Of a stretch of 64,000 nt of DNA, positions 1 to 64,000 are shown one piece after another (the first letter of the stretch is position 1; the number at the start of each line of letters is the position of its first letter). The notes beneath the pieces were generated by a model. That model was given only the letters and a program-made list of their open reading frames with translations, ran no database searches and was not told where the DNA came from. The position numbers were made by a program, and so were the translations under genes. The stretch covers positions 124,001-188,000 of the forward strand of contig NZNC01000019.1 of assembly GCA_002692965.1 (NCBI GenBank), written 5' to 3'. Source of the DNA: Haliea sp. GTDB lineage: Bacteria; Pseudomonadota; Gammaproteobacteria; Pseudomonadales; Halieaceae.

Positions 1-1
1 T

Positions 2-631
2 TTTCGCCAGGAACTGCAGGCGCGGGAGCGCCGCTGCCGGCGCCAGGTGGAGGAGGTCTACCACTATCATCGCCTGCAGCGCCAGGAGGTCGACCTGGAC
101 CTGGAGGCGGAGGAACTGTTCAACATTGAACAGTGGTATCTGTGGGGTCTGGACCGACGTGCACTGGCGATGGTGGCGGCTTCCGCCGGGGCCGTGGTGG
201 GGGGCGGCACCGGGGTGGTGCTGGACACGGTCACCGCGGGCCTCACCGGCGGTCTGGGTACCCTGGTCAGTGGGGCCTTCGGGGCCGCCTCCGGCGGTGT
301 CGCGGCCTTGCGCTACGCCGACGAGATTGCCCAGCTGCGGGTCAAGGGCATTCCCAGCGGCGGCAAGCTGCTCAGCGTCGGGCCCTCGCGCAACCCCAAC
401 TTTCCTTTCGTGTTGCTGGGGCGCGCACTGCTGCACCAGCAGCGCCTGTGCACACGGACCCACGCCGACCGCAGCGCCCTGCAGCTGGACGCGCCGCTGA
501 TGGGCGAGGTGGAAGACCGCGATCGCCGACAGTTGGCGCGCTGGTTCGCGGCCCTGCGGCTGCCGCGCAAGGCCGGCGAGGCGCGGCACGCACTGGCGGA
601 CTGGATACTGGCCCGCAGTGAGGGGCGCTAG
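2..631 (+). CDS. C-terminal part of a DUF3482 (GTPase-associated) protein, truncated by window edge
   Basis: The frame is open from the first bases of the window, so this is the last 209 residues of a longer protein. A charged Arg/Glu-rich start (RQELQARERR) leads to the stretch LEAEELFNIEQWYLWGLDR, then a Gly/Ala-rich hydrophobic hairpin-like segment (AGAVVGGGTGVVLD through FGAASGGVAALRY) and a polar C-terminus. This arrangement resembles the DUF3482 region found behind a small GTPase domain, usually next to a DUF2868 gene; here the GTPase domain would lie outside the window. The Gly-rich stretch could contact or insert into membrane. It ends 24 bp before the convergent dinB stop. The family assignment is from remembered sequence character and is moderately secure. 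Confidence 0.6.
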   Translation, partial: FRQELQARERRCRRQVEEVYHYHRLQRQEVDLDLEAEELFNIEQWYLWGLDRRALAMVAASAGAVVGGGTGVVLDTVTAGLTGGLGTLVSGAFGAASGGVAALRYADEIAQLRVKGIPSGGKLLSVGPSRNPNFPFVLLGRALLHQQRLCTRTHADRSALQLDAPLMGEVEDRDRRQLARWFAALRLPRKAGEARHALADWILARSEGR

Positions 632-655
632 CTGCCGAGGTGCTTGCTCCGCCCG

Positions 656-1771
656 CTAGAATTCGAAGTGCGCCTGGCGCGGCGGCGCTTCCGCCACGTT
701 CTGCGCTGCGTCGCTCGGGGTGCGGGCCTCCAGCCCCGACAGGGTCAGGCCCAGCAGGCGAACCCCGCGGGGGACGGGCAGCACGCCCTCCAGTAATTCG
801 TCCGCCAGGCGCGCGAATTCCCCGCGTCCCGATATGGCGCCCGGCAGGGAGCGCGCCCGGGTAATCTGATGGAAATCGCTGTATTTGAGTTTCAGAGTGA
901 CTGTTCGCCCGCGCGCAGCCTGCCGCTCGATACGCTCCCACACCAGGTCGATGATCGCTGTCAGCGCCGAGCGCAGGGCCTCGTCCGTCAGCAAGTCCTC
1001 GCGGTAGGTGCGCTCGCCGCCAATCGACTTGCGGATGCGCTCGGAGCGCACTGGGCGGAAATCGATGCCCCGGCTGGCGCGGTAGAGATAGTCCGCGGAT
1101 TTACCGAAGTGTTCCCGCAGCAGCTCCAGCTCCTGCGCCCGCAGATCCGCGCCGGTGTGAATACCCAGGCGCGCCATGCGCTCCGCGGTGCGCGGGCCGA
1201 CGCCGTGGAAGCGACGAATCGGCAGGCCGGCGACAAAGGCCGGGCCCTGCTCCGGTCTGACAACACAGAGCCCGTCGGGCTTGTTCTGGTCCGAGGCGAT
1301 CTTGGCGATGAACTTGTTGTAGCTGACCCCCGCGCTGGCGGTCAGGCCGGTTTCTTCGAGGATCTGCTGGCGGATCAGCTGTGCGATGCGGGTGGCGCTG
1401 CCGACGCTCTGCAGATCCTCGCTGACATCCAGATAGGCTTCGTCCAGGGAGAGTGGCTCAATGACGCTGGTAAAGCGCCGGAAAATATCGTGGATCTGCC
1501 GGGAGACGGCGCGATAGGCCTCGAAGCGCGGCGGCACAAAAATCAGCTGCGGGCAGCGGCGGCGGGCAGTGACCGAGGGCATGGCGGAGCGCACGCCGAA
1601 GACGCGGGCCTCGTAGCTGGCGGCGGCGACCACCCCGCGTTCCGCCGAGCCCCCCACGGCAATCGGCTTGCCCCGCAGGGCCGGATTGTCGCGCTGCTCG
1701 ACACTGGCAAAGAAGGCATCCATGTCGATATGGATGATCTTGCGGGGTGTCTCGGAGCTGTCTTCTGGCAT
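656..1771 (-). CDS. dinB: DNA polymerase IV (Y-family translesion polymerase)
   Basis: Error-prone polymerase that extends past stalled or damaged primer ends. The 371-residue product has the Y-family order: the first metal-binding motif HIDMDAFFASVEQ near the N-terminus, YEARVFGVRSAMP, the catalytic SLDEAYLD, the ASAGVSYNKFIAKIAS motif, then a helix-hairpin-helix (FHGVGPRTAERMARLGI) and a little-finger domain. The C-terminal tail QAHFEF looks like a sliding-clamp binding peptide. I chose the ATG at 1771 because the upstream in-frame sequence is unlike the family and the metal motif then falls near residue 12. The gene follows the amidohydrolase gene on the same strand, 83 bp downstream, with a small hairpin between. 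No LexA box was recognised. Confidence 0.95.
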   Translation of the reverse strand: MPEDSSETPRKIIHIDMDAFFASVEQRDNPALRGKPIAVGGSAERGVVAAASYEARVFGVRSAMPSVTARRRCPQLIFVPPRFEAYRAVSRQIHDIFRRFTSVIEPLSLDEAYLDVSEDLQSVGSATRIAQLIRQQILEETGLTASAGVSYNKFIAKIASDQNKPDGLCVVRPEQGPAFVAGLPIRRFHGVGPRTAERMARLGIHTGADLRAQELELLREHFGKSADYLYRASRGIDFRPVRSERIRKSIGGERTYREDLLTDEALRSALTAIIDLVWERIERQAARGRTVTLKLKYSDFHQITRARSLPGAISGRGEFARLADELLEGVLPVPRGVRLLGLTLSGLEARTPSDAAQNVAEAPPRQAHFEF

Positions 1772-1829
1772 GGCGCAGATAGTAGGGCGGTGCTTCCCGG
1801 CGGGCAAGCACCGGACGCGGTCTACTGAC

Positions 1830-1849
1830 AGCCCGGCTTGCACCGGGCT
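1830..1849. terminator. Small GC hairpin between the amidohydrolase gene and dinB
   Basis: AGCCCGG (1830-1836) pairs perfectly with CCGGGCT (1843-1849) around the loop CTTGCA. It lies just past the stop of the amidohydrolase gene. On the minus strand no T-run follows, so it may be only a weak terminator or an RNA-stability hairpin. Confidence 0.35.
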
Positions 1850-1854
1850 TTCGT

Positions 1855-4800
1855 CTAGCGAATCTGTGCCGCCGGGTGCTCCTGCCAGTACAGTGGGGCC
1901 AGCTCGGCCTCGCCCGTAACCTCCTCCTCGAGTGTCCGGGCGTCATACAGTCGGCCATTCAGCATCACCCGGGTTACCTTGTCGCTCTGGCGGATATCCG
2001 CCAGGGGGTTGCCGTCGATGACCACCAGGTCCGCCAGTTTGCCCGCCTCCAGGGAGCCCAGGTCCGCTTGCATGCCCAGGTAGTGGGCCGGGTTGATGGT
2101 GGCGGCCGCCAGCGCTTCCATGGGGGTGAAACCACCGCGCACGAAGCTCCACATTTCCCAGTGGGTGGCCAGGCCCTCGCGCTGGCCGTGACCGCCGGTG
2201 TTGACGCGGATGCCCGCCTGCAGGAGGGCGCGGGCCGACTGCGCCGCCTCATCGTCGCGATAGTCCGCCGCCGGGGCCATCGGGCGGCGCACCGAGCGCG
2301 GCTGCAGCACTCGCGGCGGCACCCAGTGGGAGAGGATGGGGTGTTTCCACACCTCGGTGTGCTGGTAGTAGTAGTCCTCGGCGGTCAGCCCGCCGTAGCT
2401 GACCACCTGGGTCGGCGTGTAGCCAGCGCCGCTCTGGCGCCAGAACTGCATCACGTCCTCGTACAGGTTCAGCACCGGGATGTTGTGCTCAATGCCGGTA
2501 ACGCCGTCGGCGATCAGGCTCATGTCCATGTGGTAGAGGGAGCCGCCCTCGGCGACCGACAGCAGGCCTTCGCGGCGGGCCGCGGCGTTCACCTGCTGGC
2601 GCTGTTCACGCCGGGGCTGGTTGTAGTTCTTCACCGAGATGGCGCCTTGGGCCTTGAGGCGCCGCGCGTGGGCGAGGGCGTCGTCAAGGGTGTCTACCGG
2701 GGACCAGTAGGTGCTCTTGGCGCCGTAGATGATTTCGGCGGTGGAGAAGATCCGGGGCGAGAGAATACGCCCGGCGCGGGCGTATTCGGCGGCGGCAAAT
2801 ACCTCCGCGGCGCGGCTCGAGGGGTCGTGCAGGGGGGTGACCCCCAGGGCCAGGTGCGCCAGCAGGTTCCAGTTCTTCTGCGGGATGATGTCCTCGTGAC
2901 CGTAGGGGCCGTGGGCGTGGGCATCGACGAAGCCGGGGACCACCGTGCTGCCCGCCAGATCCACCCGGGTGTAGCCCGCGGGAATCGCCAGGTCGGCGTC
3001 TCCGACTGCCTGGATGCGATTGCCTTGCACCAGCAGAGTGCCGTTCTCGATCACCCGGCGGTTTTCATCCATGGTTGCGATGCGCGCACCGGTCAGGGCC
3101 AGGCGGCTCTCCGGGGCAGCGTGCTCGACGCTGACTTCCAGGGCGCGCGAGGGGTCCGCGGGGGAGAACCCCGGCTGCATGGCAGTGTCCACCACCAATT
3201 GCTTGAAGTTCGGCCCGGTACTCCAGTGCACGGCGCTGCCGTCCTGGTTCCAGCCGGGGAAGGCCCCCCCGGTCTCGCTGACCCGGACCACCGGGAAGGC
3301 CGGCTCGGCGGCATCCAGTACCAGCGGCTTGCCGCTGGGGGTGAATTCGGCCAGGTGCAGGTGGTGGGCGTTTTCAAAGGCGATATGGCGGCCGGTGGGG
3401 GAGAGCATGATGCGGGTGGCGAAATCCGCCTCCGCCAGTGCGCGCACATCCTGCCCGTCCCGCTGCATCGAAATCAGCCGCGTCTTGGCGGTGGAGCTGC
3501 CGCGGCCGGTGGCGGTTTCGGCCCGCTCCTGGGCGTAGAGACGCGTGCTGTCGGGGCCGAAGTGGGGGTGTCTGCCGCGCTGGCTGACAAAACGCAGCTC
3601 GCCGCCTTCGATGTCGAGCAGGTAGAGCCCGGGCTTCACGCCCCAGTCCGGGTGCAGCAGCGCGTTCCCCGCCAGCTTGCGCAGGGCCAGGGTCTGCCCG
3701 TCGCGGTCGATGGCCAGCTCCACATACTGACCCCGGGGGTGTTCCAGTGCCGTTGACTTGCCACCGCGGGCACTGACCCGACGCACGCTGGTCAGCTTGT
3801 CGTCCTGCCAGCGCAGGAAATACACACTCTTGCCATCCGGTGACCACACCGGCGCGTAGTCGAATCCATCGCCGCGATCCCGGGTCAGGGGCTCGGGTGC
3901 GTCTTCACCCCGCTGCAGGTAGAGCTGGCCCAGGGCTTCAAAGACCACCGACCCGCCGTCGGGGGAGGGGCTGGCGAAGCGCAGCATGCGCAGGGGGAAG
4001 CTGTCGGGGGCAACCTCGACGCTGGCGCGGATCGGCGGGTAGAGGCTGCGGGTATCCTGCACGTGGAAGGGGATATCCTGCAGCAGGCCGTTATCCACGG
4101 CCAGTCGCCACAGTTTGCCCCCGGCCCAGAACACCAGTTCCCGGCTGTCCGGGGTCCAGGCCATGTTGGGGTAGAGACCCTGCACCGCCCAGGTCTCCTG
4201 CATGTCGAGGTCGAGGTCCGGGTAGACCATGCGCTCGACGCCGCTGTCCAGGTCCATCACGAACAGGCGCGACTCGGCGCGCACGCGCTTGACGTAGGCG
4301 AGGCGCTTGCCGTCGGGGGAGGGGGTGGGGCGCACGGCGCCACCGGGGCCGCCGGCGACGGTGCTCACCTCGCCGGTGGCCAGTTCCACCCGGCGAATCT
4401 GGAACAGCTCGGTGTTGCTGTCCTGGTGGTAGATGAAGGTGTCCCCCGGGGTGACGTTGAGGGTGAAGTAGAGGAAGCGACCGTCGGGGCTGAAGGCGGG
4501 TTCGCCCTGTTCCTTCTGGAAGGTCTCGCTGGGCCGTTCCACCACCTGCTGCCCGCTTCGCCCCTTGCCGCCGTCGGTATGGTAGAGCCAGATCTCCCCG
4601 GTGCCGAGGGAGCGCGAGGTGGTGAAGTGCTTGCGGGCGGCGAGGTAGTTGCCATCCGGGCTCCAGACCGGGTTGTTTAGCAGACGGAAGTCCTCGAAGG
4701 TGACCTGCCGCTGCTCGCCACTCTGGCGGTCCAGCAGCCAGAGGTTGTCGCCGCCCTGGCGATCCGAGGTGAAGGCGATATGCCGGCCATCGGGGCTGTA

Positions 4801-5094
4801 GCGGGGCTGCATGTCCCAGGCGTGCCCGGAGAGCAGTGGAGTGGCTTTGCCGCCGGTGATGGGGATTTCATAGATGTCGCCGAGCAGGTCAAAGACGATA
4901 TGGCGTCCGTCCGGAGACACGTCGAGGCTCATCCAGGTGCCTTCCCGCACATCGATCTTCGCGCTGACGGGATCGGCGCCGAGTTGCGGTTCGGCCACCG
5001 ACCAGTCGGCGGGCGCGTCGCTGGCTGCGTGCGTGCTGGCCACAAACGCCAGCCAGAGTGGCAGTAGGTGACGGATCGATCGGAACAACCGCAT
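1855..5094 (-). CDS. Exported TolB-like beta-propeller / amidohydrolase fusion protein
   Basis: A 1079-residue protein starting with a signal peptide (MRLFRSIRHLLPLWLAFVAS, then THAASDAP). The N-terminal two thirds carries TolB/WD40-like propeller repeats of the form SPDGRHIAF and SPDGKSVYFL. The C-terminal third is an amidohydrolase: it starts with ALTGARIATMDENRRVIENG, has the HxH metal pair in VVPGFVDAHAHG, a candidate metal-bridging Lys in SVKNYNQ, a His in GIEHNIPV, and ends with the family-typical LGSLEAGKLADLVVIDGNPL. Where the last metal-binding Asp is often found, the protein reads NTGGHGQREG. The likely role is hydrolysis of a cyclic amide, peptide or related bond outside the cytoplasm; the substrate cannot be told. 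An AGGAG site lies 6 bases before the ATG at 5094. Confidence 0.85.
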   Translation of the reverse strand: MRLFRSIRHLLPLWLAFVASTHAASDAPADWSVAEPQLGADPVSAKIDVREGTWMSLDVSPDGRHIVFDLLGDIYEIPITGGKATPLLSGHAWDMQPRYSPDGRHIAFTSDRQGGDNLWLLDRQSGEQRQVTFEDFRLLNNPVWSPDGNYLAARKHFTTSRSLGTGEIWLYHTDGGKGRSGQQVVERPSETFQKEQGEPAFSPDGRFLYFTLNVTPGDTFIYHQDSNTELFQIRRVELATGEVSTVAGGPGGAVRPTPSPDGKRLAYVKRVRAESRLFVMDLDSGVERMVYPDLDLDMQETWAVQGLYPNMAWTPDSRELVFWAGGKLWRLAVDNGLLQDIPFHVQDTRSLYPPIRASVEVAPDSFPLRMLRFASPSPDGGSVVFEALGQLYLQRGEDAPEPLTRDRGDGFDYAPVWSPDGKSVYFLRWQDDKLTSVRRVSARGGKSTALEHPRGQYVELAIDRDGQTLALRKLAGNALLHPDWGVKPGLYLLDIEGGELRFVSQRGRHPHFGPDSTRLYAQERAETATGRGSSTAKTRLISMQRDGQDVRALAEADFATRIMLSPTGRHIAFENAHHLHLAEFTPSGKPLVLDAAEPAFPVVRVSETGGAFPGWNQDGSAVHWSTGPNFKQLVVDTAMQPGFSPADPSRALEVSVEHAAPESRLALTGARIATMDENRRVIENGTLLVQGNRIQAVGDADLAIPAGYTRVDLAGSTVVPGFVDAHAHGPYGHEDIIPQKNWNLLAHLALGVTPLHDPSSRAAEVFAAAEYARAGRILSPRIFSTAEIIYGAKSTYWSPVDTLDDALAHARRLKAQGAISVKNYNQPRREQRQQVNAAARREGLLSVAEGGSLYHMDMSLIADGVTGIEHNIPVLNLYEDVMQFWRQSGAGYTPTQVVSYGGLTAEDYYYQHTEVWKHPILSHWVPPRVLQPRSVRRPMAPAADYRDDEAAQSARALLQAGIRVNTGGHGQREGLATHWEMWSFVRGGFTPMEALAAATINPAHYLGMQADLGSLEAGKLADLVVIDGNPLADIRQSDKVTRVMLNGRLYDARTLEEEVTGEAELAPLYWQEHPAAQIR

Positions 5095-5116
5095 GTGTTT
5101 CTCCTGAATGACGACA

Positions 5117-5140
5117 CCCCGGGGGTGATCCACCCCGGGG
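5117..5140. repeat. GC-rich hairpin in the divergent leader
   Basis: CCCCGGGGGTG and CACCCCGGGG flank ATC, giving a stem with one bulged base, between the divergent amidohydrolase and peroxiredoxin genes. It would sit in the 5' leader of one or both transcripts. No function can be assigned. Confidence 0.4.
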
Positions 5141-5201
5141 CAAAGGCGTACCATACAACGATGCGCGACGCGTATGAACCTCATTCCAGGGAGCCCCGAC
5201 C

Positions 5202-5756
5202 ATGTCATTGCCATCACCCCTTCGCCAGTTTGCCCGTCAGTCACTGGCAGTGCTGTCTATCGCTCTGCTGGCACTGCCCGCCAGTGCACAACCCGTCGTG
5301 GGGGAACCCGCTCCGGATTTCACCCTGCCCGCCAGTGACGGCGAGACCTACCGTCTCGCGGACTACGTGGGCAAGCAGGCGGTGGTGCTGGCCTGGTTCC
5401 CCCGGGCCTTTACCTCGGGCTGCACCATTGAGTGCAAGTCCCTGGCGGAGAACGGCCACCTGATCCGCGAGTACGACGTGCAGTATTTCATGGCCAGCGT
5501 GGACCCACTGGAGAAGAACCGCGAGTTCGCCGAGGACACCGGGGCGGATTTTCCCCTGCTGAGTGACGAGGAAAAAGACGCTGCACGCGCCTACGGGGTG
5601 CTCTCTCCCCTCGGCTTTGCCAAGCGACACACCGTCTACATCGGTGCCGACGGCACGGTGCTGAAGGTCGACACTGACATCAATCCGGAAACTGCCGCGC
5701 AGGACATGGCGGCCACCCTGGGCGAGCTCGGTGTGGCCCGGCGATCGGATTCTTGA
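5202..5756 (+). CDS. Exported Bcp/AhpC-TSA-type peroxiredoxin
   Basis: Thiol peroxidase that reduces hydrogen peroxide or organic hydroperoxides. The 184-residue product has a signal peptide (SLAVLSIALLALPASA, cleavage probably before Gln30) and then a peroxiredoxin domain starting PVVGEPAPDFTLPASDG. The active-site segment PRAFTSGCTIECKS gives a candidate peroxidatic Cys74 and a second Cys78, spacing typical of the Bcp/PrxQ group. Export is unusual for Bcp enzymes, which are mostly cytoplasmic, and suggests periplasmic peroxide removal with an unknown reductant. The gene is divergent from the amidohydrolase gene; AGGGAG lies before the ATG at 5202. The family is clear, the partner thioredoxin is not. 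Confidence 0.88.
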   Translation: MSLPSPLRQFARQSLAVLSIALLALPASAQPVVGEPAPDFTLPASDGETYRLADYVGKQAVVLAWFPRAFTSGCTIECKSLAENGHLIREYDVQYFMASVDPLEKNREFAEDTGADFPLLSDEEKDAARAYGVLSPLGFAKRHTVYIGADGTVLKVDTDINPETAAQDMAATLGELGVARRSDS

Positions 5757-5782
5757 GGGTTCCCGCGTCGGGGTAGCGGCGC

Positions 5783-5809
5783 CCCAAGGGCGGTTCCGGC
5801 TCCCTTGGG
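5783..5809. terminator. Hairpin downstream of the peroxiredoxin gene
   Basis: CCCAAGGG (5783-5790) pairs with CCCTTGGG (5802-5809) around an 11-base loop, 26 bp past the peroxiredoxin stop. Only a short TTT follows a few bases later, so termination strength is uncertain. Confidence 0.4.
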
Positions 5810-5874
5810 CGTGAATTTCCGGCAATTCGTCGCTTTGCTGCATTGCGGCCCGTGTCCCCCGGCCTCGCGGGGAC

Positions 5875-5880
5875 TATAAT
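5875..5880 (+). promoter_or_regulatory. Candidate -10 element for the MATE gene
   Basis: A perfect TATAAT 78 bases before the chosen ATG of the MATE gene. No convincing -35 lies 16-18 bases upstream; TTGCGG is 26 bases away, too far. Confidence 0.4.
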
Positions 5881-5957
5881 CTCCGCTTTTGCTATCACCC
5901 TATCACCCGCGCGCAGGCACGGGTGGCGGGGTGCTTTGGACGTTGGGCCGGCCCGTC

Positions 5958-7319
5958 ATGCTGAGTGTCAAGGAAACCCGCGAGCTGTTCCGCCTGGCCC
6001 TGCCCATGGTAGTGTCCCAGAGTGCCTTCGCCCTGATGGTATTCACCGACCGCCTGTTCATGGCGCAGATCGACGCCCTGCACATTGCCGCGGCCCTGGG
6101 TGGTGGGGTGACCTTCTTCGTGACAGTCGCTCTTTTTATCGGCGTCATGTCCTACGCCACGGCCCTGGTTGCGCAGTACCAGGGTGCCGGCCAGCTGGCC
6201 AAGTGCCCGCGGGTTCTCACCCAGGGCATCATCATGGCGGCTGCCTGCCAGCCCCTGTTGTGGTTGCTGGGCTGGTTCACGGGCGACCTGTTTGCGCTGA
6301 TGGGACACCCGCCGGAACAGGTGCAGCTGGAGCGCGACTACTATTACGTGATGCTCGCCGGTGCCTTCTTCGGGCTGAGCAAGGCCTGCGTGGCGGGCTA
6401 CTTCTGTGGCATCTCCCGCACGCGGGTGGTGATGATTGCCGATGTGCTCGGGGTGATGGTCAACGTTCCTCTGACCTGGGCCCTGGTATTCGGGCACTTT
6501 GGCTTGCCGGAACTGGGTATCCGCGGGGCGGCCCTGGGGACAGTGATTGCGACCGCTTTTACCCTCTGCGTGTACGCCGTCTTCTATTTCAACCGCGTGC
6601 ATCGCGAGCGTTTCCAGGTGTTGCGCTCCTTCCATCTCGACCTCGCCATCCTGCGGCGCTACGTGCGCCTGGGCCTGCCCTCCGGCTTTGAAACCTTCGT
6701 CGGCGCGGCGACCTTCAACTTCTTCCTGCTGCTGTTCCAGTCCTACGGCGTCGCCGAAGGTGCCGCGATGGCCATCGTCTTCAACTGGGACATGCTCAAT
6801 TACGTGCCCCTGATCGGCCTGAATATCGCGGTCACCAGCATGATTGGCAACGCCGTGGGGGCCCGGGACATGACCCGTACCAACCAGGTGATCGCCGCCG
6901 GCTTTGCCATCGCCCTGGGTTACTCCGCGGTGCTGGCCGTGGTCTTCGTGATCTTTCGCGTGCCCTTCATGGAGGTCTTCAGCACCCCGGAAGAGGACTT
7001 CAGCGTGATCGTGGAGATCGGTGCCCGCATGATGATCGGCATGGCCACCTACGTGCTGGCGGACGCCGTCATCCTGGTCAGCAGCGGCGTCCTGCGCGGC
7101 GCCGGCGACACCCGCTGGCTGATGAACACCAGCATGAGCCTGCACGTGCTGATGCTGGCGACCCAGTGGGTGATGATCAAGGTACTGGACTACCCGCCGC
7201 TGGTGAGCTGGTGGGGCTTCGTGGCGATGCTGCTGGCCCTGGCGGTGATCTACCTCCTGCGCCTGCTCGGCCACCGCTGGCGCCACCCCGACCGCCTGGC
7301 GCGGGTCATGGCGGAGTAG
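5958..7319 (+). CDS. MATE family Na+- or H+-driven multidrug/toxin exporter
   Basis: Inner-membrane antiporter that expels organic cations or other toxic compounds. The 453 residues are the usual MATE length and hydropathy suggests about 12 membrane segments. The start MLSVKETRELFRLALPMVVS is typical: a short amphipathic helix, then the first segment with its conserved Pro. The second half repeats the pattern (RRYVRLGLPSGFETFVGAATF, then MLNYVPLIGLNIAVTSMIGNAVGARD). I preferred the ATG at 5958 over an upstream TTG because it gives the family-typical N-terminus, although no strong ribosome site is seen. The gene stands alone; substrate is unknown. Confidence 0.9.
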   Translation: MLSVKETRELFRLALPMVVSQSAFALMVFTDRLFMAQIDALHIAAALGGGVTFFVTVALFIGVMSYATALVAQYQGAGQLAKCPRVLTQGIIMAAACQPLLWLLGWFTGDLFALMGHPPEQVQLERDYYYVMLAGAFFGLSKACVAGYFCGISRTRVVMIADVLGVMVNVPLTWALVFGHFGLPELGIRGAALGTVIATAFTLCVYAVFYFNRVHRERFQVLRSFHLDLAILRRYVRLGLPSGFETFVGAATFNFFLLLFQSYGVAEGAAMAIVFNWDMLNYVPLIGLNIAVTSMIGNAVGARDMTRTNQVIAAGFAIALGYSAVLAVVFVIFRVPFMEVFSTPEEDFSVIVEIGARMMIGMATYVLADAVILVSSGVLRGAGDTRWLMNTSMSLHVLMLATQWVMIKVLDYPPLVSWWGFVAMLLALAVIYLLRLLGHRWRHPDRLARVMAE

Positions 7320-7420
7320 CTCCGCCTCGTCCACACATGCCAGCGTGTCTCCCGTGAGTCGAGTTCTGCATCTGGGGCATGTCACTTGTCTGGGTCGCTT
7401 GGGTGCATTCTGCGGGACCG

Positions 7421-7531
7421 CCGTGCCTTCGCAAGCGGGGCTATGGGGACACGCAGTGAATACGTCCCTGTAGCTCGACGGCGACATCCCTGTCGCCGAC
7501 GGCCCCCATAGCCCCGCTTGCGAAGGCACGG
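7421..7531 (-). repeat. Palindromic element A with 28-bp perfect outer inverted repeat
   Basis: Outer arms at 7421-7448 and 7504-7531 are perfect 28-bp inverted copies (left arm begins CCGTGCCTTCGC). Between them lies an inner hairpin CGGCGACA/TGTCGCCG (7479-7486 with 7491-7498, loop TCCC) and, on the minus strand at 7476-7446, a core starting GAGCTACAGGGACGTATT and ending GCGTGTCCC. The same core occurs in element B with different arms. This order, outer arm, inner hairpin, core, outer arm, marks it as one member of a repeat family rather than a chance palindrome. Confidence 0.8.
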
Positions 7532-7654
7532 CTCCGAGGTAGTCTGAGAGAGCACGCGCTGTCCGAGAGTACTTGGCCGCATAGGAGAATCGCAGCTCAC
7601 AGCCTTCCCCAGAGCGAAGCCAACAGGCGTTCAGTCAACCCCGGAGCATCGGGG

Positions 7655-7751
7655 CGCGGTCAGGGCCTGTTTGGGACCTTCGGCCGCATGGATGCGGCCG
7701 AAGAGCTACAGGGACGTATTTCCCGCGTGTCCCAAACAGGCCCTGACCGCG
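7655..7751 (+). repeat. Palindromic element B with 23-bp perfect outer inverted repeat
   Basis: Outer arms at 7655-7677 and 7729-7751 are perfect 23-bp inverted copies (left arm begins CGCGGTCAGGGCC). An inner hairpin, CTTCGGCCGCAT/ATGCGGCCGAAG (7678-7689 with 7692-7703, two-base centre), leads straight into the core at 7703-7733, which begins GAGCTACAGGGACGTATT and ends GCGTGTCCC, as in element A. The two elements have opposite orientation, 123 bp apart. Arms and inner hairpins differ in sequence between the copies while the architecture is kept. Confidence 0.8.
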
Positions 7752-7871
7752 ACACGCTGCGGACCCTCTGGTGGGACGCATATTCGTCAGGGCCAGAATT
7801 CGACTTGTGGGTGTGGGCGTGGTGCATGCCGGAACTGGCGGACTCTCTGGAGTTGGAGGCGCGCGCAGCCG

Positions 7872-8753
7872 CTACAGCGTCAGGATGCGCCGCAGCAGGC
7901 TGTCCTCGCTGCGGTGCTGCTCCCGGTAGAGCAGCAACTCCCGCAGTTGGCCGTCAATGCGCCCGGCGATATCGTCCCGCAGCTTCTCCAATTGCCGCGG
8001 CGTCGGGGTGCGGCCGGCGAAACGGGACAGATCGAGGGGCTCGGCGAAGCCGATAAAGCAGCGCTTGGGCTTCGGCAGGGGGCTGCCCAGGGCGCCCAGG
8101 GGAACCGGGGGCAGGATATCCCGCCGGGTATCGGGCGTGAGGATGCCGAGTTGCCGGAGCAGGCGGCCCGGGGGTGAGTCGGGCAGATCGGCGCTGCTGA
8201 TCAGCTGGTCGTAGAACTCGTCGGGGCCGACCATGCCGAAGGGCTGGATGGTGTAGCCCTGGCGGGCGGCCAGGCGCAGGAAGCCGAAGCGCTCGCGCCA
8301 CTGCAGCCGGTAGCGCTGGCTGGCGGGCTTGACCGCCTCGTGGGCGCCGCCGGGAAAAACCAGCAGGTCTTCGCCGGCCTCCATCAGCGCCCGGCAGACC
8401 TCGGGGTGTCCGATGATCGCACCGCGGCTGAGCAGGGCCCGTTCGGTCAAGGGATAGTGGAACAGGAAACGGTCCCCGAGGGCGCGCAGGAAGCGCTGCT
8501 GCTCCAGCTGCATCACGGTGGCCACGATGACCGCGTCGAGGGCAAACAGGCTGTGGTTGCCGACGAACAGGCAGGGCCCCTCGGACAGCCGCTCGAGTCC
8601 GCTGAGCTGCGGCCGGAATACCCGCTGCACCAGCTGCTGACGGGCGAACGTTTCCAGGTCCCGGGGCGGGCTGACCTGCAGGGCCTGTTCGATGTGCCGT
8701 TGCAGGCCCGGGTCGGGTGCCTTCGGCGCTGCCGCTCGTCTGTCGGCCGCCAC
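7872..8753 (-). CDS. Lysophospholipid/MGAT-like acyltransferase
   Basis: Membrane-associated acyltransferase of 293 residues, probably moving an acyl chain onto a glycerolipid or another lipid alcohol. The catalytic block is VGNHSLFALD, with His67 and Asp73. The His-x5-Asp spacing (not His-x4-Asp as in PlsC) and the later FPGGAHEA block match the monoacylglycerol acyltransferase/TMEM68-like branch. The start is a GTG at 8753, 3 bases after the ptsP stop, so the gene is almost certainly translated together with ptsP. Downstream lies only the repeat region. The acceptor substrate is unknown. Confidence 0.8.
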   Translation of the reverse strand: MAADRRAAAPKAPDPGLQRHIEQALQVSPPRDLETFARQQLVQRVFRPQLSGLERLSEGPCLFVGNHSLFALDAVIVATVMQLEQQRFLRALGDRFLFHYPLTERALLSRGAIIGHPEVCRALMEAGEDLLVFPGGAHEAVKPASQRYRLQWRERFGFLRLAARQGYTIQPFGMVGPDEFYDQLISSADLPDSPPGRLLRQLGILTPDTRRDILPPVPLGALGSPLPKPKRCFIGFAEPLDLSRFAGRTPTPRQLEKLRDDIAGRIDGQLRELLLYREQHRSEDSLLRRILTL

Positions 8754-8756
8754 TTG

Positions 8757-11000
8757 CTACTCGCTCCCCAGCAGGCGGCCCAGACCGCGCTCGTGCAGGG
8801 CATTTTCCAGCAGTGTCCGGATGGCCTGGCTGTTGTCCAGTTGCAGCGCCCTGCCGGTCAGATCGGCGGCTTCGGTCTCGGTGATGGAGCGCAGCAGCCA
8901 CTTGATGCGCGGCAGTTTCGAGGCACTCATGCTGAGCTGGCGCACACCGGTGCCGAGCAGGAACAGCACCGCCGCCGGGTCGGAGGCCATTTCCCCGCAC
9001 AGGCTGAGGGGCAGGCCGGTTTCCCGCGTGATCCGCGCGATCCGGGCAATTTCCTGTAGCACGGCGGGGTGAATGTGATCGTAGGCTCCGGCCACCCGCG
9101 GATTGTTGCGATCGAGCGCGAGCAGATACTGGCTGAGGTCGTTGGAGCCAATGGAGACGAAGTCAAGGCGCTTGGCCCAGGCCGGCAACAGCGAGATCGC
9201 CGCCGGCACTTCCACCATGATGCCCACCGGCGGGCGGCGCACGGGCAGGCCCTCTTCCGTCAGCTGTGCCAGGGCATCGTCGAGGAGGGCGTGAAAGGCG
9301 ACGATTTCCCCGGTGTTGCTGATCATGGGCAACAGGATATGCAGCTCTTCCCCGCCCGCCGCGGCGCGCAGCATGGCCCGCACCTGGGTCATCAGCAGGG
9401 CGCTGTTGTCGAGGCAGAAACGGATTCCCCGCCAGCCCAGCGCCGGATTGTCCTCATGGATCGGAAAGTAGGGCAGGGGCTTGTCGCCGCCGATATCCAG
9501 GATACGCATGTAGACCGGGCGGCCGCGATAGGCAGCCAGCACCTGGCTGTAGGTGTTGACCTGGTCTTCCTCCGAGGGAAAGGTGTCGCTGATCATGAAG
9601 GGCATTTCGGTGCGGTAGAGCCCGATACCTTCGGCGCCATTGGCCAGCCCCGGGGAGATGTCCGCCAGCAGCCCGGTGTTGGCGAGCAGGCGGATGCGCA
9701 CGCCGTCGGTGGTGGTGGCCGGCAGGTCGCGCAGTCCGGCCAACTCGCCTTTCAGCGCCTGCTCGGCGTACTGCAGGCGTTCGAACTCCCGCCGCACCGA
9801 GGCGCTCGGGTGGACGATGACCTGGCCGACATTGCCGTCGACAATCAGTGGCACGCCGTTGTCCACGCCCTTGAGCTTGCCGGTGCCCATGACGGCGGCC
9901 ACGCCCAGGGCGTTGGCCAGCACGGCGGTATGCGACAGGCTGGAACCGCTGAAGCAGACGATCCCCGCGAGGCGCTGCGGGTCACAGGCGGCGATGTCGG
10001 AGACACTCACCTTGTCCCCAACCAGGATGATGGGGCCATCAATGCCCTGGGGCCGGTGCTCCGGGGCACCGCTCCAGGCCTGGTAGAGCTTGTTGCCGAG
10101 ATGGTGGAGGTCCTCGTGGCGGGCCTTGAGGTAGGGGTCCTCCATGGCGCGAAACAGCTCGGCGTAGTGGTGTACCACCTGGCGCAGCGCACCGGGGAGC
10201 CAGTTGCCCTGGGCAATGGCCTGCTCTACCCCCAGTCGCAGGCCCGGGTCATTGAGTAGCATCTGGTAGGCGGAGAAGACCGCCGCCACGCCCTCCGACA
10301 GTTCCTGCTCCATGCTGCGCCGTTCGGTCTCGACGTCCGCGCTGACCTGGGCCAGCAACTGCCGCCATTCGTCGATCGCAGCCTCGACATCTTCGCAGGG
10401 ACGATCGGGTACGGCGTAGAGGTCCACCGTATCGCACAGCCAGGCCTGTCCGATGCCCGTGCCCGGGGCGCCCTTGACCCCGCGAACGCGGCGCAGGGTG
10501 TTGCTACCGCCCGCACTGGCCAGGGGTTCCGTGGGCAGCACCAGCGCCAGCTGTGTGGCCAGGGTGACCAGGAAAGCCTGTTCTTCCTCGGACATCAGCC
10601 GTGGCTCCCGCGACTGCACCACGAGTACGCCAATGACGGCGCCGGCGCGCACCACGGGCACCCCGCAAAAACTGCGGAATTCGTCCTCGTGGGTTTCGGC
10701 GAGGTAACAGAAATCGGGGTGGGCGGGGGCATCGGCCACCACCACCGGGTGACGCGTCTGCGCCACCCGCCCGACCAGGCCCCGGCCCGGTGGCAGGCTG
10801 CTGTGGCCGACGGCGCGGGGGTCGAGGCCCTCGGTCGCGGCCAGCAGCATACTGCCATCGGCCGCGGCGATATACAGGCTGCACACTTCCACCCCCATGC
10901 TGCGGTGAATGGCCTCCACAATCAGTCGCACCTGGTCGTCGGTTTCCTCCGCCTGGGCGGCGGCCTGGACGATACGGGTGAGTTGTAGCAGGGCATTCAT
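8757..11000 (-). CDS. ptsP: Phosphoenolpyruvate-protein phosphotransferase PtsP (EI-Ntr)
   Basis: First enzyme of the nitrogen-related phosphotransferase chain; it takes phosphate from PEP and passes it to NPr. The 747-residue protein has an N-terminal GAF domain (about residues 10-150, with MGVEVCSLYIAAADGS), an N-terminal PEP-utiliser region, a swivelling domain with the phosphorylated His in SGSSLSHTAVLANALG, and a PEP-binding barrel with DIGGDKPLPYF and the catalytic Cys in SLCGEMASDP. ATG 11000 gives the usual N-terminus MNALLQLTRIVQ; an in-frame ATG lies 9 codons upstream. The gene often follows rppH in related bacteria but stands here without it and is coupled to an acyltransferase gene. 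NPr is not in the window. Confidence 0.95.
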   Translation of the reverse strand: MNALLQLTRIVQAAAQAEETDDQVRLIVEAIHRSMGVEVCSLYIAAADGSMLLAATEGLDPRAVGHSSLPPGRGLVGRVAQTRHPVVVADAPAHPDFCYLAETHEDEFRSFCGVPVVRAGAVIGVLVVQSREPRLMSEEEQAFLVTLATQLALVLPTEPLASAGGSNTLRRVRGVKGAPGTGIGQAWLCDTVDLYAVPDRPCEDVEAAIDEWRQLLAQVSADVETERRSMEQELSEGVAAVFSAYQMLLNDPGLRLGVEQAIAQGNWLPGALRQVVHHYAELFRAMEDPYLKARHEDLHHLGNKLYQAWSGAPEHRPQGIDGPIILVGDKVSVSDIAACDPQRLAGIVCFSGSSLSHTAVLANALGVAAVMGTGKLKGVDNGVPLIVDGNVGQVIVHPSASVRREFERLQYAEQALKGELAGLRDLPATTTDGVRIRLLANTGLLADISPGLANGAEGIGLYRTEMPFMISDTFPSEEDQVNTYSQVLAAYRGRPVYMRILDIGGDKPLPYFPIHEDNPALGWRGIRFCLDNSALLMTQVRAMLRAAAGGEELHILLPMISNTGEIVAFHALLDDALAQLTEEGLPVRRPPVGIMVEVPAAISLLPAWAKRLDFVSIGSNDLSQYLLALDRNNPRVAGAYDHIHPAVLQEIARIARITRETGLPLSLCGEMASDPAAVLFLLGTGVRQLSMSASKLPRIKWLLRSITETEAADLTGRALQLDNSQAIRTLLENALHERGLGRLLGSE

Positions 11001-11044
11001 CGGGTGGAGCTTCCGGGTGGCAGGCATCAGTAAACAGTATCCGC

Positions 11045-11050
11045 TATAGT
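11045..11050 (+). promoter_or_regulatory. Candidate -10 element for the MDR oxidoreductase gene
   Basis: TATAGT 39 bases before the ATG at 11090. No good -35 was found. The site lies in the short divergent gap between ptsP and the oxidoreductase gene. Confidence 0.3.
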
Positions 11051-11089
11051 GACCGGGCCATGCCAGTCACCAATAAGAGGGAAAATACC

Positions 11090-12211
11090 ATGAGCGACAC
11101 GGGATTGCAGTTGCGTACGCGGGTCAATGCCGAGGGAACCCTGACCCTGTGGCTGGAGGATCAGCCGGTTCCGCGCCCGGGGCCGGAGGAAGTCGTGCTG
11201 CGGGTTGGCGCGGCACCGATCAATCCCTCGGATCTCTTTCTGCTCTTCGGTCCGGCGGACCCGGCGAGCGCCCGGGTCGAGGGCACGCCGGAGCGTCCCG
11301 AGGTCACCCTGACCCTGCCGGAGGGGACCTTGCCGCTGGTGCAGGCGCGTGTCGGGCAAGCCCTGGCGGCCGGCAACGAGGGCGCGGGAACGGTGATTGC
11401 CGCGGGGGATTCCGCCCAGGCCCAGGCACTGCTGGGGCGCACCGTCGGGGTCTTCGGCGGGGAAATGTTCAGTCAGTATCGCTGCGTGAATGCCCTGCAG
11501 TGCCTGCCGCTGGAGGCGGGCACCACCGCGGAGCAGGGCGCGTCCTGCTTCGTCAACCCGATGACCGCCCTGGGAATGCGGGAAACCCTGATGATGGAGG
11601 GGCACAGTGCCCTGGTGCACACCGCGGCTGCCAGTAACCTCGGGCAGATGCTCAATCGCCTCTGCCAGGCGGACGATATTCCCCTGGTCAATATCGTGCG
11701 GCGCCAGGAGCAGGTTGCCCTGTTGCGCTCGCAAAGCGCCGCGCATGTACTGGACAGCAGCAGTGACAGCTTCATGTCCGACCTGGTGTCGGCGATAGAG
11801 GCGACCGGGGCAACCCTGGCCTTCGACGCCGTAGGCGGCGGCAAGCTGGCCAGCCAGATTCTCACCGCGATGGAGTCGGTGGCTGCACAACAGATGAGCG
11901 AATACAACCGCTACGGCTCGAATACCTACAAGCAGGTCTATATCTATGGAGCCCTCGACCTGGCGCCGACCACACTGACCCGCAACTTCGGTTTTGCCTG
12001 GGGCGTCGGTGGCTGGTTGCTGCCACAGTTCCTGCAGCGCGCCGGGCCCGAACGCACCGAGTCGATGCGCGCGCGAGTCGCCCGGGAGATCAACACCACC
12101 TTTGCCAGTCAGTACAGTCATCGCATCAGCCTGGCGGAAATGCTCGACCCCGCGGTGATGCAGGCCTACAACCGCCGCACCACCGGCGACAAATACCTGG
12201 TGCTGCCCTGA
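11090..12211 (+). CDS. MDR-superfamily (zinc-type alcohol dehydrogenase-like) NAD(P)H oxidoreductase
   Basis: A 373-residue member of the medium-chain dehydrogenase/reductase superfamily. The N-terminal catalytic fold has VLRVGAAPINPSDLFLL and GNEGAGTVIAAG; the nucleotide-binding half has GASCFVNPMTALGM, ALVHTAAASNLGQML and FDAVGGG. The Cys/His ligands of zinc enzymes are not evident, so it is more like quinone or enoyl reductases than a zinc alcohol dehydrogenase. Substrate cannot be inferred. ATG 11090 was chosen over 11060 because AAGAGGG lies just before it. It is divergent from ptsP; a hairpin follows the stop. Confidence 0.82.
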   Translation: MSDTGLQLRTRVNAEGTLTLWLEDQPVPRPGPEEVVLRVGAAPINPSDLFLLFGPADPASARVEGTPERPEVTLTLPEGTLPLVQARVGQALAAGNEGAGTVIAAGDSAQAQALLGRTVGVFGGEMFSQYRCVNALQCLPLEAGTTAEQGASCFVNPMTALGMRETLMMEGHSALVHTAAASNLGQMLNRLCQADDIPLVNIVRRQEQVALLRSQSAAHVLDSSSDSFMSDLVSAIEATGATLAFDAVGGGKLASQILTAMESVAAQQMSEYNRYGSNTYKQVYIYGALDLAPTTLTRNFGFAWGVGGWLLPQFLQRAGPERTESMRARVAREINTTFASQYSHRISLAEMLDPAVMQAYNRRTTGDKYLVLP

Positions 12212-12220
12212 AGAAAGTGC

Positions 12221-12247
12221 GCGGGCGCTAGTTGTTTTCGCGCCCGC
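12221..12247 (+). terminator. Hairpin terminator after the MDR oxidoreductase gene
   Basis: GCGGGCGC (12221-12228) pairs perfectly with GCGCCCGC (12240-12247) around an 11-base loop, 9 bp past the stop. There is no T-run afterwards, so termination may be incomplete. Confidence 0.45.
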
Positions 12248-12300
12248 TCTGCGCGCCGGGAAAGCCCCTCGCTGGCATTCGATGGAATAAGGAGAAAACG

Positions 12301-14052
12301 ATGCAGAAGACCCTGAACGGCGTGTTGCTCGCGTGCCTGCTGGTCGTCGCGGGAATGGTTCGCGCCGACAGCGCGGCGGCTGATTTCGAGCAGCTGTTGC
12401 AGGCACACTGGAACTGGCAGCTGAAGGTCTCGCCGCAGCTGCGCACGCACCTCGGCGATCCGGGGGCCAATCATCGCTGGGACGACATGAGTCTGGAAGC
12501 CCACGCGGAGCGGGATGCCGCGCGCGAACGCTTCCTGGCGCGGCTGGACGGCATCGACCCGGCGGCGCTGGATGCCCAGGACCGGCTCAGCCACCAGATG
12601 CTGCACCAGCAGCTGAGCCTGGAGCGCGAGGCCTACGCACTGGGTCTGCACCTGATGGCGGTGAACATGCGCAGCGGCCCCCAGCATCTGCACAGCCTGC
12701 AGGAGCAGATTGCCTTTCGCGGCGAAGCCGATTACCGCGACTGGCTGGTGCGCCTGCAGACCTACCCCGAGCTCCTGGAGCAGTATCGCGAGCTGCTGGA
12801 AGAGGGGCTGATGCAGGAGCGCACTCAGGCGCGGGTGATCATGCAGCGGGTGCCGGAGCAGATTCGCCGTCTCACCAGTGTCCCGGTGGAGGAGAGTCCC
12901 TTCTTCAAGGCCTTCGTCGAGCTGCCGGAAACCCTGACCCCGGCGACGCGGGACGAATTGCGGCGCAGCGCCCGCGGGGCCATTGAAGCCGGCATCAACC
13001 CGGCGCTGGGGAGCTTCGGCGATTTCCTCGCCAACCGCTACCTGCAGGCCTGTCGCGACGAAGCCGGTGTCGGCAGCCTGCCGGAGGGGGATGCCATCTA
13101 TCGCCACCTGACGCGGCGCTTTACCACCACGGACATGACACCCGAGGCGATTCACGCCGTGGGCGAGCGCGAGGTGGCGCGCCTGCTGAAGGAGATGGAA
13201 GCGGTCAAGGACGAGGTCGGTTTCGAGGGGGACCTGCAGGCCTTCAACGACTTCCTGCGCACGGACCCGCAGTTCTACTACGAGACCCCGGAAGCCCTCT
13301 ACGAAGGCTACCTGGCTATCTCCAAGCGCCTCGACCCCGAGCTGGTGACGCTGTTTGGCAAGTTGCCGCGCATGCCCTACGGGGTCAGACCGATTCCCGC
13401 CTCGATCGCGCCGGATACCACCACCGCCTATTACAGTCGCCCCGCGGCCAACGGCACCCGGGCCGGCTACTACTACGTCAATCTGTACCGGCCCGAGGTG
13501 CGCCCCAAGTACGAGATGGAGGTGCTCAGCGTGCACGAGGCGGTGCCCGGCCACCATCTGCAGATCGCCCTGGCCCAGGAGCTCGACGACCTGCCGATGT
13601 TCCGCAAGCTCGGTGGGGAAACCGCCTTTATCGAGGGCTGGGGGCTGTATTCCGAGCGCCTGGGCTACGACATGGGCCTGTATACCGACCCCTACTCGCG
13701 TTACGGACAGCTGACCTACGACATGTGGCGGGCGGTGCGGCTGGTGGTGGACACCGGGATGCATCATTTCGGTTGGAGTCGCGAGCAGGCGATCGACTAC
13801 TTCAAGGCCCACGCCGGCAAGACCGAGGCGGATATCGTCAACGAGATCGACCGCTATATCGGCTGGCCGGGGCAGGCCCTGGCCTACAAGATCGGCCAGC
13901 TGAAGATGCTCGAACTGCGCGCCCTGGCGGAGCGGGAACTGGGTGAGGCGTTTGATATTCGCGCTTTCCACGACCACCTGCTGGGGGCCGGCGCCATCCC
14001 GCTGAATGCCCTGGAAAGCCGCATGCGCGAGTGGGTGGCACAGCGCCAGTGA
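12301..14052 (+). CDS. Exported DUF885 family putative metallopeptidase
   Basis: A 583-residue protein with a signal peptide (MQKTLNGVLLACLLVVAGMV, then RADSAAADFEQ). The mostly helical DUF885 fold carries a zinc-peptidase-like motif HEAVPGHH at residues 412-419 and a following Glu in FIEGWGLYSE (Glu445), an arrangement resembling HExxxGH peptidases. The likely role is hydrolysis of peptides or peptide-like compounds in the periplasm, but DUF885 activity is poorly characterised. GGAG lies 6 bases before the ATG at 12301. It stands between the MDR gene (with a hairpin between) and the copper receptor gene, which has its own -10 element. Confidence 0.87.
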   Translation: MQKTLNGVLLACLLVVAGMVRADSAAADFEQLLQAHWNWQLKVSPQLRTHLGDPGANHRWDDMSLEAHAERDAARERFLARLDGIDPAALDAQDRLSHQMLHQQLSLEREAYALGLHLMAVNMRSGPQHLHSLQEQIAFRGEADYRDWLVRLQTYPELLEQYRELLEEGLMQERTQARVIMQRVPEQIRRLTSVPVEESPFFKAFVELPETLTPATRDELRRSARGAIEAGINPALGSFGDFLANRYLQACRDEAGVGSLPEGDAIYRHLTRRFTTTDMTPEAIHAVGEREVARLLKEMEAVKDEVGFEGDLQAFNDFLRTDPQFYYETPEALYEGYLAISKRLDPELVTLFGKLPRMPYGVRPIPASIAPDTTTAYYSRPAANGTRAGYYYVNLYRPEVRPKYEMEVLSVHEAVPGHHLQIALAQELDDLPMFRKLGGETAFIEGWGLYSERLGYDMGLYTDPYSRYGQLTYDMWRAVRLVVDTGMHHFGWSREQAIDYFKAHAGKTEADIVNEIDRYIGWPGQALAYKIGQLKMLELRALAERELGEAFDIRAFHDHLLGAGAIPLNALESRMREWVAQRQ

Positions 14053-14110
14053 GGCCCGTCGCCGCGGGAGCGTGACACTTTGTCGCATCCCGCGCGTCCC
14101 CTGCATTCCC

Positions 14111-14116
14111 TATAAT
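14111..14116 (+). promoter_or_regulatory. Candidate -10 element for the copper receptor gene
   Basis: TATAAT followed by CCGCGAC, 33 bases before the ATG at 14150. No acceptable -35 is 16-18 bases upstream, so a regulator may be needed. No Fur-like palindrome was recognised. Confidence 0.4.
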
Positions 14117-14149
14117 CCGCGACGCGTTTTTCCCGCAGGTGCTTTCCCA

Positions 14150-16189
14150 ATGCGTCGTCCATTGCTCCTTTCCCCGCTGTTTTGCGGCCTGATTCTCGCC
14201 CACACTCCAGCAGGGTGGGCCCAACGTGATCACGACCAGGCAATCGAGCTGGTCGAGGTCTCCGCCCAGCGGACCCGCGCGGACGCGCTGCTGTTCAGCG
14301 AGAGCGCCGTGACCCGGCCGACGCACGATGCCGGCGAGCTGCTGCGCTCGGTCACCGGCATGCAGGCGCTGCGACGGGGCGGTCGCGGCTTCGACCCGAT
14401 TATCCGCGGACAGAGCCAGAGCAACCTCAACGTGGTGGCCAACGGCGCCTACAATTTCGGCGCCTGTCCCGGCCGCATGGACCCGCCGAGCACCTATATT
14501 GGCGTCGAGAGCTTTGATCGGGTGGCGGTGATCAAGGGCCATCGTTCGGTTATTCACGGCCCGGGCGGCAGTGGCGGAACACTGCTCTTTGAACACGAGC
14601 GCCCGGAACTGGGCGAGCGGGGTGTGAGCGGCTCGCTGACGACTGGCTACACCGGCAACAGTGACCTGCTCAGCCTGTCGGGGGATGTCGCTGCGGGCAA
14701 TGACCGGGGCTACCTGCGGGTATTCGCCGCCAGTAAGCGTGCCGATGACTACGAGGACGGCGATGGACGCCAGGTGGCTTCACGTTTTGACTCGGACTCC
14801 CTGGGGCTGGTGGCCGGCATCGAGCTGGGCTCCCGGGGCGACCTGCAGCTGTCCCACGAACGCTCGGCGGAGGAAGACATTGCCTACGCGGGCAACGGCA
14901 TGGACGGCGTCTTCGCCGACTCCCGCTCCACCAGCCTGCGCTGGCGCCAGCAGGATCTCGGGCCACTGGACGGTCTGGAGCTGTCTGTCTACCGCAGCGA
15001 TGTCGAGCACCTGATGGATACCTATTCGGTGCGCGATCGCAGTCCGATGCCGATGGGCATGGCGGCCCCATCCTCCTCCGACACCTGGGGCGGGCGCCTC
15101 CTGGCAAGCTGGCAGAGGGGTGCGGTGGAGTGGCAATTGGGGGCGGACTACCGGGTCAACGAACAGGGGGCCATTCTCTACAGTGACCAGGGCAAGGACG
15201 GTATCTACGACGCCCTGGTCTCCCGTATGTGGCCCGATGTGCGCCACCGTCATCGCGGTGTGTTTGCGGAGCTGGACTACGCGGCGAGCGCGGTGGACAG
15301 TCTGCGCCTGGGACTGCGCTGGGACGATCATGCCAGCGAGGCCCGCGGTAGTGCCCTGCCGGCGGGGATGCAGGGAATGGCCACGCCCGAGCGGCTCTAC
15401 GAGACCTTCTATGGCAGCGCTGCCGGACAGCAGGATGACGCGGGCCTGAGCATGGTGTTGGGCTGGGACCGCCAGCTGGACAGCGCCCTGCTGTTCAGCG
15501 CCAACCTGAGCGGCACGCTGCGCATGCCGGACAGTTCGGAGCGCTGGATGGCGCGGCAGACCCCCATGGGGGCCTGGGTCGGCAACCCCGCCCTGGAACC
15601 GGAGCGGCATCAGCAGATCGACCTGCGCCTGGAGGGCGGCGACGCTGCCTTGGGTTGGGCGGTCAGTGTTTTTGCCGATCAGGTGGACGATTACATCGAG
15701 CGCTACCGCGAGGGCAGTGCCGACCTGTACCGCAATACGGATGCCCTGCGCCACGGCCTGGAGCTGGATGGACACTGGAGCTTGAACGACGCCTTGTCAG
15801 CGCGCGCCGGACTTTCCTGGACCCGGGGCGAGAGCGACCGCGAGGACCTGGCCCAGATCGCGCCCCTGGAGCTGCGCCTGAACCTGGACTACCGCCGCGA
15901 CGACTGGGCTGTCGGCCTGGAGTGGCTGGTCGCTGACCGGCAGACGCATTTCAATCCGGCGGTCGACGCCGAGGGGCCGACCCCCGGCTTTTCCGTGCTG
16001 CACCTCTACGGTCACTACAGCCTGGCGACAGACCTGACCCTGGAGCTGGGCGTGGAAAACCTGTTCGACCGCAGCTATGCCTACCATGTCAATGCCGGCA
16101 ATCAGGACCCCTTCGAGCCGACCGCGCTGCGCGTCAATGAACCGGGTCGGCAGGCCTGGGTCAGGCTGCGCTATGCCTTTGGTCACTGA
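14150..16189 (+). CDS. TonB-dependent copper receptor (OprC/NosA family)
   Basis: Outer-membrane gated channel for copper. The 679-residue precursor has a signal peptide ending near GWAQ, a plug domain (RRGGRGFDPIIRGQSQSNLN, KGHRSVIHGPGGSGGTLLFE) and a 22-strand-type barrel ending in Phe-Gly-His. The copper site known for OprC is a Cys-x3-Met pair plus a His-x-Met pair; here GACPGRMDPP gives Cys106/Met110 and VEHLMD gives His287/Met289, so both halves are conserved. I therefore call it a copper rather than a siderophore receptor. Its last 29 bp overlap tail-to-tail with the HAD/PlsC gene. No other copper gene is adjacent. AGGTG precedes the ATG. Confidence 0.87.
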   Translation: MRRPLLLSPLFCGLILAHTPAGWAQRDHDQAIELVEVSAQRTRADALLFSESAVTRPTHDAGELLRSVTGMQALRRGGRGFDPIIRGQSQSNLNVVANGAYNFGACPGRMDPPSTYIGVESFDRVAVIKGHRSVIHGPGGSGGTLLFEHERPELGERGVSGSLTTGYTGNSDLLSLSGDVAAGNDRGYLRVFAASKRADDYEDGDGRQVASRFDSDSLGLVAGIELGSRGDLQLSHERSAEEDIAYAGNGMDGVFADSRSTSLRWRQQDLGPLDGLELSVYRSDVEHLMDTYSVRDRSPMPMGMAAPSSSDTWGGRLLASWQRGAVEWQLGADYRVNEQGAILYSDQGKDGIYDALVSRMWPDVRHRHRGVFAELDYAASAVDSLRLGLRWDDHASEARGSALPAGMQGMATPERLYETFYGSAAGQQDDAGLSMVLGWDRQLDSALLFSANLSGTLRMPDSSERWMARQTPMGAWVGNPALEPERHQQIDLRLEGGDAALGWAVSVFADQVDDYIERYREGSADLYRNTDALRHGLELDGHWSLNDALSARAGLSWTRGESDREDLAQIAPLELRLNLDYRRDDWAVGLEWLVADRQTHFNPAVDAEGPTPGFSVLHLYGHYSLATDLTLELGVENLFDRSYAYHVNAGNQDPFEPTALRVNEPGRQAWVRLRYAFGH

Positions 16190-17663
16190 GGGCCGGCTGC
16201 CTGAGCCCGTTCGGCAGCCCGGCGCGGGGTGAGGTGGCGAGCAGGTCCCGGTAGCGCAGTTCCAGCTCGCGGGCGAGTTGCCGCACATTGCCCCCGGCCG
16301 CGGCATCCAGGGGCGGCAGGACGGTAATGCGAATGGTCGTGGGGCGAATCAGCAGCGAGCCCTTGGGCAGGGCATCCTTGACGTTGTGCAGGACGATGGG
16401 GACCAGTGGCACACCGGCCTTGCGCGCCAGCAACAGGGCACCGGGGCGGAAGGGCCGAATATCCCCCAGGCTACTGCGGGTGCCCTCGGGGGCTACCACC
16501 AGAGAGCGCCCCTCGCGCAGCACCGCCATTGCGCGCTGCAGCACCTCGCGCTGGTCCTGCTCCTCGCGCTGGACGAAAATGGTGTCGGTCTGGCGCAGGA
16601 GATTTCCCAGTACCGGCACCCGCGCCATTTCCGCCTTGCACAGGGCAACGGTATCGCGACGCAGCAAGTGCGCGATCACCATGCCGTCGAGTAGGCTCTG
16701 GTGGTTGAAGATATAGACGGCGGGGCGCACGGCGTGGAGGTGCTCCGCGCCCTCCACTTCGAACTCGAGTCCCGCCAGGCCACTGCCCACATCCCCCAGC
16801 AACTGGGCCACCCGGCTGGCGTTGGCGAGGCGGTTGCCGCCCAGGCGCGAGGCGAGGCTGCCAACCAGGGCGGTGGCCGCCAGGGCCTGGCCGGTAAGCG
16901 CAGTGCGCAGGAGCGACTCCAGATCCGGCGTGCCGCGACTGGAGAAGCGCAGAATAGGCCAGTCGTTGCGCGCTGCTTCCCGGGCGAGATCTTCGCGCGG
17001 GTTGATCGCCACCGGGTGACCCACGCGTCGCAGTAGGGGCAGGTCGGCCAGGGAATCGGTGTAGAACCAGCTGCGGCGCAGGGCTCCACGGCGGCGGCGC
17101 AGGACCCGCCGGGCGGCCAGCGCCTTGCCTTCGCCGTAGCAGAGCGGGTTGAGCACGCGCCCGGTAAAATGGCCGTCGATAACCTCCAGGCGGGTGCAGC
17201 AGATCTCGTCGATACCCAGCAGGCGGGCCAGGGGGGCCACTTGGTAGTGACTGGCGGCGGTGACAATCACCAGGTGGTGTCCGGCGGCACGGTGGGCCTC
17301 GACCAGTCCTATGGCTTCCGGAAACAGCTGCCCCAGCAGGTGGCGCTCACAGGCGCGTTCCCCCAGCTCCAGCAGTTCCTCCTCGCGAATGCCCGCCAGG
17401 CTGCGACCCAGTCGACGCACCAGCCGGTGGTAGTGGCTGCCCTTGTCGGTGCGCGCGGTTTTTTGTCCGACGATATCCGCGAGCAGGCGCAGGGACTCGC
17501 GGAAACGTCGCTGGCGGAGGCCCTCGCGGAGGGTCTCCAGGGCCAGGGCGATGATCGAGTATCCCGCGATCAGGGTGCCATCGAGGTCGAAGAAGGCGAC
17601 GCCCCGCGGCTCGCTCTCCCGTCCCACGGATTCCAGGTGCTGCTCCAATGCGGCTGCTGCCAT
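16161..17663 (-). CDS. Bifunctional HAD-IB phosphatase / 1-acylglycerol-3-phosphate acyltransferase
   Basis: A 500-residue fusion. Residues 20-230 form a HAD-IB hydrolase: Asp26/Asp28 in FFDLDGTLI, Thr135 in VTAAS, Lys180, and YTDSLADLP with Asp203/Asp207. Residues 295-475 form a PlsC-type acyltransferase with NHQSLLD (His321, Asp326) and PEGTRSS (393-397). The second half probably makes phosphatidate from lysophosphatidate; the HAD half may dephosphorylate a lipid or small phosphoester, giving a two-step lipid enzyme. It acts at the inner membrane. GGGAGG lies before the ATG at 17663. It is divergent from hrpB and converges with the copper receptor gene with a 29-bp overlap. Confidence 0.88.
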   Translation of the reverse strand: MAAAALEQHLESVGRESEPRGVAFFDLDGTLIAGYSIIALALETLREGLRQRRFRESLRLLADIVGQKTARTDKGSHYHRLVRRLGRSLAGIREEELLELGERACERHLLGQLFPEAIGLVEAHRAAGHHLVIVTAASHYQVAPLARLLGIDEICCTRLEVIDGHFTGRVLNPLCYGEGKALAARRVLRRRRGALRRSWFYTDSLADLPLLRRVGHPVAINPREDLAREAARNDWPILRFSSRGTPDLESLLRTALTGQALAATALVGSLASRLGGNRLANASRVAQLLGDVGSGLAGLEFEVEGAEHLHAVRPAVYIFNHQSLLDGMVIAHLLRRDTVALCKAEMARVPVLGNLLRQTDTIFVQREEQDQREVLQRAMAVLREGRSLVVAPEGTRSSLGDIRPFRPGALLLARKAGVPLVPIVLHNVKDALPKGSLLIRPTTIRITVLPPLDAAAGGNVRQLARELELRYRDLLATSPRAGLPNGLRQPALSDQRHSAA

Positions 17664-17888
17664 GCCCACCTCCCGACTGGGGAATCGCCGGCGGCACCTT
17701 GTGGCCGCCGCTGGCCATCTCTTGCAATTCACGCTGCAATTGTGATGCCAGTAGCCTGACAGCCGCGGATGACAGGCCGATGACGGCGCAGAGCGCTCCG
17801 TCCTTGCACCAGAAAGGTGGCGGCTGCACCAGCTCGGTGCCGACGCGAAGCGCTTTGGTCCCGGCGGTGCCTCGCGTATCCTTGCGCC

Positions 17889-20426
17889 ATGACAGCGTCC
17901 CTACTGCCTGACTTGCCGGTCAACCGAATACTCCCCGAATTGCGCGATGCCCTTGCGGCACGTGCCGACGTGGTGCTGGAAGCGCCCCCCGGCGCGGGCA
18001 AGACCACCCTCGTGCCCCTGGCCCTGCTGGACGCCGAGTGGTTGCGGGGGCAGTCGATTGTGCTGGTGCAGCCCCGGCGCGTGGCGGCCCGAAGCGCGGC
18101 GGCGCGCATGGCGGCGCTGCTCGGCGAGAAGCCGGGGGATACGGTGGGCTACCGGATCCGTCTGGAGAGCCGGGTCAGTGCCGACACCCGTATTGAGGTG
18201 GTGACCGAAGGGGTGCTGACCCGGCGCCTCCAGCAGGACCCGGGACTCGCCGGGGTCGGCCTGCTGATCTTCGACGAGTTCCACGAGCGCAACCTGGATG
18301 CCGAGCTGGGCCTGGCTCTCGGCTTGCAGGGGCGCGAGTTGTTTCGCGAGGGCGAGCCCCTGCGCCTGCTGGTGATGTCGGCGACCCTGTCGGGCATTGA
18401 CCTGCCGCGCGTACTTCCCGGTGCCCGTGTGCTGACGTCCGAGGGCCGGCGCTATCCGGTGGAGCTGCATTATCGCGCCGGCCCGGGGCCGGGGGAGTCG
18501 CCGGTTCCGGCGGTGGTTGCCGCGGTGCGCGAGGCGCTGCGGGATTATCCGGGGCATGTGCTGGTCTTTCTGCCCGGCCAGGCGGAGATTCGGCGCGCCA
18601 GCCGGGAACTGGCGGACCTTGCCGGGGAGTGTTTGCGCCTGGCGTCGCTGCACGGCGGGCTCAGCCTGAAGCAGCAGCAGTGGGCGATCGATTTGCCCCC
18701 CGAGGGTGTGCGCAAGGTGGTGCTGGCCACCAACATCGCCGAGACCAGCCTGACTATCGAGGGCGTGCAGGTGGTGGTGGACTGCGGTCTGGAGCGGCTG
18801 GCGCGCTTTGACCCCGCCACCAGCACCACGCGCCTGACGACCCGGCGCATTTCCCGTGCGTCGGCGGAGCAGCGCGCCGGGCGGGCGGGGCGCCTGGGCC
18901 CGGGGGTGGCTCTGCGGCTGTGGTCCCGGGAGCAGCAGGCGCGTTTGGTAGCCCAGCGTGAACCCGAGGTACTGCGCACGGACCTGGCGCCGTTGGCCTT
19001 GCAGATGCTGGCCTGGGGGGTGTCCGAGCCGGGCGAGCTGGCCTGGCTGGACACGCCGCCGCCGGCACTCTTCCAGCAGGCACTGGATCTGCTCGTTGCC
19101 CTCGGTGCGCTGCGGCAGGGCAGCCCGCCACAGCTTACCTCCCGTGGCCTGCGCCTGGCGGAACTGCCCCTGCACCCGCGCCTGGGCACGCTGTTGCTGA
19201 CCGGTGCCGGCCTGGGCGCGGCGCCCCTGGCAGCGCAGCTGGCCGCCCTGCTGGAGGCGCGCGACCCGGGCCTGTCCCGCAGCGTGGACCTGCAGGAACT
19301 GCTCCGGGACCTGGAGGGTGCGGACGAGCGCAGAGGGGGCTGGGCGCGCGACGTGTCGCAGCAGGCGCGGCGCTATCGGCAACTGGCGCAGCGGGCGCCG
19401 CCAGCGGGCCAGGTGCCCGACGGGCATCTGACGGCAGAGCAGACCCTGGCTGTGCTGGTGGCATCGGCCTGGCCCGACCATATCGCCCGGGCGCGCGCAG
19501 GTTCCGCGCCGGGACAGTATCAGTTGGCCAATGGCCGCAGTGCCGAGTTGCCGGGGGATGACCCCCTGGCGGGAAGTGAATGGCTGGCCGTGGCGGAACT
19601 GGGGGGGCGCGCCGGAGAGGCAGTGGATCGTATCTGGCGGGCCGCCGCCCTGGACCCGCGCTGCTTTGAATCTGCACTGGCGGACCGGGTCGAGGTGGGG
19701 GAGCAGACCGTCTGGGAGGGACAGCGCCTGCGCGCCTGGCGGGAACAGCGGGTCGGTGCGCTGCGCCTTTCCCGCGAGGCGCTGGACGCGGTCACCCCGA
19801 CAATGCGAGCCGATGCCTGGCTACAGCGTTTGCGGGAGCGGGGACTGGGGGAGCTGCCCTGGACTGAAGCCGCGCAGCAGTGGTGTGCCCGGGTGGACCT
19901 GCTGCGGCGACTGGACCCGCGGCAAGACGCACCCTGGCCCGCGACCGACGAAGCCGCGCTACTGGAACGGGCGGGGGACTGGTTGTGGTCGGCGCTGTGC
20001 GCGCCGGAGGCCGCGCGCGGTCTCGGCGGCCTGGACTTGCTGGCTCTGCTGCAGCAGCTGCTGCCCTGGCCGCTGCCGCGGGAGCTGGAGGCCGAGGCGC
20101 CGCTGGCGGTGACGGTGCCCTCCGGGGCGGCCAGGCGGATCGATTATCGTCAGGACTCGCCCGTTCTGGCGGTGAAGCTGCAGGAGATGTTCGGCTGCCT
20201 GCAGACACCGCGCATAGCCTGGGGTCGCCAGCCGCTGTTGCTGCACCTGCTGTCGCCCGCGGGGCGCCCGCTGGCAGTGACCGCGAACCTGGAAACCTTC
20301 TGGCGCGATGTCTACCCGCAGGTACGCAAGGAGATGAAAGGCCGCTACCCCAAGCACCCCTGGCCGGAGGACCCGCTCACTGCCACCGCCACCACGCGCA
20401 CCCGCGGTCGCGAGGGCGCCGCCTGA
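17889..20426 (+). CDS. hrpB: ATP-dependent DEAH-type helicase HrpB
   Basis: RNA-helicase-like superfamily 2 protein of 845 residues, close to the family length. Walker A is APPGAGKTT (about residues 32-40), the DExH box is FDEFHERNLD (129-132 is DEFH), followed by SATL, the helicase C-terminal domain with ATNIAETSLTIEGV and QRAGRAGR, and the HrpB-specific C-terminal region ending VYPQVRKEMKGRYPKHPWPEDP. Its cellular role is not well defined in most bacteria. ATG 17889 was chosen because the family N-terminus LPVNRILPEL follows it. It is divergent from the HAD/PlsC gene with 225 bp between, in which no clear promoter was found. Confidence 0.95.
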   Translation: MTASLLPDLPVNRILPELRDALAARADVVLEAPPGAGKTTLVPLALLDAEWLRGQSIVLVQPRRVAARSAAARMAALLGEKPGDTVGYRIRLESRVSADTRIEVVTEGVLTRRLQQDPGLAGVGLLIFDEFHERNLDAELGLALGLQGRELFREGEPLRLLVMSATLSGIDLPRVLPGARVLTSEGRRYPVELHYRAGPGPGESPVPAVVAAVREALRDYPGHVLVFLPGQAEIRRASRELADLAGECLRLASLHGGLSLKQQQWAIDLPPEGVRKVVLATNIAETSLTIEGVQVVVDCGLERLARFDPATSTTRLTTRRISRASAEQRAGRAGRLGPGVALRLWSREQQARLVAQREPEVLRTDLAPLALQMLAWGVSEPGELAWLDTPPPALFQQALDLLVALGALRQGSPPQLTSRGLRLAELPLHPRLGTLLLTGAGLGAAPLAAQLAALLEARDPGLSRSVDLQELLRDLEGADERRGGWARDVSQQARRYRQLAQRAPPAGQVPDGHLTAEQTLAVLVASAWPDHIARARAGSAPGQYQLANGRSAELPGDDPLAGSEWLAVAELGGRAGEAVDRIWRAAALDPRCFESALADRVEVGEQTVWEGQRLRAWREQRVGALRLSREALDAVTPTMRADAWLQRLRERGLGELPWTEAAQQWCARVDLLRRLDPRQDAPWPATDEAALLERAGDWLWSALCAPEAARGLGGLDLLALLQQLLPWPLPRELEAEAPLAVTVPSGAARRIDYRQDSPVLAVKLQEMFGCLQTPRIAWGRQPLLLHLLSPAGRPLAVTANLETFWRDVYPQVRKEMKGRYPKHPWPEDPLTATATTRTRGREGAA

Positions 20427-20432
20427 GCCTTT

Positions 20433-20447
20433 ACCCGCAAGGCGGGT
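20433..20447 (+). terminator. Compact hairpin terminator between hrpB and the DUF3501 gene
   Basis: ACCCGC (20433-20438) pairs with GCGGGT (20442-20447) around AAG, followed by TTC and a run of C. It is 6 bp past the hrpB stop in a 32-bp convergent gap, as expected for a terminator, though the T-run is short. Confidence 0.45.
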
Positions 20448-20458
20448 TTCCCCCCCCC

Positions 20459-21058
20459 TCAGTGCAGAGCGCCGTGCTCCAGGTCGCTTACCAGCGAAGC
20501 CCGCACCGGTTCTTCCAGCAGGACCGCGTCGACCGGGTATGCCGGGTGATCGATCCCCGCGCGGATTGCTTCTCCCGCCCGGGCCGCTGCAATCGCCTCG
20601 GCCCCGGGCTCGAAGCGCAGGAAATGCACTGAGGAGGTCTTGGTGGCATTGCTGCGCTCCAGGTCCTCGTTGGCGATGGGGTAGATGCGCTCACCGCTGC
20701 CGACCTGCAGCCAGACCTGGTCCTCGATGCCCCGCAGCGCCTGCAGGCGACGGGCGCGTTCCGCGGGGTCGGCGTACTCGAGCATGAAGGTGGCCTTCCA
20801 GTTGTGGCCATCGGGAATCAGCGGGTTGTAGGCCGCCAGCTCCTCGCGGATGCCCTCCGCCTCGAAGACTTTTTCGATCCGCAGCATTTCCTGGATCTGG
20901 TACTTGATGGTCAGGGCGTCCTCGAAACAGAGACGGGCATGGTCCCCCAGCGCCAGCTGGCGGCTCTTCTTGTGCTGCATGACCTGCTGGCGGAAAGCCG
21001 GTCGGATCTCGGCGTATTCTTCCAGTGACCAGAGATCGGCGCGTGAGAGCTGTGGCAT
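20459..21058 (-). CDS. DUF3501 family protein
   Basis: A 199-residue cytoplasmic protein starting [18 protein letters not shown] and containing [20 protein letters not shown] and [10 protein letters not shown], which match the remembered DUF3501 family along its length. Function is unknown. It is the last gene of a same-strand triad with a GlpC/HdrD-like iron-sulfur protein (20 bp upstream) and rubrerythrin, an order that recurs in many proteobacteria. Context suggests a role in redox or peroxide handling with those two proteins. AGGAG lies 9 bases before the ATG at 21058. Confidence 0.85.
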
Positions 21059-21078
21059 GGTGTCTGGCTCCTGTCGCT

Positions 21079-22401
21079 TTACAGTCCGTAGGCCAGTCGC
21101 AGCAGGGTCATCGGATGCAGCGCCCGGTCGACGGTCTCGGAGAGGTGGGCAATCTGGGTGGCGGCCATCGGGCAGTCGCTGATGAAGTGGTCGGGGGACT
21201 GCTGGTCGACCTTGCGCACCACCGGCCGCGCGATTTTCAGCGAGCGCTCGCGGGTTTCCCGCTTTACGGCATAGGTGCCGTCGTGGCCGGAGCAGCGCTC
21301 CTGAGGCGTGATCGCGGTATCCGGAATCAGCGCCAGGACGTCGCGGGTCTTCAGGCCGATGTTCTGTACTCGCTGGTGGCAGGCGACCTGGTAGGCGACA
21401 TTGCCCGCCGGGTTGGGAAAGTCGGTCTTCAGCGCGCCGCCCTTGTGGCGCAGCCAGAGGTATTCGAAGGGGTCGTAGAAGGCCTCCTGGACCTTCTTCA
21501 CCGCGGGGTCGTCGGGGTACATCAGGGGCAGCTCCTGCTTGTACATCAGCACGCAGGAGGGAATCGGTGCGGTCAGGTCGTAGCCCTGGTCCACCAGGGC
21601 GGCCAGGGCCGGAATGTTGGCCTGCTTGAGGCGATCGACACTGTCCAGGTCCCCCAGCTCCAGTTTCGGCATGCCGCAGCACTGCTCCCGGGGCACCAGG
21701 TCGATGTGTATGCCATTGTGCTGGAAGACCCGGATAAAGTCCTCCCCGAGGTCGGGGCTGCTGTAATTGCCGTAGCAGGTCGCATAGAGCGCCACATTGC
21801 CGGTGGTTTCGCCCACCGCCAGGGGTACCAGCTCGCGCACCAGCGGCGCGGCACGCTTGCGCAGGGTGCGGCTGTGCAGGGTCGGCAGCGGGGCCTCGCG
21901 ATGGATGCCCAGGCTAGATTCCAGACCCTTGCGGAAGGTGGCGTTGCGATTCAGCGCGTTGACGGTGACATCCACCAGGGGAATGGTGGCCAGCCCGAAG
22001 GTGCGATCGGTGCTGGTCAGTACGCGGTCCCGCAGCCGCGCGCCCTCGGCGCGGAATTGCACTGCCTTGGCACGCAGCATCAGGTGCGGAAAGTCCACCG
22101 CCCACTCGTGGGGCGGGACATAGGGGCACTTGGTCATGTAGCAGAGATCGCAGAGGTAGCACTGCTCGACCACCTTCGGGTAGTCGCCCCGGTCAACGCC
22201 ATCGACCTCCAGGGTCTCCGACTCGTCGACCAGGTCAAACAGGGTCGGGAAGCTGGCGCAGAGGCTGACACAGCGGCGGCAGCCGTGACAGATATCGAAG
22301 ACGCGCTCCAGCTCGGCGTCGAGTTTTTCCCGCTCCCAGAAATCCTCGCTGCGCCAGTCGATCGGGTGGCGGGTGGGTGCCTCCAGGCTGCCTTCTCTCA
22401 C
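21079..22401 (-). CDS. Heterodisulfide-reductase-related iron-sulfur protein (GlpC/HdrD-like)
   Basis: A 440-residue cytoplasmic electron-transfer protein. The N-terminal half has two [4Fe-4S] ferredoxin motifs, [11 protein letters not shown] and [12 protein letters not shown]. The C-terminal half carries Cys-rich segments ([45 protein letters not shown]) related to the CCG domain of heterodisulfide reductases. It probably hands electrons to or from the rubrerythrin or DUF3501 partner; this is inferred from context. The start is GTG at 22401 with AGAGGG 7 bases before it. It lies 86 bp behind rubrerythrin, with hairpins in the gap. Confidence 0.86.
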
Positions 22402-22437
22402 GGCGTTCCCTCTCTTTGCTTGCGCAGACGCGTCAAT

Positions 22438-22467
22438 CGGGCGGGCCGCCCGGGAAGGGCGTCCCGG
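22438..22467. repeat. Two overlapping hairpins between the rubrerythrin and Fe-S genes
   Basis: CGGGCGG/CCGCCCG (22438-22444 with 22446-22452) and CCGGGA/TCCCGG (22450-22455 with 22462-22467) share bases 22450-22452, so only one full stem can form at a time. They sit in the 86-bp intercistronic gap and could reduce readthrough or protect the rubrerythrin mRNA. Confidence 0.4.
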
Positions 22468-22487
22468 ATGGCTCGCAGCCCCGGCGC

Positions 22488-22907
22488 TCAGTCGTCGAGG
22501 GTGTCGAGCGCCTTCTGGAAACGGTTGGCGTGGCTGCGTTCGGCCTTGGCCAGGGTTTCCATCCAGTCGGCGATCTCCTCGAAGCCCTCGTCCCGGGCGG
22601 TCTTGGCCATGCCCGGGTACATGTCGGTGTACTCGTGGGTTTCGCCGGCAATCGCTGCCTTGAGGTTGTCCGCAGTAGCGCCGATGGGCAGGCCAGTGGC
22701 CGGGTCACCGGTTTCCTCCAGGTACTCCAGGTGGCCGTGGGCGTGGCCGGTTTCGCCCTCCGCCGTGGAGCGGAAGACCGCGGCGACATCGTTGTAGCCC
22801 TCGACGTCGGCCTTGGCTGCAAAATACAGGTAGCGGCGGTTGGCCTGGGATTCGCCGGCGAAGGCGTCCTTGAGGTTCTGTTCGGTCTGGCTGCCTTTCA
22901 GTTCCAT
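22488..22907 (-). CDS. Rubrerythrin-family di-iron protein without rubredoxin domain
   Basis: A 139-residue ferritin-like four-helix protein, probably a peroxide-reducing di-iron enzyme. Helix motifs with metal ligands are visible: [50 protein letters not shown] and [10 protein letters not shown]. The C-terminal rubredoxin domain of classical rubrerythrin is absent, so electrons must come from another protein; the Fe-S protein encoded next is the obvious candidate. AAGGAG precedes the ATG at 22907. It is the first gene of the triad. Confidence 0.92.
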
Positions 22908-23040
22908 GCTGCGTCTCCTTGTCTGCGAGCGGCATCAGCGTGCCGGATAAAGTCGCGCCTGCCAAACCAGAAACGTAGACCACGGCGGGGGATGCCGTCC
23001 AGTGGAAAATGGCGCCGACGCGGGCTGCCGCGGCATGAAC

Positions 23041-23046
23041 TATACT
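23041..23046 (+). promoter_or_regulatory. Candidate -10 element for the DUF2189 gene
   Basis: TATACT 52 bases before the ATG at 23098, in the divergent gap with rubrerythrin. No clear -35 was found. Confidence 0.3.
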
Positions 23047-23097
23047 CGCAGGGTGACATGCTTGAACTGGCGGACACGATCCGCAGGGAGTACGCCA

Positions 23098-23877
23098 ATG
23101 ACAGTCATTTCACAACAGGCTCAGCGCGACGTTCAGCCCCGCGAAACGGGTGCCTTACTGGTTTTGCGTCCCTTCACCTGGGTATTGGCCGCCGCCAGGG
23201 ATCTGCTGGCCCACCCACTGGCCAGCCTGGCTTACGGTGTTCTCGTGGTCGCCCTGGGCATCCTGGTGCTGGCCTATCAGCAGCACCCCCTCTATGTGGC
23301 CGCCGCGGTCCTCGGCTTTCTGCTGGTGGGGCCGGTGTTTGCCGCCGGCTGCTGCGAGCTGTCCCTGCGTCGCGAGCGCGGGGAGGAGGCCGATTTCGGG
23401 CACTCCCTGGAGGTGCTGGTGCGCTGTCGCGGCCCACTGTTGAGGCTGGCCAGCGGCCTCTTGCTGGTGGCGCTGCTCTGGTTTGCCGTCGCCCTGGGTG
23501 TGTTGTACTGGGCTCACGGCAGTGTCGCCCCGAGCATCGAAAGCACGGTGTGGGGTAACGTGCTGGCGCAGCTGAGCCCCGTGCAGTTGCTGGTCTACGC
23601 CGGCGCCGCGCTGGGCCTGGCGGTGGTCAGCTTTACCCTCACGGTTATCAGCGTGCCGGCGATCATTGATCGCGGCCTCAGCGCCACCGAGGCCATGGGC
23701 GCCAGCCTCGCGCTGTGCCGCCGGCACCCGCTGGTGATGCTGGTGTGGGCGGTGCTGGTCGCCGCCCTCGTGGCCCTCGGCACTGCATTCTGGCTGGTGG
23801 GGCTGGCGGTGATCTTCCCGCTGCTCGGGCACGCCACCTGGCGCGCCTATGTCGAGCTGGGGCGCGAACCGCGATAG
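23098..23877 (+). CDS. DUF2189 family inner-membrane protein
   Basis: A 259-residue integral membrane protein with about six hydrophobic segments (for example [38 protein letters not shown]). The order [23 protein letters not shown], a GCCELS motif after the second segment and the final [11 protein letters not shown] match the DUF2189 family. The function of that family is unknown to me. AGGGAG lies 7 bases before the ATG at 23098. It is divergent from the rubrerythrin operon and converges with ygiQ. Confidence 0.82.
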
Positions 23878-23910
23878 CCAGCCGGGGTCAGCCGCCGCCG
23901 GCTCGGGCGG

Positions 23911-26097
<2,187 letters not shown>

Positions 26098-26134
26098 GAT
26101 GCGGGGGTGTCGGGAAGACGAAAATGTGATCGGA

Positions 26135-26992
26135 TTATACCCGATTTGTGCCGTTTTCGCTCGGTAGTGGTGGCAGTTCCGCACCGCAGTGCTTGCAGTA
26201 GTCGGCGTCCGGGTCGTGATCGGCGCGGGCGCACTGGGTGCAGTTGCGCACCTGGCGCAGTCGGCGCTGCTGGGCGCTCACCGCCAGCTCCGCGGACACG
26301 ATGCCGGTGGGCACGGCGATGATGGCGTAGCCGGTGAGCATGCCGATCGAGGCGATGGCGCGCCCGGCCCAGGTCATGGGCGTGATGTCGCCGTAGCCAA
26401 CGGTGGTGATGGTGACCACGGCCCAGTAGATGCTCAGGGGAATGCTGGTGAAGCCGTGGGCCGGGCCCTCGATCACGTACATCAGGCTGCCGAAAACCAC
26501 CATCATCAGTAGGATCATGGAAAAGAACACGAAGATCTTGCGGCCCGAGCGGCGCAGGGCGCCGGCGAGTTCGTTGGCCTCGTCGAGAAATTCCAGCAGG
26601 CGCAGCACCCGGAAAATGCGCAGCAGCCGCAGCAGGCGTACCACCAGCAGCGGCATGGTCCCGGGGATCAGCAGGGCCAGGTAGGTGGGAACGATGGCCA
26701 GCAGGTCGATTACCCCGTATACGCTGCCGACGTAGGCCCGGCGATTGGGCGCGCACCAGATACGCACCAGGTACTCCACGGTAAACAGTACGGTAAAGCC
26801 GATCTCGATACGCCAGAACAGCTGAGAATAGGCATCCAGCCCGGGCATCGAGTCGAGCAGGATGACGGCGACGCTGCTGAGAATCACCAGGATCAGCAGG
26901 ATGTCAAAGAGCTGGCCGGCGCGGGTCTCGGTGCCAAAGATCACTTCATAAAAGCGCTTCTGCAGCGGGCTCTGCCGGTGTTCCGCGTTCAT
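26135..26992 (-). CDS. Voltage-gated potassium channel with C-terminal zinc ribbon
   Basis: A 285-residue six-segment ion channel. S4 is the Arg-repeat helix [19 protein letters not shown] (about 115-133), and the pore loop has the K+ filter TVGYGD (197-202). After S6 ([20 protein letters not shown]) the cytoplasmic tail holds CTQC and CKHC (Cys251, 254, 266, 269), a zinc ribbon that could sense metal or redox state or help tetramer assembly. The ATG overlaps the bioA stop by four bases (ATGA), so translation is coupled to bioA, an unexpected neighbour for a channel. Confidence 0.92.
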
Positions 26993-28281
26993 GCGAGCTG
27001 CGCCACCGTATCGACCATGGCCGCGGTCAGGATGGCCAGGTCATCGGGGTTCATGACATAGGGCGGCATGCAGTAGACCAGCTTGCCAAAGGGGCGCACC
27101 CAGACGCCGCGCTCGACGAACATCGGCTGGATGCGATCCATGTCGACCGCCTCCTTGAGCTCGATCACGCCGATCGCGCCCAGGGTGCGTACCTCCGCCA
27201 CGTTCGCCAGTTCCCGCGCCGGGGACAGGCCGATTTCCAGCCCCCGGTTGATCTCCTGCACCCGGCGCTGCCAGGGTTGCGACAGCAGCAACTCGATGCT
27301 GGCACAGGCGGTGGCGCAGGCCAGTGGGTTGCCCATGAAGGTGGGGCCGTGCATGAAGGCACCGGCTTCGCCTTCGCTGATACCGAGGCTGACGCGCTGG
27401 TTGCAGAGGGTGGCGGCCAGGGTCATGTAGCCGCCGGTGAGAGCCTTGCCGACACAGAGAATATCCGGCTCCACCCCGGCGTGCTCGAGGGCGAACAGCT
27501 TGCCCGTGCGACCGAAGCCGGTGGCGATTTCATCGTAGATCAGCAACACGTCGAAAGCGTCGCAGAGGGCGCGCAGGCGCACCAGGTAGTCGGCGGAGTA
27601 GAAGCGCATGCCGCCGGCGCCCTGGACCACCGGCTCCACGATCACCGCGGCGATATCCTGGTGGTGCTGCTCCAGCAGCTCCGCCATCTCACGCAAGTCG
27701 TCGTCGCTGCAGGCTTCGCCGAAGGGTGTGGTCGGTGCGGGGGCAAAGAAGTGTTTTGGCAATACATCGCCGAAGAGGTGGTGCATGCCGGTAACCGGGT
27801 CGCAGACCGACATCGCGCCGAAGGTGTCGCCGTGGTAGCCGTTGCGCAGGGCCACCAGCTTCTGCTTGCGTGGCTGGCCCACCGAGAACCAGTACTGGAT
27901 GGCCATCTTCAGGGCCACTTCCACCGACACCGAACCGGAGTCGCTGAGGAAAACCCGGTCGAGGCCGGGTGGAGTGAGGTCGGTGAGCATGCGCGCCAGG
28001 CGTACCGCCGGTGCGTGGGTCAGGCCGCCAAACATGACGTGGGCCATGGCTTCCAGCTGCTCGGTGACCGCCCGGTTGAGGACCGGATGGTTGTAGCCGT
28101 GAATGGCGCACCACCAGGAGGCCATGCCGTCGATCAGTTCGCGGCCGTCCGTCAGCTGCAGACGCACGCCGCGAGCGCTGCTGACCGGGTAGGTCTCCGG
28201 CGCCTGGGTGGCGGAACCGTAGGGGTGCCAGAGGGTGTTCGCATCCAGTGTCTGCAGCTGGCTCGCGGTCCAGTCCTTCAC
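26989..28281 (-). CDS. bioA: Adenosylmethionine-8-amino-7-oxononanoate aminotransferase
   Basis: PLP enzyme of biotin synthesis that moves an amino group from SAM to 7-keto-8-aminopelargonate, giving diaminopelargonate. The 430 residues are the normal length. Seen: [12 protein letters not shown] at the N-terminus, [31 protein letters not shown], the PLP-nitrogen Asp250 in [14 protein letters not shown] and the Schiff-base Lys279 in [11 protein letters not shown]. The start is GTG at 28281, one base after the tesA stop, so it is likely co-transcribed with tesA. Other bio genes are not in the window. Confidence 0.96.
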
Positions 28282-28282
28282 G

Positions 28283-28915
28283 TCAGAGGGTCTCCTTCAG
28301 GTGGGGCAGCAGGTTGGCCAGCAGACGTGGCTGTGCCGCCGCGGTGGGGTGAATGCCGTCCGCCTGCATCAGGGTGGGGTCGGTGGCGACGCCCTCGAGC
28401 AGGAAGGGCACCAGGCGTGCGCCACTGGCCTCGGCGGCGCTGCGAAAGCTGTCGCGGAAGGCCGCGGTATAGCGGCTGCCGTAGTTGGGGGGAATCTCCA
28501 TGCTCAACAGCAGGACCTTGGCGCCGGCGTTCCGGGCCAGGCTGGCCATGCTGGTCAGGTTGTCGGCGATACGCGCCGGGGGGAAGCCTCGCAGACCGTC
28601 ATTGCCGCCCAATTCGATCAGCACCACGCCGGGGCGGTGTTCATCCAGCAGCCCGGGCAGGCGGCGCAGACCGCCGCCGGTGGTTTCGCCGCTGATGCTG
28701 GCGTTGACTACCCGGACCCCGGGGTGTGACTGCTCCAGCTTCTCTTCCAGCAGCGCCACCCAGCCCTCTTGCAGCGACATGCCATAGGCCGCGCTGATAC
28801 TATCCCCCAGGACCAGCAGCGTGCGCGGCTGTGCGGCCAGCACCTGCATGCTCAGGAGCCAGCAGCATCCGATAGCCAGGAGCGCGCGTACAGAGCGGAA
28901 GAGGTAATGCTGCAT
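28283..28915 (-). CDS. tesA: Exported SGNH/GDSL lysophospholipase/thioesterase TesA
   Basis: Periplasmic esterase with thioesterase, lysophospholipase and arylesterase activity in its family. The 210-residue precursor has a signal peptide ([20 protein letters not shown]), then the four SGNH blocks: [10 protein letters not shown] (Ser39), [22 protein letters not shown] and DGIHPT. ATG 28915 is chosen because it gives a proper signal peptide. The start codon (28913-28915, minus) overlaps that of the divergent ybbA (28914-28916, plus), so promoter and ribosome site of each lie inside the other gene. Divergent tesA/ybbA-ybbP is a conserved order in gammaproteobacteria. Confidence 0.93.
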
Positions 28916-29579
28916 GATCAAGGTAGACAATCTCCACAAACGCGTGCCCATGGCTGGCGGTGAGCTGGAGATACTGAAAGGGATCACACTGGAAATCAAG
29001 TCGGGGGAAAGCGTCGCCATCGTCGGCGCCTCCGGCTCCGGCAAGTCGACACTGCTGGGCCTGCTCGCCGGCCTCGACGACGTCAGCAGCGGGCGGGTGG
29101 TCATCGACGGAACCGAACTGAGCGCGCTGGACGAGGATGCCCGGGCGCTGTTCCGCGGCCAGCGGGTCGGCTTCGTGTTCCAGTCCTTCCAGCTGCTGCC
29201 GGCACTGACGGCCCTGGAAAACGTCATGCTGCCACTCGAACTGCAGGGGCAGCGACAGGCGCAACGGGATGCCAGGACCTTCCTCGAGCGGGTCGGCCTG
29301 GGGGAGCGCATGCACCACTACCCGCGCCAGCTTTCCGGCGGTGAGCAGCAGCGGGTGGCCATAGCGCGGGCCTTTGCTGCACGCCCCGATATTCTCTTCG
29401 CCGATGAGCCCACCGGCAACCTGGACACCGCGACCGGTGCACGCGTGATCGAGCTGCTGTTCGAACTCAACCGGGAGGAGGCCACCACCCTGGTGCTGGT
29501 GACCCACGACCTGGGCCTGGCGGAGCGCTGCGAGACCTGCCTGCGCCTGGACAGTGGCCGCCTGGTCGAGGAGGGCTGA
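28914..29579 (+). CDS. ybbA: ABC transporter ATPase of the LolD/YbbA type
   Basis: A 221-residue nucleotide-binding subunit. Walker A is GASGSGKST (38-46), the Q-loop is [17 protein letters not shown], the signature is [14 protein letters not shown] and Walker B is [12 protein letters not shown]. This close similarity to MacB/LolD ATPases marks it as the partner of the FtsX-type permease encoded next. Its pairing with tesA in divergent order is the YbbA-YbbP arrangement; the transported substrate is not known. GAGG lies 9 bases before the ATG. Confidence 0.93.
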
Positions 29580-29582
29580 GGG

Positions 29583-32057
29583 GTGTCGATGACGGCGAGC
29601 CGGATGCTGGTCCGGGACTGGCGCGGCGGTGAGCTGGGGATCCTGATGGCGGCGCTGGTACTGGCGGTGGCCCTGGTCTCGGGCATCAGCGCCTTCACTG
29701 CACGGCTGCAGGGTGCGCTGGAGCAGGAGAGCCATCGTTTCCTCGCTGCGGACAGGGTGGTGCGCAGCGCCGAGGCATTGCCGGAATCCTGGCTGGAGGA
29801 AGCCGCCGGGCGCGGGCTCGCCGTGGCCCAGACCCTGAGTTTCCCTTCCATGGTCTATGTCGGTGAGGAGGGCATGGTGCTGGCTTCGGTCAAGGCCGTG
29901 AGTGCGGCCTACCCCCTGCGCGGGGTGCTGCGCTACAGCGCAGAACCCTTTGGGGAGGTTCGCGAAGCCGGTGCCGGCCCGGGCCGCGGCGAGGTCTGGC
30001 TGGACTCGCGCCTGTTTCCACTGCTCGGCGTGGCGATTGGTGACAGCGTCGCGGTGGGCGACGCCGAGTTCCGGGTGACTGCCGCCGCGCGCACCGAGCC
30101 CGATCAAAGCGCCTCGTTCCTGTCATTCGGGCCCCGGGTGCTGATGCACTACGCGGATCTCGCGGCAACCCGGGTGGTCCAGCCCGGCTCGCGGGTGGAG
30201 TACCGGCAGCTCTTCGCCGGGCCGGCGACCGTCCTGGATGCCTTCGTCGACTGGCTGGAGCCGCAGCTGGGGGATCGTCAGCGCCTGCTCAGTGTCGACA
30301 GCGCCCAGCCCCGCCTCGGCCGCGCGCTGGAGCGGGCGGAGCGCTTTCTGCTCCTCGCCGGCAGCCTCGGGGTCGTGCTGGCAGGCGTCGCCATTGCCCT
30401 GGCGGCGCGCCGCTTCAGCGAGCGACATACCGATTACGTGGCCATCATGAAAAGCCTGGGGGCCACCGCCGGTGTTATCGGCTGGCTCTACGGGCGCAGT
30501 CTGCTGCTACTCGGTGGCGTTGCAACGGCTCTCGGTTGCGCCCTGGGTTGGGCGCTGCAGGCCGGCTTCTTCGCGCTGTTTGCCGATCAGCTCCCGGTGC
30601 AGCCCGGACCCTCCGGCTGGCGACCCTACGGTATTGGCACCCTGACCGCCCTGGTCTGTCTGCTCAGCTTCGCCTGGCCGCCCCTGCGTCGCTTGAGCCA
30701 GGCGAGTCCCCTGCGGGTGCTGCGCCGGGACATGCCCCTGGAGCAGCGGCGCAGCCTGCGTGACTATGCCGTTGGTCTGCTCGCGGTTACCGGTCTGATG
30801 TGGTGGTACAGCCGCGACCTGCTGCTTACGGGGGCCGTGCTCGCGGGCCTGGGAGTGACTGTCGGCCTGGGGCTGGTGCTCGCCCTGACGCTGCTGCGCG
30901 GCGGCCGCCTGGTGGGCATGAGTGCGGGCAGCATCTGGCGCCTGGCGCTGGCGGGCCTGCAGCGGCGGGGCGCCGCCAACGCCGTGCAGGTGGTGATCTT
31001 TGCCATGGCCATCATGCTGTTGCTGGTCCTGGTGCTGGTGCGCACCTCGCTGATCGACACCTGGCAGACGCAGCTGCCCGCGGACGCGCCGAACCACTTT
31101 CTGATCAACATTGCCCCGGAAGACGTGCAGGGTGTCGAGCAGGCCCTGCGGCGGGCGGAGATCGACAGCGCACCGCTGTACCCGATGATCCGCGGGCGGG
31201 CGATGGCGGTCAACGGCAGCGAGTTGCCGCGGCGGGACGAGACAGAAGAGGGGCCGCGTCAGCGGGAGGCGAACCTGACCTGGTCGGAAGACCTGCCCGA
31301 GGGCAACCAGCTGCTGGCGGGAGAGTGGTGGCCCCCGGGGAGCGACAGCGCGGAGGTGTCGGTGGAGGAGGAGTTTGCCCAGCGCATGGGGCTGACCCTG
31401 GGGGATCGGGTCACCTTCCTGGTTGGCGCACGCAGCCTGGAAGCCACCGTGAGCAGCATTCGCGCAGTCGACTGGCAGAGTTTCAACCCCAACTTCTGGC
31501 TGGTTTTTCCGCCGCGTCTGTTGAATGACTTTCCGGCCACCTTCATGACCAGCTTTCACCTGGCGGCAGAAGACAAGTCCTTCCTCAATGGCTTCATCCG
31601 CGATTTTCCCACCGTCACGGTGATCGAGATGGATGTGGTGATCGACCAGGTGCGCGGGATTGTCGACCAGGTTTCCGCCGCCGTGGAGCTGGTGCTGCTG
31701 GTGATTCTGGCGGCCGGCGCCCTGGTCCTGGTCGCTGGCGTCCAGGCCTCGGTGGACGCGCGCATGCACGAGAGCGCGATTCTGCGGGCCCTGGGTGCTC
31801 CGCGGCGCCTGTTGCTGGGGGGCTTGCTGATCGAGTTTGCAGCCTTGGGCCTGTTCGCCGGACTGCTGGCGGTTGTCGGTGCCGAGCTCTCGGTGTTCAT
31901 TCTGCAGGAGCAGGCGATGGATCTGCGCTACGCGCCGTCACCCTGGCTGTGGCCACTGGGGCTGTCCGCGGGTGTGCTATTGATCGGGGGTCTGGGTACC
32001 TGGAGTTGCCGGCGCGCTGTGTCCAGCCCGCCCTTGGCGGTGCTGCGGGAACTCTAG
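29583..32057 (+). CDS. ybbP: FtsX-like ABC transporter permease YbbP
   Basis: An 824-residue inner-membrane permease of the FtsX/LolC/MacB fold. It has an N-terminal membrane helix ([20 protein letters not shown]), a large periplasmic domain, a first group of segments ([20 protein letters not shown] onward), a second periplasmic domain and a final group ending [12 protein letters not shown]. Such permeases often move or extract lipids or proteins mechanically rather than through a pore. It starts three bases after the ybbA stop. GTG 29583 has GAGGAGGG 7 bases upstream; ATG 29589, with GAGGGG 5 bases before it, is an equally good alternative. Confidence 0.92.
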
Positions 32058-32083
32058 TGGGCTGTGCGGTGGTCCGCGGCGTC

Positions 32084-32108
32084 AGCTCGAGGCGCTCTGC
32101 CTCGGGCT
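32084..32108. terminator. Hairpin between convergent ybbP and TetR genes
   Basis: Bases 32084-32093 pair with 32099-32108 over ten positions, including one G-T pair, around the loop GCTCT. It lies in the 55-bp gap between two converging genes, as a bidirectional terminator would, but lacks a T-run. Confidence 0.4.
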
Positions 32109-32112
32109 GGCC

Positions 32113-32727
32113 TCAGGCGCTGATGCCCTTGAGGAAGGTCTGCACGCCCAGTTCCACCTGGCGTGCCAAATCAATGTGGCGCTGGAACAGATGCGGTGCG
32201 TCGACGCGCAGTGTTGCCAGGCCGTGGATGCCGGCCCAGGCGGCGTTGGTCAGGTAGGCCAGGTCCTGGTCGCGGAACTCGCCCGCGGTGATGCCCTGGC
32301 GCAGAATGGCCTGCACCTGGTGAAAGGTCGCGCGGCTGATTTCCCGCAACTCGGGGTGTTCCTCGACCGGCTGTACCGCGGGCCCGAACATCAGCTTGAA
32401 CATCTCCGGGTAGTCCGCGGCGCAGGCCACATAGCTGTGGGCCAGGGCACAGAGCTGTTCCCGCGGGCAATCGGGGGTGGTGTCCGCGGCTTCCTGAAGG
32501 CGCGCCATCAAACGCCGGTAGCCGCGGGTGGCGACCGCCGCCAGCAGCTCGCCCTTGTCCTCGAAATGCCGGTAGGGAGCCGTCTGGGAAACGCCAATGT
32601 GGCGCGCCAGGGCGCGCAGACTGAGAGCGTCCGCCCCCAGCACTTCCAGCTGTTCCACCGCGGTATCCAGCAGCGCGGAGCGCAGGTTGCCGTGGTGGTA
32701 ACTGCGTGTGGCCGGGGGCGAGGTCAT
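32113..32727 (-). CDS. TetR/AcrR family transcriptional regulator
   Basis: A 204-residue repressor-type protein. The N-terminal helix-turn-helix domain reads [41 protein letters not shown] and [15 protein letters not shown]. The C-terminal ligand-binding half has [11 protein letters not shown] and [15 protein letters not shown], matching the WHG-type TetR C-terminal domain. The ligand and target are unknown. It starts two bases after the mdh stop on the same strand, so it is probably co-expressed with malate dehydrogenase. Confidence 0.93.
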
Positions 32728-32729
32728 GC

Positions 32730-33710
32730 TCAGGGCAGCAGGTGCTGAACGGCGTCGCGTTCTTCCGCCAGTTCCTGCTCGGTGGCAGTCATCTTCTGGC
32801 GGCTGAAGTCACCCACGTCCACGCCCTGGACAATTTCCCAGTCGCCGTTCTTGCAGCGGCAGGGGAAGGAGTAGATCAGGCCTTCGGCGATGTCGTAGGA
32901 GCCGTCGGAGTAGACGCCCATCGAGACCCAGTCGTCACCCTCGGTGCCCAGCGCCCAGGAGCGCATGTGGTCGATCGCCGCGTTGGCGGCGGACGCCGCG
33001 GAGGAGGCACCGCGGGCCTTGATGATGGCCGCGCCGCGCTGCTGCACCGTGGGGATGAAATCGCCCTCGTACCAGTCCTGGTCGATCAGGGAGATGGCCT
33101 TCTGGCCGCTCACTTCGGCATTGAACAGGTCGGGGTACTGGGTCGCGGAGTGGTTGCCCCAGATGGTCATTTTCTTCACGTCGTTGACCGTCTTGCCGGT
33201 CTTCTGGGCAATCTGGGTCATGGCCCGGTTGTGGTCCAGGCGGGTCATGGCGGTGAAGTTGCGCGGGTCGATGTCCGGCGCGTTGCGCTGGGTGATCAGG
33301 GCGTTGGTGTTGGCCGGGTTGCCGACCACCAGCACCTTGATGTTGCGGCTGGCGTTGTCGTTGATCGCCTTGCCCTGGACCGAGAAGATCGCGGCGTTGG
33401 CTTCCAGCAGGTCCTTGCGCTCCATGCCCGGGCCGCGCGGACGGGCGCCCACCAGCAGGGCGTAGTCGGCGTCCTTGAAAGCGACATTGGGGTCGTCGCT
33501 GCAGGTGATGCCGGCGAGCAGGGGGAAGGCGCAGTCATCCAGCTCCATGCGCACGCCCTCGAGAGCTTCCATGGCCGGGGTGATGTCCAGCAGCTGCAGG
33601 ATGATCGGCTGGTCGTCGCCCAGCATGGCGCCGGAGGCGATGCGGAACAGCAGGGCGTAGCCGATCTGGCCGGCGGCGCCGGTAACGGTCACTCGAACGG
33701 GAGATTTCAT
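32730..33710 (-). CDS. mdh: Malate dehydrogenase (NAD)
   Basis: TCA-cycle enzyme that oxidises malate to oxaloacetate. The 326-residue protein has the dinucleotide-binding GAAGQIG (11-17), the substrate-binding [15 protein letters not shown], the catalytic Asp in MTRLDHNRA and the catalytic His in [12 protein letters not shown]. This is the cytosolic-type malate dehydrogenase subgroup (about 326 residues) rather than the E. coli 312-residue type. ATG 33710 precedes a standard N-terminus. It is divergent from ttcA and followed closely by a TetR gene. Confidence 0.96.
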
Positions 33711-33760
33711 GGACAGGGAATCCTCGCAACGTGGGGTGTGTGGGTGTTTCAGGGGCGCAC

Positions 33761-33789
33761 ATTGTGTGGGGAAACGGGTGAAAAAACAA
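33761..33789 (-). promoter_or_regulatory. Candidate sigma70 promoter for mdh
   Basis: On the minus strand TTGTTT (33789-33784) and CACAAT (33766-33761) are 17 bases apart, 51 bases before the mdh ATG. Both boxes match consensus only in part. Confidence 0.4.
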
Positions 33790-33825
33790 GCGATTGGCGG
33801 TAAACTAGAGGGCTTTACAGCGACC

Positions 33826-34683
33826 GTGGACCGCAACATCGTGCGCGAACTTTCCCGCAAGGAACGAACCGAGTTCAATAAGCTCCAGAAACGCCTGCGC
33901 CGCAACACGGGCAAGGCCATCGCCGATTACAACATGATCGAAGAGGGCGACCGGGTGATGGTGTGCCTGTCCGGGGGCAAGGACAGCTACGCCATGCTCG
34001 ACGTGTTGATGAACCTGCGCCAGAGTGCGCCGGTGAATTTCGAGCTGGTGGCGGTGAACCTGGACCAGAAGCAGCCGGGCTTTCCGGAGCACGTGCTGCC
34101 CGAGTACCTCGGCGAGCTGGACATCCCCTGGTACATTCTGGAAAAGGATACCTACAGCATCGTTCGCCAGGTAGTGCCCGAGGGCAAGACCACCTGCGGT
34201 ATCTGTTCACGCCTGCGCCGGGGCAGTCTCTACGGCTTCGCCAGCGAGATCGGCGCCACCAAGATCGCTCTCGGTCACCACCGGGACGACATCGTCGAGA
34301 CCCTGTTCCTCAACATGTTCTTTGGCGGTACGCTCAAGGCGATGCCGCCCAAGCTGCTCTCCGACGATGGCCGCAACGTGGTGATCCGTCCCCTGGCGTA
34401 CTGCCGGGAATCCGACCTGGTGGCCTACGCCGACTACAAGGCCTTTCCGATCATCCCCTGCAACCTCTGCGGCTCCCAGGAGAACCTGCAGCGAGTGCAG
34501 ATCAAGCAGATGCTCCACGACTGGGAGCGCCAGTACCCGGGGCGCACCGAGACCATCTTCCGCAGTATCTGCAACGTGGCGCCCTCCCAGCTGGGGGACA
34601 CGGAGCTGTTCGATTTCCGCTCGCTGCGGGCCGAGGTGGATACCGATCTGCACCTGCCCGCCATCCGCGTCGTCAATCTCTAG
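33826..34683 (+). CDS. ttcA: tRNA 2-thiocytidine(32) synthetase TtcA
   Basis: Iron-sulfur enzyme that thiolates cytidine 32 in some tRNAs. The ATP-pyrophosphatase PP-loop SGGKDS is at 49-54; the cluster-binding Cys pairs are CGIC (124/127) and CNLC (212/215). Long blocks such as [15 protein letters not shown] and [18 protein letters not shown] are as in E. coli TtcA. The start is uncertain: GTG 33826 places the conserved NKLQKRLRR near residue 20; GTG 33841 or 33778 are other options. The stop is followed directly by the ccmA ATG with no gap, so it is likely read together with the ccm operon. Confidence 0.93.
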
Positions 34684-35292
34684 ATGGCGCCGGAGGGGCC
34701 TCTGCTGGAGGCCGAGGGCCTGGCCCTGGAGCGCGGAGGTCGCCAGTTGTTCCAGGGGCTGTCCCTGTCACTCGGGCGCGGGCAACTGGTGCAGGTCGAG
34801 GGCGCCAATGGCGCCGGCAAGACCAGCCTGCTGCGGATCCTGGCGGGGCTCTCCCGCTACGGCTTCGAGGGGCGGGTCGAGCGCCGCGCGCCGCTGCTCT
34901 ACCTGGGGCATCACGGCGCCGTGAAGGCCCTGCTCACCCCGCGGGAAAATCTGGCCTGGCATATTAGCGGCGAGGCCGAGTGGTGCGACAGCGAGATCGA
35001 GGAGGCGCTCGCCGCGGTCGGGCTCTACGGTTACGAGGATGTGCCCAGCCACGCCCTCTCCGCGGGTCAGCACCGGCGGGTGAACCTGGCCCGTCTTTAC
35101 CTCTCGCGGGCGCCGCTGTGGCTGCTGGACGAGCCCTTCACCGCCATCGACCGGGCCGGGGTCGCCGCTCTCGAGACGCGCCTGGCGGCCCACCTGGGGG
35201 AGGGCGGTGCCGTGCTGCTGACGTCCCACCAGCCGGTGCGGGTGGATCACCCCCTGCAGACCCTGAACCTGGATACCGGGGGGCTGTCATGA
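34684..35292 (+). CDS. ccmA: Cytochrome c maturation ABC ATPase CcmA
   Basis: Nucleotide-binding subunit of the CcmABCD complex that releases heme-loaded CcmE. The 202 residues carry Walker A GANGAGKTS (40-48), the signature ALSAGQHRRVNLARL and Walker B LWLLDEPFTAID. The short length is normal for CcmA. It starts at the base after the ttcA stop, and its stop overlaps the ccmB start (ATGA). This opens a nine-gene ccm operon. Confidence 0.95.
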   Translation: MAPEGPLLEAEGLALERGGRQLFQGLSLSLGRGQLVQVEGANGAGKTSLLRILAGLSRYGFEGRVERRAPLLYLGHHGAVKALLTPRENLAWHISGEAEWCDSEIEEALAAVGLYGYEDVPSHALSAGQHRRVNLARLYLSRAPLWLLDEPFTAIDRAGVAALETRLAAHLGEGGAVLLTSHQPVRVDHPLQTLNLDTGGLS

Positions 35293-35978
35293 GCCGCGTA
35301 CCCGGCAGCGCCGCATTCTGCCTGCGGCTGCTGCGCCGGCAGCTGGTGCTCGGCCTGCGGCGCCCGGTAGAGATCGGCAACCCCCTGCTGTTCTTCGCCA
35401 TCGTGGTGGCGCTGTTTCCCCTCGGCTTGGGTCCGGAGCCCGCGGCCCTGGCGGAGTTTGCGCCGGGCATCCTGTGGATCGTGGCGCTGCTGGCGGGTCT
35501 GCTGACGGCCGATACCGCTTTTCGAAGCGATTACGACGACGGCAGCCTGGAGCAGCTGCTGCTGGCGCCGCAGTCCCTGTATTTTGCCAGCCTGACCTAT
35601 GTGGCCGCCCACTGGTTGCTCACCGGTGTGCTGTTGGCGCTGCTGTCGCCGGTGTTCGCGCTGATGCTGGGTCTGCCGGTGGCCGCGATTCCGACGCTGG
35701 TGCTGAGTCTGCTGCTGGGCACCGGGGTGCTCAGCCTGGTGGGGGGGATCGGCGCGGCTCTGACCGTGGGCTTGCGCCGGGGGGGCATGTTGATCGGCCT
35801 GCTGATCCTGCCTTTTCAGATGCCGGTGCTGATTTTCGGCAGTGGCGCTGTGCAGGCCGCGGTCGACGGTGTCCCGGCGGGGCCCTACCTGGCGCTGCTG
35901 GGTGCCATGCTGTGTCTCGCGGTGGCGCTGGCGCCGCTGGCGATCGCCGCCGGCCTGCGCATCAGCACGGACGCCTGA
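35289..35978 (+). CDS. ccmB: Heme exporter membrane subunit CcmB
   Basis: Membrane partner of CcmA with 229 residues and about six segments. The start SAAFCLRLLRRQLVLGLRRP and the segment NPLLFFAIVVALFPLGLGPE are family-typical, as is the ending LAPLAIAAGLRI. The ATG at 35289 overlaps the ccmA stop by four bases. The next gene, ccmC, begins 68 bp later behind its own promoter, the only clear break in an otherwise overlapping operon. Confidence 0.94.
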   Translation: MSRVPGSAAFCLRLLRRQLVLGLRRPVEIGNPLLFFAIVVALFPLGLGPEPAALAEFAPGILWIVALLAGLLTADTAFRSDYDDGSLEQLLLAPQSLYFASLTYVAAHWLLTGVLLALLSPVFALMLGLPVAAIPTLVLSLLLGTGVLSLVGGIGAALTVGLRRGGMLIGLLILPFQMPVLIFGSGAVQAAVDGVPAGPYLALLGAMLCLAVALAPLAIAAGLRISTDA

Positions 35979-36008
35979 AGCCTGTCGAGAAAATCGTTCC
36001 GCTTTGGA

Positions 36009-36036
36009 TTGTCCGGGCCCCCGGGGTCTGTATAAT
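36009..36036 (+). promoter_or_regulatory. Internal sigma70 promoter just before ccmC
   Basis: TTGTCC (36009-36014) and a perfect TATAAT (36031-36036) are 16 bases apart. The -10 ends only 10 bases before the ccmC ATG, so a transcript starting at the usual distance would have a leader of just a few bases. Confidence 0.65.
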
Positions 36037-36046
36037 TCGGCGCACC

Positions 36047-36784
36047 ATGTGGACTCTCTTTCACAAGTTCGGCTCCCCACCCTGGCTGTATCGTCTGTCC
36101 GGCAGCATATTGCGTTGGCTGCTCCCGCTGACACTGCTGGCCCTGGTGGCCGGTGCCGTCTGGGGCCTGCTGTTCACGCCACCGGATTTTCGCCAGGGCA
36201 ACAGCTACCGCATCATCTACATCCATGTGCCCGCGGCTGTCGTGGCACTGGCGGGCTATTACGTGATGGCCATTGCCGGTGCGATCTCCCTGATCTGGCG
36301 AATGAAGATGGCCGATGTCGCCATGCGCGCCACCGCGCCGGTGGGGGCCGCGCTGACCTTTGTCGCCCTGGTGACCGGGAGTATTTGGGGCAAGCCCACC
36401 TGGGGTACCTGGTGGGTGTGGGATGCGCGGATTACCTCCATGCTGATCCTGCTGTTCCTCTATCTGGGTGTGATTGCCCTCTACGAGGCCTACGAGAACA
36501 AGGCCCTGGCGGCCAAGGCCTGTGCCGTGCTCAGCCTGGTTGGCACGGTGAATATCCCCATTATCTACAAGTCGGTGGACTGGTGGTACAGCCTGCACCA
36601 GCCGGCCTCGATCAAATTTACCGGCGGCACCACCATTGATCCGAGCATGCTCTACCCGCTGCTGTGGATGATCGTGGCCTTTTACGCCCTGTTTACCTGC
36701 TGCCTGCTGCTCAACATGCGCGCCGAGATTCTCGAGCGCGAGTCGCGCACCGCCTGGGTGCGCCGCCTGGCCGCCGGGGAGTGA
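36047..36784 (+). CDS. ccmC: Heme-handling membrane protein CcmC
   Basis: Inner-membrane protein that presents heme to CcmE. The 245-residue product has six segments and the heme-binding tryptophan-rich WWD motif WGTWWVWD (119-126). The two axial His candidates, His60 in IYIHVPAA and His184 in SLHQPAS, fall where the family has them. The ATG at 36047 matches the E. coli N-terminus (MW...). No ribosome site precedes it, in keeping with the TATAAT ten bases upstream. ccmD follows after 8 bp. Confidence 0.96.
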
Positions 36785-36792
36785 CACTGTCC

Positions 36793-36999
36793 ATGTATTT
36801 CGAGTCCCTGTCGGCGGCACTGACCATGGATGGCCACGGGGCCTTTGTCTGGTCCGCCTACGCCATCACCGCGGTGGTGCTGGTGGGCATGCTGGTCGCC
36901 CCCTGGCGACGGCAGCGCAGAACCCTGCGGCAGTTGACGGGTCTATTGAAACGCGAGGCAGGGCAGCCGCCCCCCCGCGACAGGTCTCGGGAGGTCTGA
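36793..36999 (+). CDS. ccmD: Small heme exporter protein CcmD
   Basis: A 68-residue single-span membrane protein that helps release heme-loaded CcmE from CcmABC. One hydrophobic helix ([20 protein letters not shown]) is followed by a basic tail starting [10 protein letters not shown], as in the family. ATG 36793 gives [20 protein letters not shown], a typical CcmD start; an in-frame GTG at 36781 overlapping the ccmC stop is possible. Its stop overlaps the ccmE ATG by one base. Confidence 0.93.
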
Positions 37000-37448
37000 T
37001 GCATCCGGTTCGTCGACAGCGCCTGTTTCTGGTGCTCTTTATTGTGCTGGTCTCCACCGTGGCGATCAGCCTGGTGGCCTACGCCCTGCGCGGCAACATC
37101 AACCTGTTCTACCCGCCGGTGGAAGTGGCCCAGGGCAAGGCCCCGGTGGGTCAGAAAATCCGCGTCGGCGGCATGGTGGTGGAGGGCAGTGTCCAGCGCA
37201 GCGCCGACAGCCTGGAGGTGCGCTTCGAGGTCACCGATTACGAGGCCACGGTACCGGTGGTCTATACCGGGATCCTGCCGGACCTCTTCGACGAGGGTCA
37301 GGGGGCGGTAGCCGCGGGCAAACTGGACGAGCAGGGCGTCCTGCAGGCCAGTGAAGTCCTCGCCAAGCACGACGAGAACTACATGCCCCCGGAAGTGGCG
37401 GAGGCCCTGGAGGCGTCCAAGCAGCGGCGGATGGAGGCAGGACAATGA
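36999..37448 (+). CDS. ccmE: Periplasmic heme chaperone CcmE
   Basis: Membrane-anchored chaperone that binds heme covalently and carries it to CcmF. The 149-residue protein has an N-terminal anchor ([20 protein letters not shown]), a beta-barrel OB-type domain and the heme-attachment His124 in [13 protein letters not shown] with Tyr128 next to it. The ATG overlaps the ccmD stop (TGATG), and the stop overlaps the ccmF ATG. Confidence 0.96.
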
Positions 37449-39430
37449 TTCCCGAGTTCGGACACTTCGCCCTGATCATCGCCCTGTGCCTGGCGGTGCT
37501 GCTGACCCTGGTGCCCCTCTGGGGTGCCTGGCGCCGCGACATCAATGCCATGGCCCTGGCACCGGGGCTGGCCATGGGCCTGCTGGTGTTCACCGGAATC
37601 AGTTTTGTCTGCCTGGCGGCGGCTTTCCTCCAGGACGATTTCTCCGTCGAGGTGGTGGCCAACAACAGCAACAGCCTGCTGCCGGCCATGTACAAGTTTT
37701 CCGCGGTGTGGGGCAACCACGAGGGCTCCCTGCTGCTCTGGGTGCTGATTCTCGCCGGCTGGACCGCCGCGGTGGCGGTTTTCAGCCCCCAGCTGCCACT
37801 GCTGATGCTGTCGCGGGTGCTGTCCATGATGGGCTTCGTCGCGGTTGGCTTCCTGTCCTTTTCCCTGTTCACCTCCAACCCCTTTGCCCGCCTGCTTCCC
37901 GGCACGCCGGCTGACGGGCAGGATCTCAATCCCCTGTTGCAGGACCCCGGGCTGATCATTCATCCGCCCCTGTTGTACATGGGTTACGTGGGTTTTTCGG
38001 TGGCCTTTGCCTTTGCCATTGCCGCCCTCCTGGGCGGGCGCCTGGACGCCGCCTGGGCCCGCTGGTCCCGGCCCTGGACCAACGTTGCCTGGGCCTTCCT
38101 GACCCTCGGTATCATGCTCGGCAGCTGGTGGGCCTACTACGAGCTGGGCTGGGGCGGCTGGTGGTTCTGGGATCCGGTGGAGAACGCCTCCTTCATGCCC
38201 TGGCTGGCGGGTACGGCGCTGCTGCACTCGCTGGCGGTGACCGAGAAGCGCGGGCTGTTCAAGAGCTGGACCGTGCTGCTGGCGATTTTCACCTTCTCCC
38301 TCAGCCTGCTCGGAACCTTCCTGGTGCGCTCCGGCGTGCTGACCTCGGTGCACGCCTTCGCCACCGATCCCGCCCGTGGCCTGTTCATCCTGGTCTTCCT
38401 GGGGATTGTGGTGGGCGGCTCGCTGACGCTCTACGCCCTGCGCGCGCCGGCGGTGAGCAGCCGCGTCGGCTTTGGCTGGCTGTCCCGGGAGTCGCTGCTG
38501 CTGGTGAACAACGTGGTGTTTACCGTGGCCACCCTGACGGTGCTGTTCGGCACATTGTTCCCGCTGCTCATGGATGCGCTGGGGCAGGGCAAGTACTCCG
38601 TGGGCCCGCCGTACTTCAACGCGGTCTTCGTGCCCCTGATGGCCCTGCTGATGCCCTTCATGGGGGTCGGCCCGCTGTCGCGCTGGAAGCAGGACAGCGT
38701 CCGTCGCTGGCGCCGTGAACTGCTGGTGCCGGCGATTGCCACGCTGGCCTGTGGCGTGACCCTGCCGCTGTTGCACGGCGACTACAACATCTGGGCGGCT
38801 CTGGCCATCCTGCTCGCCGCCTGGCTGCTGTTGGCCCTGCTGCGGGATCTCTGGAACCGGGTGAAAAACGCCAGCTCCCCGGTCGCGGGGCTGCGGCGCC
38901 TGGCGCCGAGCTACTGGGGCATGCTGGTCGCCCACCTGGGCTTTGCTGCCGCCGTGCTGGGGGTCGTTCTGACCAGTCAGTTCGCCATCGAGCGGGACAT
39001 CAAGATGAGCCCCGGCGACCGCGAGACCCTGGCCGGCTACGAATTCCGCTTTCTCGAAGTGGGTGGGGTGCGCGGACCCAACTACGTCGCCGACGAGGCG
39101 CGTTTTGCGGTCTACCGCGATGGTCGCGAGCTGGTGCGTCTGGCGCCCCAGAAGCGCCGCTATCTGGCCAGTGGCGACATCATGACCGAGGCGGCGATCG
39201 ACGCCGGCTTCTTCCGCGATCTGTTTGTCGCCATGGGCGAGCCGGTGGGCGAGGAGGGGGCCTGGGCCATCCGCCTGCACTACAAGCCCTTTGTCCGCTG
39301 GATGTGGGCCGGGGCCGTGCTGATGGCTATCGGTGGTTTCCTCACGGTTGCCGACCGCCGCTACCGTCGCCAGCGCCGGGCCGCGCGCGAGCGCCTGCGG
39401 GAGGAGGCTGCCCATGGGGCCCAGGCTTAA
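37445..39430 (+). CDS. ccmF: Heme lyase subunit CcmF
   Basis: Large inner-membrane protein (661 residues, many segments) that joins heme to apocytochrome c with CcmH and CcmI. The tryptophan-rich motif [18 protein letters not shown] contains WWFWDP at 239-244. Other typical blocks are [19 protein letters not shown] near the N-terminus and [14 protein letters not shown]. The ATG overlaps the ccmE stop by four bases; its last 17 bases overlap the ccmG start. Confidence 0.97.
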
Positions 39431-39953
39431 GCTCTTCCTGCCGCTGCTGCTGTTCGTGGTGCTGGCTGGGTTTCTCTTCCGCGGCCTGTCCCTGGACCCG
39501 CGGGAGCTGCCCTCGGCGCTGATCGACAAGCCCTTTCCCGCCTTCCACCTGGCGTCCCTCGAAGACGGTCGCGAGCTGACGCGGGAGTCGGTCACCGGCC
39601 GCGCGGCCCTGTTCAATGTCTGGGCCACCTGGTGCATATCCTGTCGTGTGGAGCACCCTTACCTGGAGCAGCTCGCCGACGAAGGCATCCCCATCTACGG
39701 GGTCAACTACAAGGACAACGACGAGGCGGCGCGCCGCTGGCTGGCGGACCTGGGCGACCCCTATGTGCTGAACATCGTCGATCGCGAGGGTACCCTGGGT
39801 CTCGACCTGGGCGTCTACGGGGCGCCGGAAACCTACCTGGTCGACGCCGCGGGGGTGATTCGCTATCGCCATGTCGGGGTGATCGACGAGCGCGTCTGGC
39901 GCAGCACCCTGGAGCCGCTGTGGCGTGAAATCACGGCGGGAGGAGAGAGTTGA
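39414..39953 (+). CDS. ccmG: Thiol:disulfide reductase CcmG/DsbE
   Basis: Membrane-anchored periplasmic thioredoxin of 179 residues that keeps the CxxCH cysteines of apocytochromes (or CcmH) reduced. An N-terminal helix ([18 protein letters not shown]) precedes the redox site WATWCISC (Cys74, Cys77), and the cis-Pro region reads YGAPETYLVD. ATG 39414 lies inside the end of ccmF, with GGAGGAGG before it. The stop overlaps the ccmH ATG. Confidence 0.95.
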   Translation: MGPRLKLFLPLLLFVVLAGFLFRGLSLDPRELPSALIDKPFPAFHLASLEDGRELTRESVTGRAALFNVWATWCISCRVEHPYLEQLADEGIPIYGVNYKDNDEAARRWLADLGDPYVLNIVDREGTLGLDLGVYGAPETYLVDAAGVIRYRHVGVIDERVWRSTLEPLWREITAGGES

Positions 39954-40426
39954 TGCGGCTGCGATGGATACTGCTGGCGCTGTTTGCTGATCTGTGGCTC
40001 GCGGGACCTGCCCTGGCCGTGATCGAGACCTATGAATTCAGTGACCCCGCCCTGGAAGAGCGCTACCGAGCACTGAGCCAGGAGCTGCGCTGTCCCAAGT
40101 GCCAGAACCAGAACATTGCCGATTCCAACGCGCCGATATCCCAGGACCTGCGCCGGCAGCTCTATCAGCAGCTCGAGGCGGGTGCTAGCGATGCGGAGAT
40201 TCTCGAGTACATGGTGGCCCGCTACGGCGAGTTCGTGCGCTACCGTCCAGAGTTCAGTCGCGCCACCGCGCTGCTCTGGCTGGCGCCCGCGCTGATGTTG
40301 GCCATCGGTGCCGCCGTGCTCGGGGTGATGTTGCACCGCCGGCGCCGGGCGGTCTCGGCGCCCCTGGATGACAGCGAACGCCAGCGCCTGGCGGCACTCA
40401 TTGACAGCGCGGAGAAAAAATCGTGA
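39953..40426 (+). CDS. ccmH: Cytochrome c maturation protein CcmH (thiol-active domain)
   Basis: A 157-residue exported, membrane-anchored protein with the redox motif LRCPKCQNQNIADSNA (Cys47, Cys50) that reduces the disulfide of apocytochrome c. A signal peptide (LLALFADLWLAGPALA) is at the N-terminus and one anchor (LLWLAPALMLAIGAAVLGVM) near the end. The E. coli-type C-terminal TPR part is here a separate gene, ccmI. ATG 39953 overlaps the ccmG stop (TGATG); AGGAGAG precedes it. Confidence 0.95.
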   Translation: MRLRWILLALFADLWLAGPALAVIETYEFSDPALEERYRALSQELRCPKCQNQNIADSNAPISQDLRRQLYQQLEAGASDAEILEYMVARYGEFVRYRPEFSRATALLWLAPALMLAIGAAVLGVMLHRRRRAVSAPLDDSERQRLAALIDSAEKKS

Positions 40427-41613
40427 CGACCTTCTGGCTGGCCTGCGCGGCGCTGGTGCTCTTCAGTGGTGTCTTTTACCTCCGGCCCGGCAAGGTTCGG
40501 CAGCGCCCGCTTGACGATACCCGCGAGGCCAACCTCGAGTGGTACCGCCTGCGCCAGCGTGAGCTCAGCGAGTCGGGCGAGCAGGATCTGGAGGCCGATG
40601 CCCAGTTGCGCCTGCTGGAGGATGCGCCGGAGGCCAATGAGCGCGCGCCGCTCCGCGGGCAGCGCCGTTTTCCGGCCTGGCTCCTGCTGCCCCTGGTGGC
40701 ACTGCTTTCGGCAGCGCTTTATTACCAGCTGGGGGGCGCTGCGGATGTGCAGATCGCCGAGCGCCTGCAGGCCCTGGACGAGCACACCGAAGAGGCCGAC
40801 CTGCAGGCCCTGATGGCGCATATCGAAGCGCGCGCGGAGCAGCGCCCGGAGAATATTCACTACCGCTCTCTGCTCGGGCGCTTCCACATGGGGCGCGGCA
40901 ACTACCGCGCTGCCGCGGCCCACTACGATCAGTTGCTGGAGGCAGCCCCGGAAGATCCCCAGGCCCTGGCCTATGCGGCCCAGGCCCGCTATCTCGCCGC
41001 CGGGCGCGAACTCGACAGCCGGGCGCAGGCCATGGCGGAGCAGGCCCTGTCCATCAATCCGCACCAGCGCACCGCCCTGGGGCTGCTGGGGATGGTCTCC
41101 TTCGAGCGCGAGCAATACCGCGCCGCGATCCAGTACTGGGAGCGCCTGCTGGCCATGGAGGCACCGGGCAGCGAGGGTGCCGACATGATCGCCGGGGTGA
41201 TTGACCAGGCGCGACGCGCGCTGGGTGAGCCCCCGGCTGAGGCCGGTGCGCCGCTCGCGGCCGATGGCGGCGCGGGTGTGACGGTCGCTGTCAGCCTGCC
41301 TCCCGGTGCCGAACTGGACCCCCGCGACACGGTCTTCGTGCTGGCGCGCAAGGCCGAGAGCGACAGCCGCATGCCGATCGCCGTGCAGCGTCTGCAGGCG
41401 GGCCAGTTGCCGATGACCCTGCGCCTGGACGACAGCAGCTCCATGGCCGGGCAAAAGCTTTCCGAGGCGGAGTCGGTCGTGGTCGTGGTGCAGGTGTCGC
41501 CCGACGGTACCCCCGGCGAGGCCAGCGCCACCTGGCTGGGCCGCGCCGGTCCCCTGAGCCCCTCGCTGTCGGAGGAGGCGCTTCCCGTGGTGCTGGAGCC
41601 CCGTCCGGGCTGA
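40423..41613 (+). CDS. ccmI: Cytochrome c maturation TPR protein CcmI
   Basis: A 396-residue membrane-anchored chaperone that binds apocytochrome c C-termini for the CcmFH lyase. Two N-terminal spans (FWLACAALVLFSGVFYL and LLLPLVALLSAALYY) flank a basic loop with LEWYRLRQRELSES. TPR-like repeats follow (NYRAAAAHYDQLLEAAPEDP, then a second), and a C-terminal beta domain starts VTVAVSLPPGAELDPRDTVF. The GTG start overlaps the ccmH stop (GTGA). Last gene of the operon. Confidence 0.93.
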   Translation: MTTFWLACAALVLFSGVFYLRPGKVRQRPLDDTREANLEWYRLRQRELSESGEQDLEADAQLRLLEDAPEANERAPLRGQRRFPAWLLLPLVALLSAALYYQLGGAADVQIAERLQALDEHTEEADLQALMAHIEARAEQRPENIHYRSLLGRFHMGRGNYRAAAAHYDQLLEAAPEDPQALAYAAQARYLAAGRELDSRAQAMAEQALSINPHQRTALGLLGMVSFEREQYRAAIQYWERLLAMEAPGSEGADMIAGVIDQARRALGEPPAEAGAPLAADGGAGVTVAVSLPPGAELDPRDTVFVLARKAESDSRMPIAVQRLQAGQLPMTLRLDDSSSMAGQKLSEAESVVVVVQVSPDGTPGEASATWLGRAGPLSPSLSEEALPVVLEPRPG

Positions 41614-41628
41614 ATGCTGCCAGCACCG

Positions 41629-41653
41629 TCCCGGCTATAGAGTATCGCCGGGA
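41629..41653 (+). terminator. Candidate ccm operon terminator hairpin
   Basis: TCCCGGC (41629-41635) pairs with GCCGGGA (41647-41653) around an 11-base AT-rich loop, 16 bp past the ccmI stop. No proper T-run follows, so it is a weak candidate. Confidence 0.4.
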
Positions 41654-41709
41654 AGTTGGATACACTGTGAGCCAGTCGGCCGGGAAATGTCCCCTGGTGC
41701 GGAATTTCC

Positions 41710-41738
41710 TTGATTTTCAGCTGGATAAGCTCATAACT
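41710..41738 (+). promoter_or_regulatory. Candidate sigma70 promoter for smc
   Basis: TTGATT (41710-41715) and ATAACT (41733-41738) are 17 bases apart. The -10 ends ten bases before the smc ATG, so the mRNA leader would be only a few bases long. No Shine-Dalgarno sequence is evident. Confidence 0.45.
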
Positions 41739-41748
41739 TAAAGTCAGC

Positions 41749-44700
41749 ATGCGATTAAAATCCATCAAACTGGCCGGCTTCAAATCTTTTGTCGACCCAA
41801 CCACGGTGAGCTTCCCCAGCAATATGTGCGCGGTGGTGGGCCCCAACGGCTGTGGCAAGTCCAACGTCATCGATGCCGTGCGCTGGGTGATGGGGGAGAG
41901 TTCCGCCAAGAATCTGCGCGGCGAGTCGATGACCGATGTCATCTTCAACGGCTCGGTCAACCGCCAGCCCGTGGGTCAGGCCTCCATCGAACTGGTCTTC
42001 GACAACAGTGACGGCGGTGTCGGCGGGGAGTACGCCCGCTACGCGGAGATCTCCATCAAGCGCCTGGTTACCCGCGACGCACAGTCCGAGTACTACCTCA
42101 ACGGCACCCGCTGTCGGCGCCGGGACATCACCGATATCTTCCTCGGCACCGGTCTGGGGCCGCGCAGCTACGCGATTATCGAGCAGGGCATGATTTCCCG
42201 GTTGATTGAATCGCGGCCGGAGGAGCTGCGCATCTTCATCGAAGAGGCCGCGGGCATTTCCAAGTACAAGGAGCGCCGCAAGGAGACCGAGTCGCGCATG
42301 CGGCGCACCCTGGAAAACCTGGAGCGCCTCACCGACCTGCGCGACGAGCTGGATCGCCAGTTGCAGCACCTGCAGCGGCAGGCCCAGGCGGCGGAAAAGT
42401 ACACCGAGATGAAGGCCGAAGAGCGCCAGAAGAAGGCGCAGCTGCTGGCCCTGCAATACCGCGAGCTGGACGGGCAGCTGGGCGACTGTCGCCGCGCCAT
42501 CGGTGAGCTGGAAGTCCGCCTGGAGGCGGTCAACGCCGAACACCGCCAGGTGGACGCGGCCATCGAGCGTCACCGCGAGGCCTTCAGCGAGCGCAGCGAC
42601 GCCTTCAATCAGGTGCAGGGCACGTACTACAGCCTGGGGGCGGAAGTGGCCCGCCTGGAGCAGACCCTCAAGCACCAGCAGGAGCGCGGTCAGCAGTTGC
42701 ACGAGGACCTGCGCCAGACGACCGAGGCGCTGGCGGAGTCGCGCAGCCACCTGGATCAGGATGAAGAAAAGCTGCTGGTTGCGGAAGAGGAACTGGAGCA
42801 GCTGGCTCCGGACCTGGACATGCTGGCCGCGGTGGAGGAGGAGTCCGCCGAGGCCCTGCTGCAGGCGGAAGAGGCGATGTCCCGCTGGCAGCAACGCTGG
42901 GACGAGTTCAATCAGGTGGCGGCGGAGCCCCGCCAGCAGGCGGAGGTGCAACAGAGCCGCATCCAGCATCTGGAGCAGGCTCAGCAGAGTCTGCAGCGCC
43001 GCATCCTGCAGCTCGAGGAAGAGCAGGGCGGCCTGGCCGAGGGGCCCCGTGAGGGGCTGGACGCCCTCGAGGAGGAGATTGCCCGCAGCGAAGAGCTGAT
43101 GGCGCGCCACGAGGCGGAGTCGGAGACCCTGGGTCAGCAGCTGGCGGATGTGCGCGAGCGGGATGCCGGGCTTTCCAGCCAGCTGAACGAGGCCCGCTCC
43201 AGCCTGCAGCGTCTGCAGGGCCGGCAGTCCTCCCTGGAGGCACTGCAGCAGGCCGCGCGGGAAGACAGCGATCGCGGGGTGCGCGAGTGGCTGGCAAGTC
43301 GCCAGCTCGACCAGCGACCCCGGCTGCTGGATCAGATCCAGGTGAATGCCGGCTGGCAGCTGGCGGTGGAAACGGTGCTCGGTGACAGCCTGCAGGCGGT
43401 CGAGGTCGACGATCTCGGCGAGTTTGTCGAGGCCCTGGCCGACCTGGAAAGCGGGCAGCTGGTACTGGTGGAGTCGGCCGCGCACCGGGATGCGGCGGCG
43501 GAAACCCTGGCGTCGCAGGTCAGTGGCAGCGCCGCTGCCTCGGGTCTGTTGGCCGGTATCTACACGGCGGCGGACCTCCCGGCAGCGCTGGCGCGCCGGG
43601 TCAGCCTGGCCGAGGGCGAGTCGGTGATTACCCCCGAGGGTATCTGGCTGGGGCGCCACTGGGTGCGCTGCAGTCGCCAGGCCGGGGAGCAGGGTGGTGT
43701 TATCGAGCGCCAGCAGGTGCTGGAGGCCCTGGCAGAGGATATCGCCGCGACCGAGGCGCGGGTGGAAACCCTGGAGGAAGAGCAGGCGACCGCGCGGGAG
43801 CAGCTGGAAAGCCTGGAGGAGTCGCGCCGCGAGGCGCAGCGGGAGCTGCAGACCGCCACCCGCCAGCATTCCGAGCTGGGGGCGCGCCTTTCCGCCCAGC
43901 GCGCTCGCCAGGAGCAGATTCAGGCCCGCCGCGAACGCCTGGGCGAGGACATCAGCGAGACCCGCGAGCAGTTTCAGCACGAGCAGGAGGCGATGGCCGA
44001 GGCCCGTCTGCTGCTGTCCGAGGCCATCGAGCGCATGGAGAACGACTCCCGCCAGCGCGAGGCCCTGCTCACCGAGCGCGATCAGGTGCGCGGGCAGCTC
44101 GACGGGGTGCGTCAGAAGGCCCGTCACGACAAGGATCAGGCGCACCAGGCCGCCATGCGTCAGCAGTCCCTGCAGACCCAGGTCCAGGCGGTGCGCGAGG
44201 CGATCCAGCGCGCGCGGGGTCAGATGCAGCAGCTCGAGGAGCGCCGCGCGAGCCTCGCCAGCTCGCTGGAAGAAAACGACAACCCCCTCGAGGACGTGCG
44301 CATGGCCCTCGAGGAGCAGCTGGAGCAGCGCCTGGAGGCGGAGGCGGAACTGAGTCGCGCGCGGGACGCCGTGGCCGAGGTGGAGCAGGCCCTGCGCACG
44401 GCCGAGCGCGAGCGCGCCGGTATCGAACAGCGCGTCGGCGAAGTGCGCGGGGAGTTGGAGCAGTTGCGTCTGCGCCAGCAGACCCTGCAGGTGCAGCGGG
44501 ATACCGTGCTGCAGCAGCTGCGCGAGGGCGAGCATGACCTCGAGGCGGTGCTCGCCGGTCTTCCCGAGGAGGCCAGCCAGCAGGCATGGCAGTCGGAGCT
44601 GGAAAAACTGGCGGCGCGAATCAGCCGCTTGGGGCCGATCAACCTGGCCGCCATCGAGGAATACAGCCAGCAGTCGGAGCGCAAGCACTACCTGGATGCC

Positions 44701-45243
44701 CAGAACGAAGACCTCGAGGCTGCACTGGAAACCCTGTCGGCGGCGATCCGCAAGATCGACAAGGAGACCCGCAGCCGCTTCCGGGACACCTTCGACCGGG
44801 TCAACAGCGGCTTGCAGGAACTGTTCCCGCGGGTCTTCGGTGGGGGTAGCGCCTATCTGGAGATGACCGGCGAGGACCTGCTGGACACCGGTATTTCGAT
44901 CATGGCGCGCCCGCCGGGCAAGAAAAACAGTACCATCCACCTGCTGTCGGGGGGGGGGAAGGCCCTGACCGCCATTGCCCTGGTGTTTTCGATCTTCCAG
45001 CTCAATCCGGCGCCGTTCTGTATGCTGGACGAGGTGGATGCGCCCCTGGACGATGCCAATGTCGGGCGCTATGCGCGGATGGTCAAGGAGATGTCGGAAA
45101 AGGTACAGTTCATCTATATCACCCACAACAAGATCTCCATGGAGATGGCAGACCAGTTGATGGGGGTGACCATGCACGAGCCGGGGGTGTCGCGGCTGGT
45201 GACAGTGGACGTCGAGGAGGCGGCCGAACTGGCGGCGAGTTAG
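41749..45243 (+). CDS. smc: Chromosome segregation ATPase Smc
   Basis: Condensin core protein of 1164 residues. The N-terminal ATPase head has Walker A GPNGCGKSN (31-39) and VRWVMGESSAKNLRG; long Glu/Gln-rich coiled coils (about 170-500 and 640-1000) flank a hinge (about 500-640); the C-terminal head has FCMLDEVDAPLDDANV (Walker B) and ITHNKISMEMAD. The ATPase signature, usually LSGGEK, reads LSGGGK (Gly1070 where Glu is expected) and is encoded across ten consecutive G (44949-44958). This is either a real substitution or a sequence error. zipA follows after 24 bp. Confidence 0.95.
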   Translation: MRLKSIKLAGFKSFVDPTTVSFPSNMCAVVGPNGCGKSNVIDAVRWVMGESSAKNLRGESMTDVIFNGSVNRQPVGQASIELVFDNSDGGVGGEYARYAEISIKRLVTRDAQSEYYLNGTRCRRRDITDIFLGTGLGPRSYAIIEQGMISRLIESRPEELRIFIEEAAGISKYKERRKETESRMRRTLENLERLTDLRDELDRQLQHLQRQAQAAEKYTEMKAEERQKKAQLLALQYRELDGQLGDCRRAIGELEVRLEAVNAEHRQVDAAIERHREAFSERSDAFNQVQGTYYSLGAEVARLEQTLKHQQERGQQLHEDLRQTTEALAESRSHLDQDEEKLLVAEEELEQLAPDLDMLAAVEEESAEALLQAEEAMSRWQQRWDEFNQVAAEPRQQAEVQQSRIQHLEQAQQSLQRRILQLEEEQGGLAEGPREGLDALEEEIARSEELMARHEAESETLGQQLADVRERDAGLSSQLNEARSSLQRLQGRQSSLEALQQAAREDSDRGVREWLASRQLDQRPRLLDQIQVNAGWQLAVETVLGDSLQAVEVDDLGEFVEALADLESGQLVLVESAAHRDAAAETLASQVSGSAAASGLLAGIYTAADLPAALARRVSLAEGESVITPEGIWLGRHWVRCSRQAGEQGGVIERQQVLEALAEDIAATEARVETLEEEQATAREQLESLEESRREAQRELQTATRQHSELGARLSAQRARQEQIQARRERLGEDISETREQFQHEQEAMAEARLLLSEAIERMENDSRQREALLTERDQVRGQLDGVRQKARHDKDQAHQAAMRQQSLQTQVQAVREAIQRARGQMQQLEERRASLASSLEENDNPLEDVRMALEEQLEQRLEAEAELSRARDAVAEVEQALRTAERERAGIEQRVGEVRGELEQLRLRQQTLQVQRDTVLQQLREGEHDLEAVLAGLPEEASQQAWQSELEKLAARISRLGPINLAAIEEYSQQSERKHYLDAQNEDLEAALETLSAAIRKIDKETRSRFRDTFDRVNSGLQELFPRVFGGGSAYLEMTGEDLLDTGISIMARPPGKKNSTIHLLSGGGKALTAIALVFSIFQLNPAPFCMLDEVDAPLDDANVGRYARMVKEMSEKVQFIYITHNKISMEMADQLMGVTMHEPGVSRLVTVDVEEAAELAAS

Positions 45244-45267
45244 GCGAGGGTAGCGTACGCGATCGAG

Positions 45268-46344
45268 ATGGAACTGACTCTACGGGACTGGATGGTAATC
45301 GTCGGTGTCTTGCTGATCCTGGCGGTCTTGCTGGACGCCGGTCGGCGTATCCTGCGCGAGCGGCGGGCCGAGGTGCGCCTGAAGCTCTCCCGCAGCGATC
45401 AGCGGGAACTGGACCCGGAAGACCTGGGCATCAGTTCGCCCCGGGTCGTGCCGCGACAGTCGCCGCCGCCCGAGGGGCTGCGGGTGGGGCGCGGTGCGGC
45501 ACAGGCCGCGCCCCCCGCGGCGCAGGCTGCCGGCGAGATGCACCCGCGGGACCAACCCGCCAGCGAGGCGGCGGCGCAGGCCATGGCCGCTTCGGCTGCC
45601 CGGCGCGAAGAGGCGGCCAGCACCGAGCCGCCGAGTTCGGACGGCGATGCGGCGGAGGCCGCGGGAGAGGCGGTCGCCTCGCCCGAGCCCGCGCCCGCAC
45701 GGGGTTTCCGCCGCGGGCGGCGGCGCGACGCAGCGCCACCGCGCCGCGAGCCGGTCCTATCCGCGGCATCGGTGGACCCGGAGACGGTCAGCGATGCGGA
45801 TCCGGCATCCCCGGAACCGGAAAACCTGGACTGGCTGGACGCCCTGGACGCCGCGCCCGACAGCCCCGAGCCTGCGGCAGCGGCTGCAGAGCCGCCCCGG
45901 GATGTCGAGCCGGAGGTGTTCATGCTCAATGTGGTGTCCCGTCGCCCAGAGGGTTTTGCCGGCGAGGATATCCTGCACATCCTGCTTGCCTGCGACCTGC
46001 GATTCGGCGAGATGAGCTTTTTTCACCGGCACGAGCAGGAGGCCGGCCGCGGGCCGATCCAGTTTTCCGTGGCCAACATGCTCAAGCCGGGTGTCTTCGA
46101 CATCGACAACATGGCCGATTTCCGCACCCAGGGCCTGACTTTTTTCCTGACCCTGCCGGGGCCGCAGAACATGATGCGCGCCTTTGACTACATGCTGGAG
46201 ACGGCGCAAACCGTCGCCCGCAATCTGGACGGCGATGTGCTCGACGAGACCCGTTCCGCCCTGACCCGGCAGACCCTGGAGCACCACCGCCAGCGCATTC
46301 GCGAGCTGGAGCGCCGACTGCTCCTGGCCCAGCCTCCCCGCTAG
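45268..46344 (+). CDS. zipA: Cell division protein ZipA
   Basis: Essential division protein that tethers FtsZ to the inner membrane. The 358-residue product begins with a membrane helix (WMVIVGVLLILAVLLDAG), continues with a basic stretch (RRILRERRAEVRLKLSRS) and a long Ala/Pro/Glu-rich linker (about 60-200), and ends with the FtsZ-binding domain (EVFMLNVVSRRPEGFAGED to NMMRAFDYMLETAQTVARNL). smc-zipA-ligA is a standard order in pseudomonads and relatives. ligA follows after 9 bp. Confidence 0.95.
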   Translation: MELTLRDWMVIVGVLLILAVLLDAGRRILRERRAEVRLKLSRSDQRELDPEDLGISSPRVVPRQSPPPEGLRVGRGAAQAAPPAAQAAGEMHPRDQPASEAAAQAMAASAARREEAASTEPPSSDGDAAEAAGEAVASPEPAPARGFRRGRRRDAAPPRREPVLSAASVDPETVSDADPASPEPENLDWLDALDAAPDSPEPAAAAAEPPRDVEPEVFMLNVVSRRPEGFAGEDILHILLACDLRFGEMSFFHRHEQEAGRGPIQFSVANMLKPGVFDIDNMADFRTQGLTFFLTLPGPQNMMRAFDYMLETAQTVARNLDGDVLDETRSALTRQTLEHHRQRIRELERRLLLAQPPR

Positions 46345-48989
<2,645 letters not shown>

Positions 48990-49110
48990 GACAGTTCAAA
49001 AAGTCGCCGCAATGCGTTGAAATCACCTGTCAAAGGGTGGGAAAGAGCGGCATTTATCCGTATTGCCGGATGCAAACTTGAGTAAAATGTGACAGTATTT
49101 GCGGCTGCCT

Positions 49111-49128
49111 GTGCCCGCGTGCGGGCAC
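49111..49128. repeat. Perfect 8-bp palindrome in the leader of the kor operon
   Basis: GTGCCCGC (49111-49118) and GCGGGCAC (49121-49128) flank GT, 33 bases before the flavoprotein start codon, and ATTTT follows after a few bases. It could be an operator or a leader hairpin. Confidence 0.35.
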
Positions 49129-49161
49129 TCAATTCCATTTTGGAGCCCACAGGCCAGAGCA

Positions 49162-50943
49162 GTGAAACCTACCGATATTTCCAACCCCGAATACTTCCAC
49201 AAGGTCGTTGATTGTCAGTACGCCTGTCCGGCACATACCCCTGTGCCCGAGTACATCCGGCTGATTGCCGCAGGCCGCTACGACGACGCCTACATGATCA
49301 ACTGGGAATCCAACGTGTTCCCCGGCATCCTGGGGCGCACCTGTGATCGCCCCTGCGAACCCGCCTGTCGACGCGGTCGCATCGCCAAGGGCGAGGAGCC
49401 GGTGGCGATTTGCCGGCTCAAGCGGGTCGCGGCGGACAACAAGATGGATATCCGTGCGCGCCTGCCGAAGATTCCCGAGAAAAAGAACGGCAAGCGCATC
49501 GCCCTGATCGGTGCCGGTCCGGCGTCCCTGACGGTGGCGCGTGACCTCATGCCACTGGGCTACAGCATCGACATCTACGACAACCAGCACGCGGGTGGCG
49601 GCATGATGCGCAGCCAGATTCCCTCCTTCCGCCTGCCGGGCGAGGTGCTGGACGAGGAAGTGAATTACATCCTCGACATGGGTGTGGTGAGCTTCTTCAA
49701 TACGGAAGTGGACAGCCTCAAGGAAGTGCTCGACAAGGACTACGACGCCGTCTTCGTCGGCACCGGGGCCCCCCGGGGCAAGCTGCTGCAGCTGCCGGGC
49801 CTGGAAGAGGCCGGCAAGCAGGTGCACATCGGCATCGAGTGGCTGGCCAGCGTGGCCTTCGAGCACACCGAGAGCATTGGCAAGCGCGTCCTGGTCCTGG
49901 GTGGCGGCAACACGGCAATGGACTGCTGTCGTACCTCCCGTCGCCTGGGTGGCGAGGATGTGCGGGTGGTGGTGCGCAGCCCCTTCGCCGACATGAAGGC
50001 CTCGCCCTGGGAAAAAGAGGATGCCATGCACGAGGGCATCCCGATTTACGACAACCACACGCCCAAGGAATTTGTCATCGAGGATGGCAAAATGACCGGC
50101 ATGCTGTTCGAGAAGGTCGAGGCGGTCTACGACGAGAACGGCAAGCGCAGCCTGGTGCCCACCGGCGAGGACCTGGTGTTCATGCCCGCCGATGAGGTGC
50201 TCATGGCCATCGGCCAGGAGAACTCCTTCCCCTGGATCGAGCGGGACATCGGCATCGATTTCGACAAGTGGGACATGCCGGTACTGGATGCGACCACCTT
50301 CCAGTCCAGCAACCCGCGGGTCTTTTTCGGTGGCGACGCCGCCTTCGGTCCGGAAAACGTGATCACCGCCGTGGCCCAGGGCCACCAGGCGGCGGTCAGC
50401 ATCGACCTCTTTTGCCGCGGCGAGGATGTCTCCCAGCGTCCGGACCCCTACACCAACCTGGTCAGCCAGAAGATGGGCATCCACGAGTGGAGCTACGACA
50501 ACTCGGTGGAGAATGACCCGCGCTACGTGGTCCCGCTGGCACCGCTGGAAGAGACCCTGCGCAACCGCAAGCTGGAAGTCGAACTGGGCTTCGACCAGGA
50601 TACCGGTTTCAAGGAAGCCGAGCGCTGCCTGAACTGCGACGTGCAGACCGTGTTCGATGCCCCGCGCTGCATCGAGTGCGACGCCTGCGTGGACGTCTGC
50701 CCCACCGACTGTATTACCTTCACGGAAAACGCCGAGGAAGAGGAGGCGCTGCGCCAGCGTCTCAATGCGCCCGCGGGCAACCTGGCCCAGGACCTCTACG
50801 TTTCCACCGAGCTGCCCACCCGCCGGGTGATGGTCAAGGACGAGAACGTGTGCCTGCACTGTGGTCTGTGTGCCGAGCGTTGCCCGACCACGGCGTGGGA
50901 CATGCAGAAATTCCTCTACAGCGTTACCAAGGCAGGACTCTGA
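49162..50943 (+). CDS. FAD/iron-sulfur oxidoreductase subunit (GltD-like), KorC-type
   Basis: A 593-residue flavoprotein related to glutamate synthase small subunit. The N-terminus has the Cys-rich domain (CQYACPAHTPVPEYI and CDRPCEPACRRGRI, Cys18, 22, 61, 65, 69). An FAD motif ALIGAGPASLTVA starts near residue 114 and an NAD(P) motif VLVLGGGNTAMDCC near 235. The C-terminus adds two [4Fe-4S] ferredoxin motifs (CIECDACVDVCPTDC, CLHCGLCAERCP). It likely links the 2-oxoacid oxidoreductase encoded next to NADP(H), as in the 2-oxoglutarate:NADP+ oxidoreductase described from Azoarcus. GTG 49162 was chosen because family similarity begins there; the ribosome site is weak. Confidence 0.85.
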   Translation: MKPTDISNPEYFHKVVDCQYACPAHTPVPEYIRLIAAGRYDDAYMINWESNVFPGILGRTCDRPCEPACRRGRIAKGEEPVAICRLKRVAADNKMDIRARLPKIPEKKNGKRIALIGAGPASLTVARDLMPLGYSIDIYDNQHAGGGMMRSQIPSFRLPGEVLDEEVNYILDMGVVSFFNTEVDSLKEVLDKDYDAVFVGTGAPRGKLLQLPGLEEAGKQVHIGIEWLASVAFEHTESIGKRVLVLGGGNTAMDCCRTSRRLGGEDVRVVVRSPFADMKASPWEKEDAMHEGIPIYDNHTPKEFVIEDGKMTGMLFEKVEAVYDENGKRSLVPTGEDLVFMPADEVLMAIGQENSFPWIERDIGIDFDKWDMPVLDATTFQSSNPRVFFGGDAAFGPENVITAVAQGHQAAVSIDLFCRGEDVSQRPDPYTNLVSQKMGIHEWSYDNSVENDPRYVVPLAPLEETLRNRKLEVELGFDQDTGFKEAERCLNCDVQTVFDAPRCIECDACVDVCPTDCITFTENAEEEEALRQRLNAPAGNLAQDLYVSTELPTRRVMVKDENVCLHCGLCAERCPTTAWDMQKFLYSVTKAGL

Positions 50944-50946
50944 ACC

Positions 50947-52803
50947 ATGCAATCCCTGCAATCCGTCAACGAATTCGTCATCAAGTTCGCCAACGTGAAT
51001 GGCACCGGCTCCGCCAGTGCCAACAACCTGTTTGCCAAGGCGATCTTCCGCATGGGCGTGCCGGTGTGCCCGAAGAACATCTTCCCCTCGAACATCCAGG
51101 GGCTGCCGACCTGGTACGAGGTGCGGGTCAGCGAGCGCGGTTACCTGGGCCGCCGGGGCGGCGTGGATATCATGCTCTCGGTCAACCCCCAGAGCATGCC
51201 CCAGGACATCCGCGAGGTGGAGCCGGGCGGCTATTTCATCTACGACAACACCAAGCCCCTCGACCTGCGCCTGGTGCGCAATGACGTCAACATCATCGGG
51301 CTGCCGCTGACCCGGATCTGCAACGACGAGTACAAGGATCCGCGCCAGCGCCAGCTGTTCAAGAACGTGATCTACGTCGGTGCCTTGGCGGCCCTGCTGG
51401 ACATGGATTTCGCCGTGCTCACCGGGCTGGTCAGCGATCAGTTCAAGGGCAAGGACAAGCTGATCCTGCCCAATATCCACGCCCTGGAGCTGGGCTACCA
51501 GTACGCCAAGGAAAACTTTGCCTGCCCGATCGGCGTGCGCGTGCGCACCGCGGACAAGGTGGGCGACAAGGTCCTGCTCGACGGCAATACGGCCCTCGGT
51601 CTGGGCGCCATCTACGGCGGCGCCACGGTTGCCGCCTGGTACCCGATCACGCCATCCACCTCGGTGGTGGATGCCTACGAGAAGTACGCCAAGCGCCTGC
51701 GTATCGATCCGGGCACCGGCCGCAAGAACTACGCCATCGTGCAGGCGGAGGACGAACTCGCGGCGATCGGCATGGTGGTTGGCGCCAGCTGGAACGGTGC
51801 GCGGGCTTTCACCGCCACCAGCGGTCCCGGTCTCTCGCTGATGGCGGAGTTCCTCGGTCTGGCTTATTTCGCCGAGATCCCCACGGTACTCTTCGACGTG
51901 CAGCGGGCGGGTCCCTCTACCGGCATGCCCACGCGCACCCAGCAATCGGACATTCTGGCGGCGGCCTACGCCTCCCACGGGGATACCAAGCAGGTACTGC
52001 TCTTCCCCTCGACGCCGAAGGAGTGCTTTGACTTTGGCGCCCTGTCCTTCGACCTGGCGGAGCGTCTGCAAACCCCGATCATCCTGATGACCGACCTCGA
52101 CCTGGGCATGAACGACAACATGTCCGAGCCGCTGGAATGGGACGACGAGCGTCGCTACGACCGCGGCAAGGTACTCAATGCCGAGGACCTTGACCGCATG
52201 GAGCGCTTCGGCCGCTACCTGGACGTCGATGGCGACGGTATCTGCTACCGCACCATCCCCGGTACCCACCCGGAGAAGGGCGCCTTCTTCACCCGGGGGA
52301 CATCCCGGGACGAGTACGCGGTCTACACCGAGCGGGGCGAGGAATACGCCAAGAACATGCAGCGGCTGCTGGCCAAGTGGGAAACCATCAAGGAGTGGGT
52401 GCCCAAGCCGATCGAGCAGGACTGTGGACAGGACACCGACACCGCGGTGCTCTACTTTGGTACCAGCGAGGAGTCGGCCCGGGAAGCTCTGGATTACCTG
52501 GCCGAGGACGGCCTGCGCATCAACGCCATGCGCGTGCGTGCCTTCCCCTTCAACCGCGATGTGGAGGCCTTCCTGGAGCGTCACGAGCGTGTCTTCGTCA
52601 TCGAGCAGAATCGCGACGCCCAGCTGCGCACCCTGCTGATGGCCGAATTCGAACTCGGGCCGGACAAGCTGAAATCGGTGCTCTGCTACGACGGCACCCC
52701 GATCAGCGCCCGCAACATCCGCCAGCAGATCCTGCAGCAGATGCCCGGCCACAACGTGACACCATTGCGCCGCGACCGCCTGGTCAGCGCCGCAGGAGAG
52801 TAA
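50947..52803 (+). CDS. 2-oxoacid:acceptor oxidoreductase, fused gamma/alpha subunit
   Basis: A 618-residue subunit of a thiamine-diphosphate enzyme that oxidatively decarboxylates a 2-oxoacid to acyl-CoA. Residues 1-190 are the gamma domain (FANVNGTGSASANNLFAKA, RRGGVDIMLSVNP); from about 210 the alpha domain begins with LLDGNTALGLGAIYGGATV and AAWYPITPSTS, with ATSGPGLSLMAEFLGLA and QRAGPSTGMPTRTQQSD. This gamma-alpha order is that of KorA-type proteins; 2-oxoglutarate is the likeliest substrate but the sequence alone does not decide. It starts three bases after the flavoprotein stop; korB-like gene follows after 4 bp. Confidence 0.9.
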   Translation: MQSLQSVNEFVIKFANVNGTGSASANNLFAKAIFRMGVPVCPKNIFPSNIQGLPTWYEVRVSERGYLGRRGGVDIMLSVNPQSMPQDIREVEPGGYFIYDNTKPLDLRLVRNDVNIIGLPLTRICNDEYKDPRQRQLFKNVIYVGALAALLDMDFAVLTGLVSDQFKGKDKLILPNIHALELGYQYAKENFACPIGVRVRTADKVGDKVLLDGNTALGLGAIYGGATVAAWYPITPSTSVVDAYEKYAKRLRIDPGTGRKNYAIVQAEDELAAIGMVVGASWNGARAFTATSGPGLSLMAEFLGLAYFAEIPTVLFDVQRAGPSTGMPTRTQQSDILAAAYASHGDTKQVLLFPSTPKECFDFGALSFDLAERLQTPIILMTDLDLGMNDNMSEPLEWDDERRYDRGKVLNAEDLDRMERFGRYLDVDGDGICYRTIPGTHPEKGAFFTRGTSRDEYAVYTERGEEYAKNMQRLLAKWETIKEWVPKPIEQDCGQDTDTAVLYFGTSEESAREALDYLAEDGLRINAMRVRAFPFNRDVEAFLERHERVFVIEQNRDAQLRTLLMAEFELGPDKLKSVLCYDGTPISARNIRQQILQQMPGHNVTPLRRDRLVSAAGE

Positions 52804-52807
52804 GCGC

Positions 52808-53860
52808 ATGAGTTACCAGATTCCCAAGTTCCGTCACCCCGACCTGCCGGTCAATGAGCTCGGTTACACCCGTGCCGACTACGAGGGTGCCATTTCGACC
52901 CTGTGTGCCGGCTGCGGCCACGACTCCATCAGCGGTTCCATCGTGCGCGCCTGCCACGAGCTGAACCTGGAGCCCCACCGCATCGCCAAACTGTCCGGGA
53001 TCGGCTGTTCCTCCAAGGCGCCGACCTACTTCCTGGGCAAGTCTCACGGCTTTAACTCGGTCCACGGGCGCATGCCCTCGGTGGTCACCGGGGCGGCCAT
53101 GGGCAATCGCGATCTGCTCTACCTGGGTGTGTCCGGGGACGGTGATACCGCCTCCATCGGCATGGGCCAGTTTGCCCACGCCATCCGCCGCAACCTGAAC
53201 ATGGTGTATATCGTCATGAACAACGGTTGCTACGGCCTGACCAAGGGGCAGGACTCGGCGACCGCCGACGAGGGCTCCGCCAGCAAGAAGGGCGACCCCA
53301 ACCCCTTCTCCGCCATCGACCTGCCGGGCCTGGCCCTGCAGCTCGGCGCGACCTTCGTGGCGCGCAGCTTCTCCGGCGACAAGGGGCAGCTGGTACCGCT
53401 GATCAAGGCGGCCATGTCCCACCGCGGCTTCGCCCTGATTGACGTGGTCTCGCCCTGCGTGACCTTCAACAACAATGCGGGCTCCACCAAGAGCTACGAG
53501 TTCGTGCGCGAACACGCCGAGGCCACCGGTACCGTGGACTTCGTACCGATGCGTGAGGAAATCACCGCCCACTACGCGCCCGGCACCGGCACCGAGGTGA
53601 CCCTGCACGATGGCTCCGTGCTGCACCTGGAGAAGCTTGACGAGGAACTCGATCCCTTCGACCGGCTCTCCGCGATGGTGGCGATCGAGAAACACCGCGC
53701 GGCGGGGGAGATCCTGACCGGGCTGATCTATATCGACAAGGACTCCCGGGATCTGCACGATGTGCTGGAAACCTCCCGCAGGCCCCTCAATACCCTGACC
53801 GAGGAAGATCTGTGTCCGGGCAACAAGGTGCTGGCCAACATCAACAGCAGCCTCCGCTAG
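52808..53860 (+). CDS. 2-oxoacid:acceptor oxidoreductase, beta (thiamine-diphosphate) subunit
   Basis: A 350-residue subunit carrying the thiamine diphosphate and probably a [4Fe-4S] cluster. It has CAGCGH (Cys33, Cys36), GIGCSSKAPTYF, the TPP motif starting GDGDTASIGMGQFAHAIRRN and ending MNNGCYGLTKGQ, and VSPCVTFNN. The length fits KorB-type subunits. With the preceding two genes it forms one operon, closed by a strong hairpin 15 bp after its stop. Confidence 0.92.
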   Translation: MSYQIPKFRHPDLPVNELGYTRADYEGAISTLCAGCGHDSISGSIVRACHELNLEPHRIAKLSGIGCSSKAPTYFLGKSHGFNSVHGRMPSVVTGAAMGNRDLLYLGVSGDGDTASIGMGQFAHAIRRNLNMVYIVMNNGCYGLTKGQDSATADEGSASKKGDPNPFSAIDLPGLALQLGATFVARSFSGDKGQLVPLIKAAMSHRGFALIDVVSPCVTFNNNAGSTKSYEFVREHAEATGTVDFVPMREEITAHYAPGTGTEVTLHDGSVLHLEKLDEELDPFDRLSAMVAIEKHRAAGEILTGLIYIDKDSRDLHDVLETSRRPLNTLTEEDLCPGNKVLANINSSLR

Positions 53861-53874
53861 GCGGCCGCTGCACC

Positions 53875-53904
53875 GACAAAGCGGCGGGAAATCGCCGCTT
53901 TGTC
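53875..53904 (+). terminator. Strong intrinsic terminator of the kor-type operon
   Basis: GACAAAGCGGCG (53875-53886) and CGCCGCTTTGTC (53893-53904) form a perfect 12-bp stem around GGAAAT, with TTT in the right arm. Its right arm overlaps the first repeat of the phoB Pho box. Confidence 0.75.
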
Positions 53905-53935
53905 ACACTGTTGTCACAAAAACCCTCTCTAATAC
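53900..53935 (+). promoter_or_regulatory. Pho box and -10 of phoB
   Basis: TTGTCAC at 53900-53906 and again at 53911-53917 are 11 bases apart start to start, the spacing of PhoB binding repeats. TAATAC (53930-53935), 12 bases on, is a candidate -10. PhoB should therefore activate its own gene. Confidence 0.85.
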
Positions 53936-53970
53936 GCAGTTTATGGTGTCCGGAGGGGAGATTGTGACCA

Positions 53971-54681
53971 ATGAATGAACGCAAGGTACTGATCGTCGAC
54001 GACGAGTTCGCCATCCGGGACATGTTGCGGATGGCCCTGGAAATCGCCGACTTTCGCTGCCTCGAGGCGGAAAACATCCACGACGCCTACACCCTGATCG
54101 TGGATGAACGCCCGGATATCGTCCTGCTGGACTGGATGTTGCCCGGGGGCAGCGGCCTGGAGTTGCTGCGCCGTCTCAAGCGCAACGATACGACCCGGGA
54201 GTTGCCGGTGATCATGCTGACTGCCAAGAGTGCCGAGGATAATGTGATCCAGGGTCTCGATGTCGGTGCCGATGACTACATTACCAAGCCCTTTGCCCCG
54301 CGCGAGCTGATTGCCCGCATCAAGGCCCTGCTGCGGCGCACCAGTGGCGGCGACGAGCAGGAGCGCCTGCAGGTTTCCGAGCTGGTGCTGGAGGGTGAGA
54401 GCCGGCGGGTGTTCCTGGGGGAAGACCCCCTGGACATGGGCCCCACGGAATTCAACCTCCTGCAGTTCTTCATGTCCCACCCCGAGCGGGCCTACACCCG
54501 CAGCCAGTTGCTGGATCACGTCTGGGGGGCCAATGTCTATGTGGAAGAGCGCACGGTCGACGTGCATATCCGACGCCTGCGCAAGGCGCTGCAGAGCCCC
54601 GCACACGATTACAGTGACCTGATCCAAACGGTGCGCGGCACGGGCTACCGCTTCTCCTCCCGGGGAGCCGGCAACCGGTGA
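53971..54681 (+). CDS. phoB: Phosphate response regulator PhoB
   Basis: OmpR-family response regulator of 236 residues that activates phosphate-starvation genes. The receiver domain has Asp10-Asp11-Glu12 and the phosphorylated Asp54 in VLLDWMLPGGSG, then LTAKSAEDN and DDYITKPFAPRELIARIKALLRR. The C-terminal winged helix includes LGPTEF-like DMGPTEFNLLQFF, YTRSQLLDHVWG, VEERTVDVHIRRLRKAL and TVRGTGYRF. It is preceded by a Pho box and its stop overlaps phoR (GTGA). Confidence 0.98.
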   Translation: MNERKVLIVDDEFAIRDMLRMALEIADFRCLEAENIHDAYTLIVDERPDIVLLDWMLPGGSGLELLRRLKRNDTTRELPVIMLTAKSAEDNVIQGLDVGADDYITKPFAPRELIARIKALLRRTSGGDEQERLQVSELVLEGESRRVFLGEDPLDMGPTEFNLLQFFMSHPERAYTRSQLLDHVWGANVYVEERTVDVHIRRLRKALQSPAHDYSDLIQTVRGTGYRFSSRGAGNR

Positions 54682-55955
54682 GGGCACGGGTGACCTGGCT
54701 GGTGGAACTGCGCCGCCTGGTCCTGCTGGTCCTCCTGGCCCTGGCCCTGGGCTGGCCCCTGGGTTATCCCTTTCAGGTCCTCTCCGGGCTCTTGCTGCTG
54801 CTCTTGCTGCGCTGGCTGGTGCAGCTGAAGCGCCTGCGCGCCTGGCTCGATTCTCCGGATGTGGAGCCGCCCGAGGCGCGGGGTATCTGGGGCGATTTTT
54901 ACGACCGCCTCTACAGTTTGCGCCGGGAAAGCCGCGAACAGCAGACATTGCTGCAGTCGCGCCTGGACTACCTGCAGGACTCCCTGTCGTCGATGCAGGA
55001 TGCGGCGGTGATGGTGTCGGCCAGTGGCGCCATCGAGTGGTGCAACAGCGCGGCCCAGAAGCTGCTCGGCCTGCGTTTTCCCAAGGATCGTGGCCAGGCG
55101 CTGCTCAACCTGGTGCGCCTGCCGGAGTTTCACCGCTATTTTCTGGCCGAGGATTACAGCCTGCCCCTGCAGGTGCGCCTGGGCAGCGAGCGCGAGCAGT
55201 ACCTGCAGTTCAGTATCAGCCGCTTTGGCAACAATGATCGACTGGTATTTGCCCGGGACGTGACCCGCGAGGCGCGCCTCGAAAACATGCGGCGCGATTT
55301 TGTCGGCAATGTCTCCCACGAGCTGCGCACGCCGCTGACCGTGATCAAGGGTTACCTGGAGACACTCCTGGGCCAGCCGGAGCAGGTGCCCGAACGTCTG
55401 CAGCGACCGCTGGGTCAGATGGCCCAGCAGGCCGAGCGGATGGAGGCGCTGTTGCGGGATCTGCTCTGGCTGACCCGCATCGAAAGCGTGCAGCCGCGGG
55501 AACGGCGGGAGTCGGTCAACGTGGGCCAGCTGCTGCGTGAATTGCAGTCGGAGCTGGCCACATCGCATCCCCAGCGGCGGGTGGAGTTCCGGGTCGAGAC
55601 GGAGGCCAGCGTGCCCGGGGATTTGCGCGAGCTGCACAGTGCCATCTCCAACCTGGTGCTCAATGCGATCAAGTACAGCCCGGATGACAGTTGTGTGACA
55701 GTCACCTGGGCCGAGGAGCCGGATGGCCTGCGGCTGTCGGTCCAGGACCAGGGGGTGGGTATCGAGGCGAGCCACATTCCCCGGCTCACCGAGCGTTTCT
55801 ACCGGGTCGATGACAGTCGCTCCTCGCGTACCGGGGGCACGGGGCTCGGCCTGGCCATCGTCAAGCATGTCGCCGCCAATCACCAGGCCCAGCTGCAGAT
55901 CGAGAGCCGGCCGGGCAAGGGCAGCACCTTCAGCCTGTGGTTTCCGCGCGGCTGA
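54678..55955 (+). CDS. phoR: Phosphate sensor histidine kinase PhoR
   Basis: Membrane-bound kinase of 425 residues that phosphorylates PhoB. Two hydrophobic segments (about 9-30 and 33-50) separated by only a few residues leave no real periplasmic sensor, as usual for PhoR. A charged linker and a PAS domain (DAAVMVSASGAIEWCNSAAQ) follow, then the dimerisation domain with His214 in NVSHELRTPL and an ATPase domain (NLVLNAIKYSP, DQGVGIEASHIP, GGTGLGLAIVKHV). Signal input comes from PstSCAB and PhoU, encoded downstream. Start is GTG 54678. Confidence 0.97.
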   Translation: MRARVTWLVELRRLVLLVLLALALGWPLGYPFQVLSGLLLLLLLRWLVQLKRLRAWLDSPDVEPPEARGIWGDFYDRLYSLRRESREQQTLLQSRLDYLQDSLSSMQDAAVMVSASGAIEWCNSAAQKLLGLRFPKDRGQALLNLVRLPEFHRYFLAEDYSLPLQVRLGSEREQYLQFSISRFGNNDRLVFARDVTREARLENMRRDFVGNVSHELRTPLTVIKGYLETLLGQPEQVPERLQRPLGQMAQQAERMEALLRDLLWLTRIESVQPRERRESVNVGQLLRELQSELATSHPQRRVEFRVETEASVPGDLRELHSAISNLVLNAIKYSPDDSCVTVTWAEEPDGLRLSVQDQGVGIEASHIPRLTERFYRVDDSRSSRTGGTGLGLAIVKHVAANHQAQLQIESRPGKGSTFSLWFPRG

Positions 55956-55962
55956 CATGCCA

Positions 55963-55980
55963 GTGTCATCATTCTGTCAT
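55963..55980 (+). promoter_or_regulatory. Pho box of pstS
   Basis: GTGTCAT (55963-55969) and CTGTCAT (55974-55980) are separated by CATT. A -10 would be expected near 55991, where TAACGT is a poor match. The box begins just 8 bp after the phoR stop. Confidence 0.85.
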
Positions 55981-56033
55981 ATATTGGGGGTAACGTGAGC
56001 GCCGAACACAGTCACAGCTTATGGAGCCTACCC

Positions 56034-57011
56034 ATGCTGATACAACGTTTCGTCAAGCAATCGCTGGTCGCCCTGGGCGCCGCTTTCCTCGCCCACACTG
56101 CCGCCAGCGTTGAGGTCGACCCGGCCCTGGAGGACTACCAGGTGGCCAGCGGCGTTTCCGGCAACCTGTCCAGTATCGGCTCGGACACCCTGGCCAATCT
56201 GATGACCCTGTGGGCGGAAGAATTCAAGCGTGCCTACCCCAACGTCAATATTCAAATTCAGGCGGCGGGATCGTCCACGGCACCGCCGGCGCTGACCGAG
56301 GGTACCGCCAATCTCGGCCCCATGAGCCGCGACATGAAAGACAAGGAAATCGAGGCCTTCGAAAACCGCTATGGCTACAAGCCGACCGCGGTTCCGGTCG
56401 CCATAGATGCCCTGGGTGTCTACGTGCACAAGGACAATCCGATCGAGTCGCTGAGCATCGCCGAGGTGGATGCCATTTTCTCGTCCACCCGCCGTTGCGG
56501 CGCCCTCGAGGGTGTCGATCGCTGGGGCCAGCTGGGCCTGACCGGTGCCTGGGAGAATCGCGACATCCAGCTCTTCGGCCGCAACTCGGTATCCGGCACT
56601 TACGGTTACTTCAAGACCGAGGCCCTGTGCAAGGGTGACTTCCGCAACACGGTCAATGAACAGCCGGGCTCGGCCTCGGTGGTACAGTCGGTGTCCACCT
56701 CGATCAATGGCATCGGGTACTCCGGCTTCGGCTACCGGACGTCGAGCGTGCGGGCAGTGCCTCTGAGCCGGCAGGCCGGCGGAGAAGCCTTCGCCGCCAC
56801 CGCGGAAAATGCAACCAGCGGCCGTTATCCGCTGTCGCGCTTCCTCTACGTCTACGTGAACAAGGACCCCAACAAGGCCCTTTCGCCGATGGAGCGCGAG
56901 TTCTTCAAGCTGGTGTTCTCGCGCCAGGGCCAGGAAGTGGTCGCCAAGGACGGCTATATCCCGCTGCCGGCCGCGGTAGTCGAGCGCTATAGCGCGCAGC
57001 TCGGCCTGTAA
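56034..57011 (+). CDS. pstS: Periplasmic phosphate-binding protein PstS
   Basis: A 325-residue precursor of the high-affinity phosphate receptor. The signal peptide ([18 protein letters not shown]) is followed by the phosphate-binding blocks [34 protein letters not shown] and [13 protein letters not shown]; a later block [12 protein letters not shown] also contributes. The length is that of Pseudomonas-type PstS. ATG 56034 has GGAG 7 bases upstream and gives a clean signal peptide; the GTG at 55995 is unlikely. A stable hairpin lies between it and pstC. Confidence 0.96.
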
Positions 57012-57036
57012 GGCTGGCCGACGTCATCTAGCCCCG

Positions 57037-57066
57037 CGGGAGCGGGCCCGGCACGGGCCGCTCCCG
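57037..57066. repeat. Stable intercistronic hairpin between pstS and pstC
   Basis: CGGGAGCGG (57037-57045) pairs with CCGCTCCCG (57058-57066), extended by CCC/GGG after one bulged G, loop GGCAC. It is placed where it could protect the pstS mRNA and lower readthrough into pstC, raising the PstS to PstC ratio. Confidence 0.55.
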
Positions 57067-57098
57067 GATTCATTACCACGCGCGAGAGGGAGCCACCC

Positions 57099-59330
57099 TT
57101 GTCCAGCCTGACTGAGCACCTGTCCCCACGTACCAACCAGTGGCGCCGTATCAAGGACCGCATTGCGACGGTCTCGGTGACGGCCGGTGGTGCCGGGGTG
57201 CTGTTTGCCATCCTGCTGATCTTCTTCTACCTGCTCTACGAGGTTGTACCACTGTTCAGTGGCGCGTCAGTCGAAGCGCGGGAACCGGTCGCCACGAGTC
57301 TGCGGAGTGCGCCGATGTACCTCGCGGTGGAGGAGCAGGGGGAGCTGGCGCTGGCGGTCAGCGGGCAGGGCGTGGCCCATTTCCTGCGCCTCTCGGACGG
57401 CAGCACGGTGTTGCGGGAAGCGCTGGATCCTGCGCTGGGCAGTCCCGACCTGGTGGTGGCCGAGAGTGCCGAGAGCCGCCTGTTTGCCGCTGCCTGGCGC
57501 AACGGCGAGATCGCCCTGTTCCGACACCAATACCGGCTGCCCTACCCCGGCGGCGAGCAGGTCGTGACGCCGCGACTGGAGTCGGTCGAGCGGCTGCAGC
57601 TGGCGGAGGAGCCGCTGGTGTCCCTGACTTTCGCCAATACCGACGACGCCCTGGTGCTGGTCGGCGGCACTCGCAGCGGCGCCTGGGTCGGTGTGCGGGT
57701 GGTCCGCGAGGAGAATTTTCTCAGCGGTGAAGTCACCACCCGGGTGGAGAGCCTGCCGCTGCCGGCGATGCCGGTGCAGGGCGCCGCCATTCATCTCTCG
57801 GGCGACCAGCGCTGGCTCTATCACGTCGATGCCACCGGCGCCTTTAGCGTGCTCGACCTGCAGGCCCGGGATGCCAGCGGGCTGGCGGCGGTGGTGAGCC
57901 GCGGCGGGCTGTTTCAGGAACCGGGGCGCCTGCAGACCTCGACCATGCTCCTCGGCGGCATCTCCCTGCTGGCCAGCTCCGACCGCGGAGAGCTGGTCCA
58001 GGCCTTCATGGTTCGCGACCCCGGGGAAGGCCACCGCTTGCAGCGCATTCGCAGTTTCGATACCGACGGCGTGCCGGCGCAGCAGCTGGTGCCCGAGCAC
58101 CGTCGCAAGGGTTTCCTCAGCCTGGGCAGCGACGACACCCTGCAGATCTTCCACACGACGGCCCACCGGCGGGTGCTGAATGAGACGATCGCTACCGGGG
58201 CCGCGCCGGCGGCCATCGCGCCCCGGGGCGACCTGTTGGTGCAACTGCAGGCCGATGGCCAGTTGCACAGCTGGGAGCTGCACAACAAGCATCCGGATAT
58301 CTCCTGGACGGCTCTCTGGGACGAGGTGTGGTACGAGAGTTACGACGAGCCGGCACACATCTGGCAATCCTCGGCTTCGGACAACGATTTCGAACCCAAG
58401 CTGAGTTTTGCGCCTCTCGCTTTTGGCACGCTCAAGGCGGCTTTTTACACCATGCTGATCGCCGCCCCCCTGGCCATTTGCGGGGCAATCTACACCGCCT
58501 ACTTCATGGCCCCGGCCCTGCGTCGCAAGATCAAGCCCCTGGTGGAGCTGATGGAAGCGCTGCCCACGGTGATTCTGGGCTTCCTGGCGGGCCTGTGGCT
58601 GGCGCCCCTGGTGGAGGACAAGCTGACGGCGGTGGTGACACTGTTGCTGGCCATGCCGGTGGGTGTTCTGCTGTTCGCCTTCCTGTGGTCGCGCCTTCCC
58701 CTGTCGGTGCGGGCCCGGGTGCCCGAGGGATGGCACGCCGCGGTGCTGGTGCCGGTGGTCATTTTTATCGGCTACGTGAGCTTTGCCGGTAACGACGCCC
58801 TGGAGCTGTGGCTGTTTGGCGGTGACATGCGCCGCTGGGTGACCAATGAGCTGGGGATTCCCTTTGACCAGCGCAACTCCCTGGTGGTGGGGATTGCCAT
58901 GGGCATGGCCGTGATCCCGACCATTTTCTCGATCGCCGAGGACGCCATCTTCTCCGTGCCCCGGCACTTGAGTTACGGCAGTCTCGCCCTCGGCGCGACT
59001 CCCTGGCAAACCCTGGTGGGTGTGGTTCTGCCGACCGCCAGCCCGGGTATTTTCTCCGGACTGATGATTGGCCTGGGGCGTGCGGTGGGCGAGACCATGA
59101 TCGTGCTGATGGCCACCGGCAACACCCCGATCATGGACGCCAACATCTTTGAAGGCATGCGCACCCTGTCCGCCAACATCGCCGTGGAGATTCCCGAGGC
59201 CGAGGTCGACAGCACGCATTACCGGGTGCTCTTCCTCGCTGCCTTCGTGCTCTTCCTGTTCACGTTTGTCGTCAATACCGCGGCGGAGATTGTCCGCCAG
59301 CGGCTGCGCATCAAGTACGGGTCCCTCTAA
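57099..59330 (+). CDS. pstC: Phosphate ABC transporter permease PstC, long form
   Basis: Membrane subunit of the phosphate importer. At 743 residues it is more than twice E. coli PstC. After the first segment (GGAGVLFAILLIFFYLLYEV) a periplasmic region of about 330 residues with propeller-like repeats (for example LYHVDATGAFSVLDLQARD) precedes the usual permease core, which starts FAPLAFGTLKAAFYTMLIAA and holds the ABC-contact loop LALGATPWQTLVGVVLP. Long PstC occurs in pseudomonads. The start is a rare TTG at 57099 with GAGGGAG before it; no better codon upstream was seen. The stop overlaps the pstA ATG (TAATG). Confidence 0.93.
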   Translation: MSSLTEHLSPRTNQWRRIKDRIATVSVTAGGAGVLFAILLIFFYLLYEVVPLFSGASVEAREPVATSLRSAPMYLAVEEQGELALAVSGQGVAHFLRLSDGSTVLREALDPALGSPDLVVAESAESRLFAAAWRNGEIALFRHQYRLPYPGGEQVVTPRLESVERLQLAEEPLVSLTFANTDDALVLVGGTRSGAWVGVRVVREENFLSGEVTTRVESLPLPAMPVQGAAIHLSGDQRWLYHVDATGAFSVLDLQARDASGLAAVVSRGGLFQEPGRLQTSTMLLGGISLLASSDRGELVQAFMVRDPGEGHRLQRIRSFDTDGVPAQQLVPEHRRKGFLSLGSDDTLQIFHTTAHRRVLNETIATGAAPAAIAPRGDLLVQLQADGQLHSWELHNKHPDISWTALWDEVWYESYDEPAHIWQSSASDNDFEPKLSFAPLAFGTLKAAFYTMLIAAPLAICGAIYTAYFMAPALRRKIKPLVELMEALPTVILGFLAGLWLAPLVEDKLTAVVTLLLAMPVGVLLFAFLWSRLPLSVRARVPEGWHAAVLVPVVIFIGYVSFAGNDALELWLFGGDMRRWVTNELGIPFDQRNSLVVGIAMGMAVIPTIFSIAEDAIFSVPRHLSYGSLALGATPWQTLVGVVLPTASPGIFSGLMIGLGRAVGETMIVLMATGNTPIMDANIFEGMRTLSANIAVEIPEAEVDSTHYRVLFLAAFVLFLFTFVVNTAAEIVRQRLRIKYGSL

Positions 59331-61039
59331 TGGACAAGCAACAGTACCAGGATATCCACGCCACCAACCGGGGCCGCCAGCAGGGCTGGTTGCGCAGCGG
59401 CGAACCGATGATCTGGCTGAACGCTGCGGCCGTGAGCGTGAGTATCATCGCCGTGGTGGGACTGCTCCTGCTGCTGGCGGTGCGCGGTCTCGGCCACTTC
59501 TGGCCAGCCGACGTGCTGTCGGTGGACGTGGAGTACCAGGGCCAGACGCGCGCGCTGCTCGGCGAGGTGGTCGAGCAGGTTGAAGTGTCCGGGGAGCAGC
59601 TGCGCGAGGCCGGTTTTGAACTCAGCGGGCCGGGGCCCTTTTATCAGCGTACCTTGCTCAAGCAGGGCAACCGGGACGCCTTGGGGACAGACTTCGTCTG
59701 GCTGATTGACGAGCAGTTTGCCAATCTCGCCTGGCCCGAGGACGTGATGGTTCTCGAGCGCCTGGAGTGGGGCAATTTCTACGGTTATCTGCGCAGTGTC
59801 ACCCCGCGGGGCGGGCCGACGGTAGATGCCACCGAGGAAGCGCAGCGGGCCTGGGAGACCTTGCAGGCGCTGATCGCCGAGACGGTGTCGGTGCGGGAGA
59901 ATATTCGCGAGATCGAGCAGGGCGCTATCGGAGCCATCAACCACGAACTCGAGCGACTGCGCCTGCGCGAACGCGGCCTGGAGATGCGCGGTGAACTCGA
60001 TGCCGTCGCCCAGGCCGAGCTGGCAGAGGAGCGGGCGACACTGGATGCCCGCTTCAGCAGCCTGCAGGACGAACTGAACGCCCTCTACGAATCCATACGT
60101 GGCCACCACATCGAGGCGGAGCTGGCGAACGGCCAACGCAGGCAGCTGCCCATCGCACAGATTGTTCGCGCCTACCAGCCCAACGCGCTGGGACCGGTGG
60201 AAAAACTGGGCCTGTACGCGGAGCGTCTGTGGGAGTTCCTTTCCGACGAGCCCCGGGAGGCAAACACCGAAGGCGGGGTTTTCCCGGCGATGTTCGGTAC
60301 CGTGCTGATGGTGATCCTGATGTCGATCATCGTCACCCCCTTTGGTGTGGTGGCCGCTGTCTACCTGCGGGAATACGCGAGCCAGGGCCTGGTGACGCGC
60401 ACGATTCGCGTCGCGGTGAACAACCTCGCGGGGGTACCGTCGATTGTTTACGGGGTCTTTGGTCTCGGCTTCTTCGTCTACTTTGTTGGCGGCGAGCTGG
60501 ATCAGCTGTTCTTTCCCGAGTCCCTGCCGCGGCCGACGTTCGGGACTCCGGGCCTGATGTGGGCCTCGCTGACCCTGGCCCTGCTGACCCTGCCGGTGGT
60601 TATCGTCGCGACGGAGGAGGGGCTGACCCGGATCCCCAAGGCGGTGCGCGAGGGCAGCCTCGCCCTCGGGGCGACCCGGGCGGAAACCCTGTGGCGCGTG
60701 GTACTGCCGATGGCCAGCCCGGCCATGATGACCGGGCTGATCCTGGCCGTGGCCCGCGCCGCCGGCGAGGTGGCGCCGCTGATGCTGGTGGGTGTGGTCA
60801 AGCTGGCGCCCACGCTGCCCCTGGATGGCAACTACCCCTTCCTGCACCTCGATCAGAAGTTCATGCACCTGGGCTTTCACATCTATGATGTCGGCTTCCA
60901 GAGCCCCAATGTGGAGGCCGCCAGGCCCCTGGTCTACGCCACGGCCTTCCTGCTGGTGGTGATCATTGCCCTGCTCAACCTGGCCGCTGTCAGCCTGCGC
61001 AATCGCCTGCGCGAGCGCTACAAATCACTGGAACATTAG
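59330..61039 (+). CDS. pstA: Phosphate ABC transporter permease PstA, long form
   Basis: Second membrane subunit of the phosphate importer, 569 residues, again about twice the E. coli length. After the first segment ([20 protein letters not shown]) a region of about 270 residues includes a long Glu/Arg-rich predicted coiled coil (roughly 165-250, starting [17 protein letters not shown]). The permease core follows ([38 protein letters not shown]) with the ABC-contact loop [17 protein letters not shown]. Its ATG overlaps the pstC stop; pstB starts 10 bp after its stop. Confidence 0.94.
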
Positions 61040-61049
61040 GAGTTTTCCA

Positions 61050-61874
61050 ATGTCTTCCCACGCTATCGACCTCAAGGCGCTCAAGCGCGACCTCCCCGGG
61101 AATGCGGCACCGGTCCGCCGGGAAACCTGCCTGCGCATGGAGAACCTCAACCTGTACTACGGCACGGCCCAGGCCCTGCATGACATCCAGCTGGAAATCC
61201 CGCGTCAGCAGGTGACAGCCTTCATCGGGCCCAGTGGCTGCGGCAAGTCCAGCCTCTTGCGTTGCATCAACCGCATGAACGACCTGGTGGACGGCTGCCG
61301 GGTGAGCGGCAAGCTGCTGCTCGACGGCGAGGATGTCTACGACCGCAGTGTGGACGTGGCGGCCCTGCGCCGCCGGGTGGGCATGGTATTCCAGAAGCCC
61401 AACCCCTTTCCCAAGTCGATCTACGAGAACGTGGCCTACGGCCTGCGCATCCAGGGCATCAACCGCAAGCGGGTGCTGGACGAGGTGGTGGAAAAGGCCC
61501 TGCGCGCCGCGGCGCTCTGGGAGGAGGTCAAGGACCGTCTGCACCAGAGCGCCCTGGGCATGTCCGGTGGTCAGCAGCAGCGACTGGTCATTGCCCGCAC
61601 CATCGCCGTGGAGCCGGAAGTGCTGTTGCTGGATGAGCCTGCCTCGGCGCTCGATCCCATCTCCACGCTGAAGATCGAGGAACTGATCTACGAGCTCAAG
61701 TCCCGCTACACCATCGTGATCGTTACCCACAACATGCAACAGGCGGCGCGGGTTTCCGACATGACCGCCTTCATGTACATGGGCAAGTTGATCGAGTTCG
61801 ACGACACGGATACGCTTTTCACCAATCCCGAGAAAAAGCAGACCGAAGACTACATTACCGGCCGCTACGGCTGA
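61050..61874 (+). CDS. pstB: Phosphate ABC transporter ATPase PstB
   Basis: ATPase of the phosphate importer, 274 residues. Walker A is GPSGCGKSS (60-68), the Q-loop [20 protein letters not shown], the signature [14 protein letters not shown] and Walker [15 protein letters not shown]; the ending [10 protein letters not shown] is diagnostic for PstB. ATG 61050 has AGGAG 7 bases upstream. phoU follows after 11 bp. Confidence 0.98.
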
Positions 61875-61885
61875 GGAGGTTGAGC

Positions 61886-62614
61886 ATGCTCAATCAGGAT
61901 AGCTACAAACAGCATATCTCCGGGCAGTTCAACGCCGAACTGGACGCGGTCAAGAATCACCTGCTGGAAATGGGCGGGCTGGTGGAGCAGCAGGTCGCGC
62001 GCTCCGTGGAGTGCCTGCTGTCCCGGGACAGCGGGGTTGCCGAGGACGTGGTGGCCACCGACGAGGCGGTCAACGACCTGGAAATCAGCATTGACGAGGA
62101 AGTGTCGCGGATTCTGGCCCGGCGCCAGCCCGCCGCCAGTGACCTGCGGCTGGTACTGGCGATTGCCAAGGTAATTACCGATCTCGAGCGCATCGGCGAC
62201 GAGGCCAGCAAGATCGCACGCCAGGCGATCAAGGCCGCGGAGGAGGGGGGGCAGACCCGTACCTTTGTCGAGATCCGCCATATCGGCGTCCATGTGGGCG
62301 ACATGCTGCGCAAGGCCCTGGACGCCTTTGCCCGCCTCGACGTCGACCAGGCGGTGGAGGTGGTGGTGGCCGACCGCGACGTCGACGCGGAGTACGCCAC
62401 GGCCATGCGCAGCCTGGTGACCTTCATGATGGAGGACCCGCGCACTATCGGGCCCGTCCTGGGGCAGATGTGGGCCCTGCGCAGCCTCGAGCGCGTGGGT
62501 GACCACGCCGCCAATATCGCCGAGCATGTGATCTACCTGGTGCGTGGCCTGAATGTGCGGCACGTCGAGCCCGACGAGCTGATCGCCCAGGTCGAGGACA
62601 GCGAGACCGAGTAA
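61886..62614 (+). CDS. phoU: Phosphate transport regulator PhoU
   Basis: Cytoplasmic regulator of 242 residues that links the Pst transporter to PhoR and keeps the Pho regulon off when phosphate is ample. Two three-helix repeats each carry the metal-binding motif: IAKVITDLERIGDEASKIA and RSLERVGDHAANIAEHV. ATG 61886 has GAGGAGG 6-7 bases upstream; a TTG six bases earlier is in frame but less likely. The gene is last in the pst operon, before the porin's own Pho promoter. Confidence 0.97.
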   Translation: MLNQDSYKQHISGQFNAELDAVKNHLLEMGGLVEQQVARSVECLLSRDSGVAEDVVATDEAVNDLEISIDEEVSRILARRQPAASDLRLVLAIAKVITDLERIGDEASKIARQAIKAAEEGGQTRTFVEIRHIGVHVGDMLRKALDAFARLDVDQAVEVVVADRDVDAEYATAMRSLVTFMMEDPRTIGPVLGQMWALRSLERVGDHAANIAEHVIYLVRGLNVRHVEPDELIAQVEDSETE

Positions 62615-62628
62615 GGGGCTCCGTCTCG

Positions 62629-62662
62629 CTGTCACAATTCTGTCATCCAAACGCCATATAAT
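62629..62662 (+). promoter_or_regulatory. Pho box and -10 of the porin gene
   Basis: CTGTCAC (62629-62635) and CTGTCAT (62640-62646) with spacer AATT, then exactly ten bases to a perfect TATAAT (62657-62662). This is a model PhoB-activated promoter, 58 bases before the porin start codon. Confidence 0.92.
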
Positions 62663-62720
62663 CGTCGCCTTTCTGTAACATGGTCTGCGGGCCACGGTAT
62701 AACACGAAGGGGAGAAAGGC

Positions 62721-63998
62721 GTGTCCAAGTCACTCAAGCAAGTTGCGCCAGCCTTGTTGCTGGCCGGTCTGTCACAGGCGTCGCTGGCCGCCGTCAGCGA
62801 CGCGGAATTCGAGGCACTCAAGGCCGCCATGGGCGAGCTTGCCGGCCGGGTAAGCGCGCTGGAAGCAGAGAATGCCCGCCTGCGGGAGATTGCCGGGAGC
62901 ACGGTGCGGGAAGAGACGCTGACAGCGGACTCGGAGTCAGCGGCGCCGGCGGCCGCCGCGGTACCCGACTGGGTGCGCAGCGTGCGGGTGAGCGGCGATT
63001 TGCGCTACCGCTACGACGATATCGAGGTGGGGGATGCCGATGCCAGGACCCGTCACCGCCTGCGCAGCCGAACCGCCCTCGACGTTGCTCTGAGTCCACA
63101 GCTGGACCTCGGCGTGCGCATCGCCGCCGGCAGCGAAAGTCCCACCAGCGGCAACGTCACCTTCGGCAATGGCGGCAGCTCCAAGGAGCTCTACCTGGAC
63201 CGTGCCTGGGCCCGCTGGCGACCCTTCGACGGTGCCTATCTTACCCTGGGCAAGATGGCCAACACCTTTGCCACCCCCCAGGGCACCCAGCTGCTCTGGG
63301 ACGGCGACTATACCCCCGAGGGCATTGCCTTCGGCTGGTCCAGCGATGCACTCTTCGTCAACGGCGCCTTCCACCACCTGGAGAGCGACAGCCGCCGCGC
63401 CAACCGCACCACCTACTGGGGGCTGCAGGCGGGTACCCGGCTGTCCCTGACCGACGCGGTCGAGCTGGAAAGTGCCGTCAGCTATCTGCACATGCCCACC
63501 TCGGGCAAGGGGAGCTATTACGGCGACGTCGATGATTTCTACGGCAACAGCAGCCGCTGTGCCACCAGTGCGGCCTCCAGCTGCGCCTATGCCAGCGATT
63601 TTGAAGTGCTCGAGTGGTATGCCAGCCTGAGTGCGCGTGTGGCCGGCCTGCCACTGGCACTCTACGGCGATCTGGCCCAGAACCTGGATGCCGACGACCA
63701 CGACAGTGCCTGGCTGGCAGGCGTGCGCCTGGGCAAGGCCAGTGCGGCGGGTACCTGGCACCTCGGCTATCAGTATGACGACGTGGGTGCCGATGCCGTG
63801 CTCGGCCTGCTGCGCGACTCCGATGCCGCTGGCGGCGGCGCCGATATCACCGGCCATCGCTTCTACGGTGCCTATGCCCTGGATGCGCGCTGGCAGGTGG
63901 GCCTGACCTGGTACTTCAACAACGAGTTCGGCAAAGACCTCACGGGCAGCGCCACGGACTACGACCGCATTACGCTGGAGACGCAATTCAAGTATTAA
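62721..63998 (+). CDS. Pho-regulated outer-membrane porin
   Basis: A 425-residue outer-membrane channel precursor. The signal peptide (APALLLAGLSQASLAAV) is followed by a short coiled coil (AEFEALKAAMGELAGRVSAL) that may form a trimer stalk or contact peptidoglycan. Then come amphipathic strands starting VRVSGDLRYRYDDIEVG, typical of putative-porin proteins, ending in Phe-Lys-Tyr. A loop with two Cys (SSRCATSAASSCAYAS) may be disulfide-bonded. The Pho box promoter and position behind phoU suggest uptake of phosphate, polyphosphate or another phosphorus source; it is not clearly OprP. Start is GTG 62721 with GGGGAG upstream. Confidence 0.85.
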   Translation: MSKSLKQVAPALLLAGLSQASLAAVSDAEFEALKAAMGELAGRVSALEAENARLREIAGSTVREETLTADSESAAPAAAAVPDWVRSVRVSGDLRYRYDDIEVGDADARTRHRLRSRTALDVALSPQLDLGVRIAAGSESPTSGNVTFGNGGSSKELYLDRAWARWRPFDGAYLTLGKMANTFATPQGTQLLWDGDYTPEGIAFGWSSDALFVNGAFHHLESDSRRANRTTYWGLQAGTRLSLTDAVELESAVSYLHMPTSGKGSYYGDVDDFYGNSSRCATSAASSCAYASDFEVLEWYASLSARVAGLPLALYGDLAQNLDADDHDSAWLAGVRLGKASAAGTWHLGYQYDDVGADAVLGLLRDSDAAGGGADITGHRFYGAYALDARWQVGLTWYFNNEFGKDLTGSATDYDRITLETQFKY

Positions 63999-64000
63999 GG

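Follow-up and report, generated by a model that had tools for sequence, protein, structure and literature searches.

A dispersed two-hairpin repeat of Haliea sp. and its relatives, with a freely varying but paired long stem, resembles TwoAYGGAY RNAs and is predicted to bind CsrA

Introduction

The closest described relative of the repeat reported here is TwoAYGGAY (RF01731, clan CL00106, Csr-Rsm). It was tabled as a candidate RNA in 2010, from the human gut, gamma-Proteobacteria and Clostridiales (PMC2864571), it was predicted to bind CsrA from its two loop motifs, with an external stem that is poorly conserved (PMC4333381), and a passage of a later paper terms it relatively unexplored (PMC11661157). 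The sponge RNAs CsrB/CsrC and RsmX/Y/Z capture CsrA/RsmA through the GGA of their hairpin loops (sections on these RNAs in PMC7652899 and PMC4333381), with about 18 CsrA subunits per CsrB RNA (PMC7652899). In the part of the same source that deals with the binding site, SELEX gave RUACARGGAUGU, mostly with a six-base loop and with AC/GU paired, most of the ligands having stems of four pairs or fewer; the site of RsmE is an ANGGAN hexaloop, and two sites can be bridged at 10-63 nt, with an optimum above 18 nt (PMC7652899).

We have analyzed a window of 64,000 nucleotides from Haliea sp. (contig NZNC01000019.1, positions 124,001 to 188,000) in which two palindromes are located between a MATE-family gene (5889-7319, plus strand; PF01554) and an acyltransferase gene (7872-8753, minus strand; PF01553) that are convergent. 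Each copy is probably a dispersed structured RNA repeat of the TwoAYGGAY type, predicted to bind CsrA. This kind of RNA is known; what appears new is the form, dispersed in high copy number, frequently in pairs and with an outer stem near 30 bp, of which we found no description in the literature searched, most subscription journals lying outside the scope of that search. A search of literature text with the letters of the core gave no paper on a bacterial repeat by title, and the portions available of a paper on stem-loop families (PMC2267715) and of another on Alcanivorax small RNAs (PMC9788540) do not describe the repeat.

Results

The two elements of the window

The initial annotation of this stretch had recognized two palindromes with a common core, and this was confirmed: perfect arms were located in both, and GAGCTACAGGGACGTATT and GCGTGTCCC are present in elements 1 and 2 at equal spacing (Table 1). 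As to the arm lengths that it gave, the 23 bp were right and the 28 bp were one short, the first arm being of 29 bp. Read on its own strand, each element consists of an outer stem, hairpin 1, a link AGC, hairpin 2, a conserved 3' strand and the second arm. The arms and the hairpin-1 stems differ between the two elements, while the loop pattern and the junction are alike. Since the common core sits on opposite strands, the elements are mutually inverted, and the stretches 7446-7506 and 7673-7733 are 80% complementary across 61 nt. In element 2 there are 19 nt from the GGA of hairpin 1 (7690-7692) to that of hairpin 2 (7712-7714), and a GC in the 3' junction strand pairs with the GC preceding hairpin 2 in a proposed lower helix. 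Both outer stems extend to 31-32 bp when a few mismatches are tolerated.

Perfect 20-bp inverted repeats not more than 130 nt apart gave 14 sliding matches in the window, precisely the count expected from one arm pair of 29 bp (10) plus one of 23 bp (4). When the window was shuffled base by base (n=20), 19 of the shuffles had no such repeat and one had two.

Table 1. Coordinates of the paired elements and of their parts, in positions of the window
Feature	Position	Strand	Description	Evidence
Element 1, whole	7420-7532	minus	outer stem 7420-7448/7504-7532, perfect, 29 bp, enclosing two hairpins	93.6 bits with covariance model R1 (match G000:C21:131431-131521)
Element 1, hairpin 1	7476-7501	minus	loop AGGGAT, complement of 7486-7491	sequence, alignment
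Element 1, hairpin 2	7461-7472	minus	TAC-AGGGAC-GTA	sequence, alignment, covariation; absent from minimum-energy fold
Spacer between the 5' sides of elements 1 and 2	7533-7654	none	122 bp	
Element 2, whole	7655-7751	plus	outer stem 7655-7677/7729-7751, perfect, 23 bp; 7646-7760 allowing few mismatches (arms 7646-7677/7729-7760, 32 nt, 91% complementary)	99.5 bits with covariance model R1 (match G000:C21:131658-131748)
Element 2, hairpin 1	7678-7703	plus	loop ATGGAT 7688-7693; inner perfect hairpin 7678-7689/7692-7703	sequence, alignment
Element 2, hairpin 2	7707-7718	plus	TAC-AGGGAC-GTA; GGA 7712-7714	sequence, alignment, covariation; absent from minimum-energy fold
Conserved 3' junction strand	7719-7728	plus	TTTCCCGCGT in element 2; TTCAC.GCGT in many family copies	

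A repeat family that often forms facing pairs

The initial annotation had made its reading depend on finding further copies of the core, and these are present both in the genome and in its relatives. Allowing up to two mismatches, we counted 24 matches of the core pattern and two of the reversed pattern in the 3.80-Mb genome, and the outer stems of the 24 copies are 23-33 bp long, with few mismatches and with a different sequence in each. We built a covariance model (R1) from 22 of the 24, omitting two that carry a long insert in hairpin 1. The model found 35 strong copies in the genome (E <= 2.1e-10) and a doubtful one (E 0.05). As many as 30 of the 35 make up 15 neighboring facing pairs, every one of them with the minus-strand copy first. 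G032, a genome that belongs to the same family as the own one and is assembled in a single contig, has 119 copies by R1 (E <= 0.001), and 17 neighboring pairs were found there at 600 bp or less, against about 1.8 expected; 13 were minus-plus, four plus-minus and none on the same strand. The element is about 112 nt long and the spread of stem lengths is narrow, with 28-32 bp in 201 of the 261 elements found by a script.

The outer arms differ among the copies of the own genome, so that terminal inverted repeats common to the copies were not found there, and a classical MITE is improbable on these grounds. In some other genomes the arms are common within subfamilies: there are arm subfamilies in G032, and the copies of Luteimonas weifangensis have near-identical arms. 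These cases show that copies have spread together with their arms.

Copies were detected in 32 of 58 genomes (the own genome and its relatives), in 66 of 369 sampled from the class and in 28 of 398 sampled from the phylum, all of these 28 being the own genome or members of the same order or class. Because only the best candidates of each genome were scored (150 for the own genome and G032, 74 for the 58 genomes, 11 for the class and 10 for the phylum), all these copy numbers and frequencies are minimum values. The exact core pattern was found in at least 118 stretches of named genomes. Among the matches listed were Marinobacter, Luteimonas, Sedimenticola, Microbulbifer, Halospina, Marinobacterium, Thalassolituus and Vulcaniibacterium, as well as several bins from metagenomes, one carrying the label Propionibacteriaceae. 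A 70-base core query had no match in plasmid and phage records at E 1e-5. Several Marinobacter genomes have a run of copies in common at matching spacings. At family depth the site of the window is not conserved: none of 29 acyltransferase loci had a copy, these loci being the 29 best among the 93 other genomes that gave a match, taken irrespective of the MATE neighbor.

A common fold held by covariation

The copies have a common fold in which an outer stem of about 30 bp, with a sequence unique to the copy, closes two hairpins with A-N-G-G-A-N loops. In the 22 own copies 97.0% of the cells are paired, compared to 67.7% in shuffles, both sides have changed at 29 of the 33 pairs, and sliding the partners by a single column lowers the pairing to 35-40%. 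In the relatives (105 matches, 101 distinct rows, 70 loci) the values were 95.6% versus 60.1% in shuffles, with changes on both sides at all 33 pairs, in an alignment that is biased towards the structure, having been fitted to a model trained on the own copies. The arms covary, therefore, in own copies and relatives alike, and their differing sequences back the earlier statement that pairing is conserved while sequence is free.

The inner hairpins are less uniform. One of the ten hairpin-1 pairs is unpaired in 71 of the 101 rows. Below the three upper pairs of hairpin 2 a lower helix, outside the model, is suggested by the alignment, with G-C at the first position in 98 of 101 rows, C-G at the second in 92 and, at the third, C-G in 60, G·A in 19, G-C in five and T-A in four. 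Mutual information across 137 elements indicates the same third pair. When folded for minimum energy, the two window copies form the outer stem and hairpin 1, with the loop of the latter closed to four bases, and a different small hairpin in place of hairpin 2, so that the evidence for hairpin 2 is the covariation of its three upper pairs.

One locus common to five Marinobacter genomes divides them into two groups (L109 3037 and L124 3291 versus L161 1747, L159 5988 and L146 5608): from one group to the other both arms have changed as a block, while flanks and core are similar. An automatic comparison of 199 element pairs returned 283 'double' changes that are unusable, copies of the same genome and one-base register shifts being mixed in.

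Wobble pairs point to selection on one strand

A one-sided change of a Watson-Crick pair yields G·T or A·C equally easily unless the fold of one strand is selected, and counting the two on the element strand is a simple means of telling whether a palindrome is selected on one strand, like an RNA, or is just symmetric as DNA. In the outer stems of the 261 script-found elements we counted 256 G·T or T·G, 19 A·C or C·A and 127 other mismatches. With the 210 elements distinct in their arms the numbers were 219, 18 and 122 respectively. All five groups were asymmetric (G·T:A·C of 20:3, 32:1, 29:0, 82:12 and 56:2), and the inner 20 pairs of the model alignment, which overlaps the set of 210 in part, had 35 G·T and nine A·C. 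The binomial probability of 4e-45 overstates the independence of the counts because copies of the same genome are related and were deduplicated by exact arm only. This excess indicates selection for pairing on one strand, as would occur in RNA, and favors an RNA of the element strand as its object, a single-stranded DNA hairpin of that strand being also compatible with it. Together with the covariation it supports the structured RNA that had been among the first interpretations of the palindromes. Arms copied as templated DNA had also been considered, on 22 own copies in which the inner 20 pairs alone gave five G·U versus nine non-standard cells, and this idea was overturned by the whole-stem G·T excess of the larger set.

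When divided by context, the G·T:A·C counts were 65:1 for copies antisense to both neighbors, 45:4 for sense, 62:7 for convergent and 8:1 for divergent. Antisense copies are thus equally asymmetric, and at most a part of the RNA can come from read-through of neighboring genes. Enrichment of a -10-like motif upstream was not found, TANNNT being present in 16 of 210 5' flanks versus 36 of 210 on the reverse strand.

The loops resemble CsrA/RsmA sites

The script used for the wobble counts demands CANGGANG in both hairpins, so the set that it found is uninformative on the conservation of the loops, for which we used the model alignment, where no loop pattern was required. There, the loop of hairpin 2 reads A-N-G-G-A in all 105 rows, over surrounding stem pairs that vary. 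Its N is G in 50, T in 48, C in four and A in three, and its sixth base is mixed. The closing pair is C-G in 99 of 101 distinct rows and the commonest form of the hairpin is TACA-N-GGA-N-GTA. The loop of hairpin 1 deviates more often: apart from gaps, the first base was other than A in seven of the 105 rows, the second G was A in ten and the last base of GGA was other than A in nine, and some of these cases may be alignment shifts. Two or more ANGGA were found in 98 of the 105 rows and one in the other seven, and in 90 of the 98 the two GGA are 20-21 nt apart.

Hairpin 2 has, therefore, what the consulted part of PMC7652899 describes for a CsrA/RsmA site, an ANGGAN hexaloop on a short stem, the stem being deduced here from covariation, and the distance between the loops falls in the range that a CsrA/RsmA dimer can bridge. 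The stem of hairpin 1, with ten pairs, is long and unlike that of most SELEX ligands in the same source. A CsrA gene was identified in 54 of the 58 genomes, the own one included. Among those that lacked a match, one has 15 copies of the repeat (G024, 93% complete, in about 310 contigs) and another a single copy (G009, 66% complete).

Comparison with TwoAYGGAY and other RNAs

A search of the window against Rfam gave nothing above the cut-offs. The order of parts is that of TwoAYGGAY, i.e., an outer stem and two hairpins with terminal loops of AYGGAY type. This link and the two A-N-GGA-N loops, the feature that tells most about the element, had been missed by the initial annotation, whose reading as a whole has been supported in part. 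When 55 loci were scanned (E limits of 1, 0.1 and 0.3), seven of them yielded a total of eight copies that match the TwoAYGGAY model over its full length, with scores of 34.3-38.5 bits. The best score (38.5 bits, L240) and all the others were below the gathering cut-off of 43, the window copies had no match at E <= 10 and the 20 loci scanned at E <= 0.3 had none. The differences are several. Bases 2 and 6 of the loop are not restricted to Y here (base 2 of the hairpin-2 loop is G or A in 53 of 105 rows and base 6 may be G or A, so that only a part has strict AYGGAY), the outer stem is near-perfect and mostly of 28-32 bp, hairpin 2 is extended by lower GC pairs and by a 3' strand that is conserved, and the copies are dispersed, with up to 119 per genome.

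The likeness to CsrB/CsrC and RsmX/Y/Z is in the GGA hairpin loops. Unlike CsrB, each locus offers two candidate sites and the number would come from many loci. Neither a T-run terminator nor an enriched -10 motif was found for the copies. The Yersinia small RNA Ysr224 (RF02770) matches stretches of many copies at 22.6-38 bits, far under its cut-off of 70, for instance at 7403-7505 of the window and in L313, L259, L329 and others. In the cases compared with model matches it lies on the strand complementary to the selected one, and may thus correspond to the antisense strand of a related element.

Discussion

A predicted CsrA-binding repeat and its rivals

The family, its fold and covariation, the strand asymmetry, the conservation of the loops and their spacing have been demonstrated at the level of sequence, and the following model is built on them. 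The stem of about 30 bp, in which the sequence is free to vary and the pairing is kept, would present a junction with two short A-N-GGA-N hexaloop hairpins, and may protect the RNA or hold the loops open. As the two GGA triplets are about 20 nt apart, one CsrA/RsmA dimer could clamp both. If the copies are transcribed, a CsrA dimer would bind both loops of an element, many copies together could titrate CsrA, and/or transcripts that carry a copy might come under CsrA-dependent control or have their 3' ends protected. We consider this reading, a TwoAYGGAY-type repeat that binds CsrA, the probable one.

The strongest rival is a hairpin of single-stranded DNA recognized by a mobility enzyme (REP/RAYT-like or another nuclease), for which the core and the foot of the stem would be the recognition site. 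Like REP/REPIN, the copies are short intergenic palindromes, numerous and often in inverted pairs. REP elements carry a GTAG/GGAG head, and in the own genome the 5' foot is often GGAG (7), TGAG (6) or GTAG (5) among 28. Copies are dispersed and multiply along with their arms, as the subfamilies of G032 and the near-identical arms of L. weifangensis illustrate. The G·T excess by itself would fit a single-stranded DNA fold of the same strand, and G·T is milder than A·C in DNA as well. On the other hand, the length of about 112 nt, arms mostly unshared in the own genome and two conserved inner hairpins set the family apart from REP/REPIN with RAYT (Y1), and recognition of DNA alone would not predict two A-N-GGA-N loops on stems that change. 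The enzyme itself shows no clear association. A Y1 match (PF01797) is found in 17 of 21 genomes chosen for their copies, versus 31 of the 58 relatives overall, but in 19 of 32 copy-bearing versus 12 of 26 copy-free genomes, some matches being fragments. There is none in the own genome despite its 35 copies, none in the L. weifangensis genome (G508) where the copies are very alike, and only one of 37 Y1 loci fetched had a copy within about 1.5 kb. Co-occurrence with Y1, for which the initial annotation had proposed to look, is seen in the genomes selected for copies, while the own genome has no match and the 58 genomes show no association. The REP-type transposase site initially suggested finds no support, and a REP/RAYT site is unlikely. 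For the single-stranded DNA hairpin in its broader form we would also give a low probability.

Still less probable, in our view, is an element of 3' ends, in which the long stem would halt 3'-to-5' exonucleases or, together with Rho, terminate transcription from both sides, the pairs serving convergent genes such as the MATE and acyltransferase genes of the window. Copies were found in 47 of 79 convergent gaps, 15 of 66 divergent and 93 of 218 codirectional ones, in loci that were chosen for their copies and with genes called by a simple ORF and GC-position method. The orientation counts leave out 34 elements that were placed 'inside' an ORF and 20 at the edges of loci. Convergent gaps are not favored everywhere: in the loci of named genomes 10 elements are convergent, 64 codirectional and seven divergent. 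The preference of convergent over divergent gaps may reflect promoter regions that do not tolerate copies. Besides, orientation is independent of the neighbors (31 sense and 34 antisense among elements for which no partner was found, in codirectional gaps), and the conserved loops are left unexplained. No run of five T was present within 25 nt of the stem in any of the 210 elements. The same count gives no support to an intrinsic terminator; a termination site had been among the early suggestions.

Lastly, the palindrome could be neutral, its arms being matched to each other by template switching (quasi-palindrome correction) or by exchange between copies and not by selection on pairing. This could account for the block change of both arms in the five Marinobacter genomes, but is very improbable, as template switching should not favor G·T over A·C on one strand (219 versus 18) and conservation of the core and of the loops extends over many families of the class.

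Coming back to the CsrA-binding repeat, at two candidate sites per copy there would be up to 70 in the own genome and about 238 in G032, raising the possibility that CsrA activity is partly set by the repeat load. A wider proposal, which we put forward tentatively and hold possible rather than likely, is that a mobile or once-mobile RNA repeat has spread docking sites for CsrA, so that the Csr system would be buffered by a distributed intergenic set and not by one sponge RNA, and each insertion could put a neighboring transcript under CsrA. If this were true, the asymmetry of the antisense copies would imply that RNA is produced by the element itself or that it spreads via an RNA stage. The dispersed relative of TwoAYGGAY, present in many families of the class, supplies a dual CsrA-type site in hundreds of naturally occurring variants.

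Variant and mosaic copies

Several arrangements depart from the simple pair. In L. weifangensis (L091, L103, L111 and other loci) the hairpin is embedded in a longer mosaic intergenic repeat, with about 200 bp 5' of the hairpin common to the copies and partly recurring in tandem, and with decayed 3' halves of the element downstream in several loci. Five same-strand tandem copies with a period of about 227 bp were found at G688:C1:94424-95426, and three closely spaced copies at G487:C4:2387439-2387800. The spacer of the pair on C19 contains a decayed third core, reversed, in the 5' flank of the plus copy (L021), and in the 3' flank of L029 the right arm and its own flank are repeated downstream. 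L006 and L009 have a similar inserted arm (GAGAGCCCACCCCGCTTT...) in hairpin 1, and the model matches of G032, 104-141 bp long, suggest longer hairpin-1 variants there too. At the foot of the stem the bases are nonrandom in the own genome: GGAG (7), TGAG (6) and GTAG (5) make up 18 of 28 on the 5' side, and CGGA or CGGG is found in 16 of 28 on the 3' side.
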